Shown piece by piece: positions 1 to 27,454 of a DNA stretch of 27,454 nucleotides (the first letter of the stretch is position 1; each line of letters opens with the position of its first letter). Source of the stretch: a virus; the IMG/VR virus record IMGVR_UViG_3300017782_000160, positions 1-27,454 of that record. One strand, written 5' to 3'. Under the pieces are notes generated by a model. That model did no database searches. It saw only the letters and a list, made by a program, of their open reading frames with translations, and was not told the DNA's origin. The position numbers and the translations under genes are program-made.

Positions 1-11
1 AAAATCCCCAC

Positions 12-27
12 TTCTGATATTCCAGAA
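12..27. promoter_or_regulatory. Small inverted repeat beyond the DUF3310 gene
   Basis: A 5-bp inverted repeat, TTCTG-ATATTC-CAGAA, lies just past the stop of the gene ending at 40. No T-run follows, so it is a weak terminator candidate. If the window is circular, it sits between that gene and the small terminase gene and could belong to the packaging or terS control region. The 9-mer CTGATATTC inside it recurs at 27388-27396. Confidence 0.3.
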
Positions 28-39
28 AGTGTCAAAAAT

Positions 40-339
40 TTATTGACCCCCCTCCTTCTTCAAGTTTTCTAACTCAAAAGAAAGATGATTGATTGCTTTC
101 TGTATGTCTTCAACGTGCTTGTCAATTTGTTTCATACCTTGTTCTGTCTTTGTTCCTGCTCGTAATATATACGTCAATGCAGTGCCACAATTGTATGACA
201 GATCATAGTCATAGATGATGTCCTTTGCTTTGTAGCCATACTTCTTTCCTATGTAGTAGTTGGGCGTCTGTGTCTGTTCATAGTCAATCACATCGTCTGT
301 GTTTCTTGTATAGTCGTAATAGTATTTTGATTTATTCAT
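40..339 (-). CDS. DUF3310-like phage protein
   Basis: This 99-residue protein resembles the small DUF3310 family found in many phages, sometimes labelled nucleotide-kinase-like, whose function is not settled. The supporting pattern is an N-terminal Tyr/Asp-rich stretch (YDYTRNTDDVIDY) followed by a core with YNCGTALTYILRAG at about residues 49-62. A helix pairing D/K-x-x-K-A-I-N-H-L near residues 79-87 follows; in the family this is the 'GNaiKYi-RagkK ... DL-KAi-yL' signature. The ATG overlaps the end of the upstream HNH gene by 8 nt, so they are translationally linked. It is the last gene of the minus-strand early run at this edge. Confidence 0.6.
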   Translation of the reverse strand: MNKSKYYYDYTRNTDDVIDYEQTQTPNYYIGKKYGYKAKDIIYDYDLSYNCGTALTYILRAGTKTEQGMKQIDKHVEDIQKAINHLSFELENLKKEGGQ

Positions 340-673
340 TGCGTCTTTTTCTTTTGCTTCTTTCCCAATTTGTTTTCTGTATGTGATGCCTATGACATAG
401 CGTCATCAAATTGTTTTCATTAAGTATATCACCACCATCTTTGATTTCTTTTATGTGATCAACTACATCACCAGGTACCACTTTGTCTTCTTCTTCACAC
501 CATTTGCATAAAGGATATTGACTGATATAATAGTTTCGCAGTGTCTTCCATTCTTTACTATTGTAGAATTTAGCGTTTTCCGTCTTGTATGACTTCTTTC
601 CTTTTGTTTCAAACACTTTGCGTTCTGTCTTTGCTCTCCAAGACACATCTTTCTTCTTTGGTAGCTTTGGCAT
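332..673 (-). CDS. HNH endonuclease
   Basis: A 113-residue HNH nuclease. The N-terminal 40 residues are basic. The catalytic zinc-finger unit runs from about residue 56 to 97: CxxC at C56/C59, the DH pair at D72-H73, N88, and C93 with H96/H97 (CHRHH). This is the compact HNH type commonly encoded next to terminase in HK97-like phages, where it assists packaging-related DNA cleavage. If the window ends join, this gene and the next are immediately upstream of terS, which fits that role. It overlaps its upstream neighbour by 1 nt. A free-standing homing endonuclease is an alternative, but the tight operon packing argues against it. Confidence 0.85.
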   Translation of the reverse strand: MPKLPKKKDVSWRAKTERKVFETKGKKSYKTENAKFYNSKEWKTLRNYYISQYPLCKWCEEEDKVVPGDVVDHIKEIKDGGDILNENNLMTLCHRHHIQKTNWERSKRKRRNE

Positions 674-870
674 TAGTTGATCAGTTTCTTTATATCGTCA
701 ACGTCTTCTTTGTCCATAGTATATTGAATTGTGATCTTTGGCGACACATCACCATTGACCCATCCATCACATACGTTCACAAGTTTTTCAATGACTCTGT
801 CTTGTACGTCAGCAGGATGATCATTTTCTTTGACTTTAACGTTGACTGATATTGTTGCAACTACTTTCAT
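673..870 (-). CDS. Hypothetical protein, 65 aa
   Basis: I do not recognise this small acidic protein. It starts with a beta-strand-like stretch (MKVVATISVNVKVKEND) followed by a helix and a second strand (KITIQYTM), a pattern compatible with a small alpha/beta fold. Its ATG overlaps the stop of a 47-residue membrane ORF in an ATGA arrangement, and its TAA overlaps the HNH start by 1 nt. That tight coupling is the main evidence that it is real. Confidence 0.6.
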   Translation of the reverse strand: MKVVATISVNVKVKENDHPADVQDRVIEKLVNVCDGWVNGDVSPKITIQYTMDKEDVDDIKKLIN

Positions 871-1010
871 TTTTTGAATAGATTTAAAATTATTTCTGTA
901 ATATAAACAATCACAAACGTGATGATCATCAAAGGTATAGTGAAGATCAGCGTCAATGTCGCTTCTACTAACTTACCAATGATTGTGATGATATTATTTA
1001 AAAGAACCAT
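867..1010 (-). CDS. Small membrane protein, 47 aa
   Basis: Reading the minus strand from the ATG at 1010 to the TGA at 867 gives a 47-residue protein. It starts MVLLNNIITIIGKLVEA, has a long hydrophobic stretch (about residues 18-43, including TLTLIFTIPLMIITFVIVY), and ends in a basic tail (FKK). The start lies inside the last 13 nt of the upstream gene and the stop overlaps the next start as ATGA, so it fills the only gap in this part of the operon. One long or two short membrane segments are predicted. Its function is unknown; phage-encoded membrane peptides can act in superinfection exclusion or lysis, but nothing here decides this. Confidence 0.6.
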   Translation of the reverse strand: MVLLNNIITIIGKLVEATLTLIFTIPLMIITFVIVYITEIILNLFKK

Positions 1011-1216
1011 ATCTTGATGTGTTTTTCTGTGTACACGTTTAATGTGTACTTTTGATGATGCTTTCTGATCAATCTGTTTTCTTCTTTGTAATCTTCAGCC
1101 ATTCCAAACATTAATTGAAAAGATATGTCTGTATTGATGATCTTGGGCAGTTGTAGTGTCAATGAATCATCTTCTTCCCTTTTCCATATAGTTTGATGAT
1201 GATTCTTCTTTGCCAT
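998..1216 (-). CDS. Hypothetical protein, 72 aa
   Basis: An unrecognised small protein rich in charged residues and histidine (MAKKNHHQ..., RKHHQKY). No membrane segment or known motif is visible. Its ATG overlaps the TAA of the upstream gene by 1 nt and its 3' end overlaps the small membrane ORF by 13 nt, supporting it as part of the same transcript. Confidence 0.55.
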   Translation of the reverse strand: MAKKNHHQTIWKREEDDSLTLQLPKIINTDISFQLMFGMAEDYKEENRLIRKHHQKYTLNVYTEKHIKIWFF

Positions 1217-1653
1217 TACTTCTTCAACTTTACTGCAATAGTTTCTTTTCCCGATATGAAGATCGCTGATTGTACTTGTTCTCCGTCTTCTGTGACAAGC
1301 ATTGATCCGCTTTGCTCGTTCTTGTATGCAAGTTTTGATCGTTCTTTCAATCGCTTCAATTCTTCTTCAAGATCAGTGATTTCTTTTATATGACTGAAGT
1401 CCCATCGACCTGCCGAAGATCTTAATTCAATTGACGCTGAAGATGTGTCGATTGATTTGTTGTTGAAACCTATTTGATGAATAAGATCAATTGTTTGTTC
1501 TTTCAATTCATCTTTCATACTTTTTGCATTGACTTCAATTTGCTTCAATAAGACGTACGCATCGGTTGACTGCATATATCCTTCATTGACAAGCGAAACG
1601 ATGTCAGATGTCTTCTTTCGTACTTCTGCAAGTACATCAGTGTCTTTTACCAT
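1216..1653 (-). CDS. Hypothetical protein with coiled-coil segment, 145 aa
   Basis: I do not recognise a named family. The N-terminal half is helical (VLAEVRKKTSDIVSLVNEG, then a Lys/Glu-rich helix to residue 65). A charged coiled-coil-like stretch (EITDLEEELKRLKERSKLAYK) occupies about residues 90-110, and the end is beta-rich. It overlaps its neighbours by 1 nt on each side. It sits between NinG and HNH genes, so a role in DNA metabolism is possible but unproven. Confidence 0.6.
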   Translation of the reverse strand: MVKDTDVLAEVRKKTSDIVSLVNEGYMQSTDAYVLLKQIEVNAKSMKDELKEQTIDLIHQIGFNNKSIDTSSASIELRSSAGRWDFSHIKEITDLEEELKRLKERSKLAYKNEQSGSMLVTEDGEQVQSAIFISGKETIAVKLKK

Positions 1654-2015
1654 TAGTCCAATGTTGTTTTATATTGATTAATTACTTTTTCCATATGTAT
1701 TTCATAAAACAATCTGAAGTCTTTCTGTTGATCAGTTTGTTCCCATACTCGATACAATACATTGCGAAGTCTTTGACTTGGTGTCTTTTGATTAAATTCA
1801 AAGTCTTTTGTCGTCACTTGTACTGCGTCAATGTCTTGTTGACTTATTGAATCAGATGAAATCAACACAAGACCAGGCTTTTTGTTCATTTCAAAGATTC
1901 TCATCATAGTTTCCGCAGGAAGTTCTTGTGTATGTAAATTGATCGACAATGTACCATCTGCCAATGTACCTACTTTATTGATTCCTGCTTCAAATATCAC
2001 TTTTTTCATTCCCAT
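1653..2015 (-). CDS. Hypothetical protein, 120 aa
   Basis: An unrecognised 120-residue protein with a beta-rich N-terminal half (about residues 4-45, including FEAGINKVGTLADG) and a helical C-terminal half with an arginine-containing patch, TPSQRLRNVLYRVWEQ, around residues 78-93. Two in-frame ATGs exist at 2015 and 2009; either could be used. It is separated from the upstream ninG gene by 36 nt of AT-rich sequence, the largest gap in this part of the operon. Function unknown. Confidence 0.6.
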   Translation of the reverse strand: MGMKKVIFEAGINKVGTLADGTLSINLHTQELPAETMMRIFEMNKKPGLVLISSDSISQQDIDAVQVTTKDFEFNQKTPSQRLRNVLYRVWEQTDQQKDFRLFYEIHMEKVINQYKTTLD

Positions 2016-2051
2016 AATATAACAATTTTATTAATATATACGACAATCAAG

Positions 2052-2441
2052 TCATATTTCTTTCAATTTCTTTTCAATATTCTTGATCGCTTCTTCATAG
2101 TCTGTTCGTGAAAGTTTGACGATCGTCATTGCACGTTGATGCAATTCATCAGAAGTACCTTCGCCATATTTTTGATCAAGATACAAACCAAACTTGTATT
2201 GTTCTCCTTGATTGAACAAATTACATTTCGGACATTGTACTTGTACATTGACATCGTCCCATCGTGTTGTCAGATGCTTTCTTGACTGAAAGTGACCGGC
2301 GTGCATCTGTTTCCAGTGCTTTTTGACTCCACAAGTAAAGCAAGTCACAAATTCGTCAAAGTCTTTGTGTCTTTGTCGTATATACAATGAAAATAATTTG
2401 TCAAGTTTTGATTTCAGTTTGCTGATCGTAGTCTTTGCCAT
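2052..2441 (-). CDS. ninG: NinG-family recombination protein
   Basis: A 129-residue protein matching the NinG (Rap) family of phage recombination proteins, which in lambda acts as a structure-specific nuclease on recombination intermediates. The diagnostic features are a zinc-binding pair C34-x2-C37, the motif MHAGHFQSR at about residues 46-54, a conserved TRWDDVNVQVQC segment, and a second CPKCN pair at C70/C73. A basic N-terminal helix precedes the finger. With the ERF protein and the DUF3127 protein it makes a plausible annealing-and-resolution set. It ends 36 nt before the next gene. Confidence 0.85.
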   Translation of the reverse strand: MAKTTISKLKSKLDKLFSLYIRQRHKDFDEFVTCFTCGVKKHWKQMHAGHFQSRKHLTTRWDDVNVQVQCPKCNLFNQGEQYKFGLYLDQKYGEGTSDELHQRAMTIVKLSRTDYEEAIKNIEKKLKEI

Positions 2442-2442
2442 A

Positions 2443-2817
2443 TTAAATACATTGATTTCGTTGCCATATTAATGCTTTGACAACTTTTTCTTGTTGTGAT
2501 ATTCTTTGCTCAAGTGATTCAATGCAATCGTCAAGTTCTTCAGTTGTTTTTGCCACATAGTAACCTTTTGATGAAGAACAAAGGAAACAAAGATCACCAC
2601 GAAGTCGCATCATTTGAATCAATTTGCGAAGTTTTACTGCGTTTAATTTGTATTTTCCGAAGATCTGTGAATCATTAAGTCGTTTGATGATCGTACTTCC
2701 CGAAATTGCATTGTCTTTCCCTTTGTAACGTGATAAACCTTTGACAAGTGTCGGAATGACTTTGTTGATTTCAAAGTCGTTTGCGTCTTCTGTAATAGTT
2801 TCAAAGTCTTTAAGCAT
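2443..2817 (-). CDS. Hypothetical protein, possible winged-helix, 124 aa
   Basis: The chosen start is the ATG at 2817 (MLKDFETITED), which overlaps the upstream gene by 8 nt; an earlier in-frame start at 2883 would overlap by more than 70 nt. The middle, around residues 40-90, has a run of short helices (ISGSTIIKRLND, AVKLRKLIQMMRLRG) followed by a beta-hairpin-like CFLCSSSKGYYVAK, as in winged-helix DNA-binding domains. The C-terminus is a predicted coiled coil (ELDDCIESLEQRISQQEK). This order is common in small phage replication or regulatory proteins, but I cannot name a family. Confidence 0.6.
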   Translation of the reverse strand: MLKDFETITEDANDFEINKVIPTLVKGLSRYKGKDNAISGSTIIKRLNDSQIFGKYKLNAVKLRKLIQMMRLRGDLCFLCSSSKGYYVAKTTEELDDCIESLEQRISQQEKVVKALIWQRNQCI

Positions 2818-3211
2818 CTTTGATCTGTTTTGCTTTGTTGATTGTATGACTGATCTGTTTTTGTGATTCTTGATGAATTTCAAATTCTGTCAATCTTTTC
2901 TGTTGTCTTTTTAGACGTGATCCTTTTTGATATTGTTGTATAAATTGATTCCAAGATCTAACGTTGATAAAACAAGATCCTTCTCCGTTTCGTATACCTT
3001 CAGTGATTGCAAAGTCAACTTCTTGCATTGTCAAAGCAGAATATTTTGAAACAATGTCGTCATACAAAAATTTTGCCATTATCACAATTTGTTCTGACTC
3101 TGGCTTTTGTCCAAGCATCAAATAAAATTTTGACAATAGATCGACACATTCAATCTTTAAGTTCTTTTGATCTTCATTAAATCGATACCAGATTTGTTCT
3201 TCTTTATTCAT
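2810..3211 (-). CDS. Hypothetical protein, 133 aa
   Basis: A mostly helical, charged protein I do not recognise. The first 100 residues contain helices such as ECVDLLSKFYLMLGQ and EVDFAITEGIRNGEG; the last 30 are basic and Gln/Lys-rich. It overlaps upstream and downstream genes by 8 nt each. It lies downstream of the replication-initiator-like gene, a position where phages often carry helicase loaders or accessory replication proteins, but no Walker motif is present. Confidence 0.6.
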   Translation of the reverse strand: MNKEEQIWYRFNEDQKNLKIECVDLLSKFYLMLGQKPESEQIVIMAKFLYDDIVSKYSALTMQEVDFAITEGIRNGEGSCFINVRSWNQFIQQYQKGSRLKRQQKRLTEFEIHQESQKQISHTINKAKQIKDA

Positions 3212-3452
3212 TGACTTGTTTTTTTACTATTATTAATATTTCCATCAATTCATCATATATGTTTTCAATGTCTTTCGAATCATCAGTCAATTTGACGATT
3301 TCTTTTTCATATTGACGTGATACATTGATCAGTCTGTTGAATTTTTGCTTCAATACACCTTTGTGACTTCCTTTGATGTTGTACAATTGTTCGTTAAAAC
3401 ACCTAAAAGTCGCAATAAGAAGATTGACTTCTGTTGCTTGTTCTTTATTCAT
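3204..3452 (-). CDS. Hypothetical helical protein, 82 aa
   Basis: The start is taken as the ATG at 3452 (MNKEQATEVN), whose ATGAATAA overlaps the stop of the upstream gene; a TTG three codons earlier is possible but less likely. The protein is predicted all-helical, with heptad-like spacing in the C-terminal half (YEKEIVKLTDD, IYDELMEILIIVKK). No known domain recognised. Confidence 0.55.
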   Translation of the reverse strand: MNKEQATEVNLLIATFRCFNEQLYNIKGSHKGVLKQKFNRLINVSRQYEKEIVKLTDDSKDIENIYDELMEILIIVKKQVNE

Positions 3453-4134
3453 TTGACACAATTTTTCTTGCTTCTAACCAATTAGATTGCAATTGTTTGA
3501 CATTTGATTTCTTTTCTTCTTTTAATGCGAATAAACCTCGCCACCCATTTGATATACTTTGCTCGATGATGTCTGCTTGAATTTTTTGATCAGCATTTGA
3601 AAGATCGATCAGTTTTTTAATTGCTGATCTTTCTCCGATCGGCTTGTACGTTGATCGAAATTGTTCTTTTCTAAATTCTTTCCATAAAGTCCAAGCGTCA
3701 AAATTAAGATCTTGAAAATTGCTTTTAATACTTTCTTTTGTTAAGTATTTAATAGTATTATTTTTATTCGTCTTTATTAGCGACTGATTTCCTTGTTGTT
3801 GTTTACCTACTTGTTGGAAACCTACTTCTTGATTTCCTGAAAGTGGGCATTCGTGTACAATGTATTCCCAAGAAATGATCTTTCCTTTTTTATCTCTGAT
3901 CTGTTTTCTTTCAAGATAGTTGAATGACATCAATTCTTTAAATGCTGAATAGATTGCAGTCTTTCCGTCTGTGTGATGCTTGATGACGTTTTCGACATAC
4001 AATTCCCAGTTTTCTGGTAATGCTAACATCCAGACAAGCAAACCTTTTGACTTCAGCGACAAACCTTTTTCAAAGATGAATTGATTGTTCACTACCGTGA
4101 AGTTCTTTTTCTTTTTTACTCGTATTCGTTTCAT
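3445..4134 (-). CDS. Replication initiator-like HTH protein
   Basis: A 229-residue protein with the two-part plan of phage replication initiators. The N-terminal part (about residues 1-95) resembles a winged helix-turn-helix: a strand NFTVVNNQFIFEKGLSLKSKGLL, a helical VENVIKHHTDGKTAIYSAFKEL, then a wing ending in WEYIVH. A polar Gln/Asn linker (about 100-130) follows. The C-terminal part (about 145-229) holds FDAWTLWKEFRKE and ISNGWRGLFAL, the 'W..GLf' signature seen at the end of DnaD/DnaB-like replication proteins. It likely binds the origin or recruits a host helicase. Its ATG overlaps the queE stop by 4 nt (ATGA), so it is cotranslated with the base-modification cassette. Confidence 0.65.
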   Translation of the reverse strand: MKRIRVKKKKNFTVVNNQFIFEKGLSLKSKGLLVWMLALPENWELYVENVIKHHTDGKTAIYSAFKELMSFNYLERKQIRDKKGKIISWEYIVHECPLSGNQEVGFQQVGKQQQGNQSLIKTNKNNTIKYLTKESIKSNFQDLNFDAWTLWKEFRKEQFRSTYKPIGERSAIKKLIDLSNADQKIQADIIEQSISNGWRGLFALKEEKKSNVKQLQSNWLEARKIVSNE

Positions 4135-4823
4135 ACTCCTGTTTTTTTATTCCATATAATTATATGAAGACGATCACAATACCTCCATCCCATTTCAAGA
4201 CATTTGTTGACTACCATCATTCTTGTTTCATTCAATTGATCTTTGTCTTCTCCTGCTGGCATCAACACAACTTTGTTTAAGTCAATACAATTGAAGTCCT
4301 TGATGATCTCGTCAATGTCGTTTTCGTGCGATATAACAAACTTGAAGATCGATTTCGTGTGATTGCTTATCTGCGTCAATGATTGTTCGTTAAAACGTCT
4401 GAAAATAGGTTCTCCGGAATTTTCAAGTTTCGGACTGCAATTGATAAAGTCAATCAATTTGAAAAGATCGTGATCAATTATTCTTGTTCCGTTTGTTTCA
4501 ATCTCAACTATTGGCTTGAAATTGTATTTCTTTTTAAACCATTTCAAGTAGTCAAGTATTGCAGTTTGATGAAGCATAGGTTCACCACCTGTGAAAATAA
4601 GATGTGTACCTTCTTTAAGTCGTTTGATCATATCTTGATCAAGTACATCTTGAAATTCTGTTTTGACACCTTTCTTCCATACTTCGATAGAATCACAAAC
4701 CCAATGATCTGACTTGCAAAGAAGATTGCAACCTGCAAGTCTAATGAATATTGAAGGAACACCCATCGTCTGTCCTTCGCCTTGCAAAGAATAGAATTGT
4801 TCGCTTATGATTAAATGATTCAT
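4131..4823 (-). CDS. queE: 7-carboxy-7-deazaguanine synthase QueE (radical SAM)
   Basis: QueE converts 6-carboxytetrahydropterin to 7-carboxy-7-deazaguanine with S-adenosylmethionine and a 4Fe-4S cluster. The 230-residue length fits the family. The N-terminus shows FYSLQGEGQTMG (residues 10-21) and FIRLAGCNLLC, then TGGEPM at residues 78-83, the SAM-binding GGE motif, and a C-terminal half with an ETNGT strand. The cluster cysteines appear to be C32, C36 and C43, giving CX3CX6C rather than the usual CX3CX2C; the residues after the last cysteine (DSIEVW) match the CDTxEVW context of other QueE proteins. It overlaps queD by 4 nt and is last of the deazaguanine cassette. Confidence 0.9.
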   Translation of the reverse strand: MNHLIISEQFYSLQGEGQTMGVPSIFIRLAGCNLLCKSDHWVCDSIEVWKKGVKTEFQDVLDQDMIKRLKEGTHLIFTGGEPMLHQTAILDYLKWFKKKYNFKPIVEIETNGTRIIDHDLFKLIDFINCSPKLENSGEPIFRRFNEQSLTQISNHTKSIFKFVISHENDIDEIIKDFNCIDLNKVVLMPAGEDKDQLNETRMMVVNKCLEMGWRYCDRLHIIIWNKKTGV

Positions 4824-5245
4824 CTTTTGTAAATTGCTGAATTTGTATTGTTTTCAAAGCACTCGACAGATACAACTTTGACACGTTCTTGATGTTGAAA
4901 TTCTGCTTGTATCATATTGAATACGACTTCAGCAAACTTTTCACAACCGACTGCTTCCATTGTACGAAGTTGGATCAAATCGTGATAAGCTAAATTGTTA
5001 AAGTCCCAAAGTCTTGGATCGTCCAGTGCCATTATCGTTGTGTGATCGAACAAGTCTTTCATTTTTTGTTTGATCTTTTTAAATGATCCAAAGTCAACTA
5101 CCCAACCACGTTCGTCAAGATCTCCTTCAAATATGACTTTGAATTTTAATGCGTATCCGTGAAGATATTTGCAGTGTGATTCTGCTTTCCATTGTCTAAA
5201 AGTTGTCGAATAACCTTCAAGTATTTTTGTTGATTGAAATTTCAT
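4820..5245 (-). CDS. queD: 6-carboxytetrahydropterin synthase QueD-like
   Basis: QueD makes 6-carboxy-5,6,7,8-tetrahydropterin from dihydroneopterin triphosphate. Recognised by the T-fold layout over 141 residues: SHCKYLHGYAL (residues 23-33) carrying candidate catalytic C25, WVVDFGSFK (48-56), LFDHTT (65-70) with the Asp-His pair D67-H68, VGCEKFAE (99-106), and VSVECFENNTNSAIYK near the end with Glu128. The usual HGH zinc pair reads HGY here, and the N-terminal ligand histidine of the E. coli enzyme is not obvious. I recall a QueD subgroup with the same LHGYAL and VGCEKFAE signatures, so this is probably an active variant. ATGA overlap with queC and queE. Confidence 0.85.
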   Translation of the reverse strand: MKFQSTKILEGYSTTFRQWKAESHCKYLHGYALKFKVIFEGDLDERGWVVDFGSFKKIKQKMKDLFDHTTIMALDDPRLWDFNNLAYHDLIQLRTMEAVGCEKFAEVVFNMIQAEFQHQERVKVVSVECFENNTNSAIYKR

Positions 5246-5934
5246 ATTTGATCAGTGTTTGACATTAAGTATTTGAATTCTGTGTAACCTTTTGATCTTA
5301 ATGCACAAGCAGGACATTCGCCACAACCATATCCCCAATCGTGCAAAGTTGTACGATCTCCATTGTAGCAAGTGTGTGAATCTTCAATGACTGATCTGTA
5401 TGCTTCTGCACCCATTGTCATTGCAAGTTCAAATGTTTCTGCTTTTGTCAAGTACATCAAAGGAGTCAAGATGTCGATGTCTGCGTCTGATCCTAAATTT
5501 GTAGTCCATTCAATTGCTTTGACAAATGATTCACGACAATCCGGATAACCAGAATAGTCAGTTTGACAAACTCCAGTGATCAAATGTGTTGCATTGATCT
5601 TCTGTGCAAGTGAATGTGCCATTGTGATGAAGATCTGATTTCTGTTCGGAACGAAAGATGACGGAAGACCTTTGTCATTTAATTTGTTGACATCTCCGTT
5701 TGATGTCAATGCTGATTCGACAATGTTATTCAAAAAAGATATGTCAATGATGTGAAGTGTGATCGATAATGTATCACAAATCTTAATTGCTTGATCTAAT
5801 TCAACCGAATGCTTCTGTCCATAGTTGAATGAAATTGCTTCGACTTCTTTGAAGTCATTAAATAAGGGACTTAATGCCCAATGCAGACAAGTCGTTGAAT
5901 CTTGTCCACCACTAAAAATAACCAATGCTTTCAT
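5242..5934 (-). CDS. queC: 7-cyano-7-deazaguanine (preQ0) synthase QueC
   Basis: QueC is the ATP-dependent ligase/nitrile synthase that turns 7-carboxy-7-deazaguanine plus ammonia into preQ0. The 230-residue protein begins with the PP-loop SGGQDSTT (residues 8-15), has the conserved VPNRNQ segment (95-100), SDADIDILTPLM (149-160), and a C-terminal zinc site formed by C189, C204, C207 and C210 (GCGECPAC). All expected active-site elements are present and full-length. It lies 1 nt after the dpdA stop and overlaps queD by 4 nt. Confidence 0.97.
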   Translation of the reverse strand: MKALVIFSGGQDSTTCLHWALSPLFNDFKEVEAISFNYGQKHSVELDQAIKICDTLSITLHIIDISFLNNIVESALTSNGDVNKLNDKGLPSSFVPNRNQIFITMAHSLAQKINATHLITGVCQTDYSGYPDCRESFVKAIEWTTNLGSDADIDILTPLMYLTKAETFELAMTMGAEAYRSVIEDSHTCYNGDRTTLHDWGYGCGECPACALRSKGYTEFKYLMSNTDQI

Positions 5935-5935
5935 A

Positions 5936-6784
5936 CTAAAAAAGTGTTAATTGTTGTTTAAGATAATTGAAATTTTTTGTCTTGTTAATTTCTCCTAATT
6001 CTTTGAACCTATTCAAAAGATTCTGAATGTGAAAATATGTCGCTTTTTCAAGAAGTTCTTTGTTGGCTGCCATACCAGCGTCACGATCATATGCGATTCC
6101 ATTCAATTTTGCATAGTCCCACATCGACATATACATATATGATCCGTCTGACTTTCTGAATATTAGATCACCATACATCTGTGTCCGTTTGTAAGCAATT
6201 GAATCGACTGAATAGAAAGGAAACAAACCACAACCACTGAATGATGAATATCCAAGTGCGTGTGTCTTGACATTCAAATCAATCTGACTGAATAAATATT
6301 TGAAATAGTTTCTTTTGATCTTTTCTGAAGTGTCATTTGCTGGAGATATACATATGTAGTCACATTCATTGACAAATCTGTGCATCAATGAAATGTCTTC
6401 TCCGTAGTGATGTACGGGCAAGACGTTCTTCAAATGCTTCTGCAAGTACACAAAATTCTTGAATGATTCTTCAGTGCATTTCAATTTTTCTGCAACTGAC
6501 GATCCCGTCTGTGGTATGACATCAAGATTGATCTTGTACACTTCTTCTGGCAGTTTTTTGCAATAAGCAAGATATTCTTCACGATCAATGATCTTACCAC
6601 TATTCCAAGCCGAAAAGGCACCGGAGTCAATCATTATCGTGTTTTTCCCGTCACGATAAAATTCATCAAAGTGTTTTGAAGAAGTTGCAAAAGACAAAAG
6701 ATAGTGACTTGCTTTGTCATCATCCATCAATCGTTCTTTGACATTCTTGACGGTGCTTTCCGGTCCTGAAATGTAGTAGATCAT
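5936..6784 (-). CDS. dpdA: DpdA-like DNA 7-deazaguanine transglycosylase
   Basis: This 282-residue protein looks like the short phage DpdA group, relatives of tRNA-guanine transglycosylase that exchange guanine in DNA for a 7-deazaguanine. The TIM-barrel landmarks are IDSGAFSAW (residues 52-60, Asp53 like the TGT base-binding Asp), NLDVIP (86-91, Asp88), ISPAND (146-151), HALGYS (175-180), and PFYSVDS (189-195), where Asp194 is the likely nucleophile. The TGT zinc motif CxCxxC is not visible. Lying between queF and queC, and overlapping queF by 4 nt, it is the natural insertion enzyme for the base made by the neighbours. The alternative, a phage tRNA-modifying TGT, is less likely because of length and motif context. 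Confidence 0.85.
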   Translation of the reverse strand: MIYYISGPESTVKNVKERLMDDDKASHYLLSFATSSKHFDEFYRDGKNTIMIDSGAFSAWNSGKIIDREEYLAYCKKLPEEVYKINLDVIPQTGSSVAEKLKCTEESFKNFVYLQKHLKNVLPVHHYGEDISLMHRFVNECDYICISPANDTSEKIKRNYFKYLFSQIDLNVKTHALGYSSFSGCGLFPFYSVDSIAYKRTQMYGDLIFRKSDGSYMYMSMWDYAKLNGIAYDRDAGMAANKELLEKATYFHIQNLLNRFKELGEINKTKNFNYLKQQLTLF

Positions 6785-7182
6785 AGCGTTCCTTCAATGC
6801 AAGTTGTGTCAAAACCACCTCGTGTGTTGTATATCGTTGTCACACGTACACGATCAGATCGAAGAATATCTTTGACATCGTCATATATTCTTTTTGTCGC
6901 ACCTTCTTGATAAATGCCGACATTTCTGAATGATGTCATATAGTATTTGAATGACTTCAATTCAATACAAACGTATGATGTCGGATAGTATTCGACTTTC
7001 AAATATGCGATGTCTGGAAGACCACTGAATGGGCAGACTGCTGAAAATTCTTTTGTTTCTGTGATGATTAATTGATCGGGCGAATCAAATTGAAAAAGAT
7101 TCAATTCATCTGTTTTGATTTCTGATTCTGGCAAAAATGAAAACCTTTTTCCTTCTGCCGTGATTTCTGACGTTACGTCCAT
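6781..7182 (-). CDS. queF: NADPH-dependent preQ0 reductase QueF
   Basis: A 133-residue single-domain QueF, the T-fold nitrile reductase that converts preQ0 to preQ1 with NADPH. Signature residues are in place: the thioimide-forming Cys50 in AVCPFSGLPD with general acid Asp57 seven residues later, the family motif ELKSFKYY (74-81), SFRNVGIYQE (84-93) ending in substrate-binding Glu93, and the C-terminal YNTRGGF (118-124). The length matches unimodular QueF. Its presence between folE and dpdA suggests that preQ1, not preQ0, is the base delivered to DNA. It starts 11 nt after the folE stop and overlaps dpdA by 4 nt. Confidence 0.92.
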   Translation of the reverse strand: MDVTSEITAEGKRFSFLPESEIKTDELNLFQFDSPDQLIITETKEFSAVCPFSGLPDIAYLKVEYYPTSYVCIELKSFKYYMTSFRNVGIYQEGATKRIYDDVKDILRSDRVRVTTIYNTRGGFDTTCIEGTL

Positions 7183-7193
7183 AGTTCTGTTGT

Positions 7194-7838
7194 TTAATAA
7201 GTTAAAAATTCTGATCTGACTTCTGGCTTCAAAAATTCTCCACCAAGTCTTGTTGTTGTCGTTGATGATGATGCGTCTTCAATACCACGTGACTTGACGC
7301 AATAGTGAATGGCATCGATCTTGACGGCGACATCATCCGTCTTTAATATATAGCAAAGCGTGTGAAAGATCTGTTCTGTGAGTCTTTCTTGTATCTGTGG
7401 TCGTTTACTAAAGAAACGAACAATTCGATTGATCTTGCTTAATCCTATGACATAGTCCTTCGGAATGTATGATACTTTTGCAATACCATCGATTGTGACG
7501 AAATGATGTTCACAAGTTGACATCACTGAAATGTCTTTGATCGTAACCATTTCATCATATTTCATTTTGTTTTCGACACGTGTGCACTTCGGAAAATTGT
7601 CATAGTTTAATCCTTCGAATATTTCTCGCAAGTACATATGTGCAATCCTTCGTGGTGTGTCTGCAAGTGAATCGTCTGTCAAGTCAAGATTGAGCATTCG
7701 CATAATCACTTCAAATGATGTTTCAATATGCTTTTGACGTTCTGCAAAAGTGAAGTCTGTTGTGTGTGTCGGTGTTTCAATACCTAATTCAAGAAGCATC
7801 TTGTTGACTTCTTCTCCAAGTTTTCTGTCTGTTTTCAT
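7194..7838 (-). CDS. folE: GTP cyclohydrolase I FolE
   Basis: FolE opens GTP to 7,8-dihydroneopterin triphosphate, the first step towards folate and 7-deazaguanines. The 214-residue sequence keeps numbering close to the E. coli enzyme: zinc ligands C109 and H112 in STCEHH and C180 in HYCVKSRGI; also DTPRR (60-64), GLSKINRIV (132-140), RPQIQERLT (146-154) and the C-terminal TTTTRLGG. All catalytic elements are present. It is first in the deazaguanine cassette and supplies QueD. It overlaps the DnaA-domain-like gene by 4 nt (ATGA), tying base synthesis to replication genes in one transcript. Confidence 0.97.
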
Positions 7839-8233
7839 AGTATCTTTGTGTCCTCTCTTAATGTATTAATAATGTGTCCTTTTTCATCGTTCAGTTTGTC
7901 TTTTAAAAAGTCAATGACTTCTTCATTATACTTCTGGTACATTAGTCGAAAGATCTTTGTGTACCTACCACGATAAATTGCGTCAAATTCAAGTAAATTT
8001 TTGTGAAGTTTAATTGAATGAATGATTGATGCGTGATTCTTTCCAAAGTATTTTGAAATCGTTGTGTATGGCAATCCGAACAATTCTCGCATCAATGCGA
8101 ATGCAAGTCTTCTTGCGTCAACAAGATGTCTTTGTCTTGCTTTTGAAAATAGTTCTTGTCTTGTTAAATGTGAAATGTCACAAACTAATTCAACAATGAA
8201 ATCCATTTGTTTTATTAATTCTTTTCTTTCCAT
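7835..8233 (-). CDS. Standalone DnaA domain-IV-like DNA-binding protein
   Basis: Residues about 31-75 ([18 protein letters not shown], then [25 protein letters not shown]) match the C-terminal, DnaA-box-binding domain of bacterial DnaA: the R-x-x-x-V-x-A-R-x-x-A basic helix, the helix-turn-helix, and a KNHASIIHS segment equivalent to the DnaA signature RDHTTVLHA. There is no AAA+ ATPase domain in the 132 residues. It may mark the phage origin, act as a regulator, or compete with host DnaA for boxes. It overlaps folE by 4 nt and its upstream gene by 1 nt. Confidence 0.75.
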
Positions 8234-8457
8234 TATTTGTATGATTGAATTGTTTTAATATTATTTTTTTTGACAAAAGTTTGTTCTGTCTTTTGTATGA
8301 TCAGTCGTCTTAATTTTGCAATGTAACGAAGTGTGATGTCAACAAGATCTTGTCTGTCTGTCTTTTGATATTTTTTCAATCGTTTTTCATATGAAATCAA
8401 CATATGTTGCAAACTTTGAATGACAATGTGATCGTCTGAAATAAATTCTTTTTCCAT
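8233..8457 (-). CDS. Hypothetical protein, 74 aa
   Basis: Start taken at the ATG at 8457 (MEKEFISDDHIV), just past the upstream stop; a TTG five codons earlier is the alternative. Helical and basic towards the C-terminus (QSLQHMLISYEKRLKKYQK, then RYIAKLRRLIIQK). No known domain. Its stop overlaps the next ATG by 1 nt. Confidence 0.55.
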   Translation of the reverse strand: MEKEFISDDHIVIQSLQHMLISYEKRLKKYQKTDRQDLVDITLRYIAKLRRLIIQKTEQTFVKKNNIKTIQSYK

Positions 8458-8458
8458 A

Positions 8459-8650
8459 TTATTTGATGTCAAATTTTATGCAATCCCAAACCTTTTGATC
8501 AAGATCTTTGATTTGTCGCAAGATCTTTCTTGCTTCAAGTTTTGCTTTTGCTTTTTGTGTTTTTGAAATGTCTGTGCCACTTGATTCGTTGATGATCAAG
8601 TGTGCTTCTTTCAAGATCTTGTCAATCTTTCTTTTTATAGTTTTAGTCAT
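8459..8650 (-). CDS. Hypothetical basic protein, 63 aa
   Basis: The start at 8650 (MTKTIKRKIDKI) is preferred because its ATG overlaps the upstream stop by 8 nt; an in-frame ATG at 8680 would overlap by 38 nt. The protein is lysine-rich and helical throughout, with no recognised motif. A small nucleic-acid-associated protein is possible from charge alone. Confidence 0.55.
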   Translation of the reverse strand: MTKTIKRKIDKILKEAHLIINESSGTDISKTQKAKAKLEARKILRQIKDLDQKVWDCIKFDIK

Positions 8651-8948
8651 TGTCCCTTTCTTTTTGTAGTATTTCTTCAACCATTGATTCTGTGTCTATA
8701 CCTATTAAAAAAAGATCTGTGATGTCAGTTGTCACCCATTGAATTTCTGAAGATTTTTGTGTGTCTACCACGATAAATCGATCTGAATCTTTTTGAAGCA
8801 ATTTTGATGTCAAAAAAACCTTTTCAACTTCAAGATCTTCATCTTCTGGATCATAGTAAGTTGCTGAATCAAAAGTGTATGTGTAAAAGACTTCAATTGA
8901 ATAAAAGTCATCCTCGTATAAAAACGAATCTTTGTTCTTCTTTTTCAT
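8643..8948 (-). CDS. Hypothetical acidic protein, 101 aa
   Basis: An acidic protein rich in Tyr, Asp and Glu (YEDDFYSIEVFYTYTFDSA; PEDEDLEVEK), with alternating strands and short helices. It lies 2 nt after the DUF3127 gene. Its acidity next to annealing and single-strand-binding proteins might suggest a DNA-mimic or partner role, but that is speculation; no family recognised. Confidence 0.55.
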   Translation of the reverse strand: MKKKNKDSFLYEDDFYSIEVFYTYTFDSATYYDPEDEDLEVEKVFLTSKLLQKDSDRFIVVDTQKSSEIQWVTTDITDLFLIGIDTESMVEEILQKERDND

Positions 8949-8950
8949 AG

Positions 8951-9295
8951 TTAAAATGGTAGATCAGTTTCTTTTTCAACAACTACTTCGTCAGCAGTTT
9001 CATACGTTGCAACGTCTTCTTCTTTGTCTATTCTCCAAGCATTGATTGAATGATAGAATCTACCATTGTATTCACGTGAAGACAGATTGAAAGATACTTC
9101 GATCACGTCATCGACATTGATGTCATTAATCATTGCAATCTTTTCTTCTCCAAATAGTGTAAAGCAAAGCAAAGGATTGTACTTGTCGCCAGTGTCAATT
9201 ACAAAGTCTTGTTTTTTCCATTCTTTACCTGCTTTTGATGTTCCCGTTTCAAGATCAATTTTTTTGATCAATTTACCTTTCTGTGTGTGTGTCAT
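8951..9295 (-). CDS. DUF3127 single-strand-binding-like protein
   Basis: This 114-residue OB-fold-type protein matches DUF3127, a family I know from Bacteroidetes and their phages. The core reads TGTSKAGKEWKKQDFVI (residues 17-33), then CFTLFGEEKIAMI and SFNLSSREYNGRFYHSINAW. The C-terminus is an acidic tail ending DLPF, as in bacterial SSB proteins where that tip recruits partners. It probably coats phage single-stranded DNA and works with the ERF protein, whose gene overlaps its start by 4 nt. Confidence 0.8.
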   Translation of the reverse strand: MTHTQKGKLIKKIDLETGTSKAGKEWKKQDFVIDTGDKYNPLLCFTLFGEEKIAMINDINVDDVIEVSFNLSSREYNGRFYHSINAWRIDKEEDVATYETADEVVVEKETDLPF

Positions 9296-9828
9296 TTTAA
9301 TAGTGAATTTTGTGTCGTTTGACTGATTTGATATTTGTTTTTGATTTTGTTAATGTCTCCACCATCTTTCAAAAATTCTTTTGCTTTTTTAAATGCTTCT
9401 GAATTTAGTTTCAAAGTTGGCTTCGTTGCTTTTTTAGTTTCTTTTAAGTCTATTGAATCAGCGTCTTTTGTGTCATCAATTAAAAACATTCCATTCAATG
9501 CGTATTTTCTTGCATATGAAGATGAAGACCCAAATTGTTGTGACAGATCCATACCTTTGCGATCAGTGTCAATACCTGCTTGTGCCATTGTAGTCAATTC
9601 GTGATCGTTGTCTGTAAGACGACAGATCGCATTGATGTATGAAAGATCATTGACTGAATGTACTTCATCGCTGATCGTCAATGTGACTTCGTACTTTTTA
9701 AGAAGTGGCTTCAGTGCTTCAAGTATGTCTTCTTGATTTCTGTATTTGTATTTTGCAAAAGAATTGTATTGATTCTTCGGAGCTTTCAATTCATTTTGAA
9801 TCTTCAGCAATTTTTCTTGTATATTCAT
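9292..9828 (-). CDS. erf: ERF-family single-strand annealing protein
   Basis: A 178-residue member of the ERF superfamily (P22 Erf-like recombinases), which anneal complementary single strands during phage recombination and genome circularisation. Support comes from the N-terminal LLKIQNELKAPKNQYN with YKYRNQEDILEALKPLL (about residues 28-44), a strand-rich middle with VTLTISDEV and YINAICRL, and the hallmark GSSSSYARKYALNGMFLID (100-118). The C-terminus is lysine-rich. It overlaps the DUF3127 gene by 4 nt, giving an annealase plus ssDNA-binding-protein pair. With NinG it forms a small recombination module. Confidence 0.88.
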   Translation of the reverse strand: MNIQEKLLKIQNELKAPKNQYNSFAKYKYRNQEDILEALKPLLKKYEVTLTISDEVHSVNDLSYINAICRLTDNDHELTTMAQAGIDTDRKGMDLSQQFGSSSSYARKYALNGMFLIDDTKDADSIDLKETKKATKPTLKLNSEAFKKAKEFLKDGGDINKIKNKYQISQTTQNSLLK

Positions 9829-10067
9829 TTTGTTCCGTATTTAAAATAGAAAACTATTGTCATTAATATTGCACCCAAATACGTGTAAAAAAGTTCCATT
9901 GGGTATGTGTTAGTCAAAAAACAAAATAATGCTATTAAACCGCCCAGAATCGTGTTGTATTGCACGACATCGTCAAGCGTGTATTCAAAGAATTGTACTT
10001 GTGTACCGAATTCAAGTCTTGCTTTATCGACATAGTTTTTTTTGTGAAGATCTTTTCCTGCTTCCAT
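9825..10067 (-). CDS. Putative membrane protein, 80 aa
   Basis: An unrecognised protein with a soluble N-terminal 35 residues (YVDKARLEFGTQVQFFEY) and two hydrophobic segments at about 40-52 (ILGGLIALFCFL) and 59-75 (LFYTYLGAILMTIVFYF), ending in a short basic tail. This hairpin topology suggests an inner membrane protein. It overlaps erf by 4 nt. Its early position argues against a late-acting holin; superinfection exclusion is one idea, unsupported by homology. Confidence 0.6.
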   Translation of the reverse strand: MEAGKDLHKKNYVDKARLEFGTQVQFFEYTLDDVVQYNTILGGLIALFCFLTNTYPMELFYTYLGAILMTIVFYFKYGTK

Positions 10068-10069
10068 AA

Positions 10070-10297
10070 TTACTTTTTTTGTATTAAGTGTTTGTGAAGT
10101 ATTCGAGGCATCAAAGATCGTGTCAATGCTTTAACTTCTTTAAGTGTTTTGATGCGTTCTTTGTCAGTTGATTCTTTGATCTTCTGTCCGATCTCCGCAT
10201 TAAGTTGATTGATACTGCTTTCAACAAGATCAATGTCAAGTCCGACATCGTGTTCTTGTTTTTTGCAGTTTAATAAATTACCAAAGTTGATTTTCAT
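10070..10297 (-). CDS. Hypothetical helical protein, 75 aa
   Basis: A predicted all-helical, coiled-coil-like protein (SSINQLNAEIGQKIKEST, KERIKTLKEVKALTRSLM) with a basic C-terminus. Its ATG lies about 10 nt after a conserved leader stem-loop (10309-10360). No known family. Confidence 0.55.
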   Translation of the reverse strand: MKINFGNLLNCKKQEHDVGLDIDLVESSINQLNAEIGQKIKESTDKERIKTLKEVKALTRSLMPRILHKHLIQKK

Positions 10298-10308
10298 AAT
10301 TGTTTCTT

Positions 10309-10360
10309 TTAGTTACTACCACCAAAACCTCGCATCGTTAAATGCAAGGCGATGATGTTT
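10309..10360 (-). ncRNA. Leader stem-loop element, copy 1
   Basis: On the minus strand, AAACATCATCG is followed by a 7-bp stem CCTTGCA / TGCGAGG with an 8-nt loop, then the invariant tail TTTGGTGGTAGTAACTAA. It matches copy 2 (10632-10685), which has a perfect 7-bp stem where this copy has one T:G pair, and a loop two bases longer. It sits directly upstream of the 75-residue ORF. A structured 5' leader, attenuator or processing site is likely. The tail also reads as a tiny ORF, MRGFGGSN-stop, in both copies. Confidence 0.55.
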
Positions 10361-10367
10361 ATTAATA

Positions 10368-10613
10368 TTAGAATCCGTCAGTTCTTTTTGTTATTGTGAA
10401 ACAATTAAACAAAGACAAGATGTCTTTGATTCTTGGCTCGTGAATGCAACCAATTTGCTCCTCCTCAAACCAATAGCCGTCTTTTAAATATAGCCAATAA
10501 GTATAGTCTTGTCCGTCAAAGACACCTGGATTGTACTCTCTTTCAACTTCACAAACTAAAGGATGATTTCTTAAATCATTTAGTGTTCTGCATTTTCTGA
10601 TTTGTGTTTTCAT
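10368..10613 (-). CDS. Hypothetical protein, 81 aa
   Basis: A small aromatic-rich protein (DYTYWLYLKDGYWFEEEQIGC at about residues 36-56) preceded by a basic N-terminus MKTQIRKCRTLNDLRNHP and followed by a helix IKDILSLF. It looks like a compact alpha/beta fold. I have the impression that similar small proteins occur in Flavobacteria and their phages, but I cannot name the family. It is flanked on both sides by copies of the conserved leader stem-loop and shares its start context with the next gene upstream. Confidence 0.6.
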   Translation of the reverse strand: MKTQIRKCRTLNDLRNHPLVCEVEREYNPGVFDGQDYTYWLYLKDGYWFEEEQIGCIHEPRIKDILSLFNCFTITKRTDGF

Positions 10614-10630
10614 TTTTACTTGTTTTAAAT
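10611..10630 (-). repeat. 20-bp shared start context, copy 1
   Basis: The 20 bases ending in the ATG of the 81-residue ORF (minus strand ATTTAAAACAAGTAAAAATG) are identical to 10982-11001. The A-rich, Shine-Dalgarno-free context fits Bacteroidetes translation starts and implies a common translation signal. Confidence 0.6.
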
Positions 10631-10631
10631 A

Positions 10632-10685
10632 TTAGTTACTACCACCAAATCCTCGCATTTGTTTCAGTGCGAGGCGTTGATGTTT
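10632..10685 (-). ncRNA. Leader stem-loop element, copy 2
   Basis: On the minus strand, AAACATCAACG leads into a perfect 7-bp stem CCTCGCA / TGCGAGG with a 10-nt loop, then ATTTGGTGGTAGTAACTAA, ending just before the start context of the 81-residue gene. It is conserved with copy 1 over about 50 nt. The T:G to C:G difference inside the stem and the tolerated loop-length change point to selection on RNA structure. Its tail ATTTGGTGG is complementary to CCACCAAAT in the leader of the upstream gene, so alternative pairing is conceivable. Confidence 0.55.
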
Positions 10686-10693
10686 GATTGATT

Positions 10694-10984
10694 TTAGTCT
10701 TTGTAAAAACCAATCTTGTTTAGAAAGTTGTATGATATATTAAATCCTCTTGATGCTTTACCTGTATTTGTTGAATACCTTTCAAATAAAGAAATCGCAT
10801 CATAGCCGAAATCTAACTGAAACCAATACCATTGAGCTGAATTTGAAAGTCTTATACCAATCATATCCAAGCCGTATCTATTAATTGAAGACGGTTTGAA
10901 TTCAACTGATGCTTTTCCTTGTTCTTTTAATTGATTAGCGATGTTCATCAATTTGTTACACTTTGGAGATCTTAAATTTTGCAT
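10694..10984 (-). CDS. Hypothetical protein, 96 aa
   Basis: The start is placed at the ATG at 10984 (MQNLRSPKCNKLM) because the preceding 20 bases are identical to those before the next gene; a GTG at 11089 would give a 131-residue protein. The product has an amphipathic N-terminal helix, then strands VEFKPSS, MIGIRLS, and aromatic-rich QWYWFQLDFGYDAISLF around residues 53-69. It is the first gene after the terminator/promoter region, hence probably among the earliest expressed. No family recognised. Confidence 0.55.
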   Translation of the reverse strand: MQNLRSPKCNKLMNIANQLKEQGKASVEFKPSSINRYGLDMIGIRLSNSAQWYWFQLDFGYDAISLFERYSTNTGKASRGFNISYNFLNKIGFYKD

Positions 10985-11001
10985 TTTTACTTGTTTTAAA
11001 T
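10982..11001 (-). repeat. 20-bp shared start context, copy 2
   Basis: Identical to 10611-10630. On the minus strand it ends in the ATG chosen for the 96-residue gene. Just upstream, about 11002-11022, is a short GGGC-GATGGT-GCCC hairpin in the leader. Confidence 0.6.
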
Positions 11002-11081
11002 TTGGTGGGCACCATCGCCCGTTGTTTTTACTTTTGTAAATATATACACTTTTTTTATATATACAAACAACTTTGAACAAT

Positions 11082-11090
11082 TTATTCACA
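11082..11090 (+). promoter_or_regulatory. DnaA-box-like 9-mer
   Basis: TTATTCACA differs at one position from the E. coli DnaA box TTATCCACA. It lies in the AT-rich stretch ahead of the early genes, and the phage encodes a DnaA domain-IV-like protein. A single near-match in AT-rich DNA is weak evidence by itself. Confidence 0.25.
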
Positions 11091-11123
11091 AAAAGTGTGT
11101 TTTTTTTGCAATTATCTGGGAAA

Positions 11124-11157
11124 AAAATATAAAAAAAAATTTGCTTTTTAATGTCAA
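11124..11157 (-). promoter_or_regulatory. Candidate early promoter
   Basis: On the minus strand TTGACA (11152-11157) is followed after 20 bases by TATATT within TATATTTT, close both to a sigma-70 -10 box and to the Bacteroidetes -7 consensus TAnnTTTG (7 of 8 for TATATTTT). Spacing is longer than the ideal sigma-70 17 bp. It lies directly after two tandem terminators and before the early genes, the expected place for the early promoter. 11091-11162 is otherwise very AT-rich with long A/T runs. Confidence 0.4.
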
Positions 11158-11162
11158 TAAAC

Positions 11163-11186
11163 GAAAAAAAGCGTCAAAAGACGCTT
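11163..11186 (-). terminator. Intrinsic terminator, distal of tandem pair
   Basis: On the minus strand AAGCGTC-TTTT-GACGCTT forms a perfect 7-bp stem with a 4-nt loop, followed by a run of Ts (11163-11170). It closes late transcription coming from the metallophosphoesterase gene. Confidence 0.85.
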
Positions 11187-11209
11187 CAATTCGAGTAAAA
11201 AAAACAAGT

Positions 11210-11232
11210 AAAAAGATGACAAGAACGTCATC
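11210..11232 (-). terminator. Intrinsic terminator, proximal of tandem pair
   Basis: On the minus strand GATGAC-GTTCTT-GTCATC forms a perfect 6-bp stem followed by TTTTT. It is met first by transcripts leaving the metallophosphoesterase gene and lies 24 nt before the second terminator, so read-through into the early genes is doubly blocked. Confidence 0.75.
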
Positions 11233-11265
11233 ATTTCATTTTATTAAGTGCAAATGTACACTTTT

Positions 11266-11997
11266 TTATTTAATGTCCATAGGTAATACGATCGGCAGTG
11301 TTCCGTTGTTCAATACAACACCACAAGACACAATGTATTTCTTTGTGAAGTTTCGTGCGTATGCCATTGCGTATGATCTGTCATCCACACCACAACCGAC
11401 CTGCATTGCAAAAAGTCGATATTCTTTATTGCAATACCAATCAATATATGCTTCAGTATGTATGTGACCTTGTACGATACTGCATTGCCATTCACGTACA
11501 CGTTTTGTTGCACCTTTGCCAGACGATCCCGTTCCGTGTGTATAGATCACACCATCGATTTCGTGTTGATTCTGAAAGTCCCATCCAGGTGTACCAAGGA
11601 CATCGTCATAGTCTTTGATCCATCGATTTGAAATACCACTGCTGAATGCCTTTCGACATATGATCGCATCGTGATTTCCGATACATACTTTTGCCTTTGG
11701 AAAGTGCTGATGCCATTCTTTAAGATGATGAATTGCACGATCTAATTCTTCACCCGCACCAAAGCCATCCGGATCAGCATCGTGGTATGATGAATAGTGA
11801 TTGTCCACGACATCGCCAATGAATACGACTTCATTGCATTGATATTGTTCACGTACTTTCAAGCAGTGTTCAAGATATCCTTTTCTGATGAACGGACTAT
11901 GAAGATCTCCAATGACAAGTACATTGTTGAAATCATTGTTTCTGAAGTTGTTGATCATTTCAACTTCGTGATCTTTGAGTCGCATTCTGTTTGACAT
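11266..11997 (-). CDS. Calcineurin-like metallophosphoesterase
   Basis: A 243-residue protein with the full metal-binding motif set of the metallophosphoesterase superfamily: GDLH (residues 30-33, Asp31 and His33), GDVVDN (61-66, Asp62), GNHD (107-110), His154 in YTHGTG, and GHIH (177-180). These bind two metals and hydrolyse phosphoester bonds. The substrate cannot be read from sequence; phage relatives have been linked to DNA, RNA or nucleotide turnover. It lies 3 nt after the holin-like gene at the end of the late operon, an unusual place for a nucleic-acid enzyme. Confidence 0.85.
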   Translation of the reverse strand: MSNRMRLKDHEVEMINNFRNNDFNNVLVIGDLHSPFIRKGYLEHCLKVREQYQCNEVVFIGDVVDNHYSSYHDADPDGFGAGEELDRAIHHLKEWHQHFPKAKVCIGNHDAIICRKAFSSGISNRWIKDYDDVLGTPGWDFQNQHEIDGVIYTHGTGSSGKGATKRVREWQCSIVQGHIHTEAYIDWYCNKEYRLFAMQVGCGVDDRSYAMAYARNFTKKYIVSCGVVLNNGTLPIVLPMDIK

Positions 11998-12000
11998 ATT

Positions 12001-12381
12001 CTATTTTTTTACTTTTTCATATGATCTTCCTCCGAAGTATGCACCGATCGTTGTCATCAATACCATTTTCAAAAGATCTTTCCATTCTTCATCGACAACA
12101 AAAGAAATCACACCAGCGTCAATGAAGATCAACAAGACAGATGACACAACAAGAAATGCAAGTGTCAAAGGTCTGATGTTTTTCGATAGCCACGAATCTG
12201 ACTTCATATCCGCTTCCCATCGTTTTGTGATTTCTTGTTCAACCAATTCTTCGTGATCATTGATGATTTTTTGCAATTCGTTTTTCAATTGCATCTTTTC
12301 TTCTTGCGATGTGATCACCTCGTCAACGATCACGTCTGCTTTTCCTAATAAATTACCAAGTATATTTTTCAGTATAACCAT
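12001..12381 (-). CDS. Holin-like protein (GTA_holin_3TM type)
   Basis: A 126-residue protein. The N-terminal 60 residues form a charged helix (EEKMQLKNELQKIINDHEEL). Then comes SWLSKNIRPLTLAFLVVSS with hydrophobic segments at about 71-90 and 105-118 and the ending IGAYFGGRSYEKVKK. This W-x-x-x-x-RP-L ... GGRxxEK pattern is that of the 3-TM holin family first described in gene transfer agents. It overlaps the endolysin gene by 13 nt, consistent with a lysis cassette in which it permeabilises the inner membrane. Confidence 0.75.
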   Translation of the reverse strand: MVILKNILGNLLGKADVIVDEVITSQEEKMQLKNELQKIINDHEELVEQEITKRWEADMKSDSWLSKNIRPLTLAFLVVSSVLLIFIDAGVISFVVDEEWKDLLKMVLMTTIGAYFGGRSYEKVKK

Positions 12382-12719
12382 AAAGCGTCATTTTTGAATT
12401 GATCTGTGTCGGCGTGAACAAATGTCTTTGCAATGCCTATCCTTGTGAATCCTGCTTGTATTAAAGCATTGACAATGATCTGTCTTGAACGTGAATCAAC
12501 ACAATGTATGTCACAAGCAACTCCATTCATATGTGAAGAATTTTCTGATCCACCGATCTTCTTGTTGTGTGTGATCGTTCTGAATCCAGAATTGATCTTA
12601 AAAGGTATGTTTGCAATTGATCTTGCTTTGTCAATCTTTTCAAGAAATTCTTCTTTCATATACGCACCAGAATTTTCAAGATCTGGCGAGTCAAATTCTG
12701 ATATGTCAAAGTGTTTCAC
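12369..12719 (-). CDS. M15-family peptidase, probable endolysin
   Basis: A 116-residue zinc peptidase of the M15 type, cutting peptide bonds in peptidoglycan. Motifs: INSGFRTITHNKKIGG (residues 42-57), SSHMNGVACD (61-70, zinc ligands His63 and Asp70) and FVHADTD (100-106, His102). The family size and single-domain form fit a Gram-negative phage endolysin without a cell-wall-binding domain. The start is a GTG overlapping the upstream small membrane gene stop (GTGA). No signal peptide is seen, so release depends on a holin. Confidence 0.9.
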   Translation of the reverse strand: MKHFDISEFDSPDLENSGAYMKEEFLEKIDKARSIANIPFKINSGFRTITHNKKIGGSENSSHMNGVACDIHCVDSRSRQIIVNALIQAGFTRIGIAKTFVHADTDQFKNDALWLY

Positions 12720-12859
12720 TTTTTACGTTTTTTAATAAAGTTAAAAACAGAAATGAAGATTGTGATCAACAAAAGTAAGATCTTCAATGTGACTTCAATT
12801 TCTGTCAAAGATATTGCAAGAACGGTAATGTTCAAAGGTATGATTTCAAGCAGTTTCAT
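12716..12859 (-). CDS. Small membrane protein, candidate second holin or lysis peptide, 47 aa
   Basis: Minus-strand ATG at 12859 to TGA at 12716 encodes 47 residues: MKLLEIIPLNITVLAISL, an acidic-to-hydrophobic middle, then a strong membrane segment KILLLLITIFISVFNF (about 26-41) and a basic tail IKKRKK. It has ATGA/GTGA overlaps with both neighbours, so it is clearly part of the operon. Lying immediately before the endolysin gene, it may be a holin, antiholin or other lysis factor. Confidence 0.65.
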   Translation of the reverse strand: MKLLEIIPLNITVLAISLTEIEVTLKILLLLITIFISVFNFIKKRKK

Positions 12860-12981
12860 TTTTCTAAATTTTCAATGTGTTCAATAATTAATTGTAAAAT
12901 GACAACGACTGATTCATAGTCGCCAGACATCATTGCATCTTCAATGTCAATTTTTAGTTTTTCAATTTCTTCTTTTATCAT
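12856..12981 (-). CDS. Hypothetical helical peptide, 41 aa
   Basis: ATG at 12981 to TGA at 12856 gives a 41-residue acidic helical protein (MIKEEIEKLKIDIEDAMMSG ... LQLIIEHIENLEK). It overlaps the tail gene stop (ATGA) and the next start (ATGA), which is strong operon evidence despite its size. No known domain. Confidence 0.6.
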   Translation of the reverse strand: MIKEEIEKLKIDIEDAMMSGDYESVVVILQLIIEHIENLEK

Positions 12982-13775
12982 AATTTATTTGGCTTTAATA
13001 CAACGGTATATGTGACACGTAAATTTCCTCCAGAATTCGAAACACCTTTGAATGCTGGTAGTAAGATGTCACCTGCTGACAATGGAAATTCTGCTGAAAG
13101 ATCAGTACCGGCGACTGGTCTTTGTGAATATTTTGAATCGGGTCCAGCAGAATTGTCTGCTTCTGCATATGCGACACGTGACATATTAATTGTGTCAAGA
13201 TCATTATAATCCGGTGTTCCGTGAAACAATGCCGCGGCAGATTGATAGTTTCCTACACGATAAAAGATACACTTCAATCCCACAAGTGTACAATCAAAAG
13301 GTATGACAAGTCCTACTGACTGAATTGCTGAAGAAATATTGTTGATCGTTGTACCTTCGTCAGTTGTTACCGTATTCCAAGAATGATTCGAAATACCAGA
13401 AGATGAAAGTGTCGTCCACGTTCTTGCCGCAACTGCTTGACTACTGAAATTCATATACATATGTGAATCTTGCTTGACATATTTCATCATTTCAAGATCT
13501 TCAATCATCACAATCGATCTTTTTGCAATAGGCGTCTTGTTTTGAATCCCAAGTGCTTCAGTTGTCTTGACGTTGATAGGTATCGAAGTTGCTCCGACAG
13601 CCACGTTTGATGTCACTTCTGTTCGATAGACACTATTGTTTCGACCTACGATTTGAATGATGTCGCCAGTTGACAAAGGTATCGCAAGTGCTTCGACACT
13701 GATCGGAGATGAATTGACACCAAGTTCGGCAGTCAATTTTGTTATCGGTTTAAAATTAAATATTCCTACTGCCAT
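12978..13775 (-). CDS. Tail-tip or fibre-like structural protein, 265 aa
   Basis: A Ser/Thr/Asn/Gly-rich, beta-rich protein typical of phage tail-tip or receptor-binding components. The N-terminal 90 residues contain the segment ALAIPLSTGDIIQIVG, a pattern seen in tail proteins that dock to a hub. The C-terminal two thirds (SSSGISNHSWNTV ... PLSAGDILLPAFKG ... YTVVLKPNKL) look like a jelly-roll-type domain. It directly follows the large tail protein with a 1-nt overlap and precedes lysis genes. Host recognition is plausible; the exact role is not determined. Confidence 0.6.
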   Translation of the reverse strand: MAVGIFNFKPITKLTAELGVNSSPISVEALAIPLSTGDIIQIVGRNNSVYRTEVTSNVAVGATSIPINVKTTEALGIQNKTPIAKRSIVMIEDLEMMKYVKQDSHMYMNFSSQAVAARTWTTLSSSGISNHSWNTVTTDEGTTINNISSAIQSVGLVIPFDCTLVGLKCIFYRVGNYQSAAALFHGTPDYNDLDTINMSRVAYAEADNSAGPDSKYSQRPVAGTDLSAEFPLSAGDILLPAFKGVSNSGGNLRVTYTVVLKPNKL

Positions 13776-15799
13776 TAATAAAAATCATTTGGTGTGTACG
13801 TTACTATTTCAAGAAGTGACGTATCGTTTGTGATTGCAGTGACATCAATTTTTGTCTGATAATATTCGCCACTGATTTCATCTTTGTTTGCTATAAATTT
13901 ATAACCATTCATTGTCATTGTCGGATCTCCAGAAAAAGTCTTGTCAACAATACAAGCTAAAGGTGTAAAACTATAAGTCATATCACGAATGACAAAATTG
14001 TATTCCCTTAAATTTGTGAAGTCACGTTGTCCGACATAGTTTTGTTCCGTCAATATTTGTGTGATACGATCTTGTGTTCCTGTTTGCCAGGCTTGCCAGT
14101 TTTCTTCAATTGTATTCAACCAAGATGATCCGTTGTTGATTCTTATTCTTCCCCAACTTGGCGAAGCAGTTGTCGGACCGTCACCAATTCGCAAATTACC
14201 AAGATCCATTTCCTCGTTTGCATCTGAATTGTCGTCTTGCGTTACGAAGACACGTTCGAAAGGAGTATTTCCGTCAGTCGTGTATTGAATCAGTGAAGGA
14301 TATGACGCAGTGTTTGCCATAATTTGTACGTCATAAACTGATGTACCTTGTGGATCTCCGTCAGTTGTATATGTATTACCTTGAACAAAAGACGCAAAGT
14401 ATTCGACTTCGTCAGACACTGGAAGATCAGAAGTGATCATTGATACCTGTTGATAGCACCAATTGTCTATGTCATTTCCTTCGGTGTACGCATATTGATA
14501 CATATTGACTGCAATAACCTTGACGCACGATGTTTGTGTTGTTGTCCATTCGCCATTTGCTTCATCCCAATAATATGTACCGACTTTGATCATATATATT
14601 AAATGTACGTAGTCCATAAATGAATCCCAATTTGTTCCGGATCCAGAAACTCTTTTCAGTCTTGTACGATGATTGACTTGAATATATGCACCGCCACTTG
14701 CTTCGACATATCCCAAGTCAATCAAATTAGATTCCATATCAGCGTTTGACACAAAGTCTGAAAGATCTTGACTTGCTGAATAAAGACCATCGTCAGCCCA
14801 ATTTGAATATACTGCACGTGTCTTCTTTAATGGTGGATAGTATGTTTGACTACCTCCAGCAAGTTTGATCAAAGGTTCACTATCTCCTACCTTACCAAGA
14901 TCAAATATGATGTTTTGATACGCATAAGTTCCACTTCCTAATTCTCCTCCAGTTTTTGACATTCTACGATAGTACCATTTTGACAAATCATTTCTCCACA
15001 TATCGTGATGCACCACATAGAAAAAACCATTTGCTTGAAAGATACGACATCCAAAGGCTTCAAGAATACTTTTCAAAGTGTCGTATGCTGAAATTGATTC
15101 TGTCTTCACTGGATCTCCTTCGTCATATTCTATGTCACGAAATGCGTTTGGATAAAGTGCTGATCTTTCCCAAGGTGAATTTGATGAAGCAGGTGCAGGC
15201 ATAGTGTCTTCATACCAGTGCGTCATATCATACCACATTGTGCTTGTTGAATAAAAGTCTTGAACACCACCAAGATAATGTTCCAGCATATTTGAAACAA
15301 TGTGTCTGATCGTGTATAATCCATTGACATTTCCGTTCGTACCATTGTACACGTCACGATCAAAAGGAATGTCTTTCATTAATGCTAAACCACAAGACGC
15401 TTTGATCTTTGCAAGACTCGGTGCAGACTCGTCTGGTAGTGTCATTATATCAGCAGTTATCACACCATACCAAAAAGCAGAATATGAACCTCCTGAATTT
15501 GTACTTCTTTCAACACTTATTTTGAAACGTCCTTGATCTGATGTCTGCAAATTGTCAATGAATTGTTTTGCCGTACCTGTCAATCCGTAATACATACCGA
15601 CTTCAAGCGTTGATTCTTTCATCGTGTCGTATCGTTCTTTTCCTTTTCCTTTGTATGTTAATGTAAATCCGTTTGAATCTACGGTAAAAGGTATTTCTGA
15701 ATTTCCAAGTGCGTTTGTCGAATCATATATCTTGATGCGATACTGAATACCAAAGTCACTTTTGAATTCACTTTTCAATGCTGTTGTACCTAATGCCAT
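13775..15799 (-). CDS. Large tail-tip (hub/distal tail-like) protein, 674 aa
   Basis: This 674-residue protein follows the tape measure gene with a 1-nt overlap, the position of distal tail and tail-hub proteins in siphoviruses. The N-terminus (FGIQYRIKIYDSTNALG, residues 17-33) and the middle (YDTLKSILEAFGCRIFQAN with a following VVHHDMW strand) resemble tail-associated proteins of Bacteroidetes phages. Composition is rich in Tyr, Trp, Ser and Gly. No enzymatic motif was seen. Confidence is good for a tail structural role, low for the exact component. Confidence 0.65.
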   Translation of the reverse strand: MALGTTALKSEFKSDFGIQYRIKIYDSTNALGNSEIPFTVDSNGFTLTYKGKGKERYDTMKESTLEVGMYYGLTGTAKQFIDNLQTSDQGRFKISVERSTNSGGSYSAFWYGVITADIMTLPDESAPSLAKIKASCGLALMKDIPFDRDVYNGTNGNVNGLYTIRHIVSNMLEHYLGGVQDFYSTSTMWYDMTHWYEDTMPAPASSNSPWERSALYPNAFRDIEYDEGDPVKTESISAYDTLKSILEAFGCRIFQANGFFYVVHHDMWRNDLSKWYYRRMSKTGGELGSGTYAYQNIIFDLGKVGDSEPLIKLAGGSQTYYPPLKKTRAVYSNWADDGLYSASQDLSDFVSNADMESNLIDLGYVEASGGAYIQVNHRTRLKRVSGSGTNWDSFMDYVHLIYMIKVGTYYWDEANGEWTTTQTSCVKVIAVNMYQYAYTEGNDIDNWCYQQVSMITSDLPVSDEVEYFASFVQGNTYTTDGDPQGTSVYDVQIMANTASYPSLIQYTTDGNTPFERVFVTQDDNSDANEEMDLGNLRIGDGPTTASPSWGRIRINNGSSWLNTIEENWQAWQTGTQDRITQILTEQNYVGQRDFTNLREYNFVIRDMTYSFTPLACIVDKTFSGDPTMTMNGYKFIANKDEISGEYYQTKIDVTAITNDTSLLEIVTYTPNDFY

Positions 15800-18339
15800 T
15801 ACCTCGCTTGTATTTTTTCTTGTCGTTTATTAGTCAAATAAATATCTTCTCCACTGATCACACCTTCAACAATGATTTTCTGTGCTTGACCACCAAGCAT
15901 ACCATTCAATTTTGAAAGTGGTGCGATGACTTCTGGATCGGCAGACGCTCCGACATTATCACCGACAAGTGCCGCAGTTGGACCGAATGCAAGACCACCT
16001 TCTGCTAATGCTGGTAAAGGTGCTGATTGAATCGTTGCGATCTGTGCCGCACCCATCACACCCATTCCGATTGCTACCGGAATATTAAAAGGTGCAGGAA
16101 TACTTGCAAGTGCATTTGTCACTGCGGTTGCAGTGTTGACGATCGCATTCATTATTTGAAATTTCTTATTCGCTTTTGCTTGACGCAATTGAATCGCTTT
16201 TCTTTTTTTGTCTGCATCTTGTTCAATCGTTGCGATCTTGTCTGCCTTTTGTTGTTCTGACAAATTTGAATTTTCTACACTTTCAATTTGTTTCTGTGTT
16301 TCAAGATCAAGATTTGCAAATTCATTTGCGAAGCGTTGATCAGACACGGCTTGCATCTGTCCAGTCATTTCACTAAACACACCCGCTACGTTTTGAATCT
16401 TGTCACTTGTCGTTTCTCCCCATTCTGACCAGCCTTTCTTCATCTTGTCAAGAACAGATTCATTCTTTGTTTCTACATCATCAAGAAAAGAAAGATCCAT
16501 TTGTTCTGGACCCATCATACCACCACCAGAATCAGTTGTTGTTGTTGAATCGTCTGTTGTACCAACAGATCCACCACCCAAGAATCCTTTGATCTTATCG
16601 CCCAAAGTTTTGATCTTATCAACTGCACCATCAACTTGATTTTGCACGTCTTCTTCTGAAATGTATTCGATCGGATCAGCGTTCATTGTGTTGTCGTATG
16701 CCGTCTTCATATTTGTTGCAATTTCTTCTCCAAGAATTGCACCTTCTTCTGCAATGACTTTTCCGATACCTTTGTATCCGTCAATCGTTGCGTCTGCAAA
16801 TTCTTTTGCACCTTCTTTGATACCTTCACCATCAAATTTCAATGCCGCGGCGATAACTTTCCCAACTGCCTTGAATTGTTTGATCCAAGCACCAATGACT
16901 TCTTTTGCGATACCCATCATTGAATTGAAGATGAATTTCACTTCTGCCCAAAGATTCTTAAATACCATAATTATCAATTGAACACCTGCACGAAAGATCA
17001 TTGAATTGTTGTACAAGTCGATGAAATAGTTGACGATCTTCACAATCAATGACTTGACATAATCCCAATTTTTGTATATTAATATACCACCGGCAACAAG
17101 TGCCGCGATCACTAATCCTACCGGTGTGAATAATGCTCCAAAGGCTACCGTCAATTTACCTACTATCATTAAGATCGGTCCAATCGCCATTGCTACAAGT
17201 CCAATCCCAACAATGATCTTCTTTGTACCACCTTCAAGATTCTGAAATGCAGACAAGAATTGTCTAAACCCATTTACAAGTTTTAACACAACGGGCATCA
17301 ATATTTTTCCGATTTCAATTCCAGCGTTCTGAAGATCAACAAAAGACTTCTTCAATTGTTGTCCAGCAGTCTGATCCAAGATCTTCATACCAGCATCGAC
17401 ATTTCCTTGACTATTATTCATCCCGTCAAGTACTTCTGCATATGTTTCTGCTTGAAGTCCCATTGTCGCAAGTGCACCGGTTACTGCTTTGCTACTGCCG
17501 AACATATTCATCAATGCTTCATTGTTTCCTTCTAAATTTTGAAACAAGAATTGAAGTGTTCCCATCAACGATTCGTCCATCATTGATCCAAGTTCGTCAG
17601 TTGACAAACCCATTTGATCAAGAATTTCTTTTTGTTTTTCTGAAGGCTTCAGAAGTGACATCATCAAAGTTTTCATTGATGTCAACGTACCTGCGGCATC
17701 ACCAGAAAGTTTTGACATCGTTGCTGAAGCGGCACCAAGTTCTTCCATCGACACACCTGCCGCGGCTGCCACTGGTATGACTGATCCAAGTTTGTCCATA
17801 AATTGACCAGCGTCAAATTTACCTTGTTTCAATGTTTCGTGAAGAAGATCACCTGCACGTGCGGCAGTCATATTTTCGTCTGCGTATGCAGTCATCACAG
17901 AAGTCAATGCGTTTGCGATTGAGTCCATTTCACCCATTCCCATCGCACCTGCTTTTGCAGACACCGTCAAGGCATCAATTGCTTCTTGTCCAGAAAGTCC
18001 TGCTGAAGTAATAAAGAACAATCCGTCTGCAAGATCTTTTTGGGCGACTGCCGTCTGTGATGATATTGAAGCGACTGCGTTTGAATAGACTTGCATTTCG
18101 CTTGCCGTAGCTCCAACAAGTGTTTGAATTTTAGTCATTGACGTTTCAAAGTCAACTGCTAATTTTACAGAAGCAACTGCAATGGCTCCAAGTGGTGCAG
18201 TGACATTTGTCGTCATAGATGATCCGACACGTTGCATCTTTTTTCCGAATCTTGTCAGACTCTTGTTGACTCTTTTTAAACCTTTTTGAAAGTTCAAATC
18301 ATTCAAGCCAACCATTATATTCAAAGACTTCTTTCCCAC
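15799..18339 (-). CDS. Tail tape measure protein, 846 aa
   Basis: The longest ORF in the window. It sets tail length and helps DNA entry. Residues about 70-330 match the TP901-type tape measure region (AVDFETSMTKIQTLVG; repeated ASAT/MSKLSGDAAG segments). Hydrophobic stretches at about 375-430 (KIIVGIGLVAMAIGPILMI and further) are typical membrane-active segments. The C-terminus has a coiled coil with NKKFQIMNAIVNTATAVTNA and the common ending ALAEGGLAFGPTAALVGD. The first available start after an upstream stop is a GTG at 18339; an ATG at 18315 is the alternative. The 125 nt before it hold no convincing gene. Confidence 0.92.
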   Translation of the reverse strand: MGKKSLNIMVGLNDLNFQKGLKRVNKSLTRFGKKMQRVGSSMTTNVTAPLGAIAVASVKLAVDFETSMTKIQTLVGATASEMQVYSNAVASISSQTAVAQKDLADGLFFITSAGLSGQEAIDALTVSAKAGAMGMGEMDSIANALTSVMTAYADENMTAARAGDLLHETLKQGKFDAGQFMDKLGSVIPVAAAAGVSMEELGAASATMSKLSGDAAGTLTSMKTLMMSLLKPSEKQKEILDQMGLSTDELGSMMDESLMGTLQFLFQNLEGNNEALMNMFGSSKAVTGALATMGLQAETYAEVLDGMNNSQGNVDAGMKILDQTAGQQLKKSFVDLQNAGIEIGKILMPVVLKLVNGFRQFLSAFQNLEGGTKKIIVGIGLVAMAIGPILMIVGKLTVAFGALFTPVGLVIAALVAGGILIYKNWDYVKSLIVKIVNYFIDLYNNSMIFRAGVQLIIMVFKNLWAEVKFIFNSMMGIAKEVIGAWIKQFKAVGKVIAAALKFDGEGIKEGAKEFADATIDGYKGIGKVIAEEGAILGEEIATNMKTAYDNTMNADPIEYISEEDVQNQVDGAVDKIKTLGDKIKGFLGGGSVGTTDDSTTTTDSGGGMMGPEQMDLSFLDDVETKNESVLDKMKKGWSEWGETTSDKIQNVAGVFSEMTGQMQAVSDQRFANEFANLDLETQKQIESVENSNLSEQQKADKIATIEQDADKKRKAIQLRQAKANKKFQIMNAIVNTATAVTNALASIPAPFNIPVAIGMGVMGAAQIATIQSAPLPALAEGGLAFGPTAALVGDNVGASADPEVIAPLSKLNGMLGGQAQKIIVEGVISGEDIYLTNKRQEKIQAR

Positions 18340-18464
18340 TTTTATTTGATTTTATTTGTTTTTATCAATTCTTTATATAAGCCGGTTTTTATACGTTTTA
18401 AGCGACTTTGTCTGTTCTGTCATATGCTGATATCAAAAAGTCAAGATCTTGCAATTGCCGAAAA

Positions 18465-18878
18465 TTACTTGGGAAGATTTTTTGCGTTATTGTTGAAAAA
18501 TAATTCTTCAAATTTTACTTGTTTTTTATCTTTCTTTTTATTAGCAAGTGCAATCTTTTCGTATTTTTTACGTGTAAATTCAGCAACTTTTCTTTTCTTT
18601 TCAATGTCAATTTCTGACTTTGTTTTGCCATCAATCGGCAAGTGCATAATGTCTTTGGGCGACATATTTGATCCTTTTTTCAAGTGCGGTTTAATTACAT
18701 AAAGACACATTGTTCTTGTCATATTCCATTGATGAATTTGTTCATCTTCAATACTTTCAAGATATCCTTTTTGTGTCAATAAGAATTGACGCATTGTCAT
18801 TTCCCAAAAAACATCCGGTTGAATTTTCATTCTTCCGTATGCGTATGCTTCAATCGTTTCCCAGTTTACTTCTTCACT
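18465..18878 (-). CDS. Tail assembly chaperone, T-like frameshift extension
   Basis: The -1 frame remains open from 18878 through SEEVNWETIEAYAYGR into an ATG-starting stretch at 18830 (MKIQPDVFWEMTMRQFLL), ending at 18465. The P-x-x-F-W-x-M-T motif is characteristic of the T part of gpG/gpGT-type tail chaperones. The fused product would be about 248 residues (111 from the first frame plus 137). Residues 85-121 of the ATG form are lysine-rich. Independent initiation at 18830 is the alternative. It precedes the tape measure gene, whose protein these chaperones bind during tail assembly. Confidence 0.75.
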   Translation of the reverse strand, partial: SEEVNWETIEAYAYGRMKIQPDVFWEMTMRQFLLTQKGYLESIEDEQIHQWNMTRTMCLYVIKPHLKKGSNMSPKDIMHLPIDGKTKSEIDIEKKRKVAEFTRKKYEKIALANKKKDKKQVKFEELFFNNNAKNLPK

Positions 18879-19210
18879 TTTTTGGGACTCGATGTCCCTT
18901 GATCGTTTCCCGATCCCGTAGTGTTGAATTGTTCTGCGAATATATTCATCGCTTCAGACAAGATGTTTATGTCGTCATCAAGCCAGTCAGATATGTCTTC
19001 AATTGTGAAGTTGTATTCTTTTCCTGCTTTGCGATGTCCGTCTTTCAAACCTGCATTGATCAAGTGAACAGAATCGTCAAGTGATAAGTCTTGTCCAAGT
19101 TTTGAAAGATCATTCAAATTTTTGTTTGTTGCCTTGCAAAAAAGACGGAGTGCGTTCATTCCGAATCTGATGGGCATTTGTTGTTTGTTGATTGTGATTA
19201 ATTCGTACAT
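18866..19210 (-). CDS. Tail assembly chaperone, G-like
   Basis: This 114-residue protein sits between the major tail protein and the tape measure gene, the standard position of the gpG-type chaperone. It is helical (MNALRLFCKATNKNLNDLSK, then EDISDWLDDDINILSEAMNIF) with a Ser/Thr/Gly-rich tail, ending in a lysine cluster. The end of the reading frame carries CCCAAAAAAG, a likely slippery stretch. Excess free G over the frameshifted GT form is the usual arrangement. Confidence 0.8.
   Translation of the reverse strand: MYELITINKQQMPIRFGMNALRLFCKATNKNLNDLSKLGQDLSLDDSVHLINAGLKDGHRKAGKEYNFTIEDISDWLDDDINILSEAMNIFAEQFNTTGSGNDQGTSSPKKVKK
18877..18886 (-). promoter_or_regulatory. Predicted -1 ribosomal frameshift site
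   Basis: On the minus strand the run CCCAAAAAAG occurs four codons before the stop of the G-like frame (zero-frame codons CCC AAA AAA GTG). Slipping back one base on the A run gives AGT GAA GAA ... and joins the open T-like frame. It contains A-AAA-AAG as a string but in a different phase from the classical heptamer, so the exact slip is uncertain. Confidence 0.6.
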
Positions 19211-19240
19211 TTTTTTTGTTGATTAGTTTTAAAGTTGAAT

Positions 19241-19264
19241 GGGACAAGGACCGAAGTCCAAGCC
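19241..19264 (-). promoter_or_regulatory. UUCG-capped hairpin after major tail gene
   Basis: On the minus strand GGAC-TTCG-GTCC forms a stable tetraloop hairpin, extended by GGG/CCC pairs across a small internal loop. It lies 17 nt after the major tail protein stop and lacks a T-run, so it may stabilise the 3' end of the abundant tail mRNA or mark a processing site rather than terminate. Confidence 0.55.
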
Positions 19265-19280
19265 CAATCAACAGAATGAT

Positions 19281-19685
19281 TTATCCAATAGTCACTTGAC
19301 CAGTCATTTCAAATGTCGCTGAAAAAGTCGAAGAATCTTCAACTCCAGAATCAACAGACACAGAAGTGCAATATCCGGTTCCTTGATAGTGATTGTCATC
19401 TGCGTTTGCAGTTGCCCATTTGATTGTCAATGCAGTACGTGCCACCCACGCCGTGACTAATTCTTCAAATCCGTTTGCCGCATCAAAGGCAGTCATTCCT
19501 TCGCATTCTATTGAAAACGATCTTTGACCTTCAAGAATTTCTCTGTAACCAGCGGAGTCTTTAGTTGATGCGTCACGTGTTTCCATAGAAAAAGAAATTG
19601 ACGCTGACGTTGAATGTGTGATTGCGGTACCACCTGTATAAACAAGTATATTTGTACCATTAATAATTCCAGCAGTTTCTGCCAT
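19281..19685 (-). CDS. Major tail tube protein
   Basis: A 134-residue beta-rich protein in the position of the tail tube subunit. It shows the common tube pattern: an N-terminal NGTNILVYTGGTAI strand pair (residues 9-22), SISFSMETRDASTKDSAG (28-45) and a repeated strand hairpin with GYREILEGQRSFSIECEG, ending STFSATFEMTGQVTIG. This 'T-K-D-S-g-y-r-E...G..sfs' signature is that of TP901-1-like major tail proteins. High expression is expected, consistent with the stable hairpin right after the stop. Confidence 0.88.
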   Translation of the reverse strand: MAETAGIINGTNILVYTGGTAITHSTSASISFSMETRDASTKDSAGYREILEGQRSFSIECEGMTAFDAANGFEELVTAWVARTALTIKWATANADDNHYQGTGYCTSVSVDSGVEDSSTFSATFEMTGQVTIG

Positions 19686-19705
19686 AGTTGTAAAATTTTA
19701 AAATG

Positions 19706-19864
19706 TTATAGTTTCGGTTTATCTTTTTTGACTTCTTTCTTTTCTTCAAAAAGTCCTTTCTTTTCAAGTTTTTCAAATAGTTCTTGATCTATATTAATAA
19801 TGGTACCCGCTTTGACCGTTTTCAGTCCGTTGCGTTTCCAATCTTTTTTTAATTCTATTTTCAT
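19706..19864 (-). CDS. Small lysine-rich protein between tail genes, 52 aa
   Basis: ATG at 19864 to TAA at 19706 encodes 52 residues: MKIELKKDWKRNGLKTVKAG, then TIINIDQELFEKLEKKGLFEE and a very basic end. The pattern 'L-K-x-V-x-A-G-T-x-I-x-I-D' with a following helix is frequent in small proteins beside head-tail genes of HK97-like phages. It fills an otherwise empty 190-nt space. No function is known; a minor virion or chaperone role is possible. Confidence 0.65.
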   Translation of the reverse strand: MKIELKKDWKRNGLKTVKAGTIINIDQELFEKLEKKGLFEEKKEVKKDKPKL

Positions 19865-19875
19865 AATTTATTGAT

Positions 19876-20319
19876 TTAGATTCTTCTTTGTCTGACTTGG
19901 AAGTTCATATATGAAACAAACAAGCCTTGTTCGTCATAGTCATCAATATAATCTTGACGATCGTCTTGAAAACTGATTGATTGAATTCTGTTCGTGTATG
20001 CACCGGTCGGTGGATATATTCCTTCAGCGACATAGTCAAGTGTCGCACGTACGTCTTTTTGTGCCAAGATCATTTCTTCGTATGAAGTATGAAACATTGA
20101 AAGTTGTACTTGTGTCACATCGAGTTTTGAATATCCCGTTGCACCTTTTGTGTTTGTCGGTTCTGTTGATGTTATTGTGTACACGATCATCGGATACGTT
20201 GTCGTGTTGTAATTTGTGACGCTTGGATATATACGTGTCCCATACACGTTTGTCACTTCTGTATTCTGTGTCAAAAGATAGTAAATCGCTGATCCCGTTT
20301 GTCCGCTAAAGTCTGGCAT
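19876..20319 (-). CDS. Tail completion protein (DUF3168-like)
   Basis: A 147-residue protein matching the DUF3168/gp17-like tail terminator group. It has an N-terminal helix ending in L-T-Q-N-x-x-V-T-N-VYGTRIYPS (residues 12-29), the PMIVYTITSTEP strand (43-54), a VQLSMFHTSYEEMILAQKDVRATLD helix region, and a basic end. It caps the tail tube at the head side. It is 3 nt past the preceding connector gene. Confidence 0.8.
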   Translation of the reverse strand: MPDFSGQTGSAIYYLLTQNTEVTNVYGTRIYPSVTNYNTTTYPMIVYTITSTEPTNTKGATGYSKLDVTQVQLSMFHTSYEEMILAQKDVRATLDYVAEGIYPPTGAYTNRIQSISFQDDRQDYIDDYDEQGLFVSYMNFQVRQRRI

Positions 20320-20321
20320 AT

Positions 20322-20879
20322 CTATTTAATTTCAAATCCTTGTTTTTTTGCACCTTTCTTAATTTCAGCAAAGATCTTATTGTACAAGTCATTCATTACC
20401 TGTTCTCCTTTCGATGAAGCGACTTGTGGCAACAATCCAAGCCCAGCCTTCAATGTGTGACCAAATGCTTTAAAACCATATTCTAAATAGTAAAAATAGA
20501 ATCCCGATTGTTTCTTCTTCCAATTGTCACGTGCTTCTGCATTTGCTTTCATTTCTGCACGTGTCGATGTTTTCTTGTCATTGAATTTTTTCGGTGGCTT
20601 TACTTTCGGACCAACATATGCGACTGGTCGTCCACCATCGTCTTTCTTTTTTGCTCTGAAGATCTTGATTGACTTTGCAAGTTTTCCTGTTGCTTTTTCT
20701 GACGTGTTTTGTTTTATAGCAGAAGACAAACCATCAACCAAAGGCTTTGCCGCTTTCTTCATACCATTAAAAATTGCAGTGTTTTGTTTTGAAGTTTTCG
20801 GAAAAACTTTTTCAAGACTTTTTCTGATGTCTTGCAATGTCTTTTGATCAAGTTGAAATTCTGCGTCTTTCTTTGCCAT
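20322..20879 (-). CDS. HK97 gp10-like neck/tail component
   Basis: A 185-residue, strongly basic protein in the head-tail joining block. The N-terminal helix (AEFQLDQKTLQDIRKSLEK), the ATGKLAKSIKIFRAKKKDDGG segment and the following FYFYYLEYGFKAFGHTL stretch fit the HK97-gp10-like family (tail completion or neck). The C-terminus is lysine-rich. It overlaps its upstream neighbour by 1 nt. Confidence 0.7.
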   Translation of the reverse strand: MAKKDAEFQLDQKTLQDIRKSLEKVFPKTSKQNTAIFNGMKKAAKPLVDGLSSAIKQNTSEKATGKLAKSIKIFRAKKKDDGGRPVAYVGPKVKPPKKFNDKKTSTRAEMKANAEARDNWKKKQSGFYFYYLEYGFKAFGHTLKAGLGLLPQVASSKGEQVMNDLYNKIFAEIKKGAKKQGFEIK

Positions 20880-21220
20880 TACGATCTTGATTTTTCCATT
20901 TCTACAAATATTCGAAGTCCTTCTTTTCTGCCGATTTCTTCAACACCTCTGATCCAATACTTGTTTGTGTCTTGTGATATTAAAAAATAGTATCCCGCTT
21001 TCCATAAAGTGGTATTGTATCTTGCAACAAATTCAAATGAATTTTGATTGATCATATTTGATCCACCTTGACTTACCATTTCAGATTTCTTGTGTACTTT
21101 ACGAACCCAAGCATTGTCGATCAATGATGCCGCTCCTGGTACATTAATAGACCCAAACGAATCTTGACTTGTGCTTCGTGAATACACACCGACATACCGA
21201 TCAAGTTTTCCTATGTTCAT
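20879..21220 (-). CDS. Head-tail adaptor / head closure protein
   Basis: A 113-residue protein with the common head-closure plan: MNIGKLDRYVGVYSRSTSQDSFG at the start, then AWVRKVHKKSEMV, a FEFVARYNTTLWKAGYYFLI strand run (residues 46-66) and KYWIRGVEEIGRKEGLRIFVEM at the end. This corresponds to phage head-tail joining proteins such as HK97 gp7 or SPP1 gp16. It overlaps the gp6-like gene by 4 nt. Confidence 0.78.
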   Translation of the reverse strand: MNIGKLDRYVGVYSRSTSQDSFGSINVPGAASLIDNAWVRKVHKKSEMVSQGGSNMINQNSFEFVARYNTTLWKAGYYFLISQDTNKYWIRGVEEIGRKEGLRIFVEMEKSRS

Positions 21221-21858
21221 ATTGACACGACTCTGTATGTGTTCAAAAGATGTTCAGCAGTTTGCGGGACATCATAAGGTTTGCCACTTCCGATCACTAC
21301 ACTTTGTCTGTTTTCATACAAGTGTCCTATCGTCAAAAGTATTGCTTGATATATTGCTTTTGGGACATCAACTGCATTCGGTCCTGCTTCTCCTTGAATG
21401 TATATTGCAGAAGGTTTTGAATCTGACGTTGTGGGCCAGGAAGCATTGCTATCAAGAAAGATTCTTGACGGAATCGACGTTTCGTCAACGTGATATCTTG
21501 ACGATGAAAAAGTTTGAAGACTATCGTTTGAATCCCAGTATTTGATCACGGTAGTACCAGCATCTTTGAATGATAAACCATACAAGTCAATGACTTCATT
21601 GTCCGGAAATTGATCAAGATAATATGTGACATCATCATTGTTTGATAATAAAAATCCAACGTAATTTTCACAGATAGATCTTGCAACAGAAATCAATGTC
21701 GTGATGTATGTGTCATCTGTTGTGAATGACGATTCAATACGCAAGTGTGCCTTTGCTTGTGATAATGTCACAGGTTCAGTCGATGTGTTTGAAGCACCGA
21801 TACGGAAATATCCATAGTCACGAAGTTTTCTATTCTGTAAAAAATTATATATGATCAT
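21217..21858 (-). CDS. gp6-like head-tail connector
   Basis: A 213-residue protein with the gp6-like signature: EPVTLSQAKAHLRIE (residues 28-42), DDTYITTLISVARSICENYVG, a strand-rich middle (YYLDQFPDNEVIDLYG) and a C-terminal helix with AIYQAILLTIGHLYENRQSVV. Such connectors assemble as rings below the portal. The first 20 residues before the motif are an extension. It follows the terminator that ends the capsid transcript. Confidence 0.85.
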   Translation of the reverse strand: MIIYNFLQNRKLRDYGYFRIGASNTSTEPVTLSQAKAHLRIESSFTTDDTYITTLISVARSICENYVGFLLSNNDDVTYYLDQFPDNEVIDLYGLSFKDAGTTVIKYWDSNDSLQTFSSSRYHVDETSIPSRIFLDSNASWPTTSDSKPSAIYIQGEAGPNAVDVPKAIYQAILLTIGHLYENRQSVVIGSGKPYDVPQTAEHLLNTYRVVSI

Positions 21859-21864
21859 ACAAGT

Positions 21865-21899
21865 AAAAAAAAAGGGAGAAGGTATTTCACTCCTCCCTT
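21865..21899 (-). terminator. Strong terminator after major capsid gene
   Basis: On the minus strand AAGGGAG ... CTCCCTT makes a 7-bp stem around a 14-nt loop, followed by a T-run over 21865-21873. It lies 21 nt past the capsid stop, so it should lower expression of downstream connectors relative to capsid. Confidence 0.85.
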
Positions 21900-21919
21900 G
21901 ATTAATTTAAAAAACAAAA

Positions 21920-23131
21920 TTATGATGCAGTTTGAATTTCAACAAATGCCTTGTCGTTTTGTACTGCATCACCGTCAACCAAAGAAGTTGCGATCATACG
22001 TCCTACACCTGCACCAGCAGACGTGTATGGATCAAACAGGATATCCAATCCACCGAATTGTGCGATGTGTACTTTCGAAAAGTCACCGAACAATACGTTG
22101 TCATAGTCAGTTGATTTGTTTCCTACGTTAGAAGAAACTAAACTGAAGTATGAATTGATTGTCTTGTCATTGTTGTCATAGATAGCAGAAACACCTGTCG
22201 CTTGTACTAATCCTTTGATGATAGCCATTGCGTCTGGATTACAAAGATATGCGAATCTTCCACCTAATACATTAACGTTGTTACCTAATACGGTAGACTC
22301 CATTGCTAACAATGCCGCCGCGTCTAAAGTAGCACCACCATCTGCCGCATCAGCGAAGATTGATGTCGGAGCTGAAGTGATGTCACCAGCACCAAGAAGT
22401 GCTTTTTCTAAAGTCGAAGCAATGTTCGCCGCAAGATTTCTTCTGATCGCATTTTCAAGACCAGCGTTCTGTGTTAATGCTTCAGCAGACATTTCAACGA
22501 TTGAAATCATTTTCTTTGGAGATAAAGTCAAAGAAGACACGTCACCTGCCGCAGTTGTTGATCCACCTGTTTCAGCAACAAAGCCACTGCTTATTCCCGA
22601 AACAATAGGAAACTTCATATTGTTTACACCAGAATAGAAATTTGCACCAGCAGAAGCAAGAACAAGATTCGCTTCTAATTGATCAGTAAAAGACATCACT
22701 TCTGTTGCGTTTACACCAGCAGTTGTCACATCTCTATATTCAAGAATGCTTTGTGGTATTGCGATACCTCTGAAAGACTGATTCGGATTTTCCGATCTTG
22801 CTTCCTGATCCATTTCAGCAACTAAACCTTCAAGTTTTCCTCTGTATGCTTGGCGCATAGCTTCTTGAAAAGAATACGATTTGAATTCTTTCGGAGTGTC
22901 TTTGACTTCAGAACGAAGATCAGATGCAACCTTTTCTTTTTGCATATTTTCCCAGGTCAAAGATCTTTGTGCGTCTGCATTCAATTTCTCTGCCTTATTG
23001 TTTAATTCATCGAATTGAGTTTGTTCAGCGTCAGTCAAATCCCTTTCTTCTGTTTTTGCAGAATTTACAAGACTTTCCATTTGCTCAACTACTTCAGAAC
23101 GACCTTCAAGATAAAATTTTGATGTTTTCAT
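21920..23131 (-). CDS. Major capsid protein, HK97 fold
   Basis: A 403-residue HK97-type capsid protein. The first about 75 residues are a charged helical delta domain (LTDAEQTQFDELNNKAEKLN) that normally acts as scaffold and is cut by the protease. The shell domain begins near residue 100 with FRGIAIPQSILEYRDVTTAG (about 119-138) and includes KMISIVEMSAEALTQNAGLE, the NVLGGRFAYLCNPDAMAII core and DILFDPYTSAGAGVGRM. No assigned cross-linking residue is claimed. The protease is directly upstream, 7 nt away. Confidence 0.93.
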   Translation of the reverse strand: MKTSKFYLEGRSEVVEQMESLVNSAKTEERDLTDAEQTQFDELNNKAEKLNADAQRSLTWENMQKEKVASDLRSEVKDTPKEFKSYSFQEAMRQAYRGKLEGLVAEMDQEARSENPNQSFRGIAIPQSILEYRDVTTAGVNATEVMSFTDQLEANLVLASAGANFYSGVNNMKFPIVSGISSGFVAETGGSTTAAGDVSSLTLSPKKMISIVEMSAEALTQNAGLENAIRRNLAANIASTLEKALLGAGDITSAPTSIFADAADGGATLDAAALLAMESTVLGNNVNVLGGRFAYLCNPDAMAIIKGLVQATGVSAIYDNNDKTINSYFSLVSSNVGNKSTDYDNVLFGDFSKVHIAQFGGLDILFDPYTSAGAGVGRMIATSLVDGDAVQNDKAFVEIQTAS

Positions 23132-23138
23132 TAGATAG

Positions 23139-24113
23139 TTATTTAATTAATTTCAATTTAAGTTCAGCAAGATTTCTTTTGTGAAGGTCCTGCAATTCCT
23201 TCTTGTTTTCTTGAATTTCTTTTTCAAGATTTTCTTTCAATTTGTTTTCTTGTTTTTCTTCTTTCCATTGCTCTAAAGATCGAAGTGCCACAGATGCTTC
23301 TTCATAAGCCGGATATGTTACCGCTGACACGTCATACAACCTTGACACTTTGTTGATCGTTCTGATCACACCATTGTCTGATTGATCCCACGAATCTTCT
23401 TCAACCGTGAATGCAAATGATGATTGATTAATGTCGCCACGTTCCAATGAAACTTCAAGATCACGTGCTGATTGTGTGTCTGGCATATCGACTTCATATC
23501 GAAGACCTTTTTCATCGATTGAAAGTCTTAATGTTCCCGCAGTTGTTCTTCCATATATGAAGTTGGGATCGTGATTCAATAAGAATCTGACATCGTCATC
23601 TGTTCTTCCGTCAAATGCTTTCGGATCTATTCGTTCTGTAAAACCACCAAGATCATTTGAAAGTGTGTTGAATACTGCACCATAACCAATGACACGTTTT
23701 TCGTCACCTTCTTTTCGAATTTCAAAATTGTCTATTTTGAAGAATCGTGTTTCTTTATTGTTTGACATATTATTTTCTTCTTTTTTAATTTCTTTCATTT
23801 TCTTTTTGCTCCAACTGAAGCCCGGATCACCACCCCATAATGCCCAAGCGATTCTACCATTACTCGGATAACCTTTTTCACCAGGTCGAAATCCTTCTGC
23901 TTTCTTGTCAACTTCGTGTCTTGAAAAAAATGAAAACATTCTTTTGATCGTACGAATTGACAGATCTTTTTTGTTCTTTATGTCCCTTGCCCTTGCGACA
24001 CCTACTTCTGTGCCACCTCGCCCAAATTCTTTTCTCCATTCAAGACCTTTGATTGCTTCATCAACCATACCTTGTGTCGGAGTTGTATTTATATCATCAA
24101 GACTCCTGATCAT
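23139..24113 (-). CDS. Prohead protease with extra N-terminal domain
   Basis: Residues about 116-285 form a U35/HK97-type prohead serine protease: GYGAVFNTLSNDLGGFTERI (143-162), FLLNHDPNFIYGRT with candidate catalytic His181, and GDINQSSFAFTV with candidate Ser231 or Ser232, then LYDVSAVTYPAY. A separate N-terminal domain of about 115 residues (MVDEAIKGLEWRKEFGRGG; KRMFSFFSRHEVDKKAEGF; GYPSNGRIAWALWGGD) precedes it, ending at a basic linker before MSNNKETRFF. The C-terminus is a lysine/glutamate coiled coil that may scaffold. Translation may begin at 24113 or 24068; an internal start near residue 116 (MSNNKE) would give protease alone. Confidence 0.88.
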   Translation of the reverse strand: MIRSLDDINTTPTQGMVDEAIKGLEWRKEFGRGGTEVGVARARDIKNKKDLSIRTIKRMFSFFSRHEVDKKAEGFRPGEKGYPSNGRIAWALWGGDPGFSWSKKKMKEIKKEENNMSNNKETRFFKIDNFEIRKEGDEKRVIGYGAVFNTLSNDLGGFTERIDPKAFDGRTDDDVRFLLNHDPNFIYGRTTAGTLRLSIDEKGLRYEVDMPDTQSARDLEVSLERGDINQSSFAFTVEEDSWDQSDNGVIRTINKVSRLYDVSAVTYPAYEEASVALRSLEQWKEEKQENKLKENLEKEIQENKKELQDLHKRNLAELKLKLIK

Positions 24114-25284
24114 TGTTCATATCGTTCAATGTCGTGAAGTTCATCGGTACAAGATGCTTGTCGCCACCTTCAATCGGATTTAAGTCTTCAAATCGTCTAA
24201 CTTCGTTAATTGAAAAGACACCCGTCTGCAACATTTCTTTGTAAAAGTTTGCACGTGCTTGTGAATCACCCCGCAGTAAACCTTCGACCGACATTTTGAT
24301 GTAGAATTTTCCTCGTTCAGATTCTCGAAATAGTTTGCGATTTAATTCACTTTCAATGTTTACAAGATACGGACGAAGTGTCGTTCTGACAAATTCGATC
24401 GATAGTTGTTCCATTGAATTGTAGTTTGCTTTTGAAAGATCACCGATCAAGTGTGGTGGTACACGAAAGATTCTTGCGATTTCTTGTACTTGAAATTGTC
24501 TTGAATCAAGAAGTTGTCTGTCCGATGCTGGTATAGTGATCGGCTTAAAATCAAGTCCTTCTTCAAGTATTGCAGTACGATTCGAATTGTAAGGTCCGGA
24601 ATAACCATTGTTCCACGATGACTTCAGTCGATTTGACGCTTCTTCAGATAGCTTTCCGGGATGCTTTAAGACACCGAAGACTTGTGTTGAATTACCGAAG
24701 TAAGATGTCGCAGTGACATTTGCTCCAAGTGATAGTCCGATTGTGTCTGCGTGTACTTTCAAAATTGACTTACCTTTGCAACCATCATATCCCATTCCTA
24801 CAAAGTGAAGCATATCATATGAAGATACTGGAGTGTCAATTCCTTTGACTTGATAGTACAAACCATCTTCTGCTTTTAACACTTTGACATCGTCTGAATT
24901 GACGTACTTTAATTGAATAGGTCTTTGACGATTGTCACGTTCAATTTTAAAATATGAATTTCCGTTGATCAACAAATTTGTCATCAAGATTTCACGAAAC
25001 GTATATGATGTCATATAGTAGTTCGGTTCGTAGGCAATAAGATTGTATATCGGAGAAGACTTGTCAACGCCTCTGTTCCCGTTTGCTTCTTCACGATATA
25101 CGTTGATCGGAAGACTTGCGATCGCTTCTGAAATGACTCTGACACAAGCCCAGACAGCCGAGAAATTCAATGCTGAATCTTCAGTCACTGCCACTCCTGC
25201 GTTTGCATTTACACCCAAAGATGCTTGAAGAAATGCGTTGTCTGATCCTCGTTTTTCTGATTTAAAAAAATCAAATAATCCCAT
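24097..25284 (-). CDS. Portal protein, HK97 family
   Basis: A 395-residue portal, start chosen at ATG 25284 (MGLFDFFKSEKRG), the usual N-terminus; a TTG seven codons earlier is possible. Family motifs include LNFSAVWACVRVISEAIASLP, YEPNYYMTSYTFREILMTNLLING, FVGMGYDGCKGKSIL and FRVPPHLIGDLSKANYNSMEQLS. It forms the dodecameric vertex through which DNA is packaged. A perfect 8-bp inverted repeat lies just upstream of the ATG. Confidence 0.95.
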   Translation of the reverse strand: MGLFDFFKSEKRGSDNAFLQASLGVNANAGVAVTEDSALNFSAVWACVRVISEAIASLPINVYREEANGNRGVDKSSPIYNLIAYEPNYYMTSYTFREILMTNLLINGNSYFKIERDNRQRPIQLKYVNSDDVKVLKAEDGLYYQVKGIDTPVSSYDMLHFVGMGYDGCKGKSILKVHADTIGLSLGANVTATSYFGNSTQVFGVLKHPGKLSEEASNRLKSSWNNGYSGPYNSNRTAILEEGLDFKPITIPASDRQLLDSRQFQVQEIARIFRVPPHLIGDLSKANYNSMEQLSIEFVRTTLRPYLVNIESELNRKLFRESERGKFYIKMSVEGLLRGDSQARANFYKEMLQTGVFSINEVRRFEDLNPIEGGDKHLVPMNFTTLNDMNNDQES

Positions 25285-25289
25285 AGATG

Positions 25290-25308
25290 TTTTTGTATTG
25301 TACAAAAA
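25290..25308. promoter_or_regulatory. Inverted repeat upstream of portal start
   Basis: TTTTTGTA-TTG-TACAAAAA is a perfect 8-bp inverted repeat, extendable outward by ATG/CAT with one unpaired base on one side. It ends 6 nt before the portal ATG. On the minus strand it contains TATTTTTG, matching the Bacteroidetes -7 element TAnnTTTG, but no TTG at -33 was found. Confidence 0.4.
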
Positions 25309-25339
25309 TACATCAAGAAGATATGACGCTCCTACCTAT

Positions 25340-26908
25340 TTATAAAAAAGTAATACCACGATCATTATACATCGAATCTTCTTCTTTGTCTGCATTCATA
25401 TAGGCACCCAATGCCATAACAAGTGCAACCATCCCATCAATCTTTTCTGTTGACTTTGACTTGTCTGGCTTTATGTTACCAGACGGATCAATCTTCATTC
25501 GTAAGTTACTGCACATCCAACGAAGTACGGGATTTCCTGCGTGATTTAATTGCTTTGTCAAGACAAGTTTTTCAAGTTCTTTTGTTGGTGCAGACATAGA
25601 CAAGAATCCTTGACCATACGGATTCATCGGAAGTCCTTCGTTGACACAATCGATCACAAGTTGCGATGCGTTCCATCTGTCATAGTTGACTTGACGAAGA
25701 TCAACAACTTCAGCAATTTCACGTATCTTCTTTTTGACAAAGTCATAGTCAGTCACATCGCCAGGAGTCAGATCCATATGTCCTTGTGATTCCCAATTGA
25801 TATAGTCAACACCATCACGTCTTGATCTGATGAATGCGTTTTCTTTCGGTGTAAAAAAGAAAGGTATGACTGAATATCTGTCGTCTTCTACAAACAACAA
25901 TACCAATGCAGTGACATCACGAACAGATGCAAGGTCAAGTCCAGCATAACAAGGAACATTTCTAAAGTCTTCAAGATTGAATTTCCCGTGATCACATTTC
26001 ATCCAATCACGATCTGATATCCATTTTTGTTCTGATGACATCCACTGATTTAAGTGAAGCATTCTGAATGACGCTTCTGCTGAAGGCATTCTTTGTGCTT
26101 TTTCACATTCTGTTTTTATGTAGTCAATCTTTATGATACCAGAATCAAGTCCGGGATTTGCTTTTCGCCAAGCATCTTCTTTTGTCCAGTCGTCTTCAAT
26201 GTCTGCTGAATATACGCAGAAGAAGAACGTGGGATCTTCAATGATTCCGTCATATACCTTTTGACCATAGTCTTGCAATTTATAACACAAAGAATTTTTG
26301 TCATATCCAGCAGTCGTGATTGCTATTGTCAAAGGTTGTCTTCTACTTCCCACAGACGTTGTCAAAGCAGTCCACAATGCGTCATCTTTCTGAACGAATA
26401 ATTCGTCAACGATTATAGTCGAAGCGTTGAATCCATACTTCGAAGATGCTTCGGCAGAAATTGCTTTGAATGAAGAATGACTTTTTTCGTGTACAATTGA
26501 ATTGCGAAATACTTTCAAATTGCTTGACAAGTTTGAATCCATTCGTACCATTGTCGATGCTTGATCAAATATGATTCCCGCTTGACTACGATCACCGGCA
26601 GCCACGTACACTTCTGCTGAAGGTTCATTGTCACCGATCAGCATATACAAAGAAATCGCAGAAACTAAAGTTGATTTTCCATTCTTTCTTGGTACCGAAA
26701 TGTAGCAAGTTCTGAAGCGTCTTGTGTCATCTGATCTTCTTTTCCAACCGAAGATAGTTCTGACAATTTTTTTCTGCCAAGGTTCAAGAATAAAATTCTT
26801 TCCACCATACTCTCCTTTTGAATGCTTGATGAAGTTTTCAATGAAGTACACTACACGATCAGCCGAGTCATTGCAAAAATAATAGTCTTGATCTTCTTCT
26901 ATTTTCAT
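25340..26908 (-). CDS. terL: Terminase large subunit
   Basis: A 522-residue terminase large subunit of the HK97-like (Terminase_1) group that powers DNA packaging and cuts the concatemer. The ATPase half carries the adenine-binding LEPWQKKIVR (residues 41-50), Walker A VPRKNGKST (72-80) and Walker B IIVDEL (165-170, Glu169 catalytic). The nuclease half begins at YAGLDLASVRDVTAL (321-335, Asp325 first metal ligand). It is full length and lies 3 nt past terS. Confidence 0.96.
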   Translation of the reverse strand: MKIEEDQDYYFCNDSADRVVYFIENFIKHSKGEYGGKNFILEPWQKKIVRTIFGWKRRSDDTRRFRTCYISVPRKNGKSTLVSAISLYMLIGDNEPSAEVYVAAGDRSQAGIIFDQASTMVRMDSNLSSNLKVFRNSIVHEKSHSSFKAISAEASSKYGFNASTIIVDELFVQKDDALWTALTTSVGSRRQPLTIAITTAGYDKNSLCYKLQDYGQKVYDGIIEDPTFFFCVYSADIEDDWTKEDAWRKANPGLDSGIIKIDYIKTECEKAQRMPSAEASFRMLHLNQWMSSEQKWISDRDWMKCDHGKFNLEDFRNVPCYAGLDLASVRDVTALVLLFVEDDRYSVIPFFFTPKENAFIRSRRDGVDYINWESQGHMDLTPGDVTDYDFVKKKIREIAEVVDLRQVNYDRWNASQLVIDCVNEGLPMNPYGQGFLSMSAPTKELEKLVLTKQLNHAGNPVLRWMCSNLRMKIDPSGNIKPDKSKSTEKIDGMVALVMALGAYMNADKEEDSMYNDRGITFL

Positions 26909-26911
26909 AAA

Positions 26912-27385
26912 TTAAAAAAAATTGTACTTTGATTTTGTTTCTTCTTTGATCTCTGGCTGTGGTATTGACGCACGTGCTGAAGGAGTGAATCCGAATTGTA
27001 CTGCAATTTTCATTGCACGATCAAGACAATCCCTTGAAATTTTTACTTCTGGCTTGAGTTTTGACGCACGAAGTCTTCCGTCACGATCATATGTTCTTTC
27101 AATTTGTCCACCTTTTAACACTTCTACCATTTCAAAATACATACCCATTTCACGACAATATGCAGACAACAATGCAAGATCAACTTCGTGAAGCATCTTC
27201 AAATCAGCAAGTTGATTTGTCACAAGTTGCCATTCTGCGACTGCATAATCATTCAAAAAAGACGGAGCTTCTGGCATTGAAATCACTTCAGAAACAACCA
27301 TTTCATTTTTCAACGATCTGTCTTTTCGATCAGTTCCAGCGATTTTTTTTAATTGCGTTGGTATCTTTTTTCTACCTTGTGCCAT
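26912..27385 (-). CDS. terS: Terminase small subunit, P27 family
   Basis: A 157-residue P27-type small terminase that recognises the packaging site. The family signature is at the start: GRKKIPTQLKKIAGTDRKDRSLK (residues 4-26), then APSFLNDYAVAEWQLVTNQLADL (40-62), DLALLSAYCREMGMY and the C-terminal PSARASI. ATG at 27385. The sequence from there to the window end (27386-27454) holds no gene but several short repeats that may form a packaging or control site. Confidence 0.9.
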   Translation of the reverse strand: MAQGRKKIPTQLKKIAGTDRKDRSLKNEMVVSEVISMPEAPSFLNDYAVAEWQLVTNQLADLKMLHEVDLALLSAYCREMGMYFEMVEVLKGGQIERTYDRDGRLRASKLKPEVKISRDCLDRAMKIAVQFGFTPSARASIPQPEIKEETKSKYNFF

Positions 27386-27403
27386 ATCTGATATTCATAT
27401 CTG
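27383..27403. repeat. CATATCTG direct repeat at the terS start
   Basis: CATATCTG occurs at 27383-27390 and 27396-27403, a 13-base period, overlapping the terS start codon on one side. GATAT-TC-ATATC, an inverted repeat, lies within. The site may be an operator or part of the packaging recognition site. Confidence 0.4.
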
Positions 27404-27454
27404 TTCCTTTTAAAAGTTCTAATTTTGACAATAAAATATCGATGTTCCCCACTT

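Follow-up and report, generated by a model that had tools for sequence, protein, structure and literature searches.

Locus and element copies

The window, by which we mean the complete stretch of 27,454 nt analyzed here (IMG/VR virus record IMGVR_UViG_3300017782_000160, positions 1 to 27,454), is a 27.5-kb virus record that encodes TerL, a portal protein, an endolysin, Erf, an SSB-like DUF3127 protein, and a GTP cyclohydrolase. The last of these, a phage GTP cyclohydrolase I (7194–7838, minus strand; Pfam 3.5e-57), is possibly part of a 7-deazaguanine DNA modification pathway. A small-gene operon is located on the minus strand between a metallophosphoesterase gene and erf/ssb. Its first gene (10694–10984) is followed by an ORF of 81 amino acids without a family match (10368–10613) and by an ORF of 75 amino acids (10070–10297), which is distantly homologous, at about 30 % identity, to ORFs situated behind the element described below in the loci L005, L007, and L058. 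The second and third genes each have one copy of this element directly 5' of them, and each copy begins directly after a stop codon; the small early gene that follows it is located 5' of erf/ssb.

Copy B (10632–10692, minus strand) forms the leader of the 81-amino-acid ORF and copy A (10309–10367, minus strand) that of the 75-amino-acid ORF, the gap between tail and ORF being 26 and 19 nt, respectively. A 27-mer core common to both copies has exactly two matches in the window, where shuffled sequences led us to expect none. Both copies, each about 50 nt long and spanning 10640–10692 (B) and 10317–10367 (A) without the leader remainder, are predicted to fold into a bipartite hairpin composed of an outer helix P1 of 5–6 bp, a 2 × 2 internal loop, and a GC-rich helix P2 of 7–10 bp, followed by GUA. 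In copy B, the 5' strand of P1, CAUCAA (10677–10682), pairs with UUGGUG at 10643–10648 according to the minimum free energy (MFE) fold and the covariation of flank and tail in the family; the P2 hairpin CCUCGCA-CUGAAACAAA-UGCGAGG (10651–10674) is supported by the fold and by family covariation, and the 3' tail AUUUGGUGGUA (10640–10650) comprises the internal-loop side AU, the 3' strand of P1 (UUGGUG), and the unpaired GUA. P2 of this copy is separated by 19 nt from the stop codon of the gene upstream, the first of the operon. In copy A, the MFE fold pairs CAUCA (10353–10357) with UGGUG (10320–10324) and gives a P2 hairpin of 10 bp, GCCUUGCAUU-UAAC-GAUGCGAGGU (10327–10350), closed by a UAAC tetraloop of the UMAC type; its 3' tail is UUUGGUGGUA (10317–10326; sequence and fold). 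The predicted free energies are −18.4 kcal/mol for copy B (z = −4.35) and −20.0 kcal/mol for copy A (z = −5.47), and no shuffled sequence was equally stable in either case. Copy B scores 63.5 bits with a covariance model that includes it, and model R3, built without copy A, gives that copy 39.8 bits.

The initial annotation had placed two copies of a repeated leader in front of two genes, and they were found there on the minus strand, ahead of ORF starts at 10613 and 10297. Its description of the stem also agrees with the sequence: 7-bp arms are present in both copies (CCTCGCA/TGCGAGG, 10674–10668/10657–10651; CCTTGCA/TGCGAGG, 10349–10343/10333–10327), the fourth P2 pair is C:G in copy B and T:G in copy A with pairing retained, and the loop closed by the 7-bp stem measures 10 nt in copy B and 8 nt in copy A. 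Two points had to be modified. The tail was called invariant, which holds for TTTGGTGGTAGTAACTAA in the two window copies, whereas across the family GTAACTAA is unconserved and UUUGGUGGU varies in step with the 5' flank. Moreover, P2 and half of P1 had been described while the rest of the outer helix was overlooked; the element is larger than first described because the 5' flank CATCAA/CATCA pairs with the tail UUGGUG/UGGUG.

The leader of the first operon gene (10990–11070, minus strand) contains a different hairpin (GGGCGATGGTGCCC), which sits behind a promoter-like TTTG...TATATTTA. Next to this hairpin, on its 3' side, is CCACCAAAT, which is perfectly complementary over 9 nt to the element tail ATTTGGTGG; this match may be due to chance.

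Distribution of the family

Pattern scans and covariance models applied to IMG/VR virus contig stretches yielded at least 113 distinct copies of the element in about 94 loci, some of which may be close relatives; as a rule, one to four copies are present per record. A pattern combining P2 and the tail gave 74 stretches, nine of which were left out as chance matches or coding sequence (L009, L015, L017, L028, L038, L044, L045, L072, and L073). The covariance model added further copies within the same contigs, their stems differing by compensatory changes, two stem-free scans contributed additional stems (e.g., CCCCCCG/CGGGGGG, CCCCACG/CGTGGGG, GCCCATT/AATGGGC), and a tail-free scan anchored on the P2 hairpin recovered 33 copies with other tails. 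The search for further covarying copies had been set beforehand as the refutation test for the RNA interpretation, which withstood it in view of the 113 copies with their many compensatory P2 changes.

The phages carrying the element are uncultivated, and their hosts probably belong to the Bacteroidota, as suggested by the presence of DUF3127 in the records, TAnnTTTG promoters, and A-rich leaders. DUF3127 was present in 9 of 50 element-bearing records and, among 14 control genomes, matched only in Bacteroides. A copy with a UUCG tetraloop occurs in a GC-rich phage contig (L034, 3124–3171); the element is therefore not restricted to AT-rich genomes.

The initial annotation did not recognize the element as a described motif, and in Rfam 15 no family reached the gathering threshold in the window, a relaxed threshold giving only matches far below gathering scores. 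BLAST searches of INPHARED phages and PLSDB plasmids for the element gave chance matches or none, and in 18 isolate phages (17 with hosts of the Flavobacteriia and one crAss-like phage of Cellulophaga) the models R2 and R3 detected no real copy, the matches inspected being terminators or coding sequence. A search of the open-access literature for the tail string and the topic returned no relevant paper among the matches listed. Judged against Rfam, the open-access literature, and the 18 isolate phages, the element is classed as a new family of phage cis-acting leader RNA.

Evidence for a conserved RNA structure

Strong evidence for an RNA element comes from P2, in which paired bases change together, as exemplified by GCTCGCA/TGCGGGC, CCCGACG/CGTCGGG, GCTGACC/GGTCGGC, GCTCAAT/ATTGGGC, and CCTCACT/AGTGGGG. 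Pairing is retained in 96.8 % of the P2 cells compared to 87.9 % after shuffling, and the covariation score of 0.36 (0.185 when shuffled) was attained by none of 500 shuffles and lies far above every slid control. For the complete structure of P1 and P2, 11 of 13 pairs show two-sided changes in 64 ungapped sequences; again, no shuffle out of 500 matched the score and slid versions scored far lower. With a fixed register, the support for P1 is weak because its register varies between copies. When the tails were permuted among the flanks in a register-free test, the observed value of 12.7 (11.0 ± 0.3 for permuted pairs) was not reached in 20,000 permutations (p < 5e-5), and the non-canonical tails alone gave p = 1.5e-4. 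An earlier set with a fixed tail had already shown a flank complementarity of 13.4, compared to 11.4 in shuffled sequences, while a control stretch taken upstream gave 9.0. Matched flanks and tails include ACTACCA/TGGTAGT, ACTAGC/GCTAGT, CCGCTTCG/TGAGGCGG, and, in L113, AACCCAAACG with TTTTTGGGT. Thus, P2 and the whole structure covary beyond the shuffled and slid controls and P1 does so by permutation, with the reservation that kinship among the sequences can inflate such tests. A single recent duplication is disfavored by the diversity of the stems and by the distribution of the downstream genes over 57 clusters.

Several further features are those of a folded transcript. Among the P2 wobbles on the sense strand, 17 are G·U and one is A·C, indicating that the folding strand is the transcript read towards the downstream gene. 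The P2 loops are frequently GNRA, UMAC, or UUCG tetraloops or CUGAAANAAA. In the copies found without a fixed tail, the UU of the internal loop is kept while the 3' strand of P1 changes with the flank, and GUR (mostly GUA) just after P1 is kept in 30 of the 33 copies whose tail was left unfixed by the search. The palindromic nature of the element and its presence in several copies per genome would also suit a DNA-level repeat without a role as RNA, such as a mobile palindrome or a recombination or replication site; we consider this very improbable, since the orientation to the downstream gene and the position after stop codons are fixed, the loops are RNA tetraloops, and wobble pairs are found on one strand only.

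A leader peptide acting by attenuation or ribosome stalling has to be considered because both window copies and several relatives contain an 8-codon ORF, MRGFGGSN-stop (10632–10658 in copy B and 10309–10335 in copy A, minus strand), and MRGFGG is even more widespread. In many copies of the family, however, the start codon is missing or out of frame and the position of the stop codon is unconserved; the stem AGTGGGG creates an in-frame stop, TTTGGTGGT is free of synonymous drift, and all variable bases fit the RNA structure. A scan of bacterial genomes with the 8-codon pattern alone gave one chance match (Ketobacter). As none of start, frame, and stop is conserved, the leader peptide was rejected as a general explanation and must be regarded as extremely improbable. 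On this comparison, the ORF is a by-product of the element consensus, arising accidentally in the window copies. The original preference for an RNA element over a coding repeat is therefore borne out by an in-frame peptide that is not kept, by broken reading frames, and by the compensatory changes in P2.

Taken together, the comparative analysis of sequences establishes the element as a predicted cis-acting structured RNA of about 50 nt that serves as a phage leader of single genes in early or accessory operons. Its consensus, established in the same manner, consists of the predicted flank–tail helix P1, a small internal loop whose 3' side carries UU, the GC-rich helix P2, in which any stable loop may occur, and a 3' GUR that stays unpaired.

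Genomic position and downstream genes

An ATG-initiated ORF of at least 30 amino acids starts within 60 nt downstream of 104 of the 113 copies (median 24 nt, 5–95 % range about 13–37 nt), and three of the nine remaining copies are located at contig ends. On the other side, the stop codon of an upstream ORF is found within 60 nt of 98 of the 113 copies, at a distance of 15–26 nt in 75 of these 98 and with a median of 21 nt. When P1 is included, the element starts a few nt after the stop codon, so that part of this tight spacing may be mere compactness. Of the copies at first recorded as having no upstream gene nearby, about half proved on inspection to have one, and a minority resides in leaders to which no such gene is close. 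At least three copies of this minority lie behind a promoter-like TAnnTTTG, showing that an upstream gene is not required. A role as promoter was rejected, most copies being devoid of TAnnTTTG at a fixed distance. In L115 and L116, similar non-coding stretches (GGATATACGAACACGAACGTAT...) occur about 100 nt upstream of the element and possibly represent another structured leader.

Clustering of 75 downstream proteins resulted in 57 clusters without detectable kinship, which indicates that the element is not bound to one gene product; few of these proteins belong to named families, DNA methyltransferase, GP88, and DUF932 being examples. The element leaves the region around the start of the following gene unpaired, about 14 nt or more before the ATG being free in nearly all copies. 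In Flavobacterium, pairing is lower from about −20 to +20, more strongly so in highly translated genes (PMC6847099). In L010, L013, L036, L057, L059, L066, L069, L178, L181, and L185, another small hairpin, either of the GGCAATAGTGCC type or GTGCAAGGCAACGAAGCCAAGCAC, is situated between tail and ATG.

This arrangement bears on the possibility that the element is a translational operator, i.e., a binding site for a protein from phage or host that would repress or aid ribosome loading on the next gene, the copies forming a regulon. The element is nearly always upstream of a gene, mostly 13–37 nt from the ATG and thus at the edge of the low-pairing start region known in Flavobacterium (PMC6847099), several copies per phage precede unrelated genes, and the conserved unpaired UU and GUR adjoin the helices. 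The start codon, however, is located outside the hairpin at a variable distance, and no RNA-binding protein was identified as common to the records, so that we rate this explanation as possible but rather unlikely. Two other connections with the ribosome were discarded. A Shine-Dalgarno element, as a purine-rich complement of the anti-SD, would have to be positioned at a fixed 7–9 nt from the ATG, whereas the distance from tail to ATG is mostly 13–37 nt with a median of 24 nt and the tail sequence is variable; pairing of GGUGGU with the 3' end of 16S rRNA was dropped because the tail varies and the spacing is loose.

Comparison with intrinsic terminators and other phage RNAs

The intrinsic terminators of the same phages resemble the element in having a GC-rich hairpin with a C-rich 5' arm, a stable loop, and a short run of U residues, and in some cases they likewise lie about 20 nt downstream of a stop codon. 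They differ from it in that the U tract of the element is interrupted (NUUUGGUGGUA or variants), its G/U-rich tail pairs back to the 5' flank, and a gene nearly always follows. In L030 (minus strand; reverse-complement positions 14036 and 14949), one flank plus hairpin, ACCTACCTCACTA-GCTCAATCTTAACGGATTGGGC, is present twice, joined to the U tract TATTTTTTT in one case and to the element tail TTTTGGTGGTA in the other; here, terminator and element have one hairpin in common, the version with the U tract looking like a terminator.

A transcriptional pause site or attenuator, in which a hairpin of the terminator type and an interrupted U tract slow or partly stop RNA polymerase between genes, would account for this pair, for the C-rich 5' and G-rich 3' arms (114 C and 129 G over 29 stems) followed by NUUU, and for the tail ending 11 nt from P2. 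It does not explain why flank and tail covary although P1 forms only once the polymerase has passed, nor the lack of a U tract in all of 56 hairpin-anchored copies, nor the gene behind nearly every copy. The terminator-like composition and the hairpin pair in L030 leave a transcriptional role with some probability, and we consider it unlikely, slightly more so than a translational operator.

In the early operons of phage T7, intercistronic hairpins are processed by RNase III. Like the element, they are irregular stem-loops with an internal loop, located between genes of an early operon and beside unrelated genes. The T7 sites are longer (about two helical turns, with mapped cleavage) than the 11–15 bp plus internal loop predicted for the element from its sequence, and the element, unlike them, also occurs behind promoters and carries the conserved UU and GUR. 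The lambda nut site with boxB (PMC10250234) is likewise a small hairpin of a phage early operon, and some loops are GNRA-like; the loops of the element, however, differ widely, no boxA was seen by eye, and its copies accompany individual genes instead of standing once at the start of an operon. Coat-protein operators of ssRNA phages and other phage translational operators share the short hairpin upstream of a gene and a possible protein target, whereas the element is without a start codon in the hairpin, has a free loop sequence, and precedes many unrelated genes. Small structured RNAs, some of them in Bacteroidetes, were also described by Weinberg et al. 2010 (GUCCY-hairpin, Flavo-1, and others; PMC2864571), from which the element is distinguished by the absence of an Rfam match at gathering score or, in the case of the GUCCY-hairpin, which is absent from Rfam, by name only. 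The UGGU of the tail is reminiscent of the T box, but the tail of the element varies with the flank and no Rfam match was obtained.

Proposed function and significance

We tentatively propose that the element is a factor-recognized leader RNA which would give the downstream gene independent expression, most likely by RNA processing or stabilization; this version is the one we favor, with somewhat less than even confidence. The base of the helices together with UU and GUR would be recognized by an RNA-binding factor of the phage or its host, in the simplest case a ribonuclease or an RNA-binding protein. The bound factor may cut or protect the polycistronic message or control ribosome access, and the gene behind the element would then be expressed independently of its upstream neighbor. 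The likeliest single version would be a segmentation of the operon in the manner of the T7 intercistronic RNase III sites, although outside that family. Processing or stabilization is ranked ahead of translational control and transcriptional pausing, both of which are close rivals, because formation of P1 depends on a completed transcript, the space from the stop codon to the next start region is filled by the element, and the downstream genes are unrelated. Counting against it are the predicted length of P1 and P2 of only 11–15 bp, less than would be expected of a classical RNase III site, and the terminator-like composition (C-rich 5' arm, G-rich 3' arm, short U run). Genes for RNase III and ribosomal protein S21 were found in none of 50 element-bearing records, which are mostly fragments; a host enzyme could act.

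To our knowledge, little has been reported on the control of single genes inside the operons of Bacteroidota phages. It is conceivable, albeit rather doubtful at present, that the copies constitute a phage-wide post-transcriptional regulon of Bacteroidota phages, in which one RNA-binding or RNA-cutting factor reads the bipartite hairpin with its UU loop and 3' GUR before many unrelated accessory genes. Bacteroidota hosts do not use Shine-Dalgarno sequences, and if the regulon reading is true, the element would be an operon-internal control signal for phages of such hosts. Represented by more than 100 distinct copies, clearly structured, and always placed in the same way between stop and start codons, it provides a searchable model that can be tested directly at the bench and may lead to a new RNA-binding protein or nuclease. 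It also marks a set of small accessory genes, to which no function has been assigned, as being putatively under a common control signal.
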